From Candidatus Uhrbacteria bacterium (GTDB lineage: Bacteria; Patescibacteriota; Patescibacteriia; 2-12-FULL-60-25): a DNA stretch of 64,000 bases. Position 1 is the first letter of the stretch. Each line of letters starts with the position of its first letter. This document shows positions 1-64,000 of this stretch, one piece after another. A program made the translations under genes and the position numbers. The notes beneath the pieces were generated by a model. That model had not been told where the DNA came from and did no database searches. It saw only the letters and a list, made by a program, of their open reading frames with translations. Where the stretch lies: contig JAIOPK010000015.1 of the NCBI GenBank assembly GCA_021413945.1, positions 62,001-126,000 on the forward strand, in the 5' to 3' direction.

Positions 1-347
1 CGCGCGTCGGGGCACATTCCCCTGCTCCAGGAGCGAAGCCAGATCCGATCGGCTTCCCGATACATGAGGAGAAGCGTCGATGTGCGTTCGTGATCTTCAT
101 TGGCCGCATGGATCGATATCCAAGACGTGTGGCCGACAAAGGGCTGGCGCGTGACGCCCATCGAGAGCGTGTACGGGCTCTCGAGCAGATACTCGATGCG
201 GGGGTAGTGCTCGTCTCCCGCCGACTTCCACTTGCGGTCCACCGTCGCGATGCCGAGAACATCGAGCGTTTCAACGATGCGCGAAAGTCCTTTGTGCGGA
301 ACACGGTGGAAATGCGAGAGGATGTCGATGTCGATGTCTTCATCCAC
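1..347 (-). CDS. Hypothetical protein, GC-rich class, C-terminus cut by window edge
   Basis: An open frame of 115 codons runs off the left end of the window, so the C-terminus is missing. I place the start at a GTG (345-347) because an AGGAG ribosome-binding site lies 8 bases upstream (356-360). The frame reads like a soluble protein and begins VDEDIDIDILSHFHRVPHKG. It overlaps the end of the upstream gene (340-942) by 8 bases, so the two are probably translationally coupled. Codons end mostly in G or C, unlike the neighbouring methyltransferase. The N-terminal helix-rich stretch followed by a phrase like ETLDVLGIATVDRKWKS is compatible with a small winged-helix fold, but this is only an impression. 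No family recognised. Confidence 0.7.
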   Translation of the reverse strand, partial: MDEDIDIDILSHFHRVPHKGLSRIVETLDVLGIATVDRKWKSAGDEHYPRIEYLLESPYTLSMGVTRQPFVGHTSWISIHAANEDHERTSTLLLMYREADRIWLRSWSRGMCPDA

Positions 348-942
348 GGACCGCACTCCTCTTCAACTGCCTGTGACTCGGACCGTGCGCCTCGATGATG
401 TCCATCATGCCGTCGATGAACGCATGGGCGCGGTCGGCGCTGATGCCGGTTGCCAGCTCGCCAAACTCGTCGAGTTTGCACGCGGCGAGAATGTTGGTCC
501 AAGACTCCGGACGCACGTAGGGCGTCCGCTTCTCCTCGCCATGACGGATGCCGGCCGAGGCCTTCCACGTGTTGCCGACAGCCTCCCAGAAGACCGTGAC
601 GGGAAAGTCATAGAAGGTCGGCTGGGCGGCGATGCCAAACTCGTGCGAGAAGTCGAGCCGATACGACACGACGATCTGCCCGCGTCCGATCTGAAACTCA
701 TCCTCGAAACCGAGGGCGTAGTCGTATTCGACGTGGTAGTCCGGAAGGAGGAAGACGTCGCGTGAGAACTCGAGATGCAGCGGGTTCGGATTGCTCTTGC
801 GCGGGATGAATCGGTCCGAGTACCCCCAGTTGAAGGTATCGGAATCCCGAGCAGAGACGATGAGATTGCGCATCTTGGCGAGCGCGTCGGTGCGCGCGCA
901 CTCGGCGTGGACCTTGTTCAAACGATCGAGCACTTTGTGCAT
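340..942 (-). CDS. Hypothetical protein, 200 aa, GC-rich class
   Basis: The start ATG at 942 is preceded by an AGGAGAG ribosome-binding site about 4 bases away. A promoter-like TTGACA (993-998) lies 17 bases from TACATA (970-975), giving a leader of about 20 bases. The 200-residue product has no signal peptide or membrane segment. It has an alpha-helical N-terminus (HKVLDRLNKVHAEC) and a middle rich in aromatic residues and beta-strands. I recognise no family. Codon use is strongly G/C-ending, different from the adjacent ABC operon. The partner gene downstream overlaps by 8 bases. The -35 box lies inside the 3' end of the upstream methyltransferase gene, yet the gene appears to have its own promoter. 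Confidence 0.75.
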   Translation of the reverse strand: MHKVLDRLNKVHAECARTDALAKMRNLIVSARDSDTFNWGYSDRFIPRKSNPNPLHLEFSRDVFLLPDYHVEYDYALGFEDEFQIGRGQIVVSYRLDFSHEFGIAAQPTFYDFPVTVFWEAVGNTWKASAGIRHGEEKRTPYVRPESWTNILAACKLDEFGELATGISADRAHAFIDGMMDIIEAHGPSHRQLKRSAVRG

Positions 943-969
943 GATCTCTCCTGTGAAATGTGCGTACGC

Positions 970-998
970 TATGTAACGGAAAACGTGTCGATTGTCAA
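970..998 (-). promoter_or_regulatory. Promoter of the 340-942 gene
   Basis: On the minus strand, TTGACA (993-998), a 17-base spacer and TACATA (970-975). The predicted transcript starts near 963, so the leader is about 20 bases and includes the AGGAGAG site. Confidence 0.55.
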
Positions 999-1492
999 CG
1001 GCTATAGAGCATAGCGATCCCCTTCCGTTCGACAGGATCCCAACCCGGGAGCTCAAATGCGAACGAGATGATTTTTGTTCCGGGACGGCATTCTCGGCGC
1101 AGTTTGTCGGCGACCTGCGGCATGATCGATGTAATGCCGAAGATATAAATGAGGGTCGCTTGAGAAAGATCCGCGTCGAGCAAGTTTTTGCGATAGACGA
1201 CCGCGCGATTCCCGAATGACGACAACTTGCGGCGGGACCACCACACAAGAAACGGGTTTAGCTCGTAGCCGACTACGGCCGCTCCCCTTTTGGCGGCCTC
1301 GACAAGGAGACGGCCATCGCCGGAGCCGAGGTCGATGACGGTGTCGGCCGACGTGATATCGACGAGCGCGAATCCATCGGGGATATCGCGTCGACGTGAA
1401 GGAAGCCAAGGCGCGCCAATACCGACGCCCAGGAAATAGCGCGAAAAAAAGACGAGGACAGCGATGAGTAGAAGAAGGGCGAGGAAATCCAT
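995..1492 (-). CDS. Membrane-anchored class I SAM-dependent methyltransferase
   Basis: A 165-residue protein with one N-terminal hydrophobic segment (about residues 2-20) followed by a Rossmann-type methyltransferase domain. The SAM-binding motif I is VIDLGSGDGRLL (about residues 53-64), and the acidic end of strand beta-2 is in VVGYELNPF. The arrangement of a single N-terminal membrane helix followed by a short methyltransferase resembles the FAM173/ATPSC-KMT type of lysine methyltransferase, but the substrate cannot be told. It is the last gene of the minus-strand ABC operon, starting 5 bases after the stop of the preceding permease, so it is probably co-transcribed with it. Confidence 0.8.
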   Translation of the reverse strand: MDFLALLLLIAVLVFFSRYFLGVGIGAPWLPSRRRDIPDGFALVDITSADTVIDLGSGDGRLLVEAAKRGAAVVGYELNPFLVWWSRRKLSSFGNRAVVYRKNLLDADLSQATLIYIFGITSIMPQVADKLRRECRPGTKIISFAFELPGWDPVERKGIAMLYSR

Positions 1493-1497
1493 GGCGT

Positions 1498-2730
1498 CTA
1501 TTCGTACCGCAGAGCCTCAATCGGCGAGAGTTTGGAGGCTCGTCTGGCAGGCGCAAAACCAAACACGATGCCGATGACTGCGGAAACCGTGAACGCGAGG
1601 ATGATTGAGTCGATGGAGAGCATAAAGGTCCAGCCCGGTTGGAACTGGTTGAGGATTTGGATGGTCAGCCAAGACAGGAAGACGCCAAAGATGATGCCGA
1701 CGACACCGCCAACCGATGTGACGGCGATCGCTTCCGCAAGAAATTGTCCGAGGACGTCCGCGCTTTTGGCGCCGAGTGCTTTGCGCAATCCGATTTCCGA
1801 AGTGCGCTCCGTCACCGTCACATACATAATGTTCATGATACCGATACCGCCGACGATGAGCGAGATTGCGGCGATTGAGCCGAGCAGAATCGACAAAACT
1901 TGGCCGATGGTACCGGCGTTTTTCTGCGCGTCCTCCTGTGTGCCGACGCGGAAATCGTCTTTCGACAGTTCGCCGTTCGGATTATCGAGCTTATGCGTCT
2001 CACGGAACAGAAAACGCACTTCTTCTTTAGCATCATCCGGCGACATGTCGCGCGGCTTGAGGCTCATGAAGTTCATGCGATCCTTATTGTAGAGATCCAT
2101 GGCCGAGGTGAGCGGGATGTAGACGAGGTCGTCGAGCTTGGTGAAGAATCGTGTACCGGCTTTTTCCATGACGCCCACAACACGATAGTTCACGCGGCGG
2201 ATTTTCATGAGTTTGCCGACAGCGGAGTCATCGCCAAATAATTGACGAGCGACATTGTGGCCGATGACGGCGACTTTTGTGCGGCCGTCGACATCGTCGT
2301 CGAGGAGAAAGCGGCCGTCGGCGACCGTGGCGGGATAAATTTCGATTTCACCGGGAGTCGAGCCCCAAACGGAGACATTCATGTTCTCGGGACCATAGGA
2401 AGCGACCGCCGTGCTTACGAGCGTGCCGAGCGCGGACTCTACCCATGATTGGCGCTTCAGCTCCTGATAGTCTTTGTACGTCAGCGTTTGTTTTTGGAGC
2501 GGACTTGGTCCCCCGCCGCTCATGTCGCCGCTTCCATTTGAGATGATAACGACGTCCGGTCCAAACGAGGCGACGTTGGCGAGCAGGAAATTCTCCGCCG
2601 CTTTGCCGACGGACAACATCAAAATCACGGAACCGATGCCGATCACGATTCCGAGCATCGTCAAAACCGCGCGGGCCTTGTTGCGGATAAGGCTTTTGAA
2701 GGAAATCGTAACGAGATCTCGGATATGCAT
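1498..2730 (-). CDS. MacB-type ABC transporter permease
   Basis: A 410-residue permease with the MacB layout: an N-terminal membrane helix (LTMLGIVIGIGSVILML), a large extracytoplasmic MacB_PCD domain (about residues 45-260), and three C-terminal helices (FtsX domain, about 280-405). Diagnostic phrases are GGIGIMNIMYVTVTERT and EIGLRKALGA. I chose ATG 2730, which gives MHIRDL, because the paralogue next door begins MHVRDL; a TTG further upstream would only extend into that gene. The start lies one base after the stop of the upstream permease (TAG-T-ATG). It is about 40-50% identical by eye to that gene, so the pair is a tandem duplication that probably forms a heterodimer. Confidence 0.9.
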   Translation of the reverse strand: MHIRDLVTISFKSLIRNKARAVLTMLGIVIGIGSVILMLSVGKAAENFLLANVASFGPDVVIISNGSGDMSGGGPSPLQKQTLTYKDYQELKRQSWVESALGTLVSTAVASYGPENMNVSVWGSTPGEIEIYPATVADGRFLLDDDVDGRTKVAVIGHNVARQLFGDDSAVGKLMKIRRVNYRVVGVMEKAGTRFFTKLDDLVYIPLTSAMDLYNKDRMNFMSLKPRDMSPDDAKEEVRFLFRETHKLDNPNGELSKDDFRVGTQEDAQKNAGTIGQVLSILLGSIAAISLIVGGIGIMNIMYVTVTERTSEIGLRKALGAKSADVLGQFLAEAIAVTSVGGVVGIIFGVFLSWLTIQILNQFQPGWTFMLSIDSIILAFTVSAVIGIVFGFAPARRASKLSPIEALRYE

Positions 2731-2731
2731 A

Positions 2732-3949
2732 CTATTCTTTACGAAGAGCCTCAATAGGATTCAGGTTAGACGCCTTGCGTGCAGGAGCATATCCAAACAC
2801 GACGCCGATGGTCGCCGAGACGATGAAGCCGAGAGCCATGCCGGTGGTCGAAATCGAGAAGGTCCAGCCGGACTGGAAACTGGAGATCGCGACAATGGCC
2901 AAAAACGAGAAAGCGATTCCGAGAAGCACACCAATCAGGCCGCCGATACCTGTGAGTACGATCGCTTCGAACAGAAATTGTGCGAGCACGTCGCGGCTAC
3001 GAGCGCCAAGCGCTTTGCGCAGACCGATTTCACGCGTGCGCTCGGTCACGGTGACGTACATAATGTTCATGATGCCGATACCGCCGACAACAAGAGAGAT
3101 CGCGGCGATAGCTGTCAGCAGAATGCCTAGAATGTCGGTGATCTGCGTGGCCGTTTTCACCAATTCCTCCTGCGAGAGAACATTGAAATCATCCTCTTCT
3201 CCCAGATCGATGTTGTGTCGGTCGCGGAGAACGTCTTGAATGCGGCGCATGCCGTCGGTGATCGATAAAAGATTGGTGCGAATGACGAGCGCTTGGACAT
3301 ATTTCTTGCTGTACATGTCGAGCGCGGACGTGACGGGGATATATATATTGCGGTCGACGTTGTCGAAGCCTCGCGTACCGGTTTTTTCCATGACACCGAT
3401 GACGCGGAAGTTCTGACGGCTGATTCTTGCGGTCTTTCCGACGGCATTTTCATCACCATAGAGATCGCGCGCGATTTCATAGCCGAGAACGGTTACGCGT
3501 GATCGGGAATCGACGTCTTCTTGAGCGAGAAATACGCCTTCTGCCGGCTTGATATCATAAAACTTGATTTCATCCGGCATGGTTCCCGTCACCTTGCCTT
3601 CGCGTTCGATGCCGTTGGCGATGATTTTGTCCGTTTGTTCCACGCTCGCAATCGCTAAATCGATCCAGGACTTTTGTTGAATGGCTTTCAGGTCGTCGTA
3701 TGTCAAAACTTCTTCCGCAAATGCGCTGGTAAAACTCCCGGAGCTTGGAGGGCCGTTGGCGACCATGATCAAACCAGATCCGAACGAGTTCACCGTGCTC
3801 ACGATGTAGCGTTCGGCGGCTTCCGCGATCGATAAAACCAGAATCACCGAGGTGATTCCGATAACAATGCCGAGCATGGTCAGCGCTGTGCGACCTTTTG
3901 TGCGCAACAGGCTGTCCATCGCCGACTTGATCAGGTCGCGGACATGCAT
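2732..3949 (-). CDS. MacB-type ABC transporter permease (paralogue)
   Basis: A 405-residue permease with the same plan as its downstream paralogue: an N-terminal helix (LTMLGIVIGITSVILVLS), an extracytoplasmic domain up to about residue 270, and three C-terminal helices with GGIGIMNIMYVTVTERT and EIGLRKALGA. It belongs to the MacB/FtsX superfamily, whose members work with a LolD-like ATPase and a membrane-fusion protein. Both partners are encoded directly upstream. ATG 3949 follows the ATPase stop by one base (TAA-C-ATG), which points to translational coupling. The transported substrate is unknown; antimicrobial or envelope-lipid export is typical for the family. Confidence 0.9.
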   Translation of the reverse strand: MHVRDLIKSAMDSLLRTKGRTALTMLGIVIGITSVILVLSIAEAAERYIVSTVNSFGSGLIMVANGPPSSGSFTSAFAEEVLTYDDLKAIQQKSWIDLAIASVEQTDKIIANGIEREGKVTGTMPDEIKFYDIKPAEGVFLAQEDVDSRSRVTVLGYEIARDLYGDENAVGKTARISRQNFRVIGVMEKTGTRGFDNVDRNIYIPVTSALDMYSKKYVQALVIRTNLLSITDGMRRIQDVLRDRHNIDLGEEDDFNVLSQEELVKTATQITDILGILLTAIAAISLVVGGIGIMNIMYVTVTERTREIGLRKALGARSRDVLAQFLFEAIVLTGIGGLIGVLLGIAFSFLAIVAISSFQSGWTFSISTTGMALGFIVSATIGVVFGYAPARKASNLNPIEALRKE

Positions 3950-3950
3950 G

Positions 3951-4688
3951 TTATTTTTTCAACTCGCGCTCGCCGAGTTTATGGCGCTCGCCATCCAGAC
4001 GGCGATCGCTGACAAGGAGACCGTCGCGCAATGTGAGGATGCGCTCGGCGTACGCGGCTGTATCGGTTTCGTGCGTAACGAGAATGATGGTGTGACCTTT
4101 CTTCAAGTTGAGCTCGAGCAACGTATCCATGACGGCTTGGCCGTTTTTGGAGTCTAGGTTTCCTGTTGGCTCGTCGGCAAAGATCACCGAAGGCTTTCGA
4201 ACAAGGGCGCGAGCGATGGCGACGCGCTGTCGCTCTCCACCGGAAAGCTGGTTCGACAAATTCTTCACGCGATGACGCATGCCGACGATGTCGATGGCTT
4301 CCATCGCGAGTTTTTCACGGTCGCGCATCGGAACATCGGAGTACAAGAGCGGGAGCATGACGTTCTCGAGGACCGTTGTTTTTGGAAGCAGGTTGAATGA
4401 CTGAAAAATAAAGCCGACTTTTTCTCCGCGCATGGCGGCCAGTTCATCGTCCTCCATTTTTGAGACGTCTCTTCCTTCAAACAAATATTTTCCGCCGGTG
4501 AGCGTGTCGAGAAAGCCGAGGATTTGCATCAATGTCGACTTACCGGAGCCGGAAGGACCCATGATGGCGACAAATTCCCCCTTAGGAATTTCAAAGTCGA
4601 TGCCATGCAAAACATGCGTCGGCACTCCGTCGTTGTAGTAGGCTTTTTTCAAGCCTTCCACGCGGATGACAGCCGGATTCTTTGCCAT
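3951..4688 (-). CDS. ABC transporter ATP-binding protein, MacB/LolD type
   Basis: A 245-residue ATPase of the lipoprotein-release/macrolide-export type. Visible motifs are Walker [10 protein letters not shown] (about residues 44-52), the Q-loop in [18 protein letters not shown], the ABC signature [15 protein letters not shown] (about 148-162), Walker [14 protein letters not shown], and a switch His in LVTHETD. It powers the two permeases encoded immediately downstream and is preceded by the membrane-fusion protein, ending 2 bases before this start. Length is normal for the family. Confidence 0.93.
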
Positions 4689-4690
4689 AA

Positions 4691-6562
4691 TTAATTGCCG
4701 ACTTTGGAATCTGCTTCCAGTTTGCCAAATTCATCCGCCGAAACTTCACTAATCACGACAATTTGATTCTCGCTTAATCCGCTCACGACTTCCGCACGGC
4801 CTTCATCGCCGCGCAAACCGAGTTCGATATTTGTTTCCTTCACATTTCCACTGTCGATCGTACGGACATAGCGCTGGCCGTCACGTTCACGGATCGAGCG
4901 CGTCGGAATCACGAGGGCGTTCTCACGGTTACCCGTTTTGACGGTCAGGTTTGCGGTCATGCCCGGCTTAATATCGAGGCCGGCGGCATCGATCGCGACG
5001 TAGACTTTGTAATAGATGGCGTCAGAGACCTTGGTTTGGTCGGGATTTTCCGAAATAACTTTGCCCGTGAATTTCACGTCGTCGCCAAAGGCATCGAGAG
5101 TGATCTCGACAGATTGATCGGGAGAAACTTTCACGATGTCGGCTTCCGGAACGAGCGCTTCCACGGAGTAGCCTTCCGTTGAAACCATTTTTACCGCCGT
5201 CACATTTGCGCCAACTTGTTCGCCGATGCTCGGGATGATGTCGGTGACGACGCCGTCGACAGGGGCGATGATCTGGACGTCGGCGAGACGTTCACGTGCC
5301 TGCTGATACGCGGTCTGCGCATCGAGGACTTGGGCGCGGAGGCCGGCGACATCGACGGAACGGGGTTCGGCCGATCGCAAGTCGAGCGTCGCTTGCTGGA
5401 TCGCGAGATTTGTCTCAGACGTTCTCACTTTTGTTACCAAGTTTTTCTGCGCGATATCGTAATTTGCCTTGGCTGTGTCATACGCGATCTGCAGTGTTTC
5501 CTTGGAACCGCTTTGCGAGATCGAGCTTGAGCGCGCCGTCTCGATATAGCTGGTGATGCTCGTCAAGTTTGAGCTGACGCTTGCACGGTCGGCATCGATA
5601 GACGCTTTTTTGGAAGCGAGCGATGCCTCGGTCAAATTGATATTGTTGATGGAACCGGCAAGAACCTTTTGTACTTCATCGAGGTAGAGCTGGGTTTTGC
5701 GGAGTGCATCCTGAGCTTGTTCACCGACTTGAAGAGCGGTTGCATTAGGCGTCGAAGAGGAAAGATTGCGAATGGCCGCATCAACCGCGTTCACCGCATT
5801 CTTGGCGATCGGGTACGCCTGTTTGGCGCGCTCCAAAGAGTCGCGCGCGTAAATACCGAGTACGCCTTCATACAAGTCGTTGGCTGAAGTGTTATCGATG
5901 CCGATTTCCGCGTCTCCGTCGATGAGACCGGAGCGCATCGGGCCGAGCGCGCCTTGGAGCGCGGAGCGGAGATTGGCGTATGAGGCCGACACGGTCTGTT
6001 CAGAAGTGTTGCCGCTCGTTTCAAAATCGACGCGCGCTTTTTCAAGGGCGAGTTCCGCAACACGCAATTCGTTCTGCACATTCAATCGAGTCGCTTCCAG
6101 ATCAGCCGTGGCTTGGTCGACTTGGGCCTGTGCGATCGCAATCGTTTCTTTCGTTTCTCCCGCAAGACGCGCGGCAAGATTCGCTTGGGCGATGGCGAGT
6201 GTGGCGCGAGCGCGTTCCGAGGCGAATCGGAGGTCGCGCGATTCAAGCTCGGCGATCACGTCGCCGCGCTTTACGATCGAACCAACCTTTTTATTAATAC
6301 GTTCAAAGGGAGCCGTGCTGGAAAACGCGAGATTCAAACGGGCGTCCGGCTTGATTTCACCCGTGACCTCGACGGTTTGTACGACATTCCCCCTCTCGAC
6401 TTTGCGCGTTTCGTAGAAAGGACCGGCGTCTCCGTTACGACCAAAGAAATACCACGCGCCAAAAATGACGATGACGGCAATAATCCAAAACCATTTACTC
6501 TTCAGAAAAGAGAAGCGTGATTTTTTGTGCGGGATCGCTGCTGCTTCCATGTTATCGGACAT
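4691..6562 (-). CDS. Membrane-fusion (HlyD/MacA-type) efflux adaptor with a long coiled coil
   Basis: A 623-residue adaptor protein with a short cytoplasmic N-terminus and a membrane anchor at about residues 24-40 (FWIIAVIVIFGAWYFFG). The first half of the lipoyl-like domain (RGNVVQTVEVTGEIKPD) is followed by a very long alpha-helical hairpin (about residues 110-410). The second half (IIAPVDGVVTDIIPSIGEQVGA) and the beta-barrel and membrane-proximal domains (NLTVKTGNRENALVIPT) come next. MacA proteins are usually 370-400 residues, so the hairpin is strongly extended. Gene order (adaptor, ATPase, two permeases) supports a MacAB-like export complex. No outer-membrane TolC-like partner is seen in the window, which would suit a cell without a classical outer membrane. 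Confidence 0.88.
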   Translation of the reverse strand: MSDNMEAAAIPHKKSRFSFLKSKWFWIIAVIVIFGAWYFFGRNGDAGPFYETRKVERGNVVQTVEVTGEIKPDARLNLAFSSTAPFERINKKVGSIVKRGDVIAELESRDLRFASERARATLAIAQANLAARLAGETKETIAIAQAQVDQATADLEATRLNVQNELRVAELALEKARVDFETSGNTSEQTVSASYANLRSALQGALGPMRSGLIDGDAEIGIDNTSANDLYEGVLGIYARDSLERAKQAYPIAKNAVNAVDAAIRNLSSSTPNATALQVGEQAQDALRKTQLYLDEVQKVLAGSINNINLTEASLASKKASIDADRASVSSNLTSITSYIETARSSSISQSGSKETLQIAYDTAKANYDIAQKNLVTKVRTSETNLAIQQATLDLRSAEPRSVDVAGLRAQVLDAQTAYQQARERLADVQIIAPVDGVVTDIIPSIGEQVGANVTAVKMVSTEGYSVEALVPEADIVKVSPDQSVEITLDAFGDDVKFTGKVISENPDQTKVSDAIYYKVYVAIDAAGLDIKPGMTANLTVKTGNRENALVIPTRSIRERDGQRYVRTIDSGNVKETNIELGLRGDEGRAEVVSGLSENQIVVISEVSADEFGKLEADSKVGN

Positions 6563-6569
6563 ATCAACC

Positions 6570-6800
6570 TTATTTTTCCAAAACGGAATTAACCTTATCG
6601 TACATCGCTTTTACAAAGTCTTTCATCTCTTCCGCTTTCACGAGACAAACCGGTCCGTCGCCATGCTGCATGACGACGAGGCGGCTCCCGGACTCAAGTC
6701 CCATTTTATCACGAAACTCCTTGGGAATGACGACTTGGCCGCGTTCACCCATGACGGTCGACCCAAGAAGATGCTCATCGGGATTAAAGCTTATTTTCAT
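6570..6800 (-). CDS. AbrB/MazE-type DNA-binding protein
   Basis: A 76-residue protein with the swapped-hairpin AbrB fold. The core reads GERGQVVIPKEFRDKMGLE (about residues 18-36), the standard AbrB/SpoVT motif, followed by a helical tail that may dimerise. It is the first gene of the minus-strand operon, 7 bases before the adaptor gene, and faces queA divergently across a 94-base gap. It may regulate its own operon, as small operon-leading AbrB proteins often do. No toxin gene is adjacent, so a MazE antitoxin role is unlikely. Confidence 0.85.
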   Translation of the reverse strand: MKISFNPDEHLLGSTVMGERGQVVIPKEFRDKMGLESGSRLVVMQHGDGPVCLVKAEEMKDFVKAMYDKVNSVLEK

Positions 6801-6819
6801 AGAGGTATGATTGGTAGGA

Positions 6820-6848
6820 ATAGTATGAAATTATCGATGGAACGTCAA
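6820..6848 (-). promoter_or_regulatory. Promoter of the AbrB-ABC operon
   Basis: On the minus strand, TTGACG (6843-6848), a 17-base spacer, and TACTAT (6820-6825). The transcript should begin near 6813, about 12 bases before the AbrB start. The region between queA and this gene also carries CATAC repeats that could be an operator, but I cannot prove that. Confidence 0.6.
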
Positions 6849-6857
6849 TAGCAGGGC

Positions 6858-6886
6858 TAGACAGAACCAAAAAAATCCGCTATACC
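6858..6886 (+). promoter_or_regulatory. queA promoter, probably leaderless
   Basis: TAGACA (6858-6863), a 17-base spacer, and TATACC (6881-6886). The ATG at 6895 is only 8 bases after the -10 box, so the mRNA would start at or next to the start codon. No Shine-Dalgarno sequence is present. Confidence 0.6.
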
Positions 6887-6894
6887 TAGCGCCA

Positions 6895-7932
6895 ATGGAA
6901 ACTTCCTTATTCGACTATCCCCTCCCACCTGATCGGATCGCCCAGAAATCGATGGAGCCGCGCGAGGCGGCTAAGCTTTTGGTATTGGGTAGGAAGACGG
7001 GTGCAGTCGATGACAAAAAGGTAGGCGATCTGCCGACGCTACTCCGCAAAGGCGACCTCTTGATTTTTAATGATTCAAAAGTTTTTAAGGCGAGACTCAA
7101 GGCTGTCATTTACGGAATGCATACGCGCGAGGCCGGGAAGGAAGTCGAGATTTTTCTCTTGCGTCCGGACGGCGATGTGTGGATTGCGATGGCACGCCCG
7201 GGAAAGAAATTGCATACCGGCTGCCGCGTAATGTTTGAAGACGGAAGCAAAGCGCGCGTACTTGGGAAGCGCGAGGATGGAACAATCGATATTGATTTTG
7301 GAATTCATCCGGATCGTGTTTTTGAACTTGCCGATCAGTACGGCATTGTTCCCGTTCCGCCATACGTTGAACCGACGAGCGAGAATACTTCCGCGTATCA
7401 GACGGCATATGCGAAACATGTCGGCTCGGTTGCGGCTCCAACGGCCGGATTTCATTTTACGAATGCGTTGCTCGACGAGTTAAAAAATAATGGAATAGAA
7501 CAAGCGTTCGTCACGTTACATGTCGGACTTGGAACATTCCGTCCGATGAAGAGTGAAACGCTTGGCGAACATGTGATGCATGAGGAGTGGGCGCATGTGC
7601 CAAAGGAGACAATTTTAATGGTTCAAAAAGCGAAACAAGAAGGACGCCGCGTGATTGTCGTTGGGACAACGGCGATGCGTGCTGTCGAAAGTTGGGCGGA
7701 AAAATCGAAAAATCAGGAGGAATGGTCAGGGTTCACGAACTTGTTCATTACTCCGGGGTTTGAATTTAAGGTTGCGGACGGACTGATCACGAATTTTCAT
7801 TTACCGAAGTCGACGCTCATCGTTCTCGTCTCATCCTTCGCCGGACGCGAACAAGTGATGAATGCGTACAAACATGCGATCGAAAATGATTATCGCTTCT
7901 ATTCTTTTGGCGATGCGATGCTGATTGTTTAG
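6895..7932 (+). CDS. queA: S-adenosylmethionine:tRNA ribosyltransferase-isomerase
   Basis: A 345-residue enzyme of normal length that transfers and isomerises the ribosyl part of SAM onto 7-aminomethyl-7-deazaguanine at the tRNA wobble position, making epoxyqueuosine. Family signatures are visible along the protein: FDYPLPPDRIAQKSMEPREA at the N-terminus, GDLLIFNDSKVFKARL, APTAGFHFTNALLDEL (about residues 180-195), HVGLGTFRPMK, and TNFHLPKSTLIVLVSSFAGRE near the C-terminus. The gene stands alone on the plus strand and ends one base before the stop of the convergent gene at 7933. No terminator hairpin is seen between them. Other queuosine genes are not in the window. Confidence 0.97.
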   Translation: METSLFDYPLPPDRIAQKSMEPREAAKLLVLGRKTGAVDDKKVGDLPTLLRKGDLLIFNDSKVFKARLKAVIYGMHTREAGKEVEIFLLRPDGDVWIAMARPGKKLHTGCRVMFEDGSKARVLGKREDGTIDIDFGIHPDRVFELADQYGIVPVPPYVEPTSENTSAYQTAYAKHVGSVAAPTAGFHFTNALLDELKNNGIEQAFVTLHVGLGTFRPMKSETLGEHVMHEEWAHVPKETILMVQKAKQEGRRVIVVGTTAMRAVESWAEKSKNQEEWSGFTNLFITPGFEFKVADGLITNFHLPKSTLIVLVSSFAGREQVMNAYKHAIENDYRFYSFGDAMLIV

Positions 7933-9462
7933 TTATTGAACGATCCCTTTTCCTTTTGCGCGGTCATCTTCCGGAAGAGCTGTGTCGAGACCGTCGACCG
8001 TTTCTTTGAGCTGTAAACCTGAAACCACTTCAATCGCTTGTGCGGAAATAGAATCGATCAGGAGCGGTGATGTTCCGCGCATGTCGGATGTCGGTGTGAG
8101 CGCGAGTTCGAATCGAGCCGTCGCGCCTTCGCTACTTGCGGGAAGATAGGCGAGCTTCCAAATAACATCTCCTTCCGATTCGGAAAATCCTCCGCCCGAT
8201 ACCAGTGAGTGACGGCCTGTGTGGCTCACGCTGGGTGCGAGATGCGCGCGGACCACGACATCGGAAAGATCTTTTGTTGTCGGACCGATCGCGACTTGGA
8301 ACCAATAACGCGTTTCCTCGCCGACGCTTGGAGGAAGCGGGCCGATACCAATTTGGTCGCCGGTTGAGGCGTAGTAGCGGATCGCCGCAGACACGTTAAA
8401 TGGCGTGGTTACGCGGGATTCCATGACTTGACCATAGCCTTTCACCGTCGACGCAACCGCGTACCAAGCGGTTTCATCGGCAGGTCGGTCGAGCGGGATA
8501 TTGATCGTGGTGCTTCCCGCAGGCACGTTGAATGATTTGGTATGCGGATGCGCGAGGCCCGGGTGAAAGACCTCGACAATTCCGGACGACGAGACCACGG
8601 CATCGAGTCGTGCCGTGCTTCCCGTGGAGGGACGTAATGATACGCGCGCGGATGCGTCGACGGGAGCGCTCACGAGATCGCGTTCCGCGATCGGGAATGC
8701 GCGCATGAGCGCGGACACGTGACCGGGTTTTGCAAACAAGATTTCATCTTGGTCGGGCTGCAGTTCATTGATGGTCGTGCGATCAAAGCCGGTTAACGTA
8801 ATATTATCGAGGCGCTTGGTACTTTGATTTGATAGTCGAACAGGAATACGTCCGTCGGATAACGCGGCGCCCCCGTCAAATAGCGGTTCGAGCGTAAGCG
8901 CGGAACCCTCGATCCTGCGATTTTCATATCCGGTCATGACTTGCTGGCCATCGGTAAGCTGAAAACCCAGTCGTAATGCTCCCGGAGGCGCGAAGAAACG
9001 GACGACGAGACGCGAGCTCGCTTTTTCTCCGGCCTTGAGTGCACCTAAACTCGCCTCTCCGAGGCTGTTGATAGGTGGTTCGGCATCCAAAACCTCCGTC
9101 CCTGCTGGTAAATTCCAACGTAGGGAAATTTGGCCTTTTGAGTCGGAACCGCGTGCAATGACCTCGGCGACAAGGGCTTGGGGCGCGGCGCTCTTGATCG
9201 GAGCCGACGAGAATACGAGGCCAAGTGACGGTGCGGGCGGAGGAACATTCACGAATAAATAAATATTGACGGCGACAAGCGTTGCGGCGATACCAAGGAC
9301 GGCGAGATCGAACGCAAACACGAGCGATGGAAATCGATAACGACCGTGATACTTCTCGCGATAGCGCTTTCGCAAATGAGAAGTCACCGCTCTTGCGGGC
9401 GTGAGAGCGACGGTCGCGCCGTGAAGCGCGAGACCGGACGTGTGGCGAGAAGGAGTCGTCAT
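7933..9462 (-). CDS. Membrane-anchored protein with large extracytoplasmic beta-rich region, unknown
   Basis: A 509-residue protein. About 50 basic residues at the N-terminus precede one hydrophobic helix (about 50-73, FAFDLAVLGIAATLVAVNIYLFV). The rest is a long, probably extracytoplasmic, beta-rich region made of repeated Ig-like or DUF11-like stretches. ATG 9462 is preferred over a GTG 12 bases upstream because it follows the stop of the upstream gene by one base (TAA-T-ATG), a spacing seen repeatedly here. It is co-transcribed with the GHL15-like surface protein. Function is unknown; a role in surface architecture is inferred from its location. Confidence 0.8.
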   Translation of the reverse strand: MTTPSRHTSGLALHGATVALTPARAVTSHLRKRYREKYHGRYRFPSLVFAFDLAVLGIAATLVAVNIYLFVNVPPPAPSLGLVFSSAPIKSAAPQALVAEVIARGSDSKGQISLRWNLPAGTEVLDAEPPINSLGEASLGALKAGEKASSRLVVRFFAPPGALRLGFQLTDGQQVMTGYENRRIEGSALTLEPLFDGGAALSDGRIPVRLSNQSTKRLDNITLTGFDRTTINELQPDQDEILFAKPGHVSALMRAFPIAERDLVSAPVDASARVSLRPSTGSTARLDAVVSSSGIVEVFHPGLAHPHTKSFNVPAGSTTINIPLDRPADETAWYAVASTVKGYGQVMESRVTTPFNVSAAIRYYASTGDQIGIGPLPPSVGEETRYWFQVAIGPTTKDLSDVVVRAHLAPSVSHTGRHSLVSGGGFSESEGDVIWKLAYLPASSEGATARFELALTPTSDMRGTSPLLIDSISAQAIEVVSGLQLKETVDGLDTALPEDDRAKGKGIVQ

Positions 9463-9463
9463 A

Positions 9464-11458
9464 TTAGAATGCACTGCCTGGGATCAGGATTTCATGTTTG
9501 CCATCGCCGTCGATATCGGAGAGCACGGGACGTACGCCTTGAGCGGCCGTCACGCCCGCTGGGACAAATTCCGATCGCAGTCTTCCATCCGCATCATACA
9601 CCCGCACCTTTGGCGGCGCGCCGATGCCGGAGCCGGCGACGAGGTCGTCGCGGCCGTCGCCGTCGATGTCACCGATCGCGACGCGGACGCCGGCACGTTC
9701 CGTCGATCCAAAAGCAAAGAAACCGCCGCGCCAGATGGTGCCATCGGTCTTAAAGCTGCGTACATGAGGACCGCCTCCCGTACCCGTTCCGGTGAAAATT
9801 TCGCGTAAGTTATCACCATTTACGTCTCCGATAGCGACGGAAACGCCTCCGCGGAAGCTCGTGCCATAGGCAAGCCACGACTTGCGAACCCCGCCGCGCA
9901 AGTCCGTCACCAATACCTTGGATTGGGAGTTTCCATCCGGGGCGATCACAAGTTCCCAAGGCGTGTCGCGATCGGTTTGTCCGGCTGCGAGTGAAATCGC
10001 CCCGCGATAATTATTTCCGTATGGTCGAAACTTTACGTCGGATGAACCGTCGAGACGTACGGTCACTTCTCCGGCATTGGCAAAGACGAGATCTTCCGAG
10101 CCGTTGCGGTCGAGATCGACGGCGAGAAAGTTGGCACCGCCGGGGACATCATCGCGCTGTGCAAAGAAGCCGTTACGCAAGCGGCGACCGGTCGCATCGA
10201 ACACTTGAAGGAAAGCTCCGTTCGGGACACTCGCGCCGACTACCTGCGTCGCTTCGGTACGACGAATGAGAACAAGCCCGTCTTCCGCAGGAACCGTGAC
10301 GCGCGTAACGATGGAACCGTCGTTCGTCCGCGGATCCTGCGAGCCGCGTAATTTTTCAAACTCCCCCGTCAGAGTAATTTGTTCGGCCTGCTTGGTCGCG
10401 TTTACGAGAACGATGCCGCGCTGATACTCGCGCGACCAAACATCTTTTTTAATATTCTTTGGCGATGAGCGTGCCGTACCGATCGAGGCCTCATACTCGT
10501 CATACCACCAGGTGCGATGATGGCCGGAATCGCCCGCATCGAATGAGTAAAAACTGTCTGCAACCAAGGCGCTGGCGAGGCCGTATCGCATCAGCCTGAA
10601 ATCATTGGGTGTTTCGCGATTATTGGTGTTGGTGTTAATCGACGTGACTTTAGGTTCAGGGTTCTTGGTGAGGGTCGATCGGATCTCGGCGAAGGGTGCC
10701 GCAAAGCCGTAACGCGGGAAATTTTCGTACAAAACTCCATTCGAGATATCGCCGTAGACGGCGCTCGAATTATTGATAATGATTTTGTCATTGCCGATCG
10801 CGCGTCGGACATTCGCAATAAGTTCACGCATGCCAGTGCGATACGTGGAATTTATTTCTGCGGGCGTGTTGACTGTGCCATTGCGATCGGAATCGAGATC
10901 GTTCCCGAAATGTTGGGTGACGTTGTCATAGGCGGCATCGAGAAAAACACCGTCCCACATTCCCGTCGACATGATTTCATCGCGGATGAACGGGCCGAGG
11001 AATGTGCGCCATGTTTGTCCGCCGACCGACGGAGCAAGTGTCGACGCGTTCAGAAGATAGGCGCCGGGCCACCAAGAGGCACGCGCACCGCTCGCTCGCG
11101 GCAAGAAGAACGCTTCCGGAATTCTGCTCGCGAGTTTCTTGCCGAGTGAACGAGGATCGCCACCGTATCGTGCTTGGGCGATTTCACTTGCGCTCACGTA
11201 TGCGAGGAGTTTTATATTTGGATTGATACGCTTGATCTCACGGACGCGTTCCGGAAATTGAAAGGACTGGTCCATGTCGAGGACGACAATGTCCCATTTG
11301 GCGAGCTTGGCCGGGTCTTCCGGTTTGATTTCGTACCCTAAAAAGAAGTTGATGAGCTTGGGCGACTGCTCATTTCCGATAGCTGCAATCGTCGGAGACG
11401 GAAAAACGGCCGTAACTAGGGCCGCAATGGCGAGTATCGATAGGATGCTACGCCTCAT
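9464..11458 (-). CDS. Secreted GHL15-like putative glycoside hydrolase with FG-GAP repeats
   Basis: A 664-residue protein with an N-terminal signal peptide (RRSILSILAIAALVTAVF). Residues about 35-370 resemble the hypothetical glycosyl hydrolase family 15 (GHL15) TIM barrel, with phrases such as WDIVVLDMDQSF, NIKLLAYVSASEI, GMWDGVFLDAAYD and DKIIINNSSAVYG. The C-terminal third carries FG-GAP/VCBS propeller repeats with calcium-loop motifs (DLDRNGSED, DVNGDNLRE, DIDGDGRDD, DIDGDGKHE). A TTG further upstream was rejected in favour of ATG 11458. It probably acts at the cell surface on polysaccharide. Catalytic activity of this family is predicted rather than proven. Confidence 0.78.
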   Translation of the reverse strand: MRRSILSILAIAALVTAVFPSPTIAAIGNEQSPKLINFFLGYEIKPEDPAKLAKWDIVVLDMDQSFQFPERVREIKRINPNIKLLAYVSASEIAQARYGGDPRSLGKKLASRIPEAFFLPRASGARASWWPGAYLLNASTLAPSVGGQTWRTFLGPFIRDEIMSTGMWDGVFLDAAYDNVTQHFGNDLDSDRNGTVNTPAEINSTYRTGMRELIANVRRAIGNDKIIINNSSAVYGDISNGVLYENFPRYGFAAPFAEIRSTLTKNPEPKVTSINTNTNNRETPNDFRLMRYGLASALVADSFYSFDAGDSGHHRTWWYDEYEASIGTARSSPKNIKKDVWSREYQRGIVLVNATKQAEQITLTGEFEKLRGSQDPRTNDGSIVTRVTVPAEDGLVLIRRTEATQVVGASVPNGAFLQVFDATGRRLRNGFFAQRDDVPGGANFLAVDLDRNGSEDLVFANAGEVTVRLDGSSDVKFRPYGNNYRGAISLAAGQTDRDTPWELVIAPDGNSQSKVLVTDLRGGVRKSWLAYGTSFRGGVSVAIGDVNGDNLREIFTGTGTGGGPHVRSFKTDGTIWRGGFFAFGSTERAGVRVAIGDIDGDGRDDLVAGSGIGAPPKVRVYDADGRLRSEFVPAGVTAAQGVRPVLSDIDGDGKHEILIPGSAF

Positions 11459-11494
11459 AAGAACAGCGTAACATAGCAAAATTTTTTATTAAAG

Positions 11495-12721
11495 TCAATC
11501 CCTAGCTCCTGCGTCTCGGTAAGCCTTCATCACCGCATCCACATGATCGGTCCATAAATGGCGGGCGCGGATGCGTTCTCGGCCTTTGGCGCCCATTTGG
11601 TCGCGGACCTCGACGGGGGTGGCGAGGAAGCGGCGGATGGTGCGGACCCAGTCGTCGACGTCTCCGGGTTTTACGAGGAAGCCGTTCTCGCCGTCGGTGA
11701 CGAGCTCGGGGTTGCCGCCGGTTCGGGTGACGAGACAAGGCAAACCGCTGGCCATGCCCTCGAGAACGACACCGCTCGCATTCTCGTAACTCAACGTCGG
11801 TAGCACGATGGCTTCCGCACGATGTCGCAGTTTCTTCAGTTCGGCAGGCGCAACAAAACCAAGGAACTCGATATGATGCGCTCCCCTCTCTTTGACGAGC
11901 GCCTTCAGCTTTTCCTCGAGCGGACCGCGCCCTGCAATCTTCACCGGCAACTCCGGAACCTTCGACGATGCCTCGATGAAGCTCTCGATCCCCTTTTCGA
12001 CGGACAATCGACCTACAAACATTATGTAGCCACCGCCGCGAACAGCCGGATCGTCGATCCAATCGGTTGGCGCGACGACGTATCGGAGTTTTCCAGCGGG
12101 TTCTCCCCAATCTTCCATTTTTTCTTTGATAAAACGTGAAGGGCAGAGAAAGATCGAGACCGTGCGTTCGTAGGATTGTCGAAACTTGATCATGTACATC
12201 TCAAAAGCGGCCAATGCATTGTGTGAAAACTTGTTGGAGATGCAGCGATGCAGGATCACGTTGTAGTATTTCCCACCCTTACTGCGCTCGCAAGGCGCGC
12301 CGTGATCAAACATGCCATAATTTGGCGCGATGAGAGCGTAGTCGTGCAATGTCTGTACGCAAGGGATGTTGCGTTTGCGAATTTCTGAGAGGATCGATGT
12401 GGAAAGATAATGGTAGATATTATGAAGATGGATAACATCCGGCTTCACATCGTCGAGCATTTTTGAAAAGGCCTTTTTTGCTTCAAAATTCCAAATAAAG
12501 TTCGCGGCGATCTTCAAACTGGTGATCGGATCGTTTGGTCTGTCGAGGTGATAACGCGTAACAAAATAGTTCTCATCGCGTGAAGGAATATTCTTCACAC
12601 CGCGCGTGGAAAACGCATGAACAACATGGCCTCGACTCTCGAGCTCGTCGATGAGTCCATGCATGTAGACCTCGGCCCCGCCTTGGAGATCAAAAAACTT
12701 GTTTACCTGAAGAATGCGCAT
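11495..12721 (-). CDS. Glycosyltransferase family 4
   Basis: A 408-residue GT-B enzyme. The N-terminal domain opens with a glycine motif typical of the family (FFDLQGGAEVYMHGL). The C-terminal domain has the nucleotide-sugar region YIMFVGRLSVEKGIESFIEA, the stretch IEFLGFVAPAELKKL, and the acidic motif EAIVLPTLSYENASGVVLEGMA (the EX7E-type region). It probably adds a sugar to a surface polysaccharide or glycan. It is followed by no other gene in its operon, and upstream lie another GT4 and a Wzy-like gene on the same strand. A -10 box ends 7 bases before the ATG, so it may also be expressed independently as a leaderless message. Confidence 0.9.
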   Translation of the reverse strand: MRILQVNKFFDLQGGAEVYMHGLIDELESRGHVVHAFSTRGVKNIPSRDENYFVTRYHLDRPNDPITSLKIAANFIWNFEAKKAFSKMLDDVKPDVIHLHNIYHYLSTSILSEIRKRNIPCVQTLHDYALIAPNYGMFDHGAPCERSKGGKYYNVILHRCISNKFSHNALAAFEMYMIKFRQSYERTVSIFLCPSRFIKEKMEDWGEPAGKLRYVVAPTDWIDDPAVRGGGYIMFVGRLSVEKGIESFIEASSKVPELPVKIAGRGPLEEKLKALVKERGAHHIEFLGFVAPAELKKLRHRAEAIVLPTLSYENASGVVLEGMASGLPCLVTRTGGNPELVTDGENGFLVKPGDVDDWVRTIRRFLATPVEVRDQMGAKGRERIRARHLWTDHVDAVMKAYRDAGARD

Positions 12722-12728
12722 CGGGCCT

Positions 12729-12734
12729 ATTGTA
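12729..12734 (-). promoter_or_regulatory. -10 box for leaderless GT4 transcript
   Basis: TACAAT on the minus strand ends 7 bases before ATG 12721, and no ribosome-binding site is present. No convincing -35 box is visible. Confidence 0.45.
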
Positions 12735-12742
12735 CAGCAAAC

Positions 12743-13813
12743 CTAACCAAGGAGCCCACGATAGAGCTTGTTGTACGCGTCTTTCATCGATTGCATGGAA
12801 AATGATTGCTCGATGATGTGACGTGCGCGGCGTGCGCGTTCCATCGCTTTTCCGTACTGGTTTAGGACATCGCTAATCGCTTTTGACCACGCATCGACAT
12901 CGTCGACAGAAGCAAAAGCGAGGGTGTCGGGAGGGAATGTTTCGTGAAAGACAGGTAGATCGCTAACCAAGACAGGAACTTGGGCGGCGGCGGCTTCGAG
13001 AACGGCGATCGCTTGGCCTTCATGGCGGGAGGCGAGCAGAAACAGGTCGGCGTGACGCAAGCGTTCGGGAACATTGCCGACGGAGCCGGCGAAATTAACG
13101 CGCGGCATAATGCCAAGCGTCTCAGCTTTGCGCTGAAGGGAGATGCGCTCCGGTCCATCGCCGATGATCTCGAGCGTCCAGGGGCGGCGTATCGTCGACA
13201 GCGCGTCGAGCAGGACGGCTTGGCCTTTGTCCTCGAGTAAACGGCCGACCGTGACGAGATGCGGCATGTCTCCGGCTTGATGAGCGTCGCGCGGGATGAA
13301 ACGCGAGAGGTCGATGCCAATGTGAATGACGGATTGTTTTGATGTCGATACACCGTATTGTCGCGTCACCATGTTCCGGACGGATTCAGAAACGGAAACG
13401 ACGTGGGTTGCGCCTCGGTAGGCTTGCCAACGCAATAGTCTGACAGGAAGCGAGAGGCCCGGCTCATGACTATGCGCGGTAATGACTTGCGGGATGCGGA
13501 GTTTGCGGCAGGCAAAACCGGCCCAGACATCGGCGCCGAGATGCGTGTGGACGATGTCGGGTTTTTGCTCGGACCATCGCGTGATCAGCCAGTCGGTAAG
13601 CTTGCGTCGGTCGAGTCCGGTCTTGGTAGCCGGGGCGATCGTCACGCGTATACCCGCAGCCTTCAAGTCCGTTTCCATTTCGCCTCCCCCGCCGAGAGCG
13701 ATCACCTCGATGCGGTATTCGTTCGACAGGGATCGGCACAAATCCAAAACCATGCGCTCGGCTCCGGCGCGTCCCAAGGTCCAGACAACTTGGACAAGTA
13801 ACGGTTTAGCCAT
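12743..13813 (-). CDS. Glycosyltransferase family 4
   Basis: A 356-residue GT-B enzyme that begins VVWTLGRAGAERMVLDL, the typical N-terminal glycine loop. It continues with PDIVHTHLGADVWAG and ITAHSHEP in the acceptor domain. The donor domain has LVTVGRLLEDKGQAVLLDAL, VNFAGSVGNVPERL and SRHEGQAIAVLEAAAA, the last carrying the family's C-terminal acidic pattern. The start overlaps the stop of the upstream Wzy-like gene by 8 bases, implying translational coupling and a shared role in polysaccharide assembly. The sugar and the linkage cannot be read from sequence. Confidence 0.9.
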   Translation of the reverse strand: MAKPLLVQVVWTLGRAGAERMVLDLCRSLSNEYRIEVIALGGGGEMETDLKAAGIRVTIAPATKTGLDRRKLTDWLITRWSEQKPDIVHTHLGADVWAGFACRKLRIPQVITAHSHEPGLSLPVRLLRWQAYRGATHVVSVSESVRNMVTRQYGVSTSKQSVIHIGIDLSRFIPRDAHQAGDMPHLVTVGRLLEDKGQAVLLDALSTIRRPWTLEIIGDGPERISLQRKAETLGIMPRVNFAGSVGNVPERLRHADLFLLASRHEGQAIAVLEAAAAQVPVLVSDLPVFHETFPPDTLAFASVDDVDAWSKAISDVLNQYGKAMERARRARHIIEQSFSMQSMKDAYNKLYRGLLG

Positions 13814-15275
13814 TGAAACCTCTTAAAAAATCGGGATCGCGGCCGGCTTCACGCTCGAGGAAGACGCGTCCGGCGGCAAGGAGCAAACCAATCGGCAGCC
13901 ACAAACGCGGCGTCCAATACGTCGTGCTTGTGAGTTCATACGCAAACATGCCGATCACGCCGACAAGCAGATACATGTAGGCGATCGTTTCAGGTTTTCC
14001 CGGGCTTAATCGATGAAGCACAAAATTTACCTCGCGACCGAGCGCAAGAAAAATCAGAGCAAGGGCAAACAGTCCGACCGCTCCGGTTTCGGCCATCACT
14101 TTCCAGATCAGACCATGCGCGTCGAAAGCGGGGCCAAACTCGAGCGTAAATGCGTAGGTATGTGCAACGCGCTCGACGAATGTTCCGGCACCGACGCCGA
14201 TGAGTGGCGAGCCTTTAAATAATTCAACGGCGATTTGCGTGAGGGCGGAGCGGGAATCGATGGAGCTGATGGCGCCGGAGGAAATCGAGTAGACAACTTG
14301 AATGCCTGCGAGCGGTATCAAGATCAATGCGAGCGCGACCAATTCTTTTCGATACGTTTTCCAAGCGCCGCGCCAGATGGTCGCGAACAAAATAGCGACC
14401 TGAATCGGGACGACGATCCATGCGGTACGCGAGAAGGTCAGAATCACGATCGCAGACATGAGGGCGCAGGCGGCATAGATGTAGCGTCGTATCAGGCCGG
14501 GCTTTAACAGTGCTGCGAGAGCGAGACCGCAAGCGATGGCGATCAGTTCTACTTCCGCGAGCGAGTGCTGATTTCCGCCAAGCGGGTTCACCTCGAGAAT
14601 CGGACCGGGCATGGCGCGGTTGAGGGAGAATCCGCCGTCGAAGGAGATCATGTTGCGAAGGCCGTCGAAGGCGAAGGCGATGCCGACGAGGAACAAGATG
14701 AGAAGCGCGTCGCGTAGACGGCGTTTTGATCGAACAAAGTTTACGACGAGGGCGATCGAGGTGAGATAAACAAAGACAAGATAGCGTCCGACAAATTTAA
14801 TGACTTCCGCCCAAGACGGTTGGCCTTCGGAAAAGCCGGATAAGAGATGTGCGACGATGAGTGCGATGAATGGCAGAAGCAGGGGCAGCCAAGGTTCCCA
14901 GTTGCGATCTTGTCGACCGCGCCACAAGAGCAAGATGCGCATCGCCCATGCGGCCAAGAGTCCGAGAGCGATCACTTCACCGATCGCAAGTTCGACGTAA
15001 GCCGAAAAAACGCGCTCGCCGATGCGGACTTCTCCCGTGTAAATACCGACGAGGATGCCGAGTAGCATCGAGAGTGCGAGCCAGACGTTGAAAACGGGAA
15101 ATGGAAAACGCCACGCGATCAATGCGGTGACCGACGAGGCGAGGATGAAGGTAATGGCGACGGGGGCGCCGGCGGCGACGCCCATGCCTACCAGGAACGC
15201 CAATAAGAAAAGTCCCCAGCCGATACGAGGCCAAATCGACTGAGCTTGGGTGAGAGGAAGGACCGAGGACGACAT
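13806..15275 (-). CDS. O-antigen ligase/polymerase-like membrane protein (Wzy/WaaL type)
   Basis: A 489-residue polytopic protein with about 12 hydrophobic segments. A long extracytoplasmic loop in the C-terminal half contains GSPLIGVGAGTFVERV and AFDAHGLIWKVMAETG, the pattern typical of Wzy_C/O-antigen ligase proteins (a conserved His before the last helices). These enzymes polymerise or transfer lipid-linked glycans outside the membrane. ATG 15275 is chosen; a start 96 bases further upstream would remove the -10 box TATAAT that lies only 7 bases before this ATG. It is the first gene of a three-gene run with two GT4 enzymes. Confidence 0.87.
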   Translation of the reverse strand: MSSSVLPLTQAQSIWPRIGWGLFLLAFLVGMGVAAGAPVAITFILASSVTALIAWRFPFPVFNVWLALSMLLGILVGIYTGEVRIGERVFSAYVELAIGEVIALGLLAAWAMRILLLWRGRQDRNWEPWLPLLLPFIALIVAHLLSGFSEGQPSWAEVIKFVGRYLVFVYLTSIALVVNFVRSKRRLRDALLILFLVGIAFAFDGLRNMISFDGGFSLNRAMPGPILEVNPLGGNQHSLAEVELIAIACGLALAALLKPGLIRRYIYAACALMSAIVILTFSRTAWIVVPIQVAILFATIWRGAWKTYRKELVALALILIPLAGIQVVYSISSGAISSIDSRSALTQIAVELFKGSPLIGVGAGTFVERVAHTYAFTLEFGPAFDAHGLIWKVMAETGAVGLFALALIFLALGREVNFVLHRLSPGKPETIAYMYLLVGVIGMFAYELTSTTYWTPRLWLPIGLLLAAGRVFLEREAGRDPDFLRGFNG

Positions 15276-15282
15276 TGATCGG

Positions 15283-15288
15283 ATTATA
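15283..15288 (-). promoter_or_regulatory. -10 box for leaderless Wzy-like transcript
   Basis: A perfect TATAAT on the minus strand ends 7 bases before ATG 15275. No Shine-Dalgarno sequence is present. Confidence 0.6.
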
Positions 15289-15310
15289 GCAAAATTGCGG
15301 GAAATAAGTC

Positions 15311-15342
15311 GGCCCCCGTACCGCTTTCGCGATACGGGGGCC
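15311..15342 (-). terminator. GC-rich hairpin terminator of the MopE-like gene
   Basis: A perfect 10-base-pair stem (GGCCCCCGTA with TACGGGGGCC) with a 12-base loop lies about 56 bases after the stop of the MopE-like gene. The run of U after the stem is weak. The same U-poor style recurs at 18497-18527 and 44106-44136. Confidence 0.65.
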
Positions 15343-15398
15343 GGGAGGGTGAGTGCGAAATCAATCCGCACTCGAGCAGAAGGAGCGATGCGCCAGGT

Positions 15399-17927
15399 TC
15401 AGGGAACCGGGCAGGTGTAGGCCGTGCCGAGCGTGCTCGAGCGGAAGGTGGGCAGAAGCCCACCCGAGCCCGGACACACATGGCCGGTCGAGAGCCGGTT
15501 CACGGCATCGACGCTGTAGGCGGTCACGCCCTGGGCGGATGCCAGGGTGTTCTGCGGACCGGGCCACGGGAGGCGAACGCCGCCCGAGCCGCCGCAGCGG
15601 AGTCCCGTCCGGTAGTAGCCGGTCGGATCCGTGGTGTTGGCCACGTCCATCGAGACGGTCATCACGCCGGGGTCGGCGGGAACGAAGCAGCCGTTCTGGT
15701 CGTAGAGACCCGGACTCCAGCCTGCGGCGCAGATGCCGAAGTTGGCGTTCAGGTAGGCCAGGTCGTAGGTCACCGAGACGGTCCCAGTGAAGCCCTGCGC
15801 GAGACGGATGTCCCGGCAGGCCGTTCGCTCGGCCGAGGCCGAACCGACCGGAGGCGGGGTGCCGGCATCGCTGCCGGAGGGACCCGCATCCGTTCCGGAC
15901 GGACCGGCGTCGGTTGCGGGCGTGCCCGCGTCGACCGGCGCAGGACCGGCGTCGACACCACCGCACGAGAGGAACTCGTTGTTGGCGCCGTCGCAGTCGT
16001 TGTCGAGCGCGTCGCAGATCTCGGTCGCGGGACCGACCGCGCCCGTGCAGGTTCCTGCGAAGGTACCGGCCGTGCAGGTCTCCGTTCCGTTCAAGCACAC
16101 CCCGACGCCCGGAAGACCGGTCGTGAAGGGATAGCAGGAGCGGGTGAAGACGCCGCCACCGGGCGGGTTGTCGATCGAGCCGTCGCAGTTGTCGTCGAGG
16201 CCGTTGCAGGTCTCGGCGACGGGTGCGGGCGGAGTGGTCGACGGAACGCAGCGGAAGTCGCTGCCCGTCATGCACATGTACGTACCGGCCGTGGCGCAAG
16301 CGCCGCGTCCGACCGTGCAGGCCATGCCGATGCGCGGATCACCGCCGCAGGTGGTGCAGGCGAGATCGCTCCCGCTGCAGTCCTGGTCGATGGTGTCGCC
16401 GCAGGTTTCCACAGTAGGACCGACCTCGCCCATGCAGGCGCTCCAGACACCGGCGCCGACGGCGTCGACACCGAGACAGGCGCTCGTGCCGGCGACGCAG
16501 ACACCGCGACCCGCGAGGGCCGGGCTGTTGGGAGGCGTCGTGCAGCTGCGAACGAGCATCTCGTCGATGCTTCCATCGCAGTCGTCGTCGATCGCGTTGC
16601 ACATCTCACTCACCGGACCGACGATCACTGCGTTGCAGCTGACGACGCCAGCCGCGCAGGTGTAGGTGCCGAAGGTGAGACAGGCTCCGATGCCGGCGGC
16701 GCAGACGTTGCCGACGCGCGGATCGGTGCCGCAGACCACGCAGGCATCGTTGATGCCGTTGCAGTCCTCATCGGAAGCGTTGCCGCAGACCTCGACGGTC
16801 GGCAGAACTTCTCCGATGCAGGCGCTGAATGCGCCGGCGGTGCAGGTGCGCGTTCCGGAGCGGCAGGTGCCGACGGAGGCGGAACCCGGACGACCCGAGT
16901 AGCAGCTCTCGACGTTGCCGTCGATCACGCCATCGCAGTCGTTGTCCAGGTTGTCACAGGCCTCGGGAGCGGGGGTACCGACGACGGCGCTGCAGGACAG
17001 CGTCGAGCCGGTGCAGCTCCAGGTGCCGGCGGCCATGCAGGCTCCGATGCCGGAGCTACAGGCCATGCCGACGCGGGGGTCGCGGCCGCACGAAGCGGAG
17101 AAGAGAAGTGCGCCGTCGCAATTCTCGTCGACCGCGTTGTCGGGGACCTCGGCCGTGGGCAGGATTTCTCCGGCACACGCGCTCCAGGTCATGGTCGCGG
17201 GGATGTAGCTCTGTGTACCGGGACGACAGACGCCGACGCCTGATGTTCCGGTAGCACCCGAGTAGCAGCCGCGCGTGATGTTGTCGTCGATCGCGCTGTT
17301 GCAGTCGTTGTCGATGCCATCGGGCACGATGCCCTCGGACGAGGGACTGCCGGCCAGTGCCGAGCAGACCTTGGTGTCCGTGGCGTTGCACATCCAGGTA
17401 CCGGTCGCTCTGCAAGCGCCGACGCCGACCGCACAGGCCACCGCTCCGACGACGTCGGGATCGGTGTTGCAGGCCGTCGACATGCCGCCGTCGGTCGGAG
17501 GACCGGCGTCGGGCGTGAAGGCCGGGCCACGCGGGTTGCACTCCATCCAGTTGCCCGAGATGTCGCACAGCATGGAGCCTGCGAGGAAGGCGGGACCGGC
17601 CGTCGTGCAGTCGCGACGAGCGCCGGGGGTGCATCCCATCCCCCCGTCGGACGGAGTGAAGGGCGGCAGCGGCGGCTCGGCGCAGGGTGCGATGGTGCAG
17701 TTCGACGCGATGTTGCTGATCGAGTCGCAGACCTGGTACGCGCAGATCGCGGGGTCGCCGGTGAGGCAGGCCACGCGGGCGCCGTCGGACGGAGTGCAGG
17801 CGCCCCCCGGGGTGAGGGGTGCCACGATGCTCGAGCTATCGAGCGAGGTGCATCCGGCGATGATGATGCCGGCCGCGAAGGCGACCAGCGAGACGAGACG
17901 ACTGAGAGACGGGGACAGACGGTACAT
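15399..17927 (-). CDS. MopE-like cysteine-rich repeat lipoprotein
   Basis: An 842-residue exported lipoprotein. The signal peptide ends in the lipobox IAGC (about residues 22-25). The body is a string of cysteine-rich units. Each contains a calcium/copper-loop phrase of the MopE type, for example CDNLDNDCDGVID, CNAIDDDCDGSID, CNGLDDNCDGSID and CDALDNDCDGANN, alternating with CGTDPRVG-type and GVCRPGT-type phrases. A Pro/Asp/Gly linker (about residues 680-720) leads to a C-terminal domain with a few cysteines. This repeat family (Cu-binding_MopE) is commonest in Myxococcota and related bacteria. GC-rich codon use, a solitary position and an own terminator separate it from its neighbours, suggesting transfer. 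ATG 17927 has a weak AAAGG site upstream. Confidence 0.85.
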   Translation of the reverse strand: MYRLSPSLSRLVSLVAFAAGIIIAGCTSLDSSSIVAPLTPGGACTPSDGARVACLTGDPAICAYQVCDSISNIASNCTIAPCAEPPLPPFTPSDGGMGCTPGARRDCTTAGPAFLAGSMLCDISGNWMECNPRGPAFTPDAGPPTDGGMSTACNTDPDVVGAVACAVGVGACRATGTWMCNATDTKVCSALAGSPSSEGIVPDGIDNDCNSAIDDNITRGCYSGATGTSGVGVCRPGTQSYIPATMTWSACAGEILPTAEVPDNAVDENCDGALLFSASCGRDPRVGMACSSGIGACMAAGTWSCTGSTLSCSAVVGTPAPEACDNLDNDCDGVIDGNVESCYSGRPGSASVGTCRSGTRTCTAGAFSACIGEVLPTVEVCGNASDEDCNGINDACVVCGTDPRVGNVCAAGIGACLTFGTYTCAAGVVSCNAVIVGPVSEMCNAIDDDCDGSIDEMLVRSCTTPPNSPALAGRGVCVAGTSACLGVDAVGAGVWSACMGEVGPTVETCGDTIDQDCSGSDLACTTCGGDPRIGMACTVGRGACATAGTYMCMTGSDFRCVPSTTPPAPVAETCNGLDDNCDGSIDNPPGGGVFTRSCYPFTTGLPGVGVCLNGTETCTAGTFAGTCTGAVGPATEICDALDNDCDGANNEFLSCGGVDAGPAPVDAGTPATDAGPSGTDAGPSGSDAGTPPPVGSASAERTACRDIRLAQGFTGTVSVTYDLAYLNANFGICAAGWSPGLYDQNGCFVPADPGVMTVSMDVANTTDPTGYYRTGLRCGGSGGVRLPWPGPQNTLASAQGVTAYSVDAVNRLSTGHVCPGSGGLLPTFRSSTLGTAYTCPVP

Positions 17928-17955
17928 GGACGAGCCTTTCTTCCGTGACTGAACA

Positions 17956-17976
17956 GAAAAACGCCCACGGAGGCGT
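17956..17976 (-). promoter_or_regulatory. Possible attenuator hairpin in the MopE-like leader
   Basis: On the minus strand, ACGCC (17972-17976) and GGCGT (17961-17965) form a 5-base-pair stem followed by a run of five U, about 30 bases before the start codon. It looks like a small terminator inside the leader. TTGACA at 18029-18034 could be the -35 box, but no good -10 is visible. Confidence 0.35.
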
Positions 17977-18133
17977 ATGAACTCAAACTGTCGAGGAGCG
18001 GCCTCAACTTGGCACAAAAATAAAGAAATGTCAATACCTTAGGACGAGCTAGGGACGTGCCGATGCGTATCAGCTATCGCTCAAAACGCCGTATGTAAGC
18101 GAAAATGACAGGGTGAAGTAGAAATTAGCTTGA

Positions 18134-18162
18134 TTGACAGGCTTTTGCTCATTCGCGAACAT
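18134..18162 (+). promoter_or_regulatory. Promoter candidate for the structured RNA
   Basis: TTGACA (18134-18139), a 17-base spacer, and GAACAT (18157-18162; three of six bases match the -10 consensus). Transcription would begin near 18169, exactly at the first hairpin of the candidate RNA. Confidence 0.4.
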
Positions 18163-18168
18163 GGTTAT

Positions 18169-18527
18169 GCGGGTAATGACGCCCGTGTTTCTACTGCTAC
18201 GGAGTACTTGCCATGCGTTCATACGTGGCCCCGGGCGCCGGGAGAGGCGTACCGTGAATCGCCAAGAGGTCTGGGTTCAGCACAGGACCCAGTGCCTCTC
18301 GGCACGTGCCTGGTATCTGAGACCTGCTGCCCATTGCGGATACGGCAGCAGAACGTAGGCTAGCCAAAACACGAGGCCTTAAGCCGGCCTATAACCCCAG
18401 AACCAGGCGCCTCCAAAGCTCTGTAACTCTGTGTCTGCGTCAGCAACTGGGACGCACTGCTTCCGTCGAATACCGCTATTCCGGACGCATTACCAAGCCC
18501 GCGACTCCTCCTCCGTGAGTCGCGGGC
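18169..18527 (+). ncRNA. Candidate structured non-coding RNA, about 360 nt
   Basis: The 710-base gap between the divergent MopE-like gene and the gene at 18639 has no convincing frame, but it is packed with complementary arms. Seen on the plus strand: a CGGG/CCCG hairpin at 18171-18185; GCCA...TGGC with inner CGT/ACG (18210-18229); CCCGG/CCGGG (18230-18242); GGCG/CGCC (18246-18263); AGGTCT (about 18267) pairing with AGACCT (about 18320) and enclosing two hairpins (18271-18292 and 18292-18305); an 8-base-pair CTGCTGCC/GGCAGCAG stem (18324-18351); AGGCC/GGCCT (18374-18391); GCGTC/GACGC (18437-18455); TCCG..AATA/TATT..CGGA (18461-18485). A strong terminator stem closes it at 18497-18527. I searched for tmRNA, RNase P, SRP and 6S signatures and found none. 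Transcription is inferred. Confidence 0.5.
18497..18527 (+). terminator. GC-rich hairpin terminator
   Basis: An 11-base-pair perfect stem (GCCCGCGACTC with GAGTCGCGGGC) and a 9-base loop, with only a weak U-run after it. It probably ends the candidate RNA. Confidence 0.6.
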
Positions 18528-18553
18528 ATCCTAATATCTAAATATCGCAATGG

Positions 18554-18582
18554 TTGACAGATTCCCCTTTTTCTGGTTAGAT
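18554..18582 (+). promoter_or_regulatory. Promoter of the 64-aa protein gene
   Basis: TTGACA (18554-18559), a 17-base spacer, and TTAGAT (18577-18582), preceded by TGG like an extended -10. The start would be near 18589, giving a leader of about 50 bases. Confidence 0.5.
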
Positions 18583-18638
18583 GGAGAGTCCGCTAAAAAC
18601 GCGGATCGCCGCCCAGCGGGGCACAGGGAGAGCACATC

Positions 18639-18833
18639 ATGACCGAAGGTAGCACGGGGAAAACACAGAAGAGAGAGATCGCCGATCGGCAACTCATGCC
18701 GATCCCGATGTCCGCACCGCCCCGTGCCGTCCTGCCCGTCCCTCCCATCTACCGTTTTGGTTTTGGCGGAGGTCGTGCTCCCGAAGCTCCGTATCCCCTG
18801 TTCTTTCCCGGTGCCAACTGGAGTATCAACTGA
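18639..18833 (+). CDS. Small proline/glycine-rich protein, 64 aa, GC-rich class
   Basis: ATG 18639 is preceded by GGGAG with 8 bases of spacing, and a TTGACA promoter lies about 80 bases upstream. The stop is followed by a strong hairpin terminator. These three signals make this short frame credible. The product has a basic N-terminal third, then a run of prolines and aromatics (PPRAVLPVPPIYRFGFGGG) and ends in GANWSIN. It has no membrane segment or cysteine. The layout, with a short leader region followed by a compact Pro/Gly/aromatic tail, could suit a modified or secreted peptide, but no modification gene is adjacent. Function unknown. Confidence 0.6.
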   Translation: MTEGSTGKTQKREIADRQLMPIPMSAPPRAVLPVPPIYRFGFGGGRAPEAPYPLFFPGANWSIN

Positions 18834-18866
18834 CCTCCGGTCAGGCACATCAGACAAGGCTCAAAA

Positions 18867-18909
18867 GCCCCGGCTCGAGATTCACTCGACCCGGGGCATT
18901 CGTATTTTA
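18867..18909 (+). terminator. Terminator after the 64-aa gene
   Basis: A GCCCCGG/CCGGGGC stem with an inner CGAG/CTCG stem, followed by ATTCGTATTTT. It also lies at the convergent end of the TrmB-like gene. Confidence 0.75.
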
Positions 18910-19695
18910 TAACGTTTTATTTTTGCCCCAATCCGGCGGCGGCGTCCAAGCGACGGCACAGCTCCAAGCCATTTCATACAACGCCTTGATGACTTCCGCA
19001 ATATCTTTACTATCGATGATGACGCCCAAGCTCCGACCTCGATGCGAAAGGATGTAGACGCGCGAGCCTGAAATCGCCAAGTCGCCGGTAAATGGTAATT
19101 TTTTATAATCTATTTCACGTACATCGACGCCATTGATGTCAAAAAACGGTACCTGGAATCCCGGCTTCACGCTGATCAAGGCTCGACCATGAAGCTGCTT
19201 GGAACCCTCGATGCGATGTTCCGGCTCTACCTTCACCAAGTCCATCAACATTTCATCGATCGCATACAGTTCCCAAAGCGGTTCTTTGCTGTGCACGATT
19301 TCCTCTCGCATGCTCACGAGCCCTGCATCGCCTTCAAAAAAGCGGACGCGTGGTTTGTCTTCCACGGCGTTAAAAATTGCGAGGAGGCGCGGAAGCGTTT
19401 GCGAGAGACGGTCGCGCTTGGCTTCGAGGAGACCCATGTGCTCGCTTACGATCGCCAATAATTTTTCCGGACTCTCAGCGGCAAAGACGATTTTCTTTCC
19501 TTTCTCGTACGTCGATACGAGGCCGTGTTTTTTTAGACCCTCGACCATGACGTACGTGGTGGATCGGTTGACGCCGGCGCGCTTAGCGATGTCTTGGACG
19601 CTTGATGGGCCGATCTCGAGCATCGCCAAATAGACTTCCGCCTCTTTGTCCGAGAGACCAAGGTCGTTCAGGCCGGTTTTGATGTCTTCCAACAT
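18907..19695 (-). CDS. TrmB-family transcriptional regulator
   Basis: A 262-residue protein. The N-terminal 65 residues are a TrmB-type winged helix (LGLSDKEAEVYLAMLEIG, then QDIAKRAGVNRSTTYVMVEGLKKHGLV). A short coiled-coil linker (EHMGLLEAKRDRLSQTLPRL) follows. The C-terminal part resembles the TrmB effector or PLD-like domain (RVRFFEGDAGLVSMREEIV). TrmB proteins often sense sugars in archaea and CPR bacteria. It starts 12 bases after the stop of an upstream GT4 gene, so it may be co-transcribed with it. An upstream in-frame start overlapping that gene was rejected in favour of ATG 19695. Confidence 0.87.
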   Translation of the reverse strand: MLEDIKTGLNDLGLSDKEAEVYLAMLEIGPSSVQDIAKRAGVNRSTTYVMVEGLKKHGLVSTYEKGKKIVFAAESPEKLLAIVSEHMGLLEAKRDRLSQTLPRLLAIFNAVEDKPRVRFFEGDAGLVSMREEIVHSKEPLWELYAIDEMLMDLVKVEPEHRIEGSKQLHGRALISVKPGFQVPFFDINGVDVREIDYKKLPFTGDLAISGSRVYILSHRGRSLGVIIDSKDIAEVIKALYEMAWSCAVAWTPPPDWGKNKTL

Positions 19696-19706
19696 ATGGC
19701 GGGATT

Positions 19707-20831
19707 CTACCACGTTGTCAGCGTTTGCAAGGTTTGACGGGCGGTTTTGTCCCAACGGAAACGGGGCGCCCAAGCGAGGCCGGCCGTGCGCAGACGGTCG
19801 CGAGTTTCCGATTGGTCGAGGATGGTTTCCAGATGTGCGCGGAGTGCTTCCGGGTCGAGAGGATCAAAAAACAATGCATTCCCCTCCCCGACGACTTCCG
19901 GAAGCGAAGCGGCGTTCGACGAGATGACGGGAGAGCCGCATGCCATGGCTTCGAGCGGAGGTAAGCCGAACCCTTCGTAGAAAGACGGCTGAACGTAAGC
20001 GAGCGCGCCCGACAAGAGTGCGACTTTGTCGGCTTCCGAGAGGTAGCCGGTGATATGGACGAATTCTGCACAGCCGGAATCGGCGATGGCCTTGCCGATC
20101 GCGTCGAACCCTTCACCGGGCAAACCGGCGAGGACGAGGTGAAGCGGGTCACCGACACCGCGCGAGGCTTTGTGACGCTTGAACGCATCGACGAGGACGA
20201 GAATATTTTTCTTGGCTTCTAATCGACCGACAAATAAGACGTAAGGCGTTGGGATTTGGAGACGAGCGAGGGTCGATGTGATTACCGATGCATCGGCCGG
20301 CTTGTACGTCGCGTGATCGACACCAAGAGGCGTTACGGTGATGCGATCGGCCGGCACGTTGTATCCTTCCATGATTTCTCCCTTGCAGAATTCCGAGACC
20401 GTGATGATTTTGGCGCCTGATTTTACGATGTCTTTGGTCGACCACTCGTGATATGAGACTTGTCTGGGTTTGTAGAGCTCCGGATACTTATGAAACCCGA
20501 CATCGTGCACGGTGACGACGGAACGCTTGGGCGCGAATCGTGGAAGAACGTGTGCGGGGACAAATAAAACTTCCGGAGGTTTGCGGAGCATCTCGAGAGA
20601 GAGTCGGATCTGCGTCCAGAGATATTTTGGCGCCCAAGAAAGACGGCGTTCATGCCAGTTGGTGGGCATGCGCTCGAGCCCCATCGAGAGAGCTGTGTTG
20701 GAATAGAGAATCCACGCATGCGGATCTTGCATGGGGTCCTGTTTCATCGCCTGGATGAGGCGATAGGCATACCACTCGACGCCGGTCTTTTGGAGACGGT
20801 TGGCGCGGGAGGCTTCAATACCGATGAGCAT
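19707..20831 (-). CDS. Glycosyltransferase family 4 (mannosyltransferase-like)
   Basis: A 374-residue GT-B protein. The N-terminal half contains GIEASRANRLQKTGVEWYA and the typical VVTVHDVGFHKYPELY and IITVSEFCKGEI. The donor domain has YVLFVGRLEAKKNILVLVDAF, FVHITGYLSEADKVALLSGA and PSFYEGFGLPPLEAMACGSP, the last being the EX7E motif. Similar proteins are annotated as mannosyltransferases, but the sugar is not certain. ATG 20831 is preceded by a TAAAAT box only 6 bases away, so the message may be leaderless. It is divergent from the small GC-rich gene at 20925. Confidence 0.92.
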   Translation of the reverse strand: MLIGIEASRANRLQKTGVEWYAYRLIQAMKQDPMQDPHAWILYSNTALSMGLERMPTNWHERRLSWAPKYLWTQIRLSLEMLRKPPEVLFVPAHVLPRFAPKRSVVTVHDVGFHKYPELYKPRQVSYHEWSTKDIVKSGAKIITVSEFCKGEIMEGYNVPADRITVTPLGVDHATYKPADASVITSTLARLQIPTPYVLFVGRLEAKKNILVLVDAFKRHKASRGVGDPLHLVLAGLPGEGFDAIGKAIADSGCAEFVHITGYLSEADKVALLSGALAYVQPSFYEGFGLPPLEAMACGSPVISSNAASLPEVVGEGNALFFDPLDPEALRAHLETILDQSETRDRLRTAGLAWAPRFRWDKTARQTLQTLTTW

Positions 20832-20837
20832 TGGGTC

Positions 20838-20843
20838 ATTTTA
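20838..20843 (-). promoter_or_regulatory. -10 box for leaderless GT4 transcript
   Basis: TAAAAT on the minus strand ends 6 bases before ATG 20831. No Shine-Dalgarno sequence is present. Confidence 0.5.
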
Positions 20844-20870
20844 CATTGAGCATGGAACATTGAACATGGG

Positions 20871-20899
20871 TTGACAGAGACGGGGAAAAGCTGTTTCAT
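20871..20899 (+). promoter_or_regulatory. Promoter of the 20925 gene
   Basis: TTGACA (20871-20876), a 17-base spacer, and TTTCAT (20894-20899). The start near 20906 leaves a leader of about 19 bases with the TGGAGG site. Confidence 0.55.
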
Positions 20900-20924
20900 A
20901 GCAACTCCAGATTGGAGGCTCATC

Positions 20925-21419
20925 GTGACCCCTGATGGCTTGATCCGTTCGCTCCTTGGCGATCGCCGTGCGAGAGAATACGTGCTCTCGCTCCCTCCCG
21001 GAGAGTTCGAGGAACATCTCGAGGCCCTGGAGATCAAGAGCTTTGTCGTGACGGACGACAACCCCGAGCTCTATCGTTTGGCGGGCATGGGGTTCTACCC
21101 AGTCGTGTACCTCGAACATCGCGTCGCCTTTGAGAGCGACGTGCCTCGGGAGGACGTGCTGAAGAGCCTGGACTATCTCCGGCGACAGGAAGTGCAGATC
21201 CCTCCCCCGCGGACGGTGGTCTCCTACCTGAACGAAGAACAGTTCCGGATGCTCTCGATGCACATCCGCATCATGTGCCTCGCGCGAAGCGAGCCGGAGG
21301 TGAAGCGGATCGCGCCCAAGCGCGCACGCGTCGTCTACGACTGCCGCATCGGCGAACATTGGGTGGAGATCTACTTCTCCACCAAGGCGATCCCCGCCGC
21401 AGAGCGCATGAGCGCCTAA
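20925..21419 (+). CDS. Hypothetical protein, 164 aa, GC-rich class
   Basis: I choose GTG 20925 because TGGAGG (20913-20918) lies 6 bases upstream; an upstream TTG at 20871 coincides with the -35 box. The product is soluble, with mixed alpha/beta character. It carries phrases such as DGLIRSLLGDRRAREYV, GEFEEHLEALEIKSFVV and NEEQFRMLSMHIRIMCLA. The C-terminus (HWVEIYFSTKAIPA) is strand-like. No family recognised. It has its own promoter and a good intrinsic terminator at 21426-21466, and its codons end mostly in G or C. It sits alone between a GT4 gene and mreB. Confidence 0.75.
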   Translation: MTPDGLIRSLLGDRRAREYVLSLPPGEFEEHLEALEIKSFVVTDDNPELYRLAGMGFYPVVYLEHRVAFESDVPREDVLKSLDYLRRQEVQIPPPRTVVSYLNEEQFRMLSMHIRIMCLARSEPEVKRIAPKRARVVYDCRIGEHWVEIYFSTKAIPAAERMSA

Positions 21420-21425
21420 CTAACT

Positions 21426-21466
21426 GAAAGCCGCCCCCGAACTCGGGAGCGGCTTTCTGCGTTTTT
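21426..21466 (+). terminator. Intrinsic terminator, probably bidirectional
   Basis: GAAAGCCGC (21426-21434) pairs with GCGGCTTTC (21449-21457), followed by TGCGTTTTT. It overlaps the end of the convergent mreB gene and can serve both. Confidence 0.85.
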
Positions 21467-22469
21467 AGTTTGAGAAAATGCTGCGCTTATACAGCTCGAG
21501 GTTCTCCAACGCGATGCCCGTTCCCTTTGCCACACATTGTTGCGGATTATCAGCGACAAAGGCAGGAACGCCTGTCGCTTCCGAGAATAATCGATCAAGG
21601 TTGCGGAGTTGGGAGGAGCCTCCGGACAAAACCATTCCTTTTTGCATGACGTCTGCCGACAGTTCCGGCGGCGTGGCACGCAACACATCCTTAATGGCAT
21701 CGACGATGCCTTGGAGTTCATGCTGAATGGCGTCCGTCACATCGTCAGAAGTGACGTTTACGATGCGAGGAAGACCGCTGATCATGTCGCGGCCCTTCAC
21801 TTCGAGTTCAAGTTTGTCCTCGAGATACAGAGCTGAACCAATTTTGATTTTAATCTCTTCCGCGGTGCGTTCTCCGACAGCTAAACCGTGCTTGCGTCGA
21901 ACGTGCTCCTGAATGGCGGCATCAAGCTTGTTGCCGCCGATGCGGACAGACGACGAAGCGACAATTCCGCCGAGGGAAATGACGGCGATCTCGGAAGTTC
22001 CTCCGCCGATATCGATAATCATGTGGCCGGAGGCAGATCCAATCGGAATATCGGCACCGATGGCGGCGACGACCGGCTCTTTAATGATGTAGGCGGCGCG
22101 GGCGCCGGCCGAAATGGTCGCGTCGATAACGGCGCGGCGTTCCGTGGAAGTGATTCCGCCCGGGACAGCGACCATGACTTCCGGACGGAATAATCGAACT
22201 CCTCCGAGGGCTTTGTTAATGAAATAGCGAAGCATCGCTTCCGTGGTGCGATAGTCGGCGATGACGCCGTCTTTGAGCGGGCGCTTGGCGACGATGGAGT
22301 CGGGCGTGCGGCCGATCATGTCTTTGGCTTCTTTGCCGACGGCCAGCACTTTTTTATCGGCAATCGAAATGGCGACTACGGAGGGCTCATTAATAATGAT
22401 GCCCTTCTTAGGGATGTAGACGAGGACGGTAGTTGTGCCAAGATCGATGCCGATTTTTTTTCCGAACAT
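21465..22469 (-). CDS. mreB: Rod-shape actin-like protein MreB
   Basis: A 334-residue bacterial actin of normal length. ATPase-fold motifs are clear: phosphate-1 GIDLGTTTVLVYIPKKG near the N-terminus, VAVPGGITSTERRAV (about residues 107-121), phosphate-2 IIDIGGGTSEIAVISLGG (about 155-172), and the adenosine motif VLSGGSSQLRNLDRL near residue 280. MreB forms membrane-bound filaments that direct peptidoglycan synthesis for rod shape. No mreC or mreD is next to it; its upstream neighbour on the same strand is the DUF4012 gene. Its terminator is shared with the convergent 20925 gene. Confidence 0.96.
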   Translation of the reverse strand: MFGKKIGIDLGTTTVLVYIPKKGIIINEPSVVAISIADKKVLAVGKEAKDMIGRTPDSIVAKRPLKDGVIADYRTTEAMLRYFINKALGGVRLFRPEVMVAVPGGITSTERRAVIDATISAGARAAYIIKEPVVAAIGADIPIGSASGHMIIDIGGGTSEIAVISLGGIVASSSVRIGGNKLDAAIQEHVRRKHGLAVGERTAEEIKIKIGSALYLEDKLELEVKGRDMISGLPRIVNVTSDDVTDAIQHELQGIVDAIKDVLRATPPELSADVMQKGMVLSGGSSQLRNLDRLFSEATGVPAFVADNPQQCVAKGTGIALENLELYKRSIFSN

Positions 22470-22513
22470 AGCTAAAAAGAATGTAGCCGGTAAGCCGCCA
22501 AGTGAGGCCGAGG

Positions 22514-24436
22514 TTAAAAACTGATGTCGAAAGGCTGAGTCTCAATCCAGGAGCCTTCGTACCGATAGCGGTTGTCGCCAAAGTCGGCTTCATCTTCCGG
22601 AGGCGTGGCTCGTCGTACGTTCTTACCGAACAAGAGGTCCAGGGTCAATGTCCGTTCCGCGCCTGGCTGTTTTTGGGCCAAAAATCGATAGCTGTCGCTT
22701 TCGGCGAGGGTCTTCAGGCGGGCCGGTAATCGATACTTGAAGACCATTTCTCCCGTTTTACCCGGCTCGATCACCCAAAAGGCGCCAAAGACTTGTTTGC
22801 CGAGCTCGCGGAAGACGTCGGGGTTCTTGGAAATGCCCGACCATGAGAGAAGCTCGCTCCCCTCCGGTACGTAGACGCGGGTGAAACTGCGGTAGCGGGT
22901 GTAGCGCCAGTCGATCGTGCGGTTGGTGTTTGTGTATCGAAGTCGGACGGTGGCGACGGGGCCGGCGGGATCGGTGAAGTCGACGGAATAGTAGACGCGT
23001 TTGTCCATGACACCGTCGGTTTTGAGGGCGGCGAGGTTAGTGTCGATGACCCAGAGATAATCCTCGTCCGTGCCGAGGGTGCGTCCGCTCCATCCGCGAT
23101 TTTCCAGAATCTTTTCCACGGCTTTGTCTTTGGCATAGACAAGAATGTCGCCTTGCTCAAGCGAAACAGTTGCGATATTCAAAATCGATGGCCACTTGCT
23201 GGCGGGTTGGGAAAGTAATGTCGCGATCATGACGTCGCCGAGTTTATGGACGATGTCTTTGCGCTGTTCCGTCGGAATGCCGTTCTGATGGAAGCCCATT
23301 TCCGTGTCGAATTGGAGGCGATCAAAGAAATTATCCGCGTCGAATGTCTTGTCCTCGACTTTGAGCGGGCCTGTCAACAAAAGTAAGCGTCGGAAGAATT
23401 CCGGTTGGAGCGCGATCACGCCGTCGAGTTTCACGTCGAGATTTCTCCCCTGCTTGCTCATGCGCTGATAGACGTCGATCAGACGTTCCGCCGTTTGCGG
23501 ATAGTCAGGCGACCAGTTGGAATCGCGGATGAACCAAGCGCGGACGCCAAGCTCGCGCGCCATGAGCGGAGGCGGGACATCGCGCCATGTGGAGGCGACG
23601 GTATCGTCGAGTGCGTAGACGTCCTCAAAATCGATGTTCTTGATATCGCCGGCATCAACCGTGACGAGGCCGATGTTTCCGATGAAACCGCCGGTGGGAC
23701 GCAATTCATCCGCGTTTTGCAGGAGGACGAGATAGGTTTTGGCTTCGGGAAAACCGCTCAAGGGCACAAGCCATTCGAGGAGACTCAATCCTTGGCCGAG
23801 GGATTCATCGAGCTTGGGAAGTTGGTCGGCTAACGGGACGATTGCGTTCCGGATCGGTGCGAACAGCTCGTCTTGTGGGACGCGCTTCCATGCATCGGCG
23901 GCGATGGTGATTTTTTCGCGGGCGAGTCGGAGGCGAGGGAGGGCCGCATTCAAATTTTCGAACAACGCGCGCTTTTCTTCGCGAGTAAGATCTTGATAGG
24001 AGCGCTTCGGATCGACGGGGATGCCGGAGACGGTGCCGGCCGCATCGACCGCGAGCTGGATATCGGCGACGACGCCGAGCAATTCTCGGAAACCGCCGAC
24101 GGCCGAGGAGCCGGAGCGCTCGGTTTGCTCGAGCGCTTTGAGGCGCGTGCCGATCCATGGCGCTTCACGCCAGTTGCCCATCGCTTGCAAGCCTGAACGA
24201 ATATTCGAAAGATCATTTTCTGCGGCAGCGAGCCCGGCCTCGGCATTCGCAAAATCCCGAACACCCGCATCGGCGACAGCGCCCTTCAGATGGCTTTGCA
24301 GACTTACGGCCGAACCTCCCGCAACAGCCGTGCCGTAGATGATCGGCGAAACGATGATGAGAAGCGCGATCGCAAGGGCAATACCCACGCCTAAAGCCAC
24401 ACGCTTCCACGGTAAATTGGCGACGTTGAAGTCCAT
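22514..24436 (-). CDS. DUF4012 membrane protein
   Basis: A 640-residue protein with one N-terminal membrane helix (about residues 13-40, VGIALAIALLIIVSPIIYG). A coiled region follows (AVADAGVRDFANAEAGLAAAE), and then the DUF4012 domain with the family's hallmark YLVLLQNADELRPTGGFIGN (about residues 232-251). DUF4012 proteins are extracytoplasmic, common in CPR and Actinobacteria, and often sit in polysaccharide clusters. The relatives are also near the LytR-CpsA-Psr type of genes, but the function is unproven. ATG 24436 lies 7 bases after a perfect TATAAT box. It is followed on the same strand by mreB. Confidence 0.9.
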   Translation of the reverse strand: MDFNVANLPWKRVALGVGIALAIALLIIVSPIIYGTAVAGGSAVSLQSHLKGAVADAGVRDFANAEAGLAAAENDLSNIRSGLQAMGNWREAPWIGTRLKALEQTERSGSSAVGGFRELLGVVADIQLAVDAAGTVSGIPVDPKRSYQDLTREEKRALFENLNAALPRLRLAREKITIAADAWKRVPQDELFAPIRNAIVPLADQLPKLDESLGQGLSLLEWLVPLSGFPEAKTYLVLLQNADELRPTGGFIGNIGLVTVDAGDIKNIDFEDVYALDDTVASTWRDVPPPLMARELGVRAWFIRDSNWSPDYPQTAERLIDVYQRMSKQGRNLDVKLDGVIALQPEFFRRLLLLTGPLKVEDKTFDADNFFDRLQFDTEMGFHQNGIPTEQRKDIVHKLGDVMIATLLSQPASKWPSILNIATVSLEQGDILVYAKDKAVEKILENRGWSGRTLGTDEDYLWVIDTNLAALKTDGVMDKRVYYSVDFTDPAGPVATVRLRYTNTNRTIDWRYTRYRSFTRVYVPEGSELLSWSGISKNPDVFRELGKQVFGAFWVIEPGKTGEMVFKYRLPARLKTLAESDSYRFLAQKQPGAERTLTLDLLFGKNVRRATPPEDEADFGDNRYRYEGSWIETQPFDISF

Positions 24437-24443
24437 GAAATCG

Positions 24444-24449
24444 ATTATA
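24444..24449 (-). promoter_or_regulatory. -10 box for leaderless DUF4012 transcript
   Basis: TATAAT on the minus strand ends 7 bases before ATG 24436. It overlaps the last codons of the upstream gene. No Shine-Dalgarno sequence is present. Confidence 0.55.
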
Positions 24450-25275
24450 CAGCTTTTGAGCGAGGATCGGGGGAACCGAGGTGTTTTAAGAAATATTTGA
24501 CGCCGCTCATCAGGTGAACGCGCGCTAACTTATTGGTAACGATTTCCCAAGGAAAACGGATGCGGCTTTCACGGCCGTGATAATGCATGAAGCGGGCGAC
24601 GGGGGCATAGGTGACGCGATGACCGCCGGTCCAAGCACGACGGCAAATATCGGCTTCCTCAAAATACATAAAGAAGCGCGGATCAAAATGACCAATCTTA
24701 TCGAGCACGGTTTTGCGGATGAGCATGGCGGCGCCGAGTACCCAGTCGACGTCTTGCTCGAGCGCGCGGTTCATCGCCTTCATCGTGTAGCGGTCGAGTG
24801 CTTTGCGCGCTCCCGGTAATCGACCAACGAAGGTTCGACGAAGGACGGGCGTGAGGACGCTTGGAAATCGATAGCAAGATTCTTGATCGCTTCCGTCCGG
24901 ATTCAAAATGCGCGGACCGCTGATGCCGACGTCGGGGCGGACATGCATCCACTCGAGCCAAGCTTCTACTTCACCTGGAAATACGGCGAGGTCCGGATTG
25001 AAGAGCAGAATGTACTCTCCCCTCGCCTCTGCCAACGCAAGGTTGTTGCCGGCGCCGTATCCGTCATTCGACGCGCTTTCAATCACGCGCACCCAAGGGA
25101 AGCGTTCGCGTACCATGTCGACAGAGCCGTCGCCCGAGGCATTGTCGACGAGGATGTATTCAAAAGAAAACTGAAAACCGGCCTCCTCGACACCCTTAAG
25201 CAATTGGCGGATGTGATGCGGAGTCTTGTAGTTGACCGTGACAAAGGTCACGAGCGGGGCGCGCGTCTCGTCCAT
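24445..25275 (-). CDS. Glycosyltransferase family 2 (rhamnosyltransferase-like)
   Basis: A 276-residue GT-A enzyme. The N-terminal core is VTFVTVNYKTPHHIRQLL, with YILVDNASGDGSVDMV and NDGYGAGNNLALAEA. The DxD-type site is in YILLFNPDLAVFPGEV. Later come DVGISGPRILNPDGSDQ and GAAMLIRKTVLDKIGHFDPRFFMYFEEADICRRAW, the signature of dTDP-Rha:alpha-D-GlcNAc-type rhamnosyltransferases (WbbL-like). I prefer ATG 25275 to a TTG 12 bases upstream; either way it overlaps the end of the GT2-like gene at 25248, implying coupling. It lies in a run of three glycosyltransferase genes. Confidence 0.9.
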   Translation of the reverse strand: MDETRAPLVTFVTVNYKTPHHIRQLLKGVEEAGFQFSFEYILVDNASGDGSVDMVRERFPWVRVIESASNDGYGAGNNLALAEARGEYILLFNPDLAVFPGEVEAWLEWMHVRPDVGISGPRILNPDGSDQESCYRFPSVLTPVLRRTFVGRLPGARKALDRYTMKAMNRALEQDVDWVLGAAMLIRKTVLDKIGHFDPRFFMYFEEADICRRAWTGGHRVTYAPVARFMHYHGRESRIRFPWEIVTNKLARVHLMSGVKYFLKHLGSPDPRSKAV

Positions 25276-25913
25276 ACCCACGTCCAATACCGTAAAAAGC
25301 CGGGACTGGCAAGCGTTGCCCCGGGCTGAAGCCAGGCGATAGCTTCTTCAACTTGCCGGCCTTTGGCACCGGTTTGGGTGAGTTTCCAAAGGAAATCCAT
25401 GATTACCGTGTCATCTCCGCGCCGCGGATCCGGACGAAGCGATCCGATATCTTGAGTTCGAACCATGACGCAGGAGGCGGGAAGGTCTTCCGAGCGCTTT
25501 GGGAGAATGCGGTCATCGCTAAAGAGCAATTCTCCATCGCTCGACTCCGGATTATGGGTCGCTCTGGCAAGCGACGGCCAGGCAAAAACGAGCGACTCGT
25601 CTTTTTGGAACTCGTCGAGCAGAACTTGGAGCATGTTGGGTGCAAAAATGAGGTCGGGACGTGCGAGGACAAAAAATTCCGCACCGGAAGCAAGCTCGAT
25701 CGCTTGCGACATCGAACGTGCCAAACCTTGCGGACGCAAGTTGCGAAGGACATAGACGGGCGGCGTGGGCGGCGCCGATTTGGTAACGCTGTTATCGACA
25801 ATGACGGCTTGCCAATCGGGAATCGTTTGCGAGGAGAGACTGTCGAGGAGCACAGGTAAACGCGTCTCGAGGTCGTCGGAAGACACGTGTACGGAAATGC
25901 GTTTGGATTCCAT
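25248..25913 (-). CDS. GT2-fold glycosyltransferase-like protein
   Basis: A 221-residue protein that reads as a short, degenerate GT-A domain. It begins RISVHVSSDDLETRLPVLLDSL and has WQAVIVDNSVT, LRNLRPQGLARSMSQAIEL and FFVLARPDLIFAPNML. The usual DxD is replaced by the ARPD phrase, and the C-terminal acceptor part is shortened. It may be a pseudo-enzyme or a chain partner for the GT2 that overlaps its 3' end. It lies 4 bases after the stop of the large membrane GT2. Confidence 0.75.
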   Translation of the reverse strand: MESKRISVHVSSDDLETRLPVLLDSLSSQTIPDWQAVIVDNSVTKSAPPTPPVYVLRNLRPQGLARSMSQAIELASGAEFFVLARPDLIFAPNMLQVLLDEFQKDESLVFAWPSLARATHNPESSDGELLFSDDRILPKRSEDLPASCVMVRTQDIGSLRPDPRRGDDTVIMDFLWKLTQTGAKGRQVEEAIAWLQPGATLASPGFLRYWTWVWTRRAPRS

Positions 25914-25917
25914 ACGA

Positions 25918-27411
25918 TTAGGAAGATGCTGTGTCCTTACGCTTCTGCGTCACGTTGAATCCAAGATATTTACCGAGCATCATTCTTGTTTGCGCATCGA
26001 TTGCGGGCAGAGCACCAAAGATCACGAAGGTGAATGGGAGCAATGTCCACTGCAAAAGGAAGATGGCCGCGGCGTAGGGACGGGAATAATGCTTGGGTCG
26101 GGCCGGGAGCAATGTGAGCGCGAGACCGGCGGAGACAAAGAGACCGACCATGGAGAGACGCATGAGCCATTCGAGAGTGAACGGTGTGTTTTGGAAGACG
26201 GCGAAGGATCGCAACTGTTCGGGAGCGACCCAGAACGGCAAATAACCGAGGACAAGAATAATAAAAGGCGCCGTGGCCCACGTGTACATGCCCTCAATTT
26301 GTTTGAAGAGCCACCAGAACTTCACCTTGAACGGCATTTCCTTGTCCTTGGTAAATTCCTCGACCATGTAGGGGAAGTTTTCCACGCCCCAAGCCCAGCG
26401 ACGCAGCTGCTTGTAGAGCGCTCCAAGCGCAGGAAGATATTTTCCCGTCATGACCGTGTCCATAGAAACGGGCAAGTGGATCGGTGTCACGCGATAGCGG
26501 CCGTGATAATGGATGAGTCCTTGTAAAAAAATATGCGAATCTTCCGAGACCATATCTTTTACCCAGTAGCCGACGTCCATCAGCATGCGGAGGGACATGG
26601 AGTGCGAAGAGAATGTCATCATTCCTTCCGGACGTGCGAGCTCGGTCATCAGCCAAAACGTTGTACCGAACATGGCGACGCGAACGGCGGCGGGAGATTC
26701 CCAAAGATTGTTGTTGTAGAGAGCGACGGGCTGGTAGGAGCTTCTTGTCGGTTCGGCCACGGTCAAATACTGCCACGTGAGACAGGAGAAATATTGCGGA
26801 TGGACGATGGTGTCGACGTCGAATGAAGACACGATGGTCTTATCCGGATCGATGCCGCCTGCGACGAGCTGGGGCACGACCTGATTGGCCGACCAGTTGA
26901 GGTTGGAGCCCTTCCCAGGAATCTCACCGGGCAAGTCCTTTGGGTGAATCGTCGTGTAGAGGCCGCCAAAGTGCTGTTCGAACTGCGGGATGAGATCGTC
27001 CGTGATAAAGCGGAAGTTCTCGGCATCGCGCTGTTCCCCTGCCAGAACAATAATCATGCGCTTGGCCGGGTAGGAACAGCGCATCAGGGAATGCAGGGTT
27101 TCACGGATGACACCCTTTTCCTCCTTATATGTAGGAAGGAATACGAGATGGCGGATGCCATCATATCCCGGAAGGAAGCTGGCGTCATGCTGCCAGTCGC
27201 GTTTCAGCGCCAATCGATAGAGCCACCAAGACCAAAGCAGGAACGGGATAAAATAGATGATGCGAAGGAGCCAGTACAGATCGAATACCATGATGAAGTA
27301 GACCATCCAGAGCGGGCGCACAAAAGACAGGACCACCGAAAGGATGAGCGTGGTCCAAACCAGTGCTCCCGGGATGATTTCCAAGAAGCGTTGATAGCGG
27401 GTGCGTTTCAT
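25918..27411 (-). CDS. Membrane glycosyltransferase family 2, cellulose-synthase-like
   Basis: A 497-residue processive-type GT2. Two N-terminal helices (about residues 15-60) precede the catalytic domain. The domain has HLVFLPTYKEEKGVIRETL, the UDP-sugar DxD in SSFDVDTIVHPQYF, the catalytic-base motif SEDSHIFLQGL and the polymer-channel motif QLRRWAWG. Three to four helices follow (about 365-470). Such enzymes polymerise or export beta-linked glycans across the membrane. It is followed 4 bases later by the two smaller GT2 genes and preceded by a TsaB gene whose stop overlaps its start (ATGA). Confidence 0.9.
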   Translation of the reverse strand: MKRTRYQRFLEIIPGALVWTTLILSVVLSFVRPLWMVYFIMVFDLYWLLRIIYFIPFLLWSWWLYRLALKRDWQHDASFLPGYDGIRHLVFLPTYKEEKGVIRETLHSLMRCSYPAKRMIIVLAGEQRDAENFRFITDDLIPQFEQHFGGLYTTIHPKDLPGEIPGKGSNLNWSANQVVPQLVAGGIDPDKTIVSSFDVDTIVHPQYFSCLTWQYLTVAEPTRSSYQPVALYNNNLWESPAAVRVAMFGTTFWLMTELARPEGMMTFSSHSMSLRMLMDVGYWVKDMVSEDSHIFLQGLIHYHGRYRVTPIHLPVSMDTVMTGKYLPALGALYKQLRRWAWGVENFPYMVEEFTKDKEMPFKVKFWWLFKQIEGMYTWATAPFIILVLGYLPFWVAPEQLRSFAVFQNTPFTLEWLMRLSMVGLFVSAGLALTLLPARPKHYSRPYAAAIFLLQWTLLPFTFVIFGALPAIDAQTRMMLGKYLGFNVTQKRKDTASS

Positions 27412-27812
27412 GCGAGCTTTTTGGGCATCGTGATGTTTGGCTCTTTATCGTATATCGGGGCGACGTATTCTGCCATTTTGATCGAATGGTGAGTCGCAAA
27501 TAACTTATGCGACAAAACAGGGAGATCGGCGACTTCATCGACCGTCACGCCAACGAGCGGGATCTTGAGGAGGCGCGCGATCATGTTGGCGTCGAGGACA
27601 CCGGCTCGAACGGACGAGAAAGAACCCGGTCCGGCGACGACGCAGACGCCTTGGAGCTTTTTCAAACCCTTATTTCCCAGCACTTTCGACAATTTAGGCA
27701 GCAAACCGACAGTGCGGCCTTCAATCGACGTTATTTTAGGCAGGCTCCCCTCTTCCAAGATAGCAAAACGGGCTTGTCCCGGTGCGTGCGTGTCGAGAAA
27801 GAGCCATGCCAT
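27408..27812 (-). CDS. tsaB: Short TsaB-like protein (tRNA t6A biosynthesis)
   Basis: A 134-residue protein resembling only the N-terminal domain of TsaB (normally about 230 residues). It keeps the hallmark VCVVAGPGSFSSVRAGV (about residues 57-73), corresponding to GPGSFTGLRIG, and the following PLVGVTVDEVADL. TsaB is the scaffold partner of TsaD in threonylcarbamoyl-adenosine formation. The second domain is absent, and this is a natural stop rather than a frameshift visible here. Its stop overlaps the start of the membrane GT2 (ATGA). Confidence 0.75.
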   Translation of the reverse strand: MAWLFLDTHAPGQARFAILEEGSLPKITSIEGRTVGLLPKLSKVLGNKGLKKLQGVCVVAGPGSFSSVRAGVLDANMIARLLKIPLVGVTVDEVADLPVLSHKLFATHHSIKMAEYVAPIYDKEPNITMPKKLA

Positions 27813-27817
27813 ACGAG

Positions 27818-28426
27818 TTACAGTGTGTGATCGCGTTCATTCAGGCGGTCGACGGCGACGTTTTTAGGTGATTCGAGAATCGCGTACAAAAACTTATCCG
27901 TCATATCCTTGCGGTAGCGATACTCATCCGGCGACATGACCGTGAAGTTGATTTCATAGCCGAGCGTTTTCTCGGAAGCGAGTACGAGCGTCTTCAGCTT
28001 ATTGGCGTCGATGATACCGACGACGAACAAATCGACTGGAGCCTTTGGCTGACCAAGGAAGACACCGAGGAAGGCGAGGTAGCGGATATCACCGAGACGT
28101 AGAATGTCTTGGTCAAGACGACCCTCGAGGAGAATTTGGGCGCGCATGACGAGCGCGGAAATTTCCGGCAGGAGTTTAAACTGCGGATTGATCTTATAAT
28201 ATTTCTTCTTCAGGCCCGGTTGTTTCTTCCCGGTCCCTTCCGCGCCTTCAATAACTTCCATGATGAGACCAAGCTTCACCAAGTTGGAAAGCTCGCGTCG
28301 CACGGCGTTGATTTGGGTACCGACACGGCGGGTAATTTCACGTACAAAAAGCGGTTCATCCTGATGACGGAGAAACAGGCTCAATAGCTTGACCCGAGTC
28401 TTCGAGCCAAATAGGTGTTCAAGCAT
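27818..28426 (-). CDS. Winged-helix regulator fused to a nucleotidyltransferase-like domain
   Basis: A 202-residue protein. The N-terminal half is a winged helix of the ArsR/MarR kind (LEHLFGSKTRVKLLSLFL, then VREITRRVGTQINAVRRELSNLVKLGLI). The C-terminal half (about 100-202) resembles the minimal nucleotidyltransferase fold often fused to it in CPR genomes (APVDLFVVGIIDANKL), but the catalytic GS and acidic pairs are not obvious. ATG 28426 is chosen because the residues upstream of it look random. It is divergent from the PP2C-like gene and 5 bases ahead of tsaB. Confidence 0.8.
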   Translation of the reverse strand: MLEHLFGSKTRVKLLSLFLRHQDEPLFVREITRRVGTQINAVRRELSNLVKLGLIMEVIEGAEGTGKKQPGLKKKYYKINPQFKLLPEISALVMRAQILLEGRLDQDILRLGDIRYLAFLGVFLGQPKAPVDLFVVGIIDANKLKTLVLASEKTLGYEINFTVMSPDEYRYRKDMTDKFLYAILESPKNVAVDRLNERDHTL

Positions 28427-28493
28427 ACAGACCCCATTAGCATGCCCGAGTACACAATGCTTGACAAGGCACGAAAGACTCCTGAAACCCGTC

Positions 28494-28523
28494 TGGACGA
28501 GGCTAAACAAATGCCCGTATACT
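28494..28523 (+). promoter_or_regulatory. Promoter of the PP2C-like gene
   Basis: TGGACG (28494-28499), an 18-base spacer, and TATACT (28518-28523). The start would be near 28530, leaving a leader of about 30 bases. An in-frame TTG-type upstream start would include the promoter, so ATG 28559 is preferred. Confidence 0.5.
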
Positions 28524-28558
28524 CGACCTATTCCCGTTCGATTTTGCGAGCAATTACC

Positions 28559-30616
28559 ATGGAATACCCCCTACGCATCGCCGAGATAGAGGTAAGCCAA
28601 TCGGCCGCCGATGAGCGGATTGTTGGGTTGTTCCGTTATGACTCGGAATCCGGAGGTCGGAAGGGGCCTTCTCTCCTTATCATCGCCGACATCGCATCGA
28701 CTCTTTATGCTTATGAACAACTGCTTGATGCGCTGAACGCGGCGGCGGAGCAGACTCGTACTCTTCTCTCCGGAACGGGTATCGACCCCATGGCCCGATT
28801 TGAGAAGCTGGTCGAACGCTTGAACGAGGCGGTGGCCGAGTTTGTCGAAAGAGAACCGAGCGAGCTTGCTTGGCATCGCGTGAATTTATTTCTGGTCGAG
28901 GTCTTTGAGGGTCGTGTTTGCGTGGCCGGTATCGGGCAGCTCTCCAATATCTTTTTGCAAAAGCAGTCCGACGGAACGTTCCGCAGTTTTGATCTCCTCG
29001 GCTCGCTCGACATGCCCGCCTCCATCGATCCGCGCAAACCGTTTGCATCGATCTTGTGCGGAGAGCTGAACAATGGCGACGTACTGTTTATCGGTACGAA
29101 TAACTTTGAGCGATTGCGCGGCGAACTCGGCATGGTCGCCAAACTCAAAACTCTTCCGCCGATTACGGCCGCGCTCGAAATCAAACAGGGGCTGGAGCGC
29201 CACGGAATCCCGGATGATTTTGCCGGAGTCGTCGTTGCCCAAGTCGCGACATCGATCAAGCATGTCGAGGCTGTAGCGGCAACGGAAAAGAGCACGAGCT
29301 CGGTAGAGAAGATGCATTCGGAAGAAAAGAAGACAGAGGAGATTCTCTCGCCATCGATTAGCCCGCCGAAGCCGGCGATGACGCTTGTGGGGCTTTGGGC
29401 GCGTGCTAAGGACTTTGTGAAGAACAAAGGACAGAATAGAAAGTCTCATAAAGGCAAAAACCCTGTATCCATGGCGAGCATGCGCGGGATGAATGCCGGA
29501 CACGGGAATATCTTGAGCACGGATCGGAAGCGTACCTTGCTCATTGCTGTCCTTATTCTGCTTATTTTGGGAGGAACAGGAGCCTGGTTCTATTCACGCC
29601 AACGCTTCACGGCAGAACAGCAGCTTTGGAATGCGGTGTTTGATCAGGCAACGGATAAAAAGACACGCGCGGAAAGCGACTTGGTTTATGGAAATGAAGA
29701 GCGCACACGATCGCTTATGACCGAGGCGCAGGGATTGCTTGCAGGACTCGATGAAAAGACGGCGGAACGAAAGGCTGCCAAGGAGGGGCTGAGCCGGGAA
29801 TTGCAGGAATTGGCCGTCAAACTCAAGCGTGAACAGAAGATTGCGCCTGTCGAGCTGACGGCTGCGTCGCTTGGCGCGCAGGATGGCTCGTTCATCTCTC
29901 CTGCTTTCAAGGAAGGTAAGATCTATGTGATGGACTTGGCTGGAGAAAGTTTGGTCGAGGTGAACGTCTTGAATAAAGAGACCAAGCGATACCGACTTCC
30001 GGATGGAACGGCTCGCGTCACCTCGGTTGCAACGGGAGCGAGCGGGCTTTACCTGATTACGGATGCAAAAACGATGCTCTCGTTTGATCCAAAGACGGGT
30101 GCTTATCTTTCGACAGCATGGACGACCAAGGCTTCTAGCACACAAGGACTTGTTCTGTACGGACGACGGTTCTACGTACTCGATACGTTGGCGAATATGA
30201 TTTGGCGTTACGCCCCTGTTGGAGGGAGTGTCGCGCAAGAGACGGCGTATCTCAAACAGAATTCATCGTCCCTGGCGGATGCGGCGGGAATGGCGATTGA
30301 TGCGAACGTGTACGTTGCATGGAAGAACGGTGTGATCCGACGTTACCTCTCGGGAGCAGAAGAAAGCTGGACTCCGGTTACTGTCGATCCCCCGCTTCAG
30401 AGCGCTTCAGGAATTTGGACGGCGGCCGATACGGATCGCGTGGTTGTCTCGGATCCGGCAAACAAGCGTGTACTCGTGTATCGCAAGGATGGACGATTGG
30501 TGTCACAGCTCGTCTCGGATAGCTGGAGCGCACCTTCTGCCGTATCTGGCGATGAGATCGGGAAGAAACTCTACGTGGTCGATGGAAACAAGCTCTGGCA
30601 GGTCGAGCTGCCGTAG
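28559..30616 (+). CDS. PP2C-like/membrane/propeller protein, degenerate phosphatase domain
   Basis: A 685-residue protein. Residues about 1-235 resemble a PP2C (PPM) phosphatase fold, with strands LFLVEVFEGRVCVAGIGQLSNIFL and GELNNGDVLFIGTNNF. The usual DG and TDG metal-binding phrases are replaced (IADIAST, GTNNF), so catalysis is doubtful. A charged, low-complexity linker follows, then one membrane helix at about 323-341 (LLIAVLILLILGGTGAWFY). The C-terminal 340 residues contain a coiled stretch and then repeated beta-strands (SLVEVNVLNKETKRYRLPDG) that look like an extracytoplasmic beta-propeller. This architecture recurs in CPR genomes. It probably senses something outside and signals inside. 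Confidence 0.75.
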   Translation: MEYPLRIAEIEVSQSAADERIVGLFRYDSESGGRKGPSLLIIADIASTLYAYEQLLDALNAAAEQTRTLLSGTGIDPMARFEKLVERLNEAVAEFVEREPSELAWHRVNLFLVEVFEGRVCVAGIGQLSNIFLQKQSDGTFRSFDLLGSLDMPASIDPRKPFASILCGELNNGDVLFIGTNNFERLRGELGMVAKLKTLPPITAALEIKQGLERHGIPDDFAGVVVAQVATSIKHVEAVAATEKSTSSVEKMHSEEKKTEEILSPSISPPKPAMTLVGLWARAKDFVKNKGQNRKSHKGKNPVSMASMRGMNAGHGNILSTDRKRTLLIAVLILLILGGTGAWFYSRQRFTAEQQLWNAVFDQATDKKTRAESDLVYGNEERTRSLMTEAQGLLAGLDEKTAERKAAKEGLSRELQELAVKLKREQKIAPVELTAASLGAQDGSFISPAFKEGKIYVMDLAGESLVEVNVLNKETKRYRLPDGTARVTSVATGASGLYLITDAKTMLSFDPKTGAYLSTAWTTKASSTQGLVLYGRRFYVLDTLANMIWRYAPVGGSVAQETAYLKQNSSSLADAAGMAIDANVYVAWKNGVIRRYLSGAEESWTPVTVDPPLQSASGIWTAADTDRVVVSDPANKRVLVYRKDGRLVSQLVSDSWSAPSAVSGDEIGKKLYVVDGNKLWQVELP

Positions 30617-30630
30617 CAGCTCGCTGTAAG

Positions 30631-30688
30631 CTGTAGACTGTAGCATCTGTAGGGTTCCTTACAGTTTACAGATGCGTACAGCCTACAG
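30631..30688. repeat. Imperfect inverted repeat, 21/22-base arms
   Basis: The arm at 30631-30651 (CTGTAGACTGTAGCATCTG plus TA) is nearly the reverse complement of 30667-30688, differing by one substitution and one extra base. The two arms are separated by 15 bases. It directly follows the stop of the PP2C-like gene and precedes the promoter of the next gene. Confidence 0.8.
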
Positions 30689-30692
30689 ACTG

Positions 30693-30701
30693 TGCTATAA
30701 T
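30693..30701 (+). promoter_or_regulatory. Extended -10 promoter of the 61-aa gene
   Basis: TGCTATAAT at 30693-30701 is a perfect extended -10 (TG, one base, TATAAT). The ATG follows at 30714, giving a leader of only about five bases. No Shine-Dalgarno sequence is seen. Confidence 0.6.
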
Positions 30702-30713
30702 CACAGTCGTCTT

Positions 30714-30899
30714 ATGCAAAAGAAAATAAAACGTCCTTTGAAGCGCGCCCAACCGACCTTGCCGCTTCCGACTTGGATCGTATTTTGGTCGCTCGTGTTC
30801 TGCACGATGATCATGATTGTCGCGACCTTTACCTCGGCCGTAACTCCGTTCATGGAACCGGCCTACGATGCTTCCGCGGAAATCGCGCAGAACGTCTAA
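30714..30899 (+). CDS. Small membrane-anchor protein, 61 aa
   Basis: A 61-residue protein with a basic N-terminus (QKKIKRPLKRAQP) and one helix (about residues 19-43, WIVFWSLVFCTMIMIVATFTSAV). The pattern of basic head, FW-rich helix and then a short tail matches the N-termini of the next two proteins (RHWVMFWVLVAATHALVIAIF and YRWLMFWLLVLCSVALVCAIF). It looks like the shortest member of a tandem family, reduced to the anchor alone. ATG 30714 starts just after a TGCTATAAT box. Function unknown. Confidence 0.65.
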   Translation: MQKKIKRPLKRAQPTLPLPTWIVFWSLVFCTMIMIVATFTSAVTPFMEPAYDASAEIAQNV

Positions 30900-30918
30900 A
30901 CGCGATATCAACATAGTG

Positions 30919-30944
30919 TCCCGCCAAAAGGCGGGATTTATGTT
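30919..30944 (+). terminator. Intrinsic terminator after the 61-aa gene
   Basis: TCCCGCC, AAAA and GGCGGGA form a 7-base-pair hairpin followed by TTTATGTT. It is 19 bases after the stop. Confidence 0.75.
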
Positions 30945-30964
30945 ATTATTGCGGTAATATCAAT

Positions 30965-31780
30965 ATGCCAGTTCAAACAAAAAGAAAAACGACGGTAAAG
31001 AAAGAAACCATCGCAACGTACGAGCGTTTGCGACTGCGACATTGGGTAATGTTTTGGGTGCTTGTTGCTGCAACGCATGCGCTTGTGATCGCTATTTTTA
31101 GCAATGTGGATGTAAAGACGTTGATGCCAGTTGGGAGTACCAGTTCGACGAGTGCAGCCGAGGAACAGCTGATTGATGAACTTAGGGGTCAGGTGAAAAG
31201 CTTGGGAGACAAGGTTGCGAGCGTTGAAGAGCCACAAGCAGAAGGGCGAATTATGGCGAATGCCAAAGATGTTCAGTGGCGCGACCTGTATCTTTCTAAT
31301 CAGGGTGAACTTCCGGCAGATTGTGGGGTCCTTCAGCTTAATACGACGACAGCGACACAGACGTACCTGTGGTACGATCAGAGCACTGGCATACAAGCAG
31401 AACTGCCCTACAGTTTCGCTTGGGGTAATGATCGCTACTTCCCAACCCCCTACGAACAAGTAAACTCATCAACCATTTCATTTGGTCCTTTTGTCATTGC
31501 TTACCAAGGTTGCGCCGTTGGCCGCGAGGCTGAGCTGACATTTGGGGAATCGGCTGATCCCAACCCGGTGCTTCGCGAGATTCGAAACAATGCCGATCTC
31601 GTAGGACCTGTTCGTCAAAGAATTATCAACGGCATTACGGTTCTCTCCTACAGAATCGAAGCTCTCGGGTACGGCGATATTTGGGATGTGTTTGGTCGCT
31701 CGTATCGATATACCATCAAAGGCAGTCTCTCGGATGCAGAAGCCATGAGTGTCATCCAAAGCTTACGCGTAACAAAATAG
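30965..31780 (+). CDS. Membrane-anchored extracytoplasmic protein, 271 aa, family member 2
   Basis: A 271-residue protein with a basic head (about 1-25), a membrane helix at about 28-46 (VMFWVLVAATHALVIAIF) and the phrase NVDVKTLMPV. A coiled segment (LIDELRGQVKSLGDKVASVEE) and a beta-rich extracytoplasmic domain follow (ELPYSFAWGNDRYFPTPYEQ, SSTISFGPFVIAYQGCAV). The next protein has the matching phrases RVPYNPLWGIGRFVLEPYEQ and STLIVFGPLRVIPFEGCC, so the two are clear paralogues. The shared cysteine near the middle is conserved. The domain is unrecognised and might bind a surface ligand. Confidence 0.75.
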   Translation: MPVQTKRKTTVKKETIATYERLRLRHWVMFWVLVAATHALVIAIFSNVDVKTLMPVGSTSSTSAAEEQLIDELRGQVKSLGDKVASVEEPQAEGRIMANAKDVQWRDLYLSNQGELPADCGVLQLNTTTATQTYLWYDQSTGIQAELPYSFAWGNDRYFPTPYEQVNSSTISFGPFVIAYQGCAVGREAELTFGESADPNPVLREIRNNADLVGPVRQRIINGITVLSYRIEALGYGDIWDVFGRSYRYTIKGSLSDAEAMSVIQSLRVTK

Positions 31781-31786
31781 TCGACT

Positions 31787-32557
31787 ATGGCTCTAAAAAA
31801 ATCATCCAAAGGCAAGGTCAGCATTCCAAAATATCGCTGGCTGATGTTTTGGCTGTTGGTACTCTGCTCGGTCGCGCTTGTGTGTGCGATTTTTGGAAGA
31901 GTCGACGTTCGTACGCTTAATATCCTGAATAGCGAAAAAACTACGGTAGTAACTCCACCCACAGAACAAAAGTCCGACACGAAAACGCGTCAGGTAATCC
32001 GCTCACCATACAATGAGCTCAACTCGGAATATCCAGATCTAGAAATCATGTCGGCGCCTATTTCTGTCGAAAGGCCTTTTGAGCGCCGCGTCTATGAAGA
32101 TAAGGTGAACAAGTTTAGCCTCAGGGTTCCCTACAATCCTCTCTGGGGAATCGGGAGATTTGTCCTTGAGCCATACGAACAAATTCAGGATTACGGCAGT
32201 ACGCTAATTGTCTTCGGTCCGCTTCGTGTTATTCCCTTTGAAGGCTGTTGCATCATCGCACGAGACTTTTCTTTTGAGACAAGGGCCCCAAGAAGCATGA
32301 GACAGATTCAGGATCAGGAAGGTGCGGAATATCGAGTAGAAATAGTGACGATGGGCAAACATCAGGTAGCCAAAATCATTTCAAAGTGTCCAGACTCGAC
32401 AGGCATGGAAGATTGTCCCGATGAACCCTACGCGTTCGTGGAAATTCGTTATGAAGTCTTGTTAGATAACGTGAATCTAGTCTTCAGGCACAGCCCCTTT
32501 ATCGACAATCCAGAGCCATCCATTAAAGAAACGATCGAGAGCATTACCACCAAATAG
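31787..32557 (+). CDS. Membrane-anchored extracytoplasmic protein, 256 aa, family member 3
   Basis: A 256-residue protein starting 6 bases after its paralogue's stop. It has a basic head, a membrane helix at about 19-36 (LMFWLLVLCSVALVCAIF), a spacer region and an extracytoplasmic domain with paralogue-matching phrases (PYNPLWGIGRFVLEPYEQ and VFGPLRVIPFEGCC). It lacks the coiled segment but adds a C-terminal cysteine pair (CPDSTGMEDC) that may form a disulfide. Function unknown. A long palindromic terminator follows. Confidence 0.75.
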   Translation: MALKKSSKGKVSIPKYRWLMFWLLVLCSVALVCAIFGRVDVRTLNILNSEKTTVVTPPTEQKSDTKTRQVIRSPYNELNSEYPDLEIMSAPISVERPFERRVYEDKVNKFSLRVPYNPLWGIGRFVLEPYEQIQDYGSTLIVFGPLRVIPFEGCCIIARDFSFETRAPRSMRQIQDQEGAEYRVEIVTMGKHQVAKIISKCPDSTGMEDCPDEPYAFVEIRYEVLLDNVNLVFRHSPFIDNPEPSIKETIESITTK

Positions 32558-32558
32558 C

Positions 32559-32584
32559 AAAAGAGCCCCGATCGGGGCTCTTTT
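32559..32584. terminator. Palindromic bidirectional terminator
   Basis: A perfect 26-base palindrome (stem AAAAGAGCCCC with GGGGCTCTTTT, loop GATC). It is shared by the plus-strand family gene and the convergent rplL gene. Confidence 0.9.
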
Positions 32585-32594
32585 GTTTTGTCGA

Positions 32595-32987
32595 TTATTT
32601 CAGGTTGCACTTGCCGCCTGCTTCCTCGATCTTCTTCTTCATCTCCTCGGCCTCGGCCTTGGCGACGTTTTCCTTGATTACCTTTGGGGCGCCGTCGACC
32701 ATGTCCTTGGCTTCCTTCAAGCCGAGACCAGTGATTTCACGGACAACCTTGATGACGGCAATCTTGTTTCCACCGGCTTCAGCGAGTTCAACGTTGAACG
32801 AAGACTTCTCTTCAGCGGCAGCGGCACCACCGGGACCAGCCATCATGACCGGAGCGGCAGCGGAAACACCGAATTTGTCCTCGAGGAGCTTCACGAGCTC
32901 GGCGAGTTCCATCACGGTGAGCTTTTCAATCGATTCGACGAGTCCCTGGAACTTGGCCGGGATCTCGACCTGTTTCATTTCTGACAT
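32595..32987 (-). CDS. rplL: Ribosomal protein bL12 (L7/L12)
   Basis: A 130-residue stalk protein. The N-terminal dimerisation helix ([27 protein letters not shown]) is followed by a flexible Ala/Gly hinge ([19 protein letters not shown]). The globular C-terminal domain has [44 protein letters not shown] in overview, with its conserved KxxVIKxVR and GLKEAKDLV-like core. It is encoded 23 bases after rplJ. A TAATCT box lies 6 bases before the ATG, identical to the rplJ promoter's -10, so rplL may also have an internal leaderless promoter. Confidence 0.96.
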
Positions 32988-32993
32988 AATGTG

Positions 32994-32999
32994 AGATTA
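32994..32999 (-). promoter_or_regulatory. Possible internal -10 box for leaderless rplL transcript
   Basis: TAATCT on the minus strand ends 6 bases before ATG 32987, and no Shine-Dalgarno sequence is present. A matching -35 box is not visible, so this is tentative. Confidence 0.35.
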
Positions 33000-33010
33000 G
33001 TGGGAGAGAT

Positions 33011-33661
33011 TTAGGCGGCAGGGGCGTCGGTCGATGCAGGGGCTTCCGGAGCCGGTGCTTCGGCGGCTGCTTCGGCGGCAGGAGCGGCTTCCTCGGCCTT
33101 GGGGGCTTCGGCGGCGGCCTCTACGACGGGAGCGGCTGCTTCGACAACTGGCGCAGGAGCTGGTGCCGGAGTGCCTGCATTCTTCTGTTCGCCGTAGGCG
33201 TTCAGCAAGCGAGCAAAGCCGGACATCGGGCCATTGAGGACGTACAGAAGAGAGGTGAGGAGCTGGGTCTTGCTCGGCAGCTTGGAGAGCTGCTCGATCG
33301 TGGCCTTATCGACAACATTGCCTTCAAAGATGCCGCCGACGAGTTTGATAGACAAACCTTTTCCGGCTTCGCCGATGAGTTTGGACGGGGCCATCTCATC
33401 TTTGGTGGCGATTGCCATGCCGATCATGCCCGGATAGGACTTGAAATCGACTTGGAAGCCGGCGTCTTTGGCGGCGCGCGTCAGCAAGGTTTTCTTGGCG
33501 ACGAGGTAGCGCACGCCTTCCGTGTGCATCTTCTTACGCAAGGCCGTGATGCTCTGCACCGACATCCCCTGATAGTCGGCAAAGGCGGCTGACTGGGCGC
33601 CTTTGAGGGCGCCGACGAGTTCCGCCACTGCCTCGGACTTTTGGGAACGGGTTTTAGGCAT
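33011..33661 (-). CDS. rplJ: Ribosomal protein uL10 with long Ala/Pro tail
   Basis: A 216-residue uL10. The core is typical: QKSEAVAELVGALKGAQSAAFADYQGMSV at the N-terminus in overview, then YLVAKKTLLTRAAKDAG and FAIATKDE-like strand regions. E. coli uL10 is 165 residues, so about 45 residues of Ala/Pro/Glu repeats (about 172-216, PAPAPVVEAAAPVVEAAA) are extra. The low-complexity tail follows the helix that anchors the bL12 dimers. ATG 33661 is chosen because upstream codons include the leader hairpin. The transcript starts about 170 bases upstream. Confidence 0.95.
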   Translation of the reverse strand: MPKTRSQKSEAVAELVGALKGAQSAAFADYQGMSVQSITALRKKMHTEGVRYLVAKKTLLTRAAKDAGFQVDFKSYPGMIGMAIATKDEMAPSKLIGEAGKGLSIKLVGGIFEGNVVDKATIEQLSKLPSKTQLLTSLLYVLNGPMSGFARLLNAYGEQKNAGTPAPAPAPVVEAAAPVVEAAAEAPKAEEAAPAAEAAAEAPAPEAPASTDAPAA

Positions 33662-33836
33662 AGGACTTGAAGCGAATAAAAACGACCGCAGAATCGAATT
33701 CCTGCGGTCGTTTCTCAATCCACTGGATCCCAGCGTTTGCTGGGATAACAGGGATTAAGCACGTTCCTCGGCAAGGTCTCCTTAGCGGAGAATTGAACCT
33801 TTCGGTCCTTGCTTTCTCAGGATTCGGCTGTCGTTG
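33662..33836 (-). promoter_or_regulatory. rplJ leader (L10-type autoregulatory leader)
   Basis: A 170-base untranslated leader precedes rplJ. On the minus strand it contains a set of hairpins and ends in a strong stem-loop with a U-run (33678-33714). Rfam describes an L10 leader upstream of rplJL in many bacteria, where L10-L12 bind and repress. A match to that family is likely by position and was not computed. Confidence 0.55.
33678..33714 (-). terminator. Attenuator hairpin before rplJ
   Basis: On the minus strand, AACGACCGCAG and CTGCGGTCGTT form an 11-base-pair stem followed by TTTTAT, 16-20 bases before the rplJ start. It looks like a transcription attenuator. Confidence 0.7.
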
Positions 33837-33841
33837 GCCAA

Positions 33842-33870
33842 AGATTAGCTTAGGCAGTCGAAGGCGTCAA
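33842..33870 (-). promoter_or_regulatory. rplJ promoter
   Basis: On the minus strand, TTGACG (33865-33870), a 17-base spacer, and TAATCT (33842-33847). The start would be near 33835. Confidence 0.65.
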
Positions 33871-33873
33871 GGC

Positions 33874-34221
33874 TTAGTCTCCGTCCGTAACCAACATGTT
33901 CACGAGCCAGCCATAGAGCGCAAAAGCGAGAGCTCCCCAGAAGGCGGGGCCAAAGCCGGAGACGGAGAATCCCGGAACGAGCCAGGCGGCGAGGCCAAAG
34001 CATGCGGCGTTCACGATGAGGGAGAACAAACCGAGCGTGAGGATCGTGATTGGCAATGCGATAAGCTGAAGCAAGGGACGGATCAATGCGTTCACGACAC
34101 CGATGATGATGGCTGCAATAAGGGCGATCCAAAAGCTTGCGACAGCAATGCCCGGAACAAGATATGCTACGAGCATGACGCCGAGGGCGGACAAGATGAG
34201 ACGGAGGATGATTTGTAACAT
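33874..34221 (-). CDS. Holin-superfamily-IV/PF04020-like membrane protein
   Basis: A 115-residue protein with four predicted helices (about 5-25, 30-46, 55-78 and 82-110). The pattern LVAYLVPGIAVASFWIALIAAIIIGVVNALIRPLL fits the phage-holin family 4 (PF04020) domain, widespread in bacteria outside phages. The conserved NALIRPLL turn is present. No lytic enzyme gene is adjacent, so it is not part of a phage lysis cassette. It follows xseB by 9 bases on the same strand. Function is unknown beyond a membrane role. Confidence 0.8.
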   Translation of the reverse strand: MLQIILRLILSALGVMLVAYLVPGIAVASFWIALIAAIIIGVVNALIRPLLQLIALPITILTLGLFSLIVNAACFGLAAWLVPGFSVSGFGPAFWGALAFALYGWLVNMLVTDGD

Positions 34222-34230
34222 ATGGATTGG

Positions 34231-34428
34231 TTAAGAATTTTTAATTTCTTTAATACGGTTTTCCGCTTCATCGAGTTTTGCCTTCAACCCTTTGGCGAGT
34301 TCGGAAGCGCGTTCATATCGCTTCATCCCCTCGTCGAGATCCGGCTCCCCTTCTTCAAACCATGAGGCGATGTCCTCGAGCTCCTTGAAGGATTTAGCAA
34401 AGTCGATATCGAGTTTCTTTTTAGCCAT
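34231..34428 (-). CDS. xseB: Exodeoxyribonuclease VII small subunit
   Basis: A 65-residue helical protein with the family signature FAKSFKELEDIASWFEEGEPDLDEGMKRYERA in overview; key residues are F6, L10, E11 and the L-x-E-x-L turn around residue 35. It forms a complex with XseA and degrades single-stranded DNA in repair. ATG 34428 is one base after the stop of xseA (TGA-T-ATG), so the two are coupled. Confidence 0.9.
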   Translation of the reverse strand: MAKKKLDIDFAKSFKELEDIASWFEEGEPDLDEGMKRYERASELAKGLKAKLDEAENRIKEIKNS

Positions 34429-34429
34429 A

Positions 34430-35545
34430 TCAGATAAGTCTTCCTTGATTCCCTTCAATCATGGCACCAGCTTCTCCATCGCGCAAATTGATGGCGACTT
34501 GCATGCCGGGCTTGAGTTTGGCGATGGTCGACAAGATATTTCCTTGCGAGTCGCGCACGATGGCAAAACCGCGCTTCAGGATTGCGTCAGGATTGAATGA
34601 TGAGACAAGACGCAAGAGCGATGCGACGCGTTGACGGAACGTCTCCAGCCATCGCTCGGCTCCGTCCGTCGCGCGTTCGATGATTTCTCGTCCAGCCTCG
34701 ATCTTTTGCAACAGCGACTCGCCGATCCCCTGCTCGAGCGTCGCGATCTCGTAGAGCACGTCTCGACGGTCGGGTACCAAACGACGGGCGGCGTCCGTCG
34801 GCGTCGAGCCGCGAACGTCGGCGGCTTCTTCGACCAGAGTTATATCGCGCTCGTGACCGATGGCGGCGAGGACGGGGAACTTGGACGCGTAGACCGCACG
34901 AACGACGCGTTCATCATTGAACGCCATAAGCTCTTCGAGGGACCCACCACCGCGCGTGATGACAATCGCGTCGTATGGTCCGTTCTTTTGTGCGCGTTCG
35001 ATGCAGCCGACAACGGAGTCAGGCGCTTTCTCACCTTGGACGACCGCATGATAGAGATCGATCTCGATTCCACGCCAGCGCTCTTCTACGATTCGAATGA
35101 AGTCGCCGTACGCGGCGCTTTCGCGCGAGGCGACGAGGGCGATGCGTTGAGGGAAGCGAACGAGAGTGCGTTTTCGGGACGGATCGAACAAGCCTTCGGC
35201 TTCAAGTTTGGCGCGGAGCATCGCGAGAGCCTTTTGGAGCGCGCCTTCGCCGACGAGTTCCACGCGGTCTGCGCTGAAGGAGAACTTTCCATACTTAGGG
35301 TAGATGCGCGGAAAGCCGTAGAGGCGGACGCGCATGCCGTCGGCGAGCGGGAGATTGAGTTTTCCGAGAACCATGAAGACGGAAACGAGAGCGTCGGCGT
35401 CTTTCACATTAAAATTCACCCATTGTCCTTGTGAGACACGGAACTCACTCACTTCTCCCTCAAGCGCGACGAGGGTTGGGTCCCAAATTGCTTTGAAGGT
35501 GTCGTTTACGTAGGTGACGAATTGGGTGACGGTGAGGACTTGCAT
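34430..35545 (-). CDS. xseA: Exodeoxyribonuclease VII large subunit
   Basis: A 371-residue nuclease, somewhat shorter than the E. coli protein (456 residues). The N-terminal OB fold (about 1-100) has LVALEGEVSEFRVSQGQWVNFNVKD in part. The catalytic domain includes ALVASRESAAYGDFIRIVEERW, ITRGGGSLEELMAFNDERVVRAV and the metal-binding IGHERDITLVEEAADVRGSTPTDAA region. The C-terminal helix-rich part is trimmed. It degrades single-stranded DNA to short oligonucleotides and works with XseB. It begins 3 bases after the stop of the kinase-like gene. Confidence 0.93.
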   Translation of the reverse strand: MQVLTVTQFVTYVNDTFKAIWDPTLVALEGEVSEFRVSQGQWVNFNVKDADALVSVFMVLGKLNLPLADGMRVRLYGFPRIYPKYGKFSFSADRVELVGEGALQKALAMLRAKLEAEGLFDPSRKRTLVRFPQRIALVASRESAAYGDFIRIVEERWRGIEIDLYHAVVQGEKAPDSVVGCIERAQKNGPYDAIVITRGGGSLEELMAFNDERVVRAVYASKFPVLAAIGHERDITLVEEAADVRGSTPTDAARRLVPDRRDVLYEIATLEQGIGESLLQKIEAGREIIERATDGAERWLETFRQRVASLLRLVSSFNPDAILKRGFAIVRDSQGNILSTIAKLKPGMQVAINLRDGEAGAMIEGNQGRLI

Positions 35546-35548
35546 ATC

Positions 35549-36688
35549 CTATCGACCTCCGTAAATAAATTTTGACGCAGACGTTTTCTTTTTTTGTAAT
35601 TCCTCCGGAAGAAAATCAATGTACTCCCCCGTCCCTAACCATTTCCCAAGTCCGTTAACGATACGAACATAGTTTATCGATTGAATAATGACATTTTCTT
35701 CTTTCGAAACAAGTTTTACTCCCATTTCATGTTTCACAAACGCTTCCGCGCCTTTTTGCAGAACCTTGGTCGCGAACGGATACAGCCCGTCAACGATAGT
35801 GTAGGTCCAGTCGCCGTCCTGATCGCGATGAAAGATAATATTGTCGAGTCCGGCAAAATCCATAATGTCCTGATTCTTCTCTGAAAATTCTACGGCTTTT
35901 CTCTGGAAATCAGCCAGTGCTTTCCATAAACCCGGGTCGCGTTCCGCTTTTCTCATTAACGCCTCCAAACGCGTATCTTCCATCAGGAACTCGAATTCAA
36001 CGGGTGTGACGCCCGATGTCTCGGCCGAATCCCTGCTCATGTAAGCATCCGTGACACGATCGTAGACGTTCCGAACATAGGGATCCTTCTTCATTCTTCC
36101 CGTTTTGCCCAATATCAGTTCAAGATTGGCTCCGCCCATCGAGAGTCGGCGATTATCTTTCATAGCTTCGGCACGTTCCTGTATCGAGACGATCGTCCAA
36201 CCCGCTTCAGCCTTTTCCGGAATATTGACGTGATGCAGTTGCGGCGATTGGTTCAACTCTTCCCGAACCGCTGGCCCGACCGGTACTTGCATCACGTAAA
36301 ATCGTTGATTGAGAACGTGATCGCCAAAAACTTCTTTCAGACTTTGATATCGCTTCCGTTCTTCCAACAATTTCCCCTCTCGTAATTCCTCGACAGCGAT
36401 CGAATCGTCTCCCGGCTCAAGGCCGCTCGCTTCATTCCAAGCCATTGTCTCGGCAAGCGCCTGTTTTTGAGCCTTGATCACAAATGCGTCGCGTCCTTCC
36501 GCTTCATAAACCAAATTCTCTCCACCCTTTCCCAGAAATTTGGGCTTGTAGCGCTTAGTCAACTCGTGCTCCTCCGGCAATGCATCAAGTCGATGCGGGA
36601 TCGTGGAAACCGTTGCCTTTTTATTCCGTTTTTTGCTCGGAATAACCTTCACTTTGTCGAAGGGATTAAGGGGTAGGGTCTGTTCCAT
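35549..36688 (-). CDS. Divergent protein-kinase-like protein, unknown
   Basis: A 379-residue soluble protein. Near residue 50 it has FLGKGGENLVYEAEG and then FVIKAQK, which look like a kinase glycine loop and the VIK lysine. Around residues 275-300 it has FAGLDNIIF and TYTIVDGLYP, which could be the catalytic-loop asparagine and the DFG-like aspartate. The HRD-type aspartate is not obvious, so activity is uncertain. The start overlaps the CapA gene's stop by 23 bases. No substrate or partner is evident. The protein resembles in style the second kinase-like protein at 59787, but they are not close paralogues by eye. Confidence 0.55.
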   Translation of the reverse strand: MEQTLPLNPFDKVKVIPSKKRNKKATVSTIPHRLDALPEEHELTKRYKPKFLGKGGENLVYEAEGRDAFVIKAQKQALAETMAWNEASGLEPGDDSIAVEELREGKLLEERKRYQSLKEVFGDHVLNQRFYVMQVPVGPAVREELNQSPQLHHVNIPEKAEAGWTIVSIQERAEAMKDNRRLSMGGANLELILGKTGRMKKDPYVRNVYDRVTDAYMSRDSAETSGVTPVEFEFLMEDTRLEALMRKAERDPGLWKALADFQRKAVEFSEKNQDIMDFAGLDNIIFHRDQDGDWTYTIVDGLYPFATKVLQKGAEAFVKHEMGVKLVSKEENVIIQSINYVRIVNGLGKWLGTGEYIDFLPEELQKKKTSASKFIYGGR

Positions 36689-37784
36689 ATTGCGGCCATG
36701 CTACCACGCCGTCCCTGATTTGTTTCGCGAGTGTTGCATCCGATATTTTGGACAAAGCCTCGAGCCGTTTGGCCCGCTCCTCCCCTTCTACGATGCGCGG
36801 TTGGCTTGCATCGATCTGTAATGGGATCGGCTTTACGACGATGCGGTCACCGATTTCGATCTCAACGGCCAAACCTTGTCGCGTCTGCGCGGACCAGTCT
36901 TGATCGAATACGAAGTTGCCGAGTGACCAGACGATGGGTTTGCCTTTGTACGTCGAGAATCCTTGCGCCCAATGCGGATGACCGCCGATCACGATATCGA
37001 CACCGTTGTCGATGAACCAATGTGCGAGTTCGACGCTCGAGGCATCAGGCTTGTCACGATATTCCGTTCCCCAGTGCATGTAGACGATGACTGTGTCGGC
37101 CTGCTGCTTGGCGAGCGTGATCGACTGTGATGCGGCGTCGCGATCGATCGGATTGTCAGTCGTGTTGAAGCCGAGGAACGCGAGGCGACGTCCTTGGACG
37201 GTCGTCGTGGCGAGGGAAATCGCGTCGTCTTGTACTTGGTGGCCAAAGACGAGGAAGCCGGCCTCGCGGAGACGACGAACAGAATCGGCGTAGCCGGGAT
37301 TTCCTTGGTCGAGGGCGTGGTTGTTGGCTTGCGAGAAGGCGTCGATGCCCTGTGTTTTCAGGATTGGTGCAACGGCGGGATCAAATTGAAAGTCGATGGA
37401 TTTTTCCGGTGCGCGGCGCTTGTCTGTGAGCGCGCCTTCAAGGTTGGCGACGGCGTAGTCGAATGAATTGAACCAGCCGGCGGGAAGTTTGCGGAATGGG
37501 TAGGCCAAATCTTTCGCGATGCGCATGCGCTCTTTGACATTGCGGTCGAGCATGATGTCGCCGACAAAGACGAGGCGGATCGAGCTCTGCTCCGGCGTGT
37601 CGATACCCGCGAAATAGATCGGTGCGGTCGTTGTTGCGAGCGTAGGAACTCCGACGAGATCAATGAGATCGACGTTGGGGCAAATCGGTGTGAATCGCCA
37701 AATCACTAAACCAAACACGCCCCCGAGCACGAGGCCGAGGGCGATGCAAAGGGTGTATCGCAAGATTTTTACGCGACCATCCAT
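36666..37784 (-). CDS. CapA-family metallophosphatase-like protein
   Basis: A 372-residue protein with one N-terminal membrane helix (about 8-30). The CapA/PGA-synthesis domain follows, with the calcineurin-like motifs FVGDIMLDRNV (about 73-83), VANLEGAL, ANNHALDQG, MHWGTEY and GGHPHWAQG. These are the metal-binding motifs. CapA proteins act at the cell surface in poly-gamma-glutamate or capsule anchoring, but the substrate here is not known. The gene overlaps its neighbours at both ends (16 bases and 23 bases), implying tight coupling. Confidence 0.88.
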   Translation of the reverse strand: MDGRVKILRYTLCIALGLVLGGVFGLVIWRFTPICPNVDLIDLVGVPTLATTTAPIYFAGIDTPEQSSIRLVFVGDIMLDRNVKERMRIAKDLAYPFRKLPAGWFNSFDYAVANLEGALTDKRRAPEKSIDFQFDPAVAPILKTQGIDAFSQANNHALDQGNPGYADSVRRLREAGFLVFGHQVQDDAISLATTTVQGRRLAFLGFNTTDNPIDRDAASQSITLAKQQADTVIVYMHWGTEYRDKPDASSVELAHWFIDNGVDIVIGGHPHWAQGFSTYKGKPIVWSLGNFVFDQDWSAQTRQGLAVEIEIGDRIVVKPIPLQIDASQPRIVEGEERAKRLEALSKISDATLAKQIRDGVVAWPQYGTDPTP

Positions 37785-38209
37785 AGACCAACCAAGGCAA
37801 AATAGACCAAGCCCCAGAAAATGTTGGTCAAGACGACGTCGATCATGAACCAGTCATCGTGTTTGCGGCCAAAAAGTCCGTGACCCTCGATCGGCATGAC
37901 GACGAGACCGGTGAACAAGGCGACGGCGATGGAATAGAACAGGATCGGCAACAGACTGAAGTCTTTTACCCAGCCCTGACCGACGAGAAGCGCGTACCCG
38001 ATACCAAAAATGAGGGACAGACACAGGTGAACGAGGATGCCGAGGAGATGCGCTTCGCGACGGCTGATGTCGCGGCCGAGCACCTGGGGCTGGTCGATGT
38101 CGCGGATGAAGTTTCCGGCGCCGAGGTGAGGGGCCACGTGCGAAAGAAAGATCATGATCGCGCCTGCAGACATTCCGGCGACGGCACCGACGAGGAGAAG
38201 TGAATCCAT
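37769..38209 (-). CDS. Unknown four-helix membrane protein, 146 aa
   Basis: A 146-residue protein with four predicted membrane helices (about 4-27, 56-78, 85-105 and 121-142). Between the first two is a charged loop (RDIDQPQVLGRDISRREAH). I do not recognise the family. Its last 16 bases overlap the start of capA, and it starts 2 bases after the stop of the Gmad2/GerMN gene, so the three form one transcription unit. Confidence 0.7.
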   Translation of the reverse strand: MDSLLLVGAVAGMSAGAIMIFLSHVAPHLGAGNFIRDIDQPQVLGRDISRREAHLLGILVHLCLSLIFGIGYALLVGQGWVKDFSLLPILFYSIAVALFTGLVVMPIEGHGLFGRKHDDWFMIDVVLTNIFWGLVYFALVGLWMVA

Positions 38210-38211
38210 AG

Positions 38212-39282
38212 TTATGGTTGTAATGATTCTTCCGGTGTTTTGCCTTGCTGGGAGATAACGACGTTACGAACGGAAGGGAACTGTTTCAGCGTCGACTCGA
38301 TTTGCGCGCGGATCGCTTGGACATTGCAGGATCCGCCGCCGTAGTTACCAAGTTCGGGGCTAAGGACGACCGTGGCGGTGCCGCCGGAGACTTTGAGGGA
38401 GATGAGGCGCGTATCCGGAGGGATCGCCGTTCGTTTGGACGACATCGTCGGGCCGACGGCGAGCAAGGCACGCAAGGCCGTTTCGACCGGAAGACCGGAA
38501 CGCGTGACGTCCATCTCGATCGGGGTAACTTCCGAGCAATCCGTATCCGACACGGTAGACATGTAGAATTTGGTTTTCATCGAGGTCGTTGGCAGTCGCA
38601 CCGGGATCTTTACGACATGCGTCGGCGAACCGTCTTTAGCCGAGTATTCCAAAACTTCGAGTGTACCTGTCGATGTCTTAGGAAGTTGGAGGATGAAGGC
38701 ACGGATCTCGAACGCTCCGGCTTTGCCGATATCCGGCGCATCGGCTGTGACAAAGCCTTTTTCTATGACGCCACCGTTCGCATCAAGCAAACGCCAGTTG
38801 ATCGTGTTTTCAAACGCAAGACCTGTGCCTTTCACGATAAACGGGCTGGCGAGGAGTGAACCATCGACAGAGTCTTCAACGCAGATGAAGTTGCGACTGT
38901 CGCAGATTGTGTCGGCGGGTTGGGCGCGGACGGGAGTTGTCGGCTCGGGTTGAGGTTGAGGCTCGGGAATCGGGTTTGCCAAACATTGCGGGACGCAGAC
39001 TTGGGCGCACGGTTCATCGGCTTTGCAACCGGGAGCCAAACCGCAGTCGATCCAAGTACCGCCGTCTTCTTTACAGGAGGCTTTAGCCGGACTTGTCGAC
39101 GGGACCGGTTGAACGACCGGAGGGCGCGGAGTCGGCGGTTCATTTTTCTTTGGCAATTGAAGCCAGAGCCAGACAAGGCCGAGCGCGGCAAAGGCGACGA
39201 TGATGAGGAAGCCGGATAAGCGATAGCCGGCCCCGTCGGAGGCTGATGGTTTTGTGTTGGGTTTTGATTTTGGCGACGGCAT
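38212..39282 (-). CDS. Membrane-anchored Gmad2-GerMN domain protein
   Basis: A 356-residue protein. After a short basic head it has one helix (about 23-43), then a Pro-rich stretch with six cysteines (about 68-103, CKEDGGTWIDCGLAPGCK, CAQVCVPQC). A Gmad2 immunoglobulin-like domain (about 130-235, SPFIVKGTGLAFENTINWRLLD) follows. A GerMN domain ends it (about 240-345, VETALRALLAVGPT, SVRNVVISQQGK). The two domains also occur in spore-germination proteins of Firmicutes, but here they are common in CPR surface proteins. Another Gmad2 protein is at 63236. Confidence 0.85.
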   Translation of the reverse strand: MPSPKSKPNTKPSASDGAGYRLSGFLIIVAFAALGLVWLWLQLPKKNEPPTPRPPVVQPVPSTSPAKASCKEDGGTWIDCGLAPGCKADEPCAQVCVPQCLANPIPEPQPQPEPTTPVRAQPADTICDSRNFICVEDSVDGSLLASPFIVKGTGLAFENTINWRLLDANGGVIEKGFVTADAPDIGKAGAFEIRAFILQLPKTSTGTLEVLEYSAKDGSPTHVVKIPVRLPTTSMKTKFYMSTVSDTDCSEVTPIEMDVTRSGLPVETALRALLAVGPTMSSKRTAIPPDTRLISLKVSGGTATVVLSPELGNYGGGSCNVQAIRAQIESTLKQFPSVRNVVISQQGKTPEESLQP

Positions 39283-39286
39283 ATGT

Positions 39287-40126
39287 TTAGGGCGCTTTGA
39301 TGACGATCATGACTTTACGACCGTTTGTTAGGCCTAGCTCGTGGATTGCGTCGAGCAAACGCTGTTTGGGATAGAGATAGTCGGGGCCGTTTCTCGTACC
39401 GGGATCGTTTGTGATCCATTGCCCATCCTTGGTGTAACCCTTGATAACGAGCATGTGGTAAATCGGTCCCCCGTTTTTGAAGTTGGGGTTCAAGAGCATT
39501 TTCCCGGCGGCAGGGACGATCACGGGATTCCCGTTGGCGAGCGCGGCCTTGATACTAGCTTCGGTGGCTTCGAGAATTTCTACGTTGGGATGGTTAAAAT
39601 AATTCTTTGCCGTGTTCATCACGTCTGCGGAAGTCGTGTCCTTGTTGTAACCGTAGGTCGTGTCTTCGTACGCGACGACATCGAGAATCAAACGCGTCGC
39701 TTCATCCGATCCCCAACCGGTTCTGCGGCCGTCGTAATAGGCATCAACCATGAGGAGGGAGGCTTCTTCGCAGGCGTCCTCGAACGGCTCGGACCAGTCT
39801 TGCTTGGGGGCTTGGAGCATGAAGGGAATCGCAAGATTGATTTGAGCCGGGCTTGTCGGAGCAGGAACAGGAGTCGGAGTTGGGGTTGGGACAGGAGTGG
39901 GTGTTGGGGCGGGCTTTGTCGCAGGCTTGGTCGACGGGGTCGGAGTCGGTGCGGTGACGACGGGGGGTGTAGTTGTCGGAGGCGTGTAGACGATGGCCTC
40001 GGGCAAAGTCGGCTTGGAAATGTTGTACGCAAAATCGCGCAGGGTAGAGCGTTGGGAGTACGCAATTCCTGCGACAATAATGGCCAGAACCGCTACAGAA
40101 ATGTAAATCGGCGCACGTTTATTCAT
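39287..40126 (-). CDS. Exported C39-like papain-fold peptidase
   Basis: A 279-residue protein with an N-terminal membrane helix (about 5-23), then a Thr/Pro-rich linker (about 45-95). The C39-like domain (PF13529, about 97-275) starts with INLAIPFMLQAPKQDW and has the catalytic cysteine in DACEEAS, the conserved His in GPIYHMLVIKGY and Asn/Asp in WITNDPGTR. Such enzymes cleave peptides outside the cell or remodel envelope proteins. The start is 6 bases after a TACGAT -10 box, so the message may be leaderless. It is followed by the Gmad2/GerMN gene after 4 bases. Confidence 0.87.
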   Translation of the reverse strand: MNKRAPIYISVAVLAIIVAGIAYSQRSTLRDFAYNISKPTLPEAIVYTPPTTTPPVVTAPTPTPSTKPATKPAPTPTPVPTPTPTPVPAPTSPAQINLAIPFMLQAPKQDWSEPFEDACEEASLLMVDAYYDGRRTGWGSDEATRLILDVVAYEDTTYGYNKDTTSADVMNTAKNYFNHPNVEILEATEASIKAALANGNPVIVPAAGKMLLNPNFKNGGPIYHMLVIKGYTKDGQWITNDPGTRNGPDYLYPKQRLLDAIHELGLTNGRKVMIVIKAP

Positions 40127-40132
40127 GCGCCG

Positions 40133-40161
40133 ATCGTACCTCGAAATGGCTGTTTAATCAA
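40133..40161 (-). promoter_or_regulatory. Leaderless promoter of the C39 peptidase gene
   Basis: On the minus strand, TTGATT (40156-40161), a 17-base spacer, and TACGAT (40133-40138), ending 6 bases before ATG 40126. This is among the clearest leaderless promoters here. Confidence 0.6.
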
Positions 40162-40166
40162 CGTCG

Positions 40167-40889
40167 TTACTCGATCGTAACACTGATCATCTTCACTTCC
40201 GTATTTGGTCGATCTTCACCGTTGCGAGGCGTTGCGGCGATCGCATCGGCGACGTTTTGGCCTTCCACGACTTTACCAAAGACGGAGTAGTCGCCAGGGA
40301 GCGGAACGTTATCGACCATGATGAAGAATTGGGAGCCGTTGGTGTTGCGGCCGGCGTTTGCCATGGCGACGATGCCCTTATCGTACGAGCCGTTCACCGG
40401 ATCGTTGTCGAATTGGTAGCCCGGACCGGAGCGGCCGGTGCCAGTTGGGTCTCCGCCTTGGATCATGAAGCCCGGGATGACGCGATGGAAAATCGTGCCG
40501 TTGTAGAAACCGTTTTTGACGAGGTAAACGAAGTTGGAGGCGGCGTTAGGACCGGCGGCGAGGTCGACTTGGATGACGATGTCGCCGAGTGTGGTCTTGA
40601 TGCGAACTTTTTTGTTCACTTCTGCGGCTGGCAAAACGCCAGGGAATGCGAGGGCCATAGGTTTCTTGGTGTCGGTTTTGGTGGATGGGTTAGTTGAGGT
40701 TGGCGCGGGAGTCGGTGTTGGAGCTGGCTCGGTCGGCGGAGGTGGGACCTCTGCCTGCCCACCACCTACCTCTGCGTATTGGTTGGCGACGGTAGTACCG
40801 TCCAATTGCGCCGTTGTATCTGCTTGTCCGCAGCCGGCTCCGAGCAAAGAAAGTGCTGAAGCGAGGAGAAAAAATGATCGGAATTTCAT
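40167..40889 (-). CDS. Cyclophilin-type peptidyl-prolyl isomerase lipoprotein
   Basis: A 240-residue lipoprotein (lipobox LGAGC at about residues 16-20). A Pro/Thr linker leads to a cyclophilin domain (about 92-238) with FHRVIPGFMIQGGDPTGTG, FDNDPVNGSYDKGIVAMANAG and SQFFIMVDNVPLPGDYSVFGKVVEG. The active-site Arg in FHRVIPGF and the Phe/Gln residues of the family are kept. It would help fold exported proteins. Confidence 0.93.
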   Translation of the reverse strand: MKFRSFFLLASALSLLGAGCGQADTTAQLDGTTVANQYAEVGGGQAEVPPPPTEPAPTPTPAPTSTNPSTKTDTKKPMALAFPGVLPAAEVNKKVRIKTTLGDIVIQVDLAAGPNAASNFVYLVKNGFYNGTIFHRVIPGFMIQGGDPTGTGRSGPGYQFDNDPVNGSYDKGIVAMANAGRNTNGSQFFIMVDNVPLPGDYSVFGKVVEGQNVADAIAATPRNGEDRPNTEVKMISVTIE

Positions 40890-40915
40890 AGTGAGGCGAT
40901 ACTATCATGACAAAC

Positions 40916-41893
40916 TTATAATTCCCACGGTAGCCGGAGCATGCCGTCGAAGGCGACGCGGATCGACTCGACAAGAAGCTTGGGCGAGTCCCAGCCGACT
41001 GGCGGATGCGAGAGATCGAATCGAGCGAGATCGAGGTGCTGGCGTAAGTCTTCTCCCTTTTCATTGCGCACGCGCATAGCCGAGGGCTTGGATTCATGCG
41101 GCGTGTAGTCCAGTTCTGCGAGCACGGCTTTGCCGAATCCTCCGGCGACAAGCTCTCGAGCTGCCGCTCTCGCATACCAAGCTCCGAGGTTGGCTGGGTG
41201 CGCTAGGTGATGACCGATCCCCGATGGCGTAGGAGGGAGCTTGCGACCGTAGGGCGAAAGTCTTCGACCAGATGAGCCGATACGACTTGCGAGTCCGCCA
41301 TTTGCTTTTGCGTTGGCGACAACGAGACGTAACTCCCCTGCCTCGACGAACTCCGACAGGATTTGAATGAATCTCGTTTTGATTTCTTCCGGCGATGCGT
41401 GGTCGGCGTGACCCAATCGAATAATGACTTCACGACCGCGAACGCCTCCGGTGAACACTGCGTAGTCGGAGCCGAGCCAGTACCAGTCGGCGTCCATTAA
41501 TCGACGGACTTCGATCGTTTGAAGAATCTGTCGACCGCGTTCCACTTCTCGAGGGAGGCGCGATTCGGTTTCGGAAGTCGCATAGCCAAAGACGGTGAGT
41601 GGATCACGATCGCCAAAAAGGGGTGGGTCGATCATGGGTTCGATGGCGATGAAGGGCTCGGCGGAGAGGCCGGCGTCGATTTGGCCGAGGGTGCGGCGGA
41701 CAACGGCGGCGACATCGAAGTCGGCTTGGGATTTGGCTTCGCCGGCCACGAATAACACGCCATGGCCGCCGGAAACGCGAATATTCAAAAGAGACGCGGG
41801 ATCGCGCCGGAGATATTCATCGGTTATGGCAGCGGTAACCAGGTCGCACGCCGTGTCAGGCGCGCCCGGGCCTTCCAAATGCGCCCAAGCCAT
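40916..41893 (-). CDS. Degenerate S-adenosylmethionine synthetase (MetK) homologue
   Basis: A 325-residue protein that follows the MetK plan but is shorter than the usual 380-400 residues. The N-terminal region resembles EGHPDKIADQISDA..., here EGPGAPDTACDLVTAAITD. It continues with VSGGHGVLFVAGEAKSQADFD, GDRDPLTVFGYATSETESRLP, RIGSSGRRLSPYGR and a C-terminal LPWEL ending like MetK's FPWEK. Key positions have changed: HPDK is APDT, and the FSGKDPSKVD stretch is PSGIGHHLAHPANL, so residues needed for ATP and phosphate binding appear lost. GRK is GRR. This could be a divergent enzyme or a non-catalytic regulator. queA, which uses SAM, is also in the window but not adjacent. Confidence 0.6.
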   Translation of the reverse strand: MAWAHLEGPGAPDTACDLVTAAITDEYLRRDPASLLNIRVSGGHGVLFVAGEAKSQADFDVAAVVRRTLGQIDAGLSAEPFIAIEPMIDPPLFGDRDPLTVFGYATSETESRLPREVERGRQILQTIEVRRLMDADWYWLGSDYAVFTGGVRGREVIIRLGHADHASPEEIKTRFIQILSEFVEAGELRLVVANAKANGGLASRIGSSGRRLSPYGRKLPPTPSGIGHHLAHPANLGAWYARAAARELVAGGFGKAVLAELDYTPHESKPSAMRVRNEKGEDLRQHLDLARFDLSHPPVGWDSPKLLVESIRVAFDGMLRLPWEL

Positions 41894-41938
41894 AGATTGG
41901 CCTGACCTTAGCGAGGTCGTGGGAATGTCGCAAGCTCC

Positions 41939-44080
41939 TTATAAATCCTCAATCTCCCTCAAAAATGACCCCGGCTTGAGTGGCTTTTTTGGCTTCTCAT
42001 CTTTTTTCCAGACCGTTGTCGGCTCAATTTGGACGGCAGGCTCCTCATATCCCTCACTTTCATCCCAAGACCATGCGCCCGCCTTCTTTGAAGACTTCCA
42101 CATCGAGCTTCCGGAGCCGGGTTCGCGCAATTCGACGCGTTCGAACAGCTTGGAATCGACTTCTTCGATAAAGGTCGATGGTTGGTTCAGGATCAACGAT
42201 TCTTGACCGAGCGTAAGCGGGTAACTCAAGAACAATTGGCGACGAGCGCGCGTGACGGCGACGTAAAAGAGGCGTCGCTCTTCCTCTAAGCCATCTTCTT
42301 CTGCGAGCGCGCGACGATTTGGGAAGCTTTGATCGGCCAAATGGATGATGAAGACGGTGTCCCATTCCAAACCTTTGGCTTGGTGGATGGTCGAGAGGAT
42401 CATTTTTTCTTCATCGCCTTTTCCAGCCTCTTGTCGACCTGCAGCTACACTATCGTAAAGCGAAATATCGCCGAGGAAGGCGGCGAGATCGTCATAGCCT
42501 TCTGCGAAAAGCGCGAGTTGTTCCAAATCTTCGATGCGCTCTCTCCAGTTTGGATATTCGCGCTCGAGATAATCTTGATACGCAGATGTATTCACGACAC
42601 GGATGAGTTGCGCCGGGAATCTTCCTTTCTCAATAAATTTCTGCAAAATCTTCATCAAGTCATTCCAGCCGGTTTGGCCGCGCGCAGGAACGCGGAGACC
42701 GCTCGAACCGTCGACAATCATGTCGACACTTTCGACGGCATGCATCTGCGAAGCGATGTCCCCTGCCGTTGTAGCGCCGATACCTGTCTGCAAACCCAAC
42801 GTTCGAAGCCACGCGACTTCATCTTTTGGATTTTCGTAGACGCGCAAAAACGAAACGACATCTTTGATGTGTGCGCGCTCGAAAAACTTTTGACCGCCGC
42901 GATACTCGTACGGAATGTCTCGCTTGATAAGTTCAAATTCTAGCGTTTGGGAATGTGCACTAGAACGGAACAATACCGCCATATTGGCGAGTGCGACGCC
43001 CTCATTCCGGAGCGCGAGCACTTGTTCTGCGATGTATCGCGCTTCTTGCGACGCGCTCGAACACGCGATGAGGCGAGGCTTATCCCCCTTCTCACGCAGG
43101 CCGATTAGCTCTTTTTTGAACTGGTGACGGTTATGTGAGAGCGATTCGTTGGCGAGGTCCAGAATTTGGGGCGTTGAACGGTAGTTGGTGAGCAATTTGA
43201 AAATCTTTGCACCCGTAAATTGTTCAGGGAAAGAAAGAATGTTTTTTACGTCCGCGCCTCGGAAGGCGTAGATCGACTGGGCATCGTCGCCAACGGCGAT
43301 GATGTTGTTGTGGATTTTCGAAAAGCCGGCGACGATGCGCGCTTGCACCGCGTTCGTATCCTGATACTCGTCGACGAGAACGTATCGAAAGCGTTCGCTG
43401 ATGCGTCTGCCGTCGGGACCATCGAGGAGCATCGCAAGGTTCGTGAGCAAGTCGTCAAAGTCCATCGCGTTCGCTTGTTTCTTTCGCTGGTGATATTGCT
43501 TGGCGATTTCCTCTATGTCGGAAATAAATCCTTGAAAGTTAGGATATTTTATTTCAAGAACGTCTTCGATATTTACTTGCGTGTTGCGTGCGTACGACAA
43601 CACATCGCCGACGACGGAAGCGGTCGGGAAGCGTCGCGCTTTCGGGTCGATCGACAAATCCTTCATCACCGCTTTGATGAGATTGCGGCTGTCTTCTTGA
43701 TCTAGAATGGAAAAGTTGGAACGGTAGCCAAGGTCTTCCGCGTATGATCGAAGGATACGAGCGCCGATCGAGTGGAACGTGCCACCCCAAATGCCTCGGG
43801 CGGATGGGCCGAGAACGGTTTCGACACGACCGCTCATTTCTTTGGCGGCTTTGTTGGTGAAGGTGAGCAAAAGAATCGACGAAGGATCGACGCCCTTCTC
43901 GATAAGATAGGCGACGCGATAGGTCAGGGTACGCGTTTTGCCGGAACCAGCGCCGGCAAGCACAAGACAGGGGCCATCGCCCTCGAGAACAACAGCCAGC
44001 TGCTCTTGGTTCAGGGCATTGGCGTAATCGATCTTTTTTACCGATCCACCAGGGTCGGAAGAAAGCACAAACGTCGACAT
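41939..44080 (-). CDS. UvrD/PcrA/Rep-family DNA helicase
   Basis: A 713-residue superfamily 1A helicase. Motifs: Walker A LAGAGSGKTRTLTYR (about residue 39), Q-motif NQEQLAVV, motif II region YVLVDEYQDTN, motif III AVGDDAQSIYAFRGAD, motif IV LLTNYRSTPQILD, motif V STIHQAKGLEWDTVF and motif VI YVAVTRARRQLF. It unwinds duplex DNA in repair and replication restart. ATG 44080 is chosen because the upstream ATG 44116 lies inside the terminator hairpin (44106-44136) of the neighbouring gene. Exact orthology to UvrD or PcrA is not resolved. Confidence 0.94.
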   Translation of the reverse strand: MSTFVLSSDPGGSVKKIDYANALNQEQLAVVLEGDGPCLVLAGAGSGKTRTLTYRVAYLIEKGVDPSSILLLTFTNKAAKEMSGRVETVLGPSARGIWGGTFHSIGARILRSYAEDLGYRSNFSILDQEDSRNLIKAVMKDLSIDPKARRFPTASVVGDVLSYARNTQVNIEDVLEIKYPNFQGFISDIEEIAKQYHQRKKQANAMDFDDLLTNLAMLLDGPDGRRISERFRYVLVDEYQDTNAVQARIVAGFSKIHNNIIAVGDDAQSIYAFRGADVKNILSFPEQFTGAKIFKLLTNYRSTPQILDLANESLSHNRHQFKKELIGLREKGDKPRLIACSSASQEARYIAEQVLALRNEGVALANMAVLFRSSAHSQTLEFELIKRDIPYEYRGGQKFFERAHIKDVVSFLRVYENPKDEVAWLRTLGLQTGIGATTAGDIASQMHAVESVDMIVDGSSGLRVPARGQTGWNDLMKILQKFIEKGRFPAQLIRVVNTSAYQDYLEREYPNWRERIEDLEQLALFAEGYDDLAAFLGDISLYDSVAAGRQEAGKGDEEKMILSTIHQAKGLEWDTVFIIHLADQSFPNRRALAEEDGLEEERRLFYVAVTRARRQLFLSYPLTLGQESLILNQPSTFIEEVDSKLFERVELREPGSGSSMWKSSKKAGAWSWDESEGYEEPAVQIEPTTVWKKDEKPKKPLKPGSFLREIEDL

Positions 44081-44105
44081 GCCGAGATGGTACTGGAAAC
44101 GAAGA

Positions 44106-44136
44106 GGCCCGACCATGTGTGAAACATGGCCGGGCC
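44106..44136 (-). terminator. Terminator of the 44159 gene
   Basis: GGCCC, GACCATG, a 7-base loop and CATGGC, CGGGCC make a 12-base-pair stem with one mismatch (44106-44136). The U-run after it is weak, as in the other GC-rich genes. Confidence 0.7.
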
Positions 44137-44158
44137 TCGGAGACAGGGGCTTTGGTTT

Positions 44159-44653
44159 TTAGCGGATTTTCTTCCAGAGAAGGTCCTCGTCGCTTGGAGC
44201 GTTCGCCATCTCGCGAGAGCGGCGTTCCTCGTGGCGTCGCTTGATCTTGCCGCGCATCCAGTCGAATCGTGCCGTCACGACATATGCCTGGAAGCTCTCG
44301 CTCTTGATGAACGCGGAGATGTGCTCGTTACGATCGAGCGCGAGTTCCTTCAGCCTGTTGATGCGCTCGACGCGATCGCGGATCACGTTGGAACGGTAGT
44401 CGAGACCAAGGCGGTCCCAGATGCGCTGTGCGTCGGTTTCGAAACCGACGAGGTACATCGCCTCTTCCCCGTGGGTACGGGCAAAGCCGAGAAATTCCTC
44501 CTCGACGACGCGGCGGATGAGCCGGTCGCGGAGAATGACGCGGGCGCGTGCTTGTACGTCGGCTTCCGGGATGACCAGCACTTCACCTGAAGCGTCGGTA
44601 TCGACCAAAAGGTCTTGCTCGTCTTTCGAACGAGCGGCATTGCTCCCGTCCAT
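44159..44653 (-). CDS. Hypothetical protein, 164 aa, GC-rich class
   Basis: ATG 44653 is preceded by AAGGAG with a 6-base spacer, and by TTGACA-17-TATACT about 65 bases upstream, the best promoter of the class. The soluble protein has an acidic N-terminus, then helices rich in Arg and Glu (ADVQARARVILRDRLIRRVVEEEF; RDRVERINRLKELAL). The C-terminus is basic (MRGKIKRRHEERRSRE). A charged, helical, nucleic-acid-like composition can be suspected, but no family is recognised. A GC-rich terminator follows the stop. Confidence 0.75.
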   Translation of the reverse strand: MDGSNAARSKDEQDLLVDTDASGEVLVIPEADVQARARVILRDRLIRRVVEEEFLGFARTHGEEAMYLVGFETDAQRIWDRLGLDYRSNVIRDRVERINRLKELALDRNEHISAFIKSESFQAYVVTARFDWMRGKIKRRHEERRSREMANAPSDEDLLWKKIR

Positions 44654-44711
44654 GACGTGCTCCTTGGAACGTTGTTATTCTTCCCCTGTCCGTGAAGACA
44701 GAGAACAAATT

Positions 44712-44740
44712 AGTATACCAGAAATTGGCCGATTTGTCAA
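44712..44740 (-). promoter_or_regulatory. Promoter of the 44159 gene
   Basis: On the minus strand, TTGACA (44735-44740), a 17-base spacer, and TATACT (44712-44717). The start would be near 44705, leaving a leader of about 52 bases. Confidence 0.75.
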
Positions 44741-44759
44741 TCAACCCTGAATCCCCATT

Positions 44760-45794
44760 TTACTGCGTATATCCGGCTTTCTGGCGGTTTGCGACGTGTT
44801 CCTCAAGGGTGCGGGCGTAGTAGGTTTTGCCTTCTTTATCGGTCAGAAAATAGCGGAATTGGCTTGGTTCCGGGTCCAAAACAGCCTTAATGGCGGCCTC
44901 TCCGGGGTTTCCAATGGGCGAAGGCGGGAGACCTCGATACTTGTAGGTATTCCAGGGGGAATCAATGGAGAGATCGCGGGTGTTGGCGCGGGCACGGCCG
45001 GAGCCGGTCAAATAATTCAATGTCGCGTCCGATTGCAGTGCCATGCCGTCGCGGAGACGATTCAGAAAAATGCCGGCCACGATGCGCATGTCGTCGTTCG
45101 AACGCACTTCATCTTGGACGATGGAGGCGAGGATAATGACGTCATCGAGGTCTTTGAGAGGCGCGCTATTTGCACCGGGTTTGGCGGCGCTGAAGCGCTT
45201 GCTAAATTCATCGAGCTGTTTTCCGATCAGGCCTTCCGGTAGTTGATCGGCCCAGACGCGGTAGGTATTGGGAAAAAGATAGCCGTCGAGGGAACGGTCG
45301 CGCGGGAGATTAGCGAGGAAGGGATACGTGTCGCGGAGAGCGAGGTCGAATGGGACGCGGTCGAGGGATCGACCGATGACGCGGACGGTGTCTGCAGGAT
45401 CGATTTTGTGGTCGGCTTCCATTTGATCGACAAGTGCATCGACGGTCTCCCCTTCGATAATCGTGATCTGGACTTCCGTTCTGGCGGGGCCGAGCGCGAG
45501 TGTGCGGGCGATTTCACGAAAATTGGATCCCGGTCGGATTTGGTAGGAGCCGGCGCGTGCTCGGCTGACCGAGGAATCGAAGCGACCGTACATCAAATAA
45601 CGGCCGGCGGACTCGATAATATCTTGATCCTCCAGAATCTTTGCGACAGCTTTGCCATCCGCGCCTTCCGGAATCTCGACGGTTTTGACGGCGCCCACGG
45701 GAACGGCCCAATACGCGTCATTGGCCCATTGCCATCCAAACCAGACACCGACGAGAAGGAGTGCAAGGGCCAACCACTTAACCATGTTTCGCAT
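44760..45794 (-). CDS. mltG: Endolytic peptidoglycan transglycosylase MltG (YceG)
   Basis: A 344-residue protein with one N-terminal helix (about 5-22). The LysM-like and YceG-type domain has VEIPEGADGKAVAKILEDQ, PRDRSLDGYLFPNTYRV and the catalytic region ILASIVQDEVRSNDD, followed by VAGIFLNRLRDGMALQSDATLNY. In E. coli this region reads ASIVEKE, so the first Glu is Gln here but the following acidic pair DE is present. The C-terminal PSPIGNPGEAAIKAVLDPE stretch is well kept. It cuts glycan strands near the membrane. ATG 45794 and ATG 45785 are both possible; either overlaps the PAP2 gene's stop. Confidence 0.92.
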   Translation of the reverse strand: MRNMVKWLALALLLVGVWFGWQWANDAYWAVPVGAVKTVEIPEGADGKAVAKILEDQDIIESAGRYLMYGRFDSSVSRARAGSYQIRPGSNFREIARTLALGPARTEVQITIIEGETVDALVDQMEADHKIDPADTVRVIGRSLDRVPFDLALRDTYPFLANLPRDRSLDGYLFPNTYRVWADQLPEGLIGKQLDEFSKRFSAAKPGANSAPLKDLDDVIILASIVQDEVRSNDDMRIVAGIFLNRLRDGMALQSDATLNYLTGSGRARANTRDLSIDSPWNTYKYRGLPPSPIGNPGEAAIKAVLDPEPSQFRYFLTDKEGKTYYARTLEEHVANRQKAGYTQ

Positions 45795-46335
45795 AGGGTT
45801 CCGGAGCTTGTTGTTTTTTAATCGTATGACGGATTTTTACGTAGTGGACGATGATGCCGACCAAACTGCCGATCAACGCGCCGGCGATGACATCCGTCGG
45901 ATAATGGACGCCTGTTGCCATACGCCCAAAGCCGATGAGAGCCGCGGCCAGCAGCGCGAGCATGCCGATACTTGGATTGCCGTAGACGAGGACAACGGCG
46001 GCGGCAAAGGCGGTTGCGGTATGACCGGATGGAAACGAGTACATCGTGAGCGGCGGAGGGATGAGCGCATGGATCGACGTGTCGACGAGATAGGGACGGA
46101 TGCGGCCAAAGAAGTGTCCTGTTGTTGTTGCGACGATCATCGCGATCAATGCGGCCCATGTCGCCTCATACACGATCTTGCGCAGGTGGCGGCGCTTCTT
46201 CCAGAAACCCAGAATCGCGACGATGAAGGCAAACACGAACACGAGATACCGCGAAAAAAAGATCGACAAGGCCAGACCGGTTTCGCCGCTCATGGCTTGC
46301 TGTATTCCCTGCAAAATCAGGATTTCACCAGGCAT
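45778..46335 (-). CDS. PAP2-family membrane phosphatase
   Basis: A 185-residue protein with about five helices. The three PAP2 signature motifs are present: GHFFGRIRPY (about residue 73), FPSGHTATA (about residue 100), and GVHYPTDVIAGALIG (about residue 141) with catalytic histidines. It could act on undecaprenyl pyrophosphate or another lipid phosphate, recycling carrier lipid for the surface polymers. It starts 12 bases after the stop of nth and overlaps the start of mltG. Confidence 0.92.
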   Translation of the reverse strand: MPGEILILQGIQQAMSGETGLALSIFFSRYLVFVFAFIVAILGFWKKRRHLRKIVYEATWAALIAMIVATTTGHFFGRIRPYLVDTSIHALIPPPLTMYSFPSGHTATAFAAAVVLVYGNPSIGMLALLAAALIGFGRMATGVHYPTDVIAGALIGSLVGIIVHYVKIRHTIKKQQAPEPYAKHG

Positions 46336-46347
46336 GGTTAGAGGGTA

Positions 46348-46980
46348 TCAGATTTTGGTCTTTTTTGGGTACTTGCACCATTTGGCCACTGGGCAGCGAT
46401 AACATTCCGGACGTCCCGGCTTGCAGATGTCACGGCCAAATTGCACGAGCGAACGGTTCACGTCGATCCATTGCTTTTCCGGAATGAGATCGCGCAGTTC
46501 CATTTCAACTTGCTCCGCGGTTTTGCCTTTAGCCCAGCCGAGCCGATGAACGATGCGGAAGACATGCGTATCGACGGCGATGGCGGGGATTTTGAAAGCG
46601 TACGTGAGAACACAGCTTGCGGTTTTGCGGCCGACGCCGGGAAGGGTGATAAGTTCCTCGAGAGTACGCGGGACCTTGCCGCCAAAGTCGTCGAGCAGCT
46701 TGCGTGCGAGCGCTTTTACGTTTTTCGCCTTCGCATTATAGAAGCCGATGGAATGGATGATTTTTCCCATCTCTCGCGTGTCCGCTTCAGCGAGTGTTTT
46801 CAATGTCGGATAACGTTTGCGCAATGTCGGATAGACGCGCAGTACTTGAACATCCGTGGTGCGTGCCGACAGGAGCGTCGCAATGAGCGTGTCTTCCGCT
46901 TTGCGCATGTCCATCATTCCCCTGCCCGGATACGCGTCCGACAATACCTGAACGACACGCGATGCGACCTTTGAACTCAT
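46348..46980 (-). CDS. nth: Endonuclease III
   Basis: A 210-residue base-excision-repair glycosylase/AP lyase. It has the helix-hairpin-helix LPGVGRKTASCVLT (about residue 113), the catalytic Asp in AVDTHVFRIVHRLG, and the iron-sulfur cluster loop CKPGRPECYRCPVAKWC near the C-terminus. The Lys in the HhH loop (GRKTA) is the Schiff-base residue. Its start overlaps the end of gpmI by 4 bases (ATGA). Confidence 0.95.
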   Translation of the reverse strand: MSSKVASRVVQVLSDAYPGRGMMDMRKAEDTLIATLLSARTTDVQVLRVYPTLRKRYPTLKTLAEADTREMGKIIHSIGFYNAKAKNVKALARKLLDDFGGKVPRTLEELITLPGVGRKTASCVLTYAFKIPAIAVDTHVFRIVHRLGWAKGKTAEQVEMELRDLIPEKQWIDVNRSLVQFGRDICKPGRPECYRCPVAKWCKYPKKTKI

Positions 46981-48539
46981 ATCAACGGCTGTCCCGTCAT
47001 AATCGGCGGTGCCGGGATTTCCAAGAGCTTCAAAACGGTGGGTGCTACATCGGCCAACATACCGACGGGAGCGTTGAGCGAAAGATCTCCGCCGATGACA
47101 TCGCCGGAAGGCGCGCGGATGCCCTCGAGTTCTTTGCTTGCGATGATGAACGGTACAGGATTGGTCGAATGTTCTTTATCCATGTCGCCGGTCACGAGAT
47201 TTTTTACTTCCTCGGCATTGCCATGATCGGCCGTGATCAACACTGCTCCGCCGACGGCAAAGGCCGCATCGACAATCATGCCGATCGCTTTATCAACCGC
47301 CTCGCAAGCCTTGACCGTCGCCTGCTGATTTCCGGTGTGTCCGACCATGTCGGGATTCGCAAAATTCAACACGATGAAATCGTAGGAACCGGCGGCGATT
47401 TCCTTGACGACGCGTTCCGCGATGCCAAACGCCGACATTTCCGGAACCTCGTCGTAACTTGAAACGCGAGGGCTTGGAATAATCACGCGATCCTCGCCCG
47501 GAAATTCATCTTCGCGCATGCCGTTCAAGAAGAACGTGACATGGGCGTATTTTTCCGTCTCCGCGATGTGAAGCTGGCGTAATCCCGCATCGCTTATCAC
47601 CTTGGCCAAGCACGTTTCGATCGGCTGCGGCGGAAATGCGACTTCGATCGGCATATCTTTTTCATACTCCGTCATCGTGACGAAGAAGAGGTTCTTGATG
47701 TACTCGCGCGGAAACTTATCAAAGGCCGGAAGGGCGAATGCCTTTGCCATTTCTCTTGCGCGATCCGGACGATAGTTAAAAAAGATAACGGCATCCCCTT
47801 CTTTCACGGGAGCGGGTTGACCGATGACGGTCGGGACAAATTGCTCGTCATATACCTGGTTTGCATAGGAAGCTTGTAGCGCGGCTTGTGCGGAATCGGC
47901 ATGCTCGCCTTCCGCTTTCACGATCGCGTTGTAGGCCTTCTCGACGCGGTCCCAGCGATTGTCGCGATCCATCGCAAAGTAGCGTCCGGCCATGGTCGCG
48001 ATTCTTCCGACACCGAGCTCGGCCATCTTAGCTTCCAACTCGCCGACGAACGTGGTCGCGGAATTAAAGATTGCATCGCGGCCGTCGAGAAAACAATGCA
48101 CCGGAACATCCTTGAGCGCTTCTCGTTTGCAAAACTCGAGCAAGGCATTGAGATGCTCTTGTGCGGCGTGAACATTGCCCTGCGACAACAGCCCCATCAG
48201 ATGTAGACGCCCTCCCGTTGTCTTGATGTGGGCGACGGCTTTTTTGAAGGTCGGATTGGAATAGAACTCTTCCGTCTCGATCGCCAGCGTGATGCGCGGC
48301 AAGCTTTGGTAAAAGATACGGCCAGCGCCTATGGTGAGATGACCGACCTCGGAATTGCCCATTTCGCCCCAAGAAAGACCCACGGCACCCCCGGAACCGT
48401 GCACGGTCATGGCCGGATAGCCCTCGACGAGGCGTTTGAACACGGGCATCTGGGCATCGTAAATGGCATTCCCATCAGCTTGCGGTGCGATTCCGAAGCC
48501 ATCGACGATAATCAGAACAACGGGTTTAGGTCTCGACAT
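46977..48539 (-). CDS. gpmI: 2,3-bisphosphoglycerate-independent phosphoglycerate mutase
   Basis: A 520-residue glycolytic enzyme of normal size. VVLIIVDGFGIAPQADGNA carries the first metal site, the catalytic Ser is in GNSEVGHLTIGAGR (about residue 65), and VFLDGRDAI-like and FNYRPDRAREM follow. The second metal site is in VLITADHGNAEEV. It interconverts 3- and 2-phosphoglycerate. ATG 48539 is preferred over an upstream ATG (48557) because a TAAAAT -10 box lies 7 bases ahead of it. It is the first gene of the gpmI-nth-PAP2-mltG run. Confidence 0.96.
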   Translation of the reverse strand: MSRPKPVVLIIVDGFGIAPQADGNAIYDAQMPVFKRLVEGYPAMTVHGSGGAVGLSWGEMGNSEVGHLTIGAGRIFYQSLPRITLAIETEEFYSNPTFKKAVAHIKTTGGRLHLMGLLSQGNVHAAQEHLNALLEFCKREALKDVPVHCFLDGRDAIFNSATTFVGELEAKMAELGVGRIATMAGRYFAMDRDNRWDRVEKAYNAIVKAEGEHADSAQAALQASYANQVYDEQFVPTVIGQPAPVKEGDAVIFFNYRPDRAREMAKAFALPAFDKFPREYIKNLFFVTMTEYEKDMPIEVAFPPQPIETCLAKVISDAGLRQLHIAETEKYAHVTFFLNGMREDEFPGEDRVIIPSPRVSSYDEVPEMSAFGIAERVVKEIAAGSYDFIVLNFANPDMVGHTGNQQATVKACEAVDKAIGMIVDAAFAVGGAVLITADHGNAEEVKNLVTGDMDKEHSTNPVPFIIASKELEGIRAPSGDVIGGDLSLNAPVGMLADVAPTVLKLLEIPAPPIMTGQPLI

Positions 48540-48546
48540 AGCCCTT

Positions 48547-48552
48547 ATTTTA
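48547..48552 (-). promoter_or_regulatory. -10 box for leaderless gpmI transcript
   Basis: TAAAAT on the minus strand ends 7 bases before ATG 48539. No Shine-Dalgarno sequence is present. Confidence 0.5.
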
Positions 48553-48591
48553 GCCATTTTTCAGGCTTTAGCGCAATGATGTCAATAAAGG

Positions 48592-48620
48592 TTGACAATT
48601 TGGCTAATTTATGGTATTTT
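48592..48620 (+). promoter_or_regulatory. Promoter of the FHA-protein gene
   Basis: TTGACA (48592-48597), a 17-base spacer, and TATTTT (48615-48620). The start near 48627 leaves a leader of about 83 bases that can fold with GTTCC (about 48626) and GGAAC (about 48666) arms. Confidence 0.65.
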
Positions 48621-48709
48621 AGCATGTTCCTCGGAAGGCCGTTGGGACGCGCCCGGCCGCATGCCGGAACGATTTTGAATCTTCGAAAACACGAGAAGGA
48701 GAAGAAGAC

Positions 48710-50221
48710 ATGAGTGACAAGAACGACGACTTGGATCTCGACATGAGCGCCATCGCGGCCCGTACGCCGAGCGACCGCAAGGCCGCAGCCACCGTCACCG
48801 ACGACGCCGACGAGCATCGCGCGAGCGAGGACGACGGCGGAAGCGAGGGCGAGGGCGCCGACGAGGCGCACGCCGAAGCCGAGGCTCTCAGGGTCGAGGC
48901 GGAGGCCGCAGCCGCGACGGAAGCGGCGGAGCTCGCGGCGCGCGACGCGCTGGCCAAGGCCCAGTTCGAGAAGAGCTTGGCCGAGGCGGAGGCGAGCAAG
49001 GTCGACGAGCACGGGCCCACCCTGTCGGTGAGCCTCACGCCCGTTCCCCCGGCCCCCAAGGCCGAGGAGACGGAGGCGATCGGTTCCATGTGGGAATCGG
49101 ACGGCACGAGCGTGAAGCCCGACCAGGACAAGATCGGAACGGCCGAGCACGTTGCGGCACAGGTTCAGCCGGCCGTGAGCGTGTCCGAGCCGTCGGTGGT
49201 CGTCACGCCGTCGCTCGTGCCGGACCCGCCGGCGGCCGCCGCACAGCCGCCGGCCCCGGCTCCCCAGCCGGTGCCGAACAACAGCATGCCGGGGCAGACG
49301 CGGACGCAGATCCGCGTCGGCCGCGCCCCGGACAACGACTGGGTCATCGAGAACCCGGTCGTCAGCAAGCACCATGCGCTACTGACCCTGAACGAGGGCA
49401 GCATCAAGATCGAAGACCTGGGTTCCACCGGCGGAACCTACGTCGGCAACGAGCAGGGCGGATGGACGCGCGTCGTCCAGGGCTCGCCCGTGACCGTGAA
49501 GGTCGGACAGCGGTTCAGCTTCGGCAGCGTTGTGGTCAACTCGACGCGCGATGCGCAGAACCAAACCAACCTGCACTTCATCCAGAAGGACGGGAAGCTC
49601 TCGGCTTCCCAGATGTTCTTCCTGGACGGCGAGCAGCTCTCGGAGATGCACCGCAAGGAGCAGGAGCGGCTCAACGCCGCGGAGGCTGCGAAGCCCAAGC
49701 CGCCCACCACGGCGGAACAGGAGGCGAAGAGGCCGCTCAAGTCGCCCACCGCGATGCAGCAGAGCATCGCCCGGGGCAACTCGGATGGTAGCGGCCTCGG
49801 GCGCGCGCTCGGGATCGGCATGCTCGTCATCGGCGCGGCGGCCGTGCTCTTGCTCGGCCTCTACTGGGCCGCCAACCACCTCGACTTCGGTCGAAGGCCC
49901 GTGGTCGCGACCACCGAGACGGAAACGTCCACGGAGTCGGAGACGACGAGCCCCACCCCGACCGAGACGGCGGAGACGGACACGTCGACGCCGAGCACGG
50001 ACCCGGGCTACACCTGCCGCCCCGGCAGCGAAGTCGCCACCTGCAACCGCGTGGCGGACTTCGTCCTCGCGCGCGCGGACGGCGCGTCCTACTGGGACTG
50101 CTCGGGCATCACGGCCGATCAGTACCACGACCTGTACACGGTCGAGGATCCCACCGGCAGCCGCAACATCGTGATGAACACGTGCGCGTGCCAGCTCTGC
50201 GAGCCGACCGCCACACCCTGA
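48710..50221 (+). CDS. FHA-domain single-pass membrane protein, GC-rich class
   Basis: A 503-residue protein. Residues about 1-195 are acidic, Ala/Pro-rich and low complexity. The forkhead-associated domain (about 196-290) has the motif IRVGRAPDNDWVIEN, VVSKHHALLTL and LGSTGGTYVGNEQ, with the phosphothreonine-contact residues GR, SKHH and the NG-like Gly. A helical, basic stretch follows, then one membrane helix at about 370-392 (ALGIGMLVIGAAAVLLLGLYWAA). A Thr/Glu-rich spacer ends in a short domain with six Cys that may form disulfides (TCRPGSEVATCNRV, YWDCSG, TCACQLCEP). ATG 48710 has AAGGAG with 8 bases of spacing. A GC-rich terminator follows the stop. Confidence 0.85.
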   Translation: MSDKNDDLDLDMSAIAARTPSDRKAAATVTDDADEHRASEDDGGSEGEGADEAHAEAEALRVEAEAAAATEAAELAARDALAKAQFEKSLAEAEASKVDEHGPTLSVSLTPVPPAPKAEETEAIGSMWESDGTSVKPDQDKIGTAEHVAAQVQPAVSVSEPSVVVTPSLVPDPPAAAAQPPAPAPQPVPNNSMPGQTRTQIRVGRAPDNDWVIENPVVSKHHALLTLNEGSIKIEDLGSTGGTYVGNEQGGWTRVVQGSPVTVKVGQRFSFGSVVVNSTRDAQNQTNLHFIQKDGKLSASQMFFLDGEQLSEMHRKEQERLNAAEAAKPKPPTTAEQEAKRPLKSPTAMQQSIARGNSDGSGLGRALGIGMLVIGAAAVLLLGLYWAANHLDFGRRPVVATTETETSTESETTSPTPTETAETDTSTPSTDPGYTCRPGSEVATCNRVADFVLARADGASYWDCSGITADQYHDLYTVEDPTGSRNIVMNTCACQLCEPTATP

Positions 50222-50263
50222 CGCACCTTCCCCCGCCCCGACTCAAGTCGAGACACACTACGC

Positions 50264-50300
50264 AAGCGCCCCGGTCCAACTGGATCGGGGCGCTTCTCAT
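50264..50300 (+). terminator. Terminator of the FHA-protein gene
   Basis: AAGCGCCCCGGTCC pairs with GGATCGGGGCGCTT (14 pairs, one wobble; 50264-50295), then CTCATTTTC. Confidence 0.8.
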
Positions 50301-50320
50301 TTTCATCATTTTTTTCTCTG

Positions 50321-52336
50321 CTAGAAGATACGGTAGGTCGGTTTGGTTGTATTGAGGACATCGGGAGTTACCGTGATACTCGCCGTGGCGGTTTTAGTTA
50401 CGCCGAGCTCGGTGTAGCGGGCGGTGACGGTTCCTGTTGCTTGCTGACCTGAACAAAATGTAAGGATTTTTCCGTCGCCCGGATACAGAAGTTTGGGATC
50501 ATTCACTGTAATCGTCGACGAGATCGAAACGTCTTTGCTCACGCCGCTTGCGTAGATCGCGTACACTTTGTACGGCACGCTTGCGCTACATGTCACGGTG
50601 GTCGGACCCGTAAAACGAATCTCGACCGACTGAAGCGCCGTGGCAGACTTGGGCGCCGAGTGAACGACGCTTGCGGAAACCGTTCGTGAACCGACCGAGT
50701 CGCGATAGGTCGCATTCACCGTGATGGTCCCCATGAAGACGGGCGTCAGATAATTACCTTGCAGACTGCCGTCACTCAATCGGGCGAGCGAGAACGATGT
50801 GTATGCCGTCAGCTCATCGGACTGACCGTCGGATTTGATACCGAACAGTTTGAGCGTCACGGTTTGTCCGCCGATTGGCGCGGAAGGAGAAGGCAACAGT
50901 CTCAAACTTTGATACACGCGGCCGCTCTGTGTTGGTTGTGTCGTCGGTGCTTTTATTACAGGCTGGGTTAAGGTCGGTTCATTGATTCTGATAGGCGGTT
51001 TGTCCTCGGGATTAGGTTCAACCGGAACCGTTACATCCGGGATACCGAGCGCAACCATCAAGCGCGCGCGTATCGCTCTCGACTTGCTCACGAGTCGCGT
51101 ATCGGCAAGCTTGTCGAGCTCGACGTCGATCACATCGAGACGTGACATAAGATCAGCGACAACACGGGTGCGGCCATCGAGCAGGCTCACGCCGGCCAAG
51201 ACGTCATCGACGCCTTCATCGATGCGGACGAGCTCGCGGTAGCGAGTGTCGATGGCGTCGTTTTTCACGATGACATCGCGCAAAAGCCGAAGCTCCGTAA
51301 GCGATGAAGGCTCGGCCAAGGCGGATGGCAAAGCGAGCTGTGCCGAGTCATCGCGAAGAGCCGGGTAGCGAGAACGGGACAAGAGTGTTGTCGCGATGTG
51401 CAGTTCCCCGCGTAGTAATCCGGCTCTGTCGCCCATCACGGGAAGGAGACCGCGGATATTGGCGAGCGACGTTTTTGCATTGGCCGGATTCATGACCGCA
51501 AACGCGAGCTGGCGCTGGGCATACGCGGTAGCCAAACGCTCGCGATCCTCTTTCGACGCCAACGTTAAATGCAGACGCTCCGAGGCACTGCGAAGGAAGG
51601 CAGGGGCCAAACCGGCTTGTTTGGCGCGCTCGTCAAAACGTAAGCGAACAGCGCCCATGTAGTCGCGATCGAACTTAGTGTCTTTCACTTTCTGTTCCGC
51701 CGGCCATGCATCGTCCTTGGTTAATTTGCGTACGGGTTTCTTGCAATCGTTGGCGCCAAAGCTCCCCCATTGATCGTCGGTGAGCAAGACTTCTCCGCTC
51801 GCTCCCGTTGCGAGAACGCCGACGGCTGATTCCGTCACGGCCGCTTCCGTGCAGGTTGGCTGTTTGATGATGCCGTAGGATGTGCCACGCACGGTAGCGA
51901 CGACATCGCTCGTTGTGACTTCCATCGCGCTATCGACATCGAGCAATTTAAGCATGCGATTCCAGACGCGGCCGGCGTTCACCTTGAGACGGATGACGGA
52001 GCTCTCCGAGCCCGAACCATCGGCCGGGGCTTCCGCGATGACGAGCTCGGTATTTTCATCGAGGCGCGTGACGCCTTGGTCGCCCCAGAGGATTTGCGCT
52101 TCCGAGTCTGCACCGGTTTTGACCGTGTTGCCGGTATGGATCTCCTGCACATCCGCAACGACCGACCAGACATCGCCTGTTTTAAATTCCGTTGTTCCCT
52201 TTACGGTTTGCACGCGGATCGCCGGCAATTTTTCCGCCGCAACCGAGCCGACGGACCAGAACCACGTTCCTCCAATCACAAGGAGAAGGATAGCGAGGGC
52301 GCCGCCGCTTAATGCGAGAATACGGGACTTGTTCAT
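50321..52336 (-). CDS. FecR-domain membrane protein with C-terminal Ig-like domains
   Basis: A 671-residue protein with an N-terminal anchor (about 8-29, LSGGALAILLLVIGGTWFW). A FecR domain (about 45-165) has AEAQILWGDQGVTRLDENTELV-type strands and VVATVRGTSYGI. A helix-rich region (about 220-440) is rich in Ala, Leu and Arg. Two Ig-like (Big2) modules end it (about 480-670), with AIYASGVSKDVSISSTITV. No sigma-factor gene is adjacent, so it is not a classical FecR anti-sigma. The start has a TAGATA box 6 bases upstream. It lies between the FHA gene and tRNA-Pro. Confidence 0.85.
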   Translation of the reverse strand: MNKSRILALSGGALAILLLVIGGTWFWSVGSVAAEKLPAIRVQTVKGTTEFKTGDVWSVVADVQEIHTGNTVKTGADSEAQILWGDQGVTRLDENTELVIAEAPADGSGSESSVIRLKVNAGRVWNRMLKLLDVDSAMEVTTSDVVATVRGTSYGIIKQPTCTEAAVTESAVGVLATGASGEVLLTDDQWGSFGANDCKKPVRKLTKDDAWPAEQKVKDTKFDRDYMGAVRLRFDERAKQAGLAPAFLRSASERLHLTLASKEDRERLATAYAQRQLAFAVMNPANAKTSLANIRGLLPVMGDRAGLLRGELHIATTLLSRSRYPALRDDSAQLALPSALAEPSSLTELRLLRDVIVKNDAIDTRYRELVRIDEGVDDVLAGVSLLDGRTRVVADLMSRLDVIDVELDKLADTRLVSKSRAIRARLMVALGIPDVTVPVEPNPEDKPPIRINEPTLTQPVIKAPTTQPTQSGRVYQSLRLLPSPSAPIGGQTVTLKLFGIKSDGQSDELTAYTSFSLARLSDGSLQGNYLTPVFMGTITVNATYRDSVGSRTVSASVVHSAPKSATALQSVEIRFTGPTTVTCSASVPYKVYAIYASGVSKDVSISSTITVNDPKLLYPGDGKILTFCSGQQATGTVTARYTELGVTKTATASITVTPDVLNTTKPTYRIF

Positions 52337-52398
52337 AGGGTGTATCTAAGACGTGAATATAGCGTGAAACGGGAGGGAGATCAACCTATGACAAATAC

Positions 52399-52427
52399 TT
52401 GATTCATCGCCCAAGTCCTGCTATTCT
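52399..52427 (+). promoter_or_regulatory. tRNA-Pro promoter
   Basis: TTGATT (52399-52404), a 17-base spacer, and TATTCT (52422-52427). The start near 52434 gives a precursor with a 5' leader of about 105 bases. Confidence 0.6.
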
Positions 52428-52447
52428 CGTCCCGCTTAGGAGATCGA

Positions 52448-52538
52448 TCCGTCGGGCTATATCTTCGCTAAAGAGCTTGATATAGTCCCTCCTACGTTCG
52501 CACAAAGAAAAGCTAGCTTTTCTTTGTGCTCACTCCGT

Positions 52539-52547
<9 letters not shown>
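52448..52547 (+). repeat. tRNA-Pro 5' direct repeat and palindromic leader hairpins
   Basis: A 14-base sequence (TCCGTCGGGCTATA) occurs at 52448-52461 and again at 52534-52547, where it covers the first bases of tRNA-Pro. Between them are two hairpins: GGGCTATATC with GATATAGTCC (52454-52488, nested in copy one) and a perfect 28-base palindrome (52501-52528). Confidence 0.7.
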
Positions 52548-52614
<67 letters not shown>

Positions 52615-52616
52615 TA

Positions 52617-52646
52617 TAAAACACCCGCCGATTGGCGGGTGTTTTA
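52617..52646. terminator. Bidirectional terminator after tRNA-Pro
   Basis: AAAACACCCGCC, GATT and GGCGGGTGTTTT form a 12-base-pair stem with U-runs in both directions. It also ends the convergent yibE/F gene. Confidence 0.9.
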
Positions 52647-53858
52647 TTAATGTCGATGTGTTTTGCTTTCGACGGGAGCTCGTAACATCGCCCACGTCGC
52701 GAGGAGCGCGGTGATCGGAACCGTGAAGACGAGGCCGATCGTACCGGCGAGCGAGCGGACGACTTCATCGGTGACGGAGTCGAAGTTGATGAACTTGAGC
52801 CAGGAACCTCCGAACTGCTGGTACAGGAGCAGTGTCGTCAGCGATGCGCCGACGTATGCAAACACGAGCGTGTTGGCGAGGGCGCCCATGTGGTCGCGGC
52901 CGATGACCATGCCGGCTGTAAATAATTCCCGAAAGCCGATCTTTGGATTCGCACTGCGCACTTCTGAAACGCCGGAGGCAATGGACACGGCGACGTCCTC
53001 GAGAACACCAACCGCGGCGATGATGATGCCGGCAAACAAGAGCCCGCGCGGATCGAGCAAGGGGTTCTTGTTGAAGAATGCGTGGTCGTCTTCCGTTGAA
53101 ATTCCGGAGAGGCGTGTCGCGTCGACGAAAATAAGTGAGATGAAATACGCGACAAGGGCGCCGCCCATCGTTCCGACGGAAATCACGATCGTTTTGCGAT
53201 TCCAGCCCATGGTGAGCGCACTTGAGATCAGCGTGAACAATCCGGCGAGTACGATCGCAAGCGGTACCGCATTCACGCCACGCAGATAGAGCGGGATCAA
53301 GATATAGCCGATCATCGCGATCGAGATGGCGATTCCCGCGGCAACCTTGAGACCTTGCCAACCGGACAAAAGCACGAGCGTCAGCACGAACAAAACGATG
53401 AGCAAGATCATGGCGCTGCGGCGATCAAATCCTTCAAGATACAAGTTCCAACCCGCTTCACCGTTCTGCATGAACACAACAACCTTGTCGCCGGCATGAG
53501 GGTCGATGTTGTAGGGATTGGATCCGACATCGGAACGGATCTCGCGGACCTGCGTGAGCATCGGTCCGGAAAGGAAACGGACGCGGTAGATTTTTACCTG
53601 CTCGGCGCCGCCCGGAATCGTGCTTGCGCCGATACCCACCGACTCGACCACGCCGCGTTCATACTGACCCTCGCGGTCCGTGGCGTTGTTCACCGGAGCG
53701 CCACTTCCGTCTGTGCCATTCGAGGTTCCGGTTTCGATGGGCATCGTCGAGGTCACGGCCTCGCTCGTCGAGGTCGTTTGGGCGAGCGTGATCTGCGGAA
53801 TGAGAAGCAGACCGACAACAAGCAGCGCGTAGCGCGTCATGAGAGATCGGAAATTCAT
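52647..53858 (-). CDS. YibE/F-like multispanning membrane protein
   Basis: A 403-residue protein with an N-terminal signal or helix (about 8-25). A soluble extracytoplasmic region (about 25-140, with VRFLSGPMLTQVREIRSDVG) precedes about seven helices. The YibE/F hallmark sits in VAAGIAISIAMIGYILIPLYLRGVNAVPLAIVLA (about 175-208 in overview), then GVLEDVAVSIASGVSEV. ATG 53858 overlaps the stop of the nuclease gene (ATGA). A transport role has been suggested for relatives, but the function is not established. Confidence 0.85.
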   Translation of the reverse strand: MNFRSLMTRYALLVVGLLLIPQITLAQTTSTSEAVTSTMPIETGTSNGTDGSGAPVNNATDREGQYERGVVESVGIGASTIPGGAEQVKIYRVRFLSGPMLTQVREIRSDVGSNPYNIDPHAGDKVVVFMQNGEAGWNLYLEGFDRRSAMILLIVLFVLTLVLLSGWQGLKVAAGIAISIAMIGYILIPLYLRGVNAVPLAIVLAGLFTLISSALTMGWNRKTIVISVGTMGGALVAYFISLIFVDATRLSGISTEDDHAFFNKNPLLDPRGLLFAGIIIAAVGVLEDVAVSIASGVSEVRSANPKIGFRELFTAGMVIGRDHMGALANTLVFAYVGASLTTLLLYQQFGGSWLKFINFDSVTDEVVRSLAGTIGLVFTVPITALLATWAMLRAPVESKTHRH

Positions 53859-55318
53859 ACGGATGTTTCGGTCCATGGAAAAGGCTTGGTAAATGTTTGG
53901 ACGTCTTTGGCGTTACGGCGCATCCATGCGAGGACATGATTCGTCGCCTGCACGTCTTCACGATTGTACTGGATAATCGCGTCGAGGATGGAACGGTCGC
54001 CCGACTCCATCCAGTTCTCGTAAGCGAGTACCGACTCTCCCCCGCCTTTTACATCCCCCTCCCAAGCAAATCCAAGGAACTTGGCGATGGCTTTCAGACT
54101 GTAAAAATGGAGCGGGAACACGGCATGGTTGCGGACGATTTCTTTCAAGTCGACCATCGAGTTGCGGAAGCGTTCCAAGTCTTGATTCTCTTCATCGCCA
54201 TAGCGTCTCGATAGTACCGAGAGACGCGTGATTTCATAGTTGGCGTAATGGTAGACGGTGTAGCGTTCCGGCAACGTGCCGATCCAAGCGAGGAAGTTTT
54301 TCCACATTCGTTCTTCATCCTTTGGTGTATCGGCAACAAAGGGCTTGTACTCGCCATTGACCCAGAAACCAAAAAGATAATCGAGGTCCAGAGGCGGATA
54401 GCTTTCAATATCGAAGTGAATTTCCAAGCCCATCGTCGGATCGAGGAACGGTTTGCGGATCATGACGGATTCATGGACCAAAGATTCGGCTTGGCGGCGG
54501 ACAGACTCGAGTGCATTGCGTGTGAGACCGGGAAATTGTCCTTCCAGTTTATCGACGTCGAGGATCGCGGCGTCATCGATAGTGAGAATGCCGAGCGAGC
54601 GGAGCGCTTTCAGCTTTTTGACATCGACGTTGAAGAGTAACGCGATATCGCGGCGAGATTGCGCTAGACGCAAACACGCCTTACCCCACGGCGACGTGTC
54701 ATTACAGCTCTTGCGATAGACGGGTGCCGGCATTTCTCCGGTTCGCATACGCTCGATTTGTTCCACGATCGAGGCGAACTCGGTTTGAAAAGCGGAAGCA
54801 TCGAATGTGAGGCGCTCGCCATCGCCGTTGATGATGGCCGGGTGGGATGGAAAGTGGCCTTGGACGCGGTCGAGGAGGGTCGCGTAGAACGAGAGCTGGC
54901 ACATGTGCTGTTTCTTCAATTCATGCGCACGCTTCACGTCTACGGGAACATAGAAATAATCGCCGAGCAGGCTTTTGCCGGGTTGGCGTTCAAGAAGGTC
55001 GGGTTTGCCGCTCCAGTCGCCGTCGACGAGCCAGCCTTGGTAGATGACAGGAACGCCTTCGCGCATGAGTTCGAGGGTACGCGCGGCGCCCTCTTCCGCG
55101 TTCTTGATCTCGCCCAAGTCGACGGGGGTGCCGTATTGGCTCGCGATGATATCGCGTTCATGCGTCAGACCATCGGCCAAACGCTTCTCCTCTTCCTTGG
55201 TGAGCGGTCGGCGGTCGGCGGGGTCGCCAAAGCGCTCCCAGTAGGGCCAATGCGGGCATTGGAAGAAGCGGTAGAAATCGCTTCCGGTGAGCGGGGCGGA
55301 TCGTTCCATGGCCTGCAT
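53855..55318 (-). CDS. TM0106-type RecB-like nuclease with RNase H-like domain
   Basis: A 487-residue protein. The N-terminal half is a Cas4/RecB-like PD-(D/E)xK nuclease: GDWSGKPDLLE (about 100-110), then VPVDVKRAHELKKQHMCQL (about 125-143), with cysteines FFQCPHWPYW near the N-terminus. The C-terminal half (about 285-475) is an RNase H-fold exonuclease-like domain, with HFDIESYPPLDLDYLFGF, YHYANYEITRL and QYNREDVQATNHVL carrying the acidic residues. Start ATG 55318 overlaps the stop of the upstream gene (TGATG). It is probably a DNA or RNA nuclease of repair or defence; no CRISPR array or cas genes are present. Confidence 0.82.
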   Translation of the reverse strand: MQAMERSAPLTGSDFYRFFQCPHWPYWERFGDPADRRPLTKEEEKRLADGLTHERDIIASQYGTPVDLGEIKNAEEGAARTLELMREGVPVIYQGWLVDGDWSGKPDLLERQPGKSLLGDYFYVPVDVKRAHELKKQHMCQLSFYATLLDRVQGHFPSHPAIINGDGERLTFDASAFQTEFASIVEQIERMRTGEMPAPVYRKSCNDTSPWGKACLRLAQSRRDIALLFNVDVKKLKALRSLGILTIDDAAILDVDKLEGQFPGLTRNALESVRRQAESLVHESVMIRKPFLDPTMGLEIHFDIESYPPLDLDYLFGFWVNGEYKPFVADTPKDEERMWKNFLAWIGTLPERYTVYHYANYEITRLSVLSRRYGDEENQDLERFRNSMVDLKEIVRNHAVFPLHFYSLKAIAKFLGFAWEGDVKGGGESVLAYENWMESGDRSILDAIIQYNREDVQATNHVLAWMRRNAKDVQTFTKPFPWTETSV

Positions 55319-55569
55319 CACACCCGATTTTTCCATTCTTGTATAGCGATGGCCAAGATGCGCATGGTCATGATGTGGCCGATCACGAACGACGATAGGA
55401 GGGCGAGGAAATGCCAAAGCGGCCAGTAGCTCAGCAGGAAGAAGTCGGCGACGATGGCGATCGGCTGCAAGATCAACACCCAAAACAGGACGCCGACGTA
55501 GTAGACGCAGCGGCTCCCAGGAGGCCACGCTTCCGCGAGAAGCGGGTTGATCGGTTTCTTAGTAGGCAT
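55318..55569 (-). CDS. Small two-helix membrane protein, 83 aa
   Basis: An 83-residue protein with two predicted helices (about 24-46, YVGVLFWVLILQPIAIVADFFLL; about 50-70, WPLWHFLALLSSFVIGHIM). The start ATG 55569 overlaps the end of the spermidine-synthase-like gene by 11 bases, and the TGA overlaps the start of the nuclease gene (TGATG). The tight overlap at both ends argues that it is a real gene. Family not recognised. Confidence 0.65.
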   Translation of the reverse strand: MPTKKPINPLLAEAWPPGSRCVYYVGVLFWVLILQPIAIVADFFLLSYWPLWHFLALLSSFVIGHIMTMRILAIAIQEWKNRV

Positions 55570-57091
55570 CTCGGAAGACGGGCGCGAGGTATCGGTCGAT
55601 GGGGACATAGTCGTCGGTGAGAACGGGAGTGTTGGGATGACTTGAGAGGAACTCTTCCACGATGGCAGGGTCGAGGAGTTTGGATGAAGCCTCGATGACC
55701 TTATCGTCGGATTCCAATCGATCAAACGAGGGCGGACGCGTCGCGAGCCAGCGCTCTTTATCAAGCGGCTCATCGGAAGCGATGAGGACGATCGTGTTAC
55801 GACCGGGTTCGAGCGTATCGGCAAGAGGCGCGACCTCTACGTATTTCCAAACTTGGCGCAGGGTGCGCGTCATCGATGTAAGGAAGTTACCATAGCTGCT
55901 GTCGTCGATGAGATTGAGGGCGTACATGCCGTCGGGCTTCATGCGCGACTTGAGAAGTTGGTGAAATTCGAGCGTGGTCAAATGCACGGGAACGCCAAAG
56001 TCGTTGAAGGCATCGCCAAAAACGAGGTCGTAGGGCTCGTCGACATTGCGCATGAGGTGGCGACGGGCATCGCCTGGGGCCATGACGATTTTGGTCGAGG
56101 TCGAAAGCTCCATGAAGCGGTGATTTGCCTCGATCACGGCAGGATCGATTTCGGAAACCGTCGAGGTCGCGGACGGATAATAGGATTCGAGATAGCGCGG
56201 CAAGACAAAACCACCGCCGCCGATGAAGTAGGCGTGGAATGAATCAAGTTTCGAGTAGCGAGTAGCGATCAACCTTGCGTACACCTGTTCGTACCCATAG
56301 CCGAGGTCGGCGGGATCGCGGGGTGAGACGTAGGAATGGACCAAGTGGTCGAGCTTGAGGGTGAAGCGCGGCGCCTCTTCCGTGCCAGCAGCTAAAATAC
56401 GGATGCAGTAGTAATTGCTTTCCTGTTTGCAGAGACCGGGCAGGAGCAAGTTGCTAATCACGACGACGCCGAGGAATCCGGCGATGCGATAATTCAGGAC
56501 TCTCTCCCCTACTCCGATGTAGACTCCGAGCCCGAGGAGCGCGATGGCAACCGCCGACATCAAGTATTGCGTACCGAGCGCGGAAATCAGAACGTAACCT
56601 CCAAGACCGACGCCGAGGAGACTACCAATCGCTCCGGCAGCCGATAGTTTGCCGACAATCGATCCGGAATGACCTAGGTTATCGACGGCGAGCTTGGCGA
56701 GCTGTGGGCCGACCATCGACAAGAAAAAAGCGACAGGAGTAAAGACGACAATCGCAAGCATGATGGAACGGAAGGCGAGGTCCATCGGATACGTCGAGAG
56801 TCGTGCCGAGAAAAAAGCGAGGGCAAAATTGGCGGCAAGCGCGGCGGAACCGGCCATGAGAAAGGTTTGCGCGAGCGCTCGGCGGCCCGACTTGCGATCC
56901 GCAAGCGCGCCTCCCGCCGCTTGTCCAAAGGTGAGTCCGATCAGCGTCGCGCCGATCACGCTCGTCCAGGTGAATACCGATGTGCCGAGAAACGGGGCAA
57001 GCGCTCGGCCGGACAGGACCTGAATCAACATCAAGCAAAAACTGGCAAAGCCGTTCAAGATCCAAATCGGTGGAAGACGGAGCGATTTCAT
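55559..57091 (-). CDS. Spermidine-synthase-like protein with N-terminal transporter-like membrane domain
   Basis: A 510-residue protein. About residues 1-230 form six to seven membrane helices of an MFS-like unit (QVLSGRALAPFLGTSVFTWTSVIGATLIG). The C-terminal part (about 235-510) is a spermidine-synthase-like Rossmann domain with FHAYFIGGGGFVLPRYLESYY (motif I), TVSEIDPAVIEANHRF, APGDARRHL and YDLVFGDAFNDFGVP. Such fusions are common in bacteria, and their polyamine activity is not proven. The upstream gene at 57088 encodes another six-helix unit of the same kind and overlaps its start (ATGA), so the two together may make a 12-helix unit. Confidence 0.82.
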   Translation of the reverse strand: MKSLRLPPIWILNGFASFCLMLIQVLSGRALAPFLGTSVFTWTSVIGATLIGLTFGQAAGGALADRKSGRRALAQTFLMAGSAALAANFALAFFSARLSTYPMDLAFRSIMLAIVVFTPVAFFLSMVGPQLAKLAVDNLGHSGSIVGKLSAAGAIGSLLGVGLGGYVLISALGTQYLMSAVAIALLGLGVYIGVGERVLNYRIAGFLGVVVISNLLLPGLCKQESNYYCIRILAAGTEEAPRFTLKLDHLVHSYVSPRDPADLGYGYEQVYARLIATRYSKLDSFHAYFIGGGGFVLPRYLESYYPSATSTVSEIDPAVIEANHRFMELSTSTKIVMAPGDARRHLMRNVDEPYDLVFGDAFNDFGVPVHLTTLEFHQLLKSRMKPDGMYALNLIDDSSYGNFLTSMTRTLRQVWKYVEVAPLADTLEPGRNTIVLIASDEPLDKERWLATRPPSFDRLESDDKVIEASSKLLDPAIVEEFLSSHPNTPVLTDDYVPIDRYLAPVFRDAY

Positions 57092-57705
57092 ACGCGACGG
57101 ATGCGTAACAAATAGAGACAGCCGAGAATGGCGAGCGAGATCGCGAGAGCAAACCAAACCATGCGTGTCGAAAGGTATGCTTGGAAAACGAAACCGGTCA
57201 GATACGTTCCGAGAATACTGCCGGCTGAATTCCACGCGCCGAGCATTCCGTACACGCGGCCGGTGTGCTCAAGCGAGTCTAGGCCGACGCGGACGGCAAC
57301 GGGCGTGATCGAGGCGGAGAGGGCGGCCGGCGGAAAAAAGACGAGAACGCCGAATGTAAGTGCGAGCAAGGGCAGAGGCAAGGTCGATGCCGAGATCATC
57401 GGACCGATGGCAAAGGCGACGGCGTAGGAGGCGGCGGCGAGGAGACCGCTCAAGACGAGCAAGACGCCGAGAAGCCGCGCATGGTGAAAACGATCGGCGA
57501 GAGAACCTCCAAGCCGGGAGCCGACGACGATCCCAAGGAGCACGGAGGCGATGACGGCGGTCCATGTCTGCAAGGACGAGCCGAGGAAGGGCGAGACGAG
57601 TCTCGCAGCCATGATCTCAAAAGCCATCATGGTAAATCCGCCTAGAAACACAAACGCCCCGAGGACAATCGGGGAGTTTGGGGCAAAACGGGTGTCAGTG
57701 GCCAT
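57088..57705 (-). CDS. Six-helix transporter-like half protein (fused-MFS/spermidine synthase type)
   Basis: A 205-residue protein with about six helices and the phrases SPFLGSSLQTWTAVIASVLLGIVVGSRLGGSLADR and LTFGVLVFFPPAALSASITPVAVRV. These closely match the membrane region of the next gene product (APFLGTSVFTWTSVIGATLIGLTFGQ..., FTPVAFFLSMVGPQLAKLAV), so they are likely two halves of one family. The stop overlaps the next start (ATGA). A TAGACT box ends 7 bases before ATG 57705, so the transcript may be leaderless and start within rpmG. Confidence 0.8.
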   Translation of the reverse strand: MATDTRFAPNSPIVLGAFVFLGGFTMMAFEIMAARLVSPFLGSSLQTWTAVIASVLLGIVVGSRLGGSLADRFHHARLLGVLLVLSGLLAAASYAVAFAIGPMISASTLPLPLLALTFGVLVFFPPAALSASITPVAVRVGLDSLEHTGRVYGMLGAWNSAGSILGTYLTGFVFQAYLSTRMVWFALAISLAILGCLYLLRIRRV

Positions 57706-57712
57706 GTGCCAC

Positions 57713-57718
57713 AGTCTA
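57713..57718 (-). promoter_or_regulatory. -10 box for leaderless transcript of the 57088 gene
   Basis: TAGACT on the minus strand ends 7 bases before ATG 57705. It lies just outside the rpmG stop. No clear -35 is seen. Confidence 0.4.
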
Positions 57719-57720
57719 CC

Positions 57721-57876
57721 TTATTTGGTCTCCTTGTGAGGAGAGCGCGCTTTGCAGGTTTTACAAAACTTGGCGATCTCAAGGCGGGCCTTGATCGTCT
57801 TTTTGTTCTTCTTGGAGTGGTAGTTTACCTTTCGGCACTGTGTACACTCCAATTTGATGAGATTGTCTTGAGACAT
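57721..57876 (-). CDS. rpmG: Ribosomal protein bL33
   Basis: A 51-residue protein starting at ATG 57876, just below the usual length cutoff. It reads IKLECTQCRKVNYHSKKNKK and has two CxxC zinc-ribbon pairs (residues 11 and 14, and 38 and 41). It is the small bL33 of the 50S subunit. It lies 13 bases after tRNA-Thr, an arrangement typical for rpmG. No secE or nusG follows. Confidence 0.95.
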   Translation of the reverse strand: MSQDNLIKLECTQCRKVNYHSKKNKKTIKARLEIAKFCKTCKARSPHKETK

Positions 57877-57889
57877 ATAGAAATTTTTG

Positions 57890-57965
57890 TGGAGCCGCCT
57901 CGCGGATTTGAACCGCGGACCTTCACTTTACAAAAGTGTTGCTCTACCAGCTGAGCTAAGGCGGC
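57890..57965 (-). tRNA. tRNA-Thr (TGT)
   Basis: A 76-base cloverleaf on the minus strand with encoded CCA. Acceptor GCCGCCT pairs with AGGCGGC, D stem GCTC/GAGC, anticodon loop TTTGTAA (anticodon TGT, Thr), T arm CGCGG/CCGCG with TTCAAAT. The top pair of the anticodon stem is a mismatch. Confidence 0.93.
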
Positions 57966-57993
57966 GCGGGATGAGGTGGAACGAACGGGCAGG

Positions 57994-58022
57994 ATCATGC
58001 CATGTTCCGCTAAAAAAGACAA
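57994..58022 (-). promoter_or_regulatory. tRNA-Thr/rpmG promoter candidate
   Basis: On the minus strand, TTGTCT (58017-58022), a 17-base spacer, and CATGAT (57994-57999). The start would lie about 20 bases before the tRNA. Confidence 0.45.
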
Positions 58023-58047
58023 GACCCCCCAATGCCTGAAATGTAGA

Positions 58048-58082
58048 CGCCCCCGGCCTGCCAAGTTGGCGGCGCGGGGGCG
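58048..58082 (-). terminator. GC-rich hairpin terminator of the 58115 gene
   Basis: CGCCCCCG (58048-58055) pairs with CGGGGGCG (58075-58082), with an inner GCCAA/TTGGC stem. It is 30 bases after the stop of the 58115 gene and has a weak U-run, like the other GC-rich genes. Confidence 0.65.
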
Positions 58083-58114
58083 AGAAAGAGAGCGGAATGG
58101 GTCGGCCTGTAGGC

Positions 58115-58660
58115 TCAACCCGTGAGGACGAGCAGGCGGCCGCCGTTCTGCGAGACGCCGAGAGGGAGAAAGCCCTCGTAAGCGAGGTCGAGAAAAGCCT
58201 TGAGACGACCGGCCTCGGCGCTGTGCTCCAACGAGGACAGCACGGTGACGTAGAAGAGGAGGATGCGGATGTTCTCCATGAGCTGGCTCCTGACGGTGAT
58301 CGTCGAGGGCTCGTGGAAGAGACGCTCCCAGAAACTGATCGACAGCGACCCTGGGTAAAGCGAGTTCAGGTGGGCGCGCATCAAGTAGCCGTCGATGCCG
58401 GACCCCTCCACGAGGCTGAAGCAACGCTCGCGGACGATCGTGTCGATCCCCTTCCAGGAGAACTTGTTGAGATCCCCGACAGTCTCTCGGCCGACCATGG
58501 TCACGCCCGTCGCTTCCGAGAAGGCTCGGGCCTCCTCGCAACGCATCACGAGATCATCCGTTTGATCCGGACGACACAGGTGCGGCGACCAGGAATGCCA
58601 CTTGGCGATGAACTCGGGGATCGAGGGCAGCTGCCGGCTGCCGGCCTGTAAGGATTCCAT
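58115..58660 (-). CDS. Hypothetical protein, 181 aa, GC-rich class
   Basis: ATG 58660 is preceded by AAAGGAG about 7 bases upstream. The soluble 181-residue product has a mixed fold, with phrases IPEFIAKWHSWSPHL, MRCEEARAFSEATGVTMVG and RIWL-like helices in the second half (RLKAFLDLAYEGFLPLG). No membrane segment is present. I recognise no family. The codons end mostly in G or C, and a GC-rich terminator follows. A -35-like TTGACA (58700-58705) has no good -10, so the promoter is not certain. Confidence 0.72.
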   Translation of the reverse strand: MESLQAGSRQLPSIPEFIAKWHSWSPHLCRPDQTDDLVMRCEEARAFSEATGVTMVGRETVGDLNKFSWKGIDTIVRERCFSLVEGSGIDGYLMRAHLNSLYPGSLSISFWERLFHEPSTITVRSQLMENIRILLFYVTVLSSLEHSAEAGRLKAFLDLAYEGFLPLGVSQNGGRLLVLTG

Positions 58661-58824
58661 GGAGCACTCCTTTCTCGTCACGTGAAATGTTCCGCTTCCT
58701 GTCAAAAGAGCAGGACATCATGGTTCTACAAAAAAGCGAGATTGTCCAGACTCCCAATTTCTCAAAATGTGGGTAACCGGAACAAGCTGGACGGAATGAG
58801 CCAATACGTAGATGATAACTTCAT

Positions 58825-59169
58825 ATGGAATCACAACATACCGAGCCGGTAAAAACGCACGGGTTCTTCAAAACGTTTCTCATCGCGGTCTTGGCCTGCA
58901 TCGTTGTCCTCGCACTCGTGATTGGCGGATTCATCGCCTACCTCGTGTATGCAAATCCGAAGATTCTTCAAGGCGATCCAACGGCGTTGCTTAAAACAAA
59001 AGTCCTCCTAGAATCGGCCGGAGTGAAGACACCGACCATGCCGACCACGGTCACATCGCAACAAGAAGCATGCGCCGTCGCAAAACTTGGACAGGCTCGC
59101 GTGAATGAAATCAAGGCAGGCGCATCCATCAGCGCCTCCGATATCGCGGCAGCTGGGAGCTGTTTTTAA
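58825..59169 (+). CDS. Small single-pass membrane protein, 114 aa
   Basis: A 114-residue protein with a short N-terminus, one helix (about 16-42, FKTFLIAVLACIVVLALVIGGFIAYLVY) and an extracytoplasmic tail with two Cys (ACAVAKLGQARVNEIKAGASISASDIAAAGSCF in overview) that may form a disulfide. It is followed after 7 bases by the DUF4230 gene, so the two are probably one operon. No Shine-Dalgarno sequence is obvious; a GATAAC box lies 5 bases upstream. Function unknown. Confidence 0.72.
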   Translation: MESQHTEPVKTHGFFKTFLIAVLACIVVLALVIGGFIAYLVYANPKILQGDPTALLKTKVLLESAGVKTPTMPTTVTSQQEACAVAKLGQARVNEIKAGASISASDIAAAGSCF

Positions 59170-59176
59170 ACGCTCT

Positions 59177-59770
59177 ATGCAACGAATGCTTTGGGCGGTG
59201 GTCGGAATCCTTGTCGCCTTGCTTGGAGGCATTCTCCTTGGACGATTTGCGTTCTCCCCGAGCGGCGGGATGCAGACCGTCGTGAATAGCCAAGCGATTT
59301 TGACAGCACTGCGCGATCAAGGTTTTTTGGTCACGCAAACATACGTCTTTGATCAGCCAGTCACGATCAAGAAAACGACAGGGAGTGCGTTCAAAGACTT
59401 TTTTGTCGGCCAGACGATCGAGGCGCGCGGGAGTATGGAGGCGAACCTCGGAATCGACCTTGCGAAACTTTCCGAGAGCGATGTACGAGTCGAAGGAAAC
59501 AAGGTAACGATTCTTGCGAGCGGTCCGAATGTCTTCAATACGCGTTTGATCGGGCCGATCGAGGTACGTAACTCGCAGGGCATCTTGAAGCGCCTCCTCG
59601 AACCGGATGACGGCTACAACCAGGCACTGGCCGAACTCGAACGCGCGGCAAATGAGGCGGCGACGAGACCGGAGATTACGGCACGAGCCAAAACATCGTC
59701 GGAAACGGAACTTGGAAGACTGGTGCGGTTGATTGCGAGGAATGCGGAAGTGACGGTTGAATGGAAATAA
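59177..59770 (+). CDS. DUF4230 membrane-anchored protein
   Basis: A 197-residue protein with one N-terminal helix (about 3-22, MLWAVVGILVALLGGILLGRF). The DUF4230 domain (about 35-195) is shown by the pattern QTYVFDQPVTIKKT, FVGQTIEARGSMEANLGIDLAKL, ILASGPNVFNTRLIGPIEV and the helical ALAELERAANEAATRPE tail. The family is extracytoplasmic and of unknown function. The start ATG 59177 lies 7 bases after the preceding gene. Confidence 0.85.
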   Translation: MQRMLWAVVGILVALLGGILLGRFAFSPSGGMQTVVNSQAILTALRDQGFLVTQTYVFDQPVTIKKTTGSAFKDFFVGQTIEARGSMEANLGIDLAKLSESDVRVEGNKVTILASGPNVFNTRLIGPIEVRNSQGILKRLLEPDDGYNQALAELERAANEAATRPEITARAKTSSETELGRLVRLIARNAEVTVEWK

Positions 59771-59810
59771 AAAAACATCAGGAGGCCTAGTTGGCCTCCT
59801 GATGTTTTTC
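59771..59810 (+). terminator. Intrinsic terminator, bidirectional
   Basis: AACATCAGGAGGCC with GGCCTCCTGATGTT forms a 14-base-pair stem, with T-runs on both strands. The end of the convergent 59787 gene lies inside it. Confidence 0.85.
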
Positions 59811-61274
59811 CGCGTGCATCGCTTTTGTGAATTGTCCGATCGGGAAGACTTCCGAACTCGTCACGCCGGGGCGCCCATTGTCGGCGACATACTTCAATCG
59901 AGCGACAAACTTGGCCATTTGAACTTTTGCTTCCCGCAAATCATCGAACATCATTTTGTAGGTTTGCTCGATCACTTCCTTTTGCGGACCATCGTTCAGA
60001 ATCGCCTCGTATAATGTCTTCATCTGTTCCTGGTCTTTGCGTGAGAGCCGCAATTCCTGCTGTGCGTTCATGATCTCGAGCGGGATACTGCGCAATTGCC
60101 GCATCCCTTCCGTCGGATCGCTCTTCTGTTTTACGCGCTTGCCTTCCGTGACGACCGTTTCTTCCCTCCCGTGTCGGATTTTGAGGTCTCGAGCGCGTCC
60201 GGAATGGAGGCCGTTGTCGATGCCTGTGACTTTTCCGCTTACCGGATCGATGAACATGTTTTCAAAATGCCGATCCTGCGATCCCATCACCCAATCAAGC
60301 GTGGCGAGCCGGGCCATGGACTCTTGCGGCTGCGGTAATCGGCCGTCTTTCTCAAGCGCCGCCAGTTCTTCCGGCGTGTACTCGATTCCGATAATCTTGT
60401 GCCATTCCGATGGCGGCTGTTCCTGAAAGGCGTCAAATTCTTTTGCCGTTAAAAACCGCGAAGGATTTTCACTGTCGATAGACGACACGCCTTCCTGAAC
60501 CGATGCCAAGTCTTTTACAATCTTGGTCCCCTGCTCCTCATCCATCACCATGCGGTCGATCTCGCGTGCGGCGGTCGGGGGGATCACGTCAAAGCCGCAG
60601 AGCATGTCCACGCGGCTCATCGCGACCTCGCGGGCGATGAAACCTTCCGGCGGAATATCGATACGGGGACCAAAGCGGTCGACTCGAAGCGAAGCTTTAT
60701 ATTTCTCGAACTCTTCCGACGGAATGCCGTAGGCTTTGGCCATTTGTACGGCATATTCCTGAATAAACTCTTCCGATGACCATTGCTCCGCAATCATTTT
60801 CTGCGTCGGATCGACTTCCGACGATTCATCGCGAAAGTATTTCTCATCGGACGCGGAATAAATGAGGTTCGTGCCGTCCTTATCGAAATAAGCCTCGCCC
60901 GATTTCTGCTTCATGAATCCGACAACCTCGCCGCCCCCTTCACGTTCAAACTTCATGCGCAAAATTGCATTGATTCCGGCATCGCCAAGACGCTTGCGCT
61001 CTTTCTGCTTGCCGGTTGCGAGCGATTCCAATACCTCGATCTGTTCAATGTGTTTGGAGATGTCGCCCGTTTCCGCGCCGATTTTTCTAAAGATGACTTC
61101 ATCGACGGCGCGGATGCGCTCGAGCATGGTTTTGCGGCTCTTTTTCTCGCGCGCTTCCGCCGGAGTCACGGCCGCAATCATCATTTCCTGAGACGGCTCA
61201 AATGAGACGGGTTTTTCCGCCTTTGGTTTCTCGCGGCCGGGTGCAGGTTGATTACTGGGTAGATCAAAGGGCAT
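59787..61274 (-). CDS. Divergent kinase-like protein with DRHxxN motif, unknown
   Basis: A 495-residue soluble protein. About residues 1-190 are charged and helical (EQIEVLESLATGKQKERKRLG). A glycine-rich REGGGEVVGFMKQKSG (about 107-122) could be the nucleotide loop. Around residues 333-353 it has DWVMGSQDRHFENMF and then GKVTGIDNGL, which fits the catalytic D-R-H-x-x-N and metal-binding D-N-G of HipA- or PI3/4-kinase-like folds, as does REVAMSRVDMLCGFDVIPPTAAREI near 218-242. The substrate is unknown. The C-terminal stretch is coiled (QELRLSRKDQEQMKTLYEAIL). The partner gene at 61278 lies 4 bases upstream. Confidence 0.6.
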   Translation of the reverse strand: MPFDLPSNQPAPGREKPKAEKPVSFEPSQEMMIAAVTPAEAREKKSRKTMLERIRAVDEVIFRKIGAETGDISKHIEQIEVLESLATGKQKERKRLGDAGINAILRMKFEREGGGEVVGFMKQKSGEAYFDKDGTNLIYSASDEKYFRDESSEVDPTQKMIAEQWSSEEFIQEYAVQMAKAYGIPSEEFEKYKASLRVDRFGPRIDIPPEGFIAREVAMSRVDMLCGFDVIPPTAAREIDRMVMDEEQGTKIVKDLASVQEGVSSIDSENPSRFLTAKEFDAFQEQPPSEWHKIIGIEYTPEELAALEKDGRLPQPQESMARLATLDWVMGSQDRHFENMFIDPVSGKVTGIDNGLHSGRARDLKIRHGREETVVTEGKRVKQKSDPTEGMRQLRSIPLEIMNAQQELRLSRKDQEQMKTLYEAILNDGPQKEVIEQTYKMMFDDLREAKVQMAKFVARLKYVADNGRPGVTSSEVFPIGQFTKAMHAEKHQEAN

Positions 61275-61277
61275 AGA

Positions 61278-61583
61278 CTATTCGTCTTTGGGCTCGGGAC
61301 TCGTCGCACAAAACCAATGACGGCCGGAATGCTTCATCAATAATTTGATAAAACGCTCTCCCTCACTCGGAAAAACTCTCGCATTTCCGATTTCATCTTT
61401 CACGCCAAGCGCCTCGAGCGTTTTTCTGAATTCCTCGGGCAACGCGCTCAAATCGGCGCTGCCATCGGCCATCACGGAAATGGGCGCCGGTTCGCTCGTC
61501 ATGTTTCCTTGGCCGTCGAGTAGTCGGATATGAATGATCAAGAACGGATTCTTTGGTTTGGGCATGCTTTCCATGTCTCCCAT
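61278..61583 (-). CDS. Hypothetical protein, 101 aa
   Basis: A 101-residue soluble protein encoded 4 bases before the kinase-like gene, which it probably accompanies. Its phrases include KNPFLIIHIRLLDGQGNMTSEP and FPSEGERFIKLLMKHSGRHWFCA. Two in-frame ATGs follow the first (61574 and 61565); I keep 61583 because an AAAGGA lies 4 bases upstream. No family recognised. Confidence 0.6.
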   Translation of the reverse strand: MGDMESMPKPKNPFLIIHIRLLDGQGNMTSEPAPISVMADGSADLSALPEEFRKTLEALGVKDEIGNARVFPSEGERFIKLLMKHSGRHWFCATSPEPKDE

Positions 61584-61632
61584 TTTATCCTTTTCCTTTC
61601 CTCTCGGCTACTGCTCTAGTAGGATCACGTTC

Positions 61633-62820
61633 ATGTCGGACTTCTCCCTGTCCCCCGATCAAGCCCAAGCTTTGGAACGCTTGCTCGGCTGGATCAAGAA
61701 CCCCATCGGCCCGGCCATCACCCTTGGAGGCTATGCCGGAACCGGTAAAACGACCGTGGCGGCCGCTTTGAGGGCTGTTTTGGCCAATAAGAATGCCGAG
61801 CATAAAATCGCGTTCTGCGCCTTTACGGGCAAGGCGAGCCAGGTGCTACGGAACACGCTTGAGCTACACGGCGCGATCCGCGAGGGCGATACCTGCGGGA
61901 CCATCCACTCGCTGCTCTACTCCCCGATGGTCGACAAGAAAGGCAACATCACGGGATGGCAAAGAACAAAAGAAGTCGAGGCGGATTTGATTGTGGTCGA
62001 TGAGGCGTCGATGGTGAATCAACGCCTGTGGCTCGATCTTCTTGGAACAGGTCGTCCGGTGATTGCGATTGGCGATCATGGTCAGCTGCCACCGATTGAA
62101 GGCAGTTTTAATTTAATGGAGAAGCCGGATCTGACGTTGGAGCGCGTGCATCGACAGGCCGAGGGCAATCCGATCATTCAACTCGCGCATGAAGTCAGGT
62201 ACACGGGGAAAATTGATGCGGGGTCGTATGGAAAAGGTGTTCACAAATACTCGTGGGCGACGGATGAGCCGAGTGATATTCAGACGGTGATCGACGAATT
62301 GATGGATGAACCGCCTGATGATCGGCTTTTGCTTTGCGGGAGGAATAAGACGCGGATCGAACTTAATCGAACCATTCGAAGGAAGCTGGGACGGGAGTCG
62401 GATGAGCCGGAGGCGGGAGATCGCGTCGTGTGTTTGAAGAATGAGTACAATCAAACACAGCCGATTTACAACGGGATGACGGGATACGTGGAATCGTGCG
62501 AACCCGAGGGCGCGCATTGGTATCGGATGAGCATTGATTTTGCCGATGACGGACGACGCTTTGACGGACTTGTCTCTAAGCACGGATTTATGGCAGAAAA
62601 AGGCGGAGAGACGGTTGAGGGATTGAGCCCAAAAGAGATCGGAAGCCGATTCGATTTTGGCTACGCGCTCACGGTGCACAAAGCACAGGGCTCGCAGGCG
62701 CGTCGCGTCGTATTATTTGAAGAACGCTTCCAAAAAATGGACGATGAACAATGGAAGCGATGGCTGTATACGGCGATTACGAGGGCGAGGGAGGAATTGA
62801 TTGTGATTGGGAACGACTAG
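61633..62820 (+). CDS. RecD2/Pif1-like superfamily 1B helicase
   Basis: A 395-residue ATPase. Walker A GGYAGTGKTTVAAAL (about 35-49), motif II IVVDEASMVNQRLW, motif III AIGDHGQLPPIEG and the C-terminal UvrD_C_2 part LTVHKAQGSQARRVVLFEE with YTAITRAREELIV are clear. It is much shorter than RecD2 (about 700 residues), so the N-terminal regions are missing, as in small Pif1-like forms. It would move 5' to 3' on DNA and is distinct from the UvrD-type protein at 41939. ATG 61633 is preferred over an upstream start in the 61278 gene's antisense region. Confidence 0.87.
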   Translation: MSDFSLSPDQAQALERLLGWIKNPIGPAITLGGYAGTGKTTVAAALRAVLANKNAEHKIAFCAFTGKASQVLRNTLELHGAIREGDTCGTIHSLLYSPMVDKKGNITGWQRTKEVEADLIVVDEASMVNQRLWLDLLGTGRPVIAIGDHGQLPPIEGSFNLMEKPDLTLERVHRQAEGNPIIQLAHEVRYTGKIDAGSYGKGVHKYSWATDEPSDIQTVIDELMDEPPDDRLLLCGRNKTRIELNRTIRRKLGRESDEPEAGDRVVCLKNEYNQTQPIYNGMTGYVESCEPEGAHWYRMSIDFADDGRRFDGLVSKHGFMAEKGGETVEGLSPKEIGSRFDFGYALTVHKAQGSQARRVVLFEERFQKMDDEQWKRWLYTAITRAREELIVIGND

Positions 62821-63234
62821 TTACTTTTTCGCGAGATCAATCGATGTCGAGTTGATGCAGAAACGCTTTCCGCCGTGTTCGGATGGTCCGTCGTCGAAAA
62901 TGTGGCCGAGGTGGGAACCGCAGCGGGCGCAGGTGACCTCGATGCGCTGCATGCCGAGGGTTGAATCGTCGTGGAATTTCACGCGATCGCCGCCGGCGGC
63001 TGCAAAGAAGGCGGGCCAACCGCAACCGGAATCGTATTTGGCTTTTGAGTCGAACAATTCGGCTCCGCAAGCGGCGCAGCTATACATGCCGTCGCCAAAT
63101 TCATGATCGTATTTGTTGGCAAAGGCACGGTCCGTCCCTTTTTCTCGGAGCACGCGGTACTCCTCTGGCGTCAGGATTTTCTTCCATTCCTCTTCTGTCT
63201 TTGGAAGATCTTTGTCGTCTTTAATGACCGGCAT
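62821..63234 (-). CDS. msrB: Peptide-methionine (R)-S-oxide reductase
   Basis: A 137-residue enzyme. The catalytic Cys is in KRFCINSTSIDL, the zinc site is made of two CxxC pairs (SCAACGAELF and TCARCGSHLG), and DDGPSEHGGKRFCIN is diagnostic. It reduces methionine-R-sulfoxide in proteins. The motif GCGWPAFFAAAGGDRV differs from the usual GWPSF only in the last residues. Its start follows the stop of the Gmad2 lipoprotein by one base (TAA-T-ATG) and the stop lies next to the convergent helicase stop. Confidence 0.95.
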   Translation of the reverse strand: MPVIKDDKDLPKTEEEWKKILTPEEYRVLREKGTDRAFANKYDHEFGDGMYSCAACGAELFDSKAKYDSGCGWPAFFAAAGGDRVKFHDDSTLGMQRIEVTCARCGSHLGHIFDDGPSEHGGKRFCINSTSIDLAKK

Positions 63235-63235
63235 A

Positions 63236-63742
63236 TTAGAACGTGACGGGGATCTCGAATGAGTCGGAATTTTCTTCCAAACCGGATGGATTGTCATTCA
63301 TCATGACAATCGTGCCGCGGCTGCCGGCGGGTTGATCTGGAAATGCAAACTGGACTTCAAAGGGAACCCAATCTTCCGTCATCCAGTCGGAGGACGCTTG
63401 AGCCGGACCGAGGCCAATCATGCGGCCCGCAGAATCACGGAGCTCGACCGGGAATACGGCCTCAAAATACCAGAGGCGCGCCTCGCCAAAAATTTGTAGC
63501 GGACTCTGTATGGTTTTTCCGTCGGAGCTCGAGATGGAGAGATTGCGCAGACTATCGGTTTTGCCTTTTTTGGTCGTGACCGATGGGATATCGATGCGCG
63601 TCGAGAGCTGGGTACCGCCGGACGCGGCACCGCCTTGTGCTGGTGGCTGAGTCGGAGGTTTTGCTAGAGGAGTTGACCAACAGCCGGCGCCGAGGAGGGC
63701 GGCGACGCTGAATGCGGCGAGGAAGCGGAAGGAGGATTTCAT
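63236..63742 (-). CDS. Gmad2-domain lipoprotein
   Basis: A 168-residue lipoprotein (signal and lipobox LLGAGC, about residues 16-21). A Pro/Gly-rich linker leads to a Gmad2-type immunoglobulin-like domain (about 75-166) with IQSPLQIFGEARLWYFEAVFPVELRD and GTIVMMNDNPSGLEENSDSFEIPV. The Gmad2 domain is shared with the 38212 protein. It is encoded before msrB and coupled to it, so an extracytoplasmic role in protecting proteins from oxidation is possible but not shown. Confidence 0.85.
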   Translation of the reverse strand: MKSSFRFLAAFSVAALLGAGCWSTPLAKPPTQPPAQGGAASGGTQLSTRIDIPSVTTKKGKTDSLRNLSISSSDGKTIQSPLQIFGEARLWYFEAVFPVELRDSAGRMIGLGPAQASSDWMTEDWVPFEVQFAFPDQPAGSRGTIVMMNDNPSGLEENSDSFEIPVTF

Positions 63743-63765
63743 ATCACGACTATCTTGGCATAAAT

Positions 63766-63797
63766 GAAAACATCCCGCATTACTGCGGGATGTTTTC
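63766..63797 (-). terminator. Terminator of the tRNA cluster
   Basis: GAAAACATCCCGC pairs with GCGGGATGTTTTC (13 base pairs) around ATTACT. On the minus strand it follows tRNA-Tyr. Confidence 0.85.
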
Positions 63798-63798
63798 G

Positions 63799-63884
63799 TG
63801 GTGGGTGGGGAAGGATTCGAACCTTCGAAGGCGCAAGGCCAGCAGATTTACAGTCTGCCCCCGTTGACCGCTTGGGTACCCACC
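63799..63884 (-). tRNA. tRNA-Tyr (GTA)
   Basis: An 86-base class II tRNA. Acceptor GGTGGGT pairs with ACCCACC, anticodon stem GCAGA/TCTGC with loop CTGTAAA (anticodon GTA, Tyr), a long variable arm, and T arm with TTCGAAT. CCA is not encoded: the discriminator A is followed by CG. Confidence 0.93.
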
Positions 63885-63886
63885 CG

Positions 63887-63962
63887 TGGAGCCGTTGACC
63901 GGAATTGAACCGGTGACCTTTTCCTTACCATGGAAATGCTCTACCAGCTGAGCTACAACGGC
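63887..63962 (-). tRNA. tRNA-Thr (GGT)
   Basis: A 76-base cloverleaf with encoded CCA. Acceptor GCCGTTG pairs with CAACGGC, D stem GCTC/GAGC, anticodon stem TTTCC/GGAAA with loop ATGGTAA (anticodon GGT, Thr), and T arm ACCGG/CCGGT with TTCAATT. Confidence 0.95.
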
Positions 63963-63970
63963 GTGAATTG

Positions 63971-64000
63971 TGACTGCGACGGAATTGAACCGGTGACCTC
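63971..64000 (-). tRNA. Probable 3' part of another tRNA, cut by the window edge
   Basis: On the minus strand the last 30 bases show a T-loop-like CGGTTCAATTCCG and an acceptor-like ending. The pairing is imperfect (three clear T-stem pairs), and the anticodon is beyond the edge, so the identity is open. Confidence 0.4.

Follow-up and report, generated by a model that had tools for sequence, protein, structure and literature searches.

Several pairs of a short peptide and a cytosolic regulator are known, among them shp-rgg, comS-comR and papR-plcR, in which the gene of a transcription regulator adjoins a tiny ORF whose C-terminal core is conserved. RAPP-like and SecM-type arrest peptides (PMC12992588) are likewise encoded by small ORFs, with a C-terminal Arg/Pro motif near the stop codon and a variable N-terminus that sometimes includes a TM segment. 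A third point of comparison is provided by the large structured bacterial non-coding RNAs described in Rfam, including tmRNA and RNase P. The locus reported here resembles the first two groups in these features of its coding sequence and the third in its strong intergenic fold of ~360 nt.

The segment lies at 18169-18527 of the window, the 64,000-nt stretch analyzed here, which comes from a 1.05-Mb genome (G000) whose size and gene content point to Patescibacteria. It sits in a 0.7-kb gap, with the gene of a MopE-like Cys-rich protein (- strand) on one side and a small + strand ORF followed by a convergent TrmB gene on the other. An earlier note had described it as a structured RNA with its own promoter and terminator and with no convincing reading frame. 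We find instead that the + strand frame ending at the TAG at 18356-18358 is a conserved coding frame. This main ORF (18254-18358, +) comprises 34 codons from a probable GTG start, reads (M)NRQEVWVQHRTQCLSARAWYLRPAAHCGYGSRT, ends in RAWYLRPAAHCGYGSRT and belongs to a family recovered by profile searches.

An alignment with the sister species (G001) keeps one frame and its TAG, as VQHRTQCLSARAWYLRPAAHCGYGSRT in G000 and VQKGSQCISAHTWFIRSVAHCGLGGRI in G001. Over the 34 codons the two ORFs, both among the more divergent members of the family, differ by 18 nonsynonymous versus 6 synonymous changes, and the replacements in the C-terminal half are mostly conservative. The syntenic place in G002, a genome of the same genus, holds two small ORFs with Shine-Dalgarno sequences, which end in GSQTVRSRRWFLRPVANCQDGL and GSQMRSTRRWFLRPATNCSSGE and show many synonymous differences between them. 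The codons of the C-terminal motif (W-Y-L-R-P-A-A-H-C-G-Y-G; 18310-18345, +) stand out by codon-position identity over 31 copies, with pairwise values of 0.70, 0.73 and 0.335 at positions 1, 2 and 3. Moreover, a leave-genus-out profile ranked the main ORF best of all window frames, at E 2e-6 against 1.8 for the runner-up, and placed the G001 and G002 ORFs ahead of everything else. Since third codon positions are free while the first and second are held, and since the leave-genus-out profile matches, these data indicate a protein-coding family. From sequence comparison, we consider it close to certain that the microprotein family exists and is coding.

The earlier reading as a purely non-coding RNA could draw on the strong fold and on an ORF that matches nothing in Pfam or NCBIfam. 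It is contradicted by the codon-position pattern, the leave-genus-out match and the distribution of the family, and the refutation test set for it beforehand, an alignment with conserved coding potential, came out positive. We therefore give this reading next to no credence.

To define the family, we used an initial profile of four ORFs (those of G000 and G001 and the two of G002), followed by extended profiles. The initial profile already found relatives through the family of the window's genome, mostly beside the same TrmB gene. Matches were obtained in 19 of 41 genomes of that family, 7 of 9 genomes of another (f9) and 27 of 381 class genomes, and a phylum sample of 380 genomes yielded three genomes of other families. 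A few matches fall in at least three families beyond the first two. Genomes missed by the profile can carry degenerate relatives in the same slot (SWGIRLKAYCCAGG, RFHERRRVALCDGGG, CWMWPPQANCGAGAIEN and ADPLEQSWGIRLKAYCCAGG, each followed by a stop). The family motif, RxWFLRPVAHCxxGG, stands at the extreme C-terminus, while the N-termini are fully variable. The invariant C and G of C-x-x-G and the preceding R-P-V/A-A-H/N are all found in the window (WYLRPAAHCGYG). After the invariant Cys, 19 of the 31 copies have exactly four residues left, and G000 and G001 have six, which places the motif at the very end of the protein here as well. Searches of Pfam, NCBIfam, PHROGs and the PDB sequences gave no match for the microprotein, and the motif strings were absent from the literature searched. 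In a genome of another family, a relative (L316; G442 C26:788-832, minus strand) carries the motif twice, as MPRKKRYMLRPVTPRKRYMLRPVTHCR with an in-frame TGA before a final G.

The neighboring gene (18907-19695, -) lies 552 nt past the main-ORF stop in convergent orientation and encodes a TrmB-family regulator (Pfam TrmB, PF01978, E 2e-15). Its winged HTH (wHTH), matched by Pfam, is joined to a PLD-like C-terminal domain, which along with a sugar-binding domain is one of the two C-terminal domain types of the family. The AlphaFold model has a pLDDT of 90, and Foldseek returned TrmBL2 as the best PDB match (E 1e-13) and the PLD-family protein Nuc at 4e-6. The protein shares the wHTH, helical linker and PLD-like C-terminal domain with described TrmB/TrmBL regulators (TrmBL2, PDB 5bpd; TrmB, 2f5t), and differs from them in its linkage to a microprotein gene.

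This linkage is usual, not universal. A TrmB gene lies downstream and convergent in 23 of the 31 copies (22 within 1.5 kb, and G001 at 2.0 kb), an adjacency that is partly inherited within families and amounts to few independent observations. The remaining eight copies have no TrmB gene beside them, one of these being at a contig end, and some TrmB genes, for example that of G032, have no clear peptide. Apart from TrmB, the flanking genes vary by family. Those of family f1 comprise genes of MopE-like and further exported-type proteins together with a glycosyltransferase and an MreB-like gene, and those of f9 encode Hsp20-like, VanW-like and methyltransferase-like proteins; all were named by sequence reading except for the MopE, glycosyltransferase and TrmB assignments. 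We regard a functional tie between the microprotein and the TrmB-type regulator as moderately supported, and infer its role on that footing. Overall, we lean towards an autonomous gene whose product, a small regulatory peptide, works together with the TrmB-family regulator and most likely acts through a fixed, free C-terminus.

Several further features of the surroundings were observed. Between the segment and the TrmB gene, a second small ORF (18639-18833, +) encodes a Pro-rich product of 64 aa, has a good promoter of its own (TTGACA-17-TTAGAT, 18554-18582), does not belong to the motif family and has no match in Pfam or NCBIfam. Its slot is highly variable, with two different larger ORFs in G001 and, in G002, another motif peptide under a similar promoter. 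At the TrmB locus of G004, the left flank (L208) holds a small motif-less ORF ending in APPIPFRAPSRLRTRWTLN, perhaps related to the 64-aa ORF, and the motif peptide of that genome lies ~48 kb from its TrmB slot. On the other side of the segment, the Cys-rich protein (15399-17926, -) contains several MopE-type metal-binding motifs, and the same place in G002 holds a tandem pair of such genes. Second microprotein copies were also seen just downstream of an integrase-like gene at two loci (L299, G015 C3:30000-46000; L300, G031 C1:26000-42000), where the cargo that follows differs: one has a nucleotidyltransferase resembling SMODS, the other exonuclease-like and SIR2-like genes. With genes named by sequence reading, this arrangement resembles that of a genomic island.

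The pairing of a short ORF that has a conserved C-terminal core with an adjoining regulator gene raises the question of whether the peptide is exported, processed and read by the TrmB-type regulator in a manner similar to quorum sensing. The N-terminus is hydrophobic in some copies (G016, G036 and the second copies of G038 and G039), which would suit such a signal, as would a Cys five residues from the C-terminus. On the other hand, most copies show no signal sequence by eye, no exporter or protease is common to the neighborhoods, and the core is conserved across families more than is usual for pheromones. The locus is set apart from shp-rgg, comS-comR and papR-plcR in that its regulator is of the TrmB type (wHTH plus PLD-like domain) and not of the RRNPP type, its core is kept across families, and an export signal is not visible in most members. 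Based on these comparisons, we judge a role as an exported signal very unlikely.

Upstream of the segment, the TTGACA box (18134-18139) on which the earlier note had based its promoter is present, followed after 17 nt by GAACAT (18157-18162), a poor -10 element with three of six consensus positions. The element (18134-18162, +) was read from the sequence and was not called by a consensus promoter scan. G001 has TTGACA-17-CAAAAT at the same place, with the 17-nt spacer kept. Between this element and the main ORF lies an upstream ORF of 14 codons (18213-18257, +), MRSYVAPGAGRGVP, with GGAG 8 nt before its ATG and a TGA that overlaps the GTG of the main ORF (GTGA). The corresponding ORF of G001, MYQIVALGAGTCAL, is identical in Shine-Dalgarno spacing, length and GTGA overlap, which suggests translational coupling to the main ORF. 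Its codons differ between G000 and G001 by 8 nonsynonymous and 0 synonymous changes and do not look constrained at the peptide level; on these counts we rejected the 14-aa frame as a conserved product and retained it as a possible coupling ORF. The start of the main ORF is probably the GTG at 18254, giving 34 aa, with an in-frame ATG at 18176 as an alternative that would give a 60-aa form.

A conserved C-terminal motif whose distance from the stop codon is almost constant, a free N-terminus that is hydrophobic in some copies, and an Arg-Pro within the motif might also mark a nascent chain that halts the ribosome immediately ahead of the stop codon and regulates in cis, as an arrest or leader peptide. 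Described arrest peptides, however, act on a downstream gene, whereas here many copies are followed by terminator-like stems and a convergent gene usually comes next. Compared with the RAPP-like and SecM-type peptides (PMC12992588), the microprotein lacks a RAPP/RGPP motif and a co-oriented target and usually adjoins a convergent regulator. We found no downstream target that shares a transcription unit with the microprotein, and an arrest role is disfavored because no co-oriented gene lies consistently downstream. We consider it unlikely.

We then return to the fold that had drawn attention to the segment. The strong folding reported earlier was borne out, with z scores of about -4 to -5: the + strand of 18169-18527 gave z -4.4 and was better than 100 of 100 dinucleotide shuffles, a repeat run gave z -5.1, and the opposite strand gave z -3.8. 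For comparison, 29 size-matched random windows had a mean z of -0.4, with -2.9 as the lowest. The G001 homologue reached z -5.6, and its ORF part alone z -5.9. Rfam searches at gathering and permissive thresholds returned nothing up to E 5 except one chance miRNA match, in agreement with the earlier failure to match tmRNA, RNase P, SRP or 6S RNA, and in this the segment differs from the large structured RNAs of Rfam. Both RNase P RNA and tmRNA were located elsewhere in the window's genome, and we therefore rejected the segment as a substitute for either.

The individual elements of the fold are largely shared with the sister species. G001 was the one true homologue found by BLASTN in relatives; matches in G105 and G005 lay in other contexts and were taken as chance. 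The alignment covers the whole unit, from the TTGACA box through the 5' hairpin, the central hairpins and the 3' hairpin to the terminal stem. The 5' hairpin, GCGGG-UAAUGA-CGCCCG (18169-18186, +), whose loop contains the alternative ATG, corresponds to GCGAG..CTCGC in G001, with one double change. The 8-bp stem of CTGCTGCC and GGCAGCAG noted earlier is present at 18324-18351 (+), enclosing CATTGCGGATAC; it lies inside the motif codons and keeps 8 of 8 pairs in G001, with one double and three single changes. Its loop, CATTGCGGAT, is invariant and overlies the H-C-G codons of the motif. A hairpin of the 3' UTR, GCTTCC..GAATACCGCTATTC..GGACGC (18459-18488, +), is also present in G001. By contrast, the long-range AGGTCT/AGACCT pairing is lost in G001, which has ATCACT/AGGTCT there. 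Of the proposed terminator, the 11-bp 3' stem (18497-18527, +) is present and keeps 11 of 11 pairs in G001, with one double change, but the window has no U-run after it (ATCCTAATAT) and a terminator scan makes no call; in G001, TTTTT follows the equivalent stem. Thus a discrete, folded transcription unit with a promoter-like box and a 3' stem is plausible, and the sister species keeps it, but the unit encodes a microprotein.

To examine the spread of the fold, we searched a covariance model (R1, 151 columns) over the family, the order and 381 class genomes. Only G000 and G001 matched; a single marginal class match (E 0.0099) was taken as chance. In G002, of the same genus, the model does not match the fold, though the peptide sits at the same place. 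A phage search and pattern scans of IMG/VR and GTDB gave, among the matches listed, only chance ones by the covariance model, which was applied to 81 of the resulting loci (L085-L165). Over the whole peptide family there is a weak structure excess up to the stop codon (mean z -1.3 versus -0.3 for controls, p 2e-4). This excess is mild and no common fold was seen, and we therefore rejected a general conserved RNA fold across the family. Structure conserved across relatives without a coding signal, as expected of a conserved non-coding RNA, was not what we found: the fold is confined to G000 and G001, and the coding signal is present.

A dual-function RNA, in which the fold would be the main product in G000 and G001, as a trans-acting or sponge RNA, with the peptide as a relic or secondary output, would account for the very strong fold of both species (z -5.1 and -5.6) and its extent over ORF, UTR and hairpins. 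The covariation check proposed earlier also speaks for it in part, as 52 of 54 tested pairs are still paired in G001, four of them with both sides changed, but with two sequences carrying the fold this support is thin. Against it, no further genome sampled from the family, order or class showed the fold, the peptide-bearing G002 included, and the conserved hairpin loop overlies the H-C-G codons. We regard a dual-function RNA as rather improbable. The detailed fold common to the two sister species is probably a secondary feature at the level of the mRNA and not the main product. In this lineage it may control how the peptide is translated, yet the family as a whole is not united by it.

Returning to a regulatory peptide that works with the TrmB-family regulator, the gene's own promoter would produce a transcript of ~360 nt, on which the upstream ORF, with its good Shine-Dalgarno sequence, would probably hand ribosomes through the GTGA overlap to the 34-codon ORF. 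The resulting microprotein, conserved only in its C-terminal motif (RxWFLRPVAHCxxGG-COOH), would act in trans as a partner, ligand or antagonist of the adjacent convergent wHTH regulator. The strong mRNA fold would probably add a layer of mRNA-level control, through translation or stability. Going further, the microprotein and the TrmB-type protein may tentatively be seen as a two-gene switch of Patescibacteria, with the peptide as ligand, possibly a secreted signal, and the TrmB-type protein as its receptor. To our knowledge, a peptide-controlled TrmB regulator would be the first of its kind.

These findings show that a short coding gene can lie concealed in a "non-coding" gap that folds strongly and better than all its shuffles. 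They add a previously unnamed and unannotated protein family in several families of Patescibacteria, bacteria with a little-known regulatory biology, and provide a specific, testable pair of peptide and TrmB regulator. If the two-gene switch proves true, it would be a candidate route of cell-cell or host-symbiont signaling in bacteria with reduced genomes, and in the window's genus the peptide mRNA would carry extra structural control.
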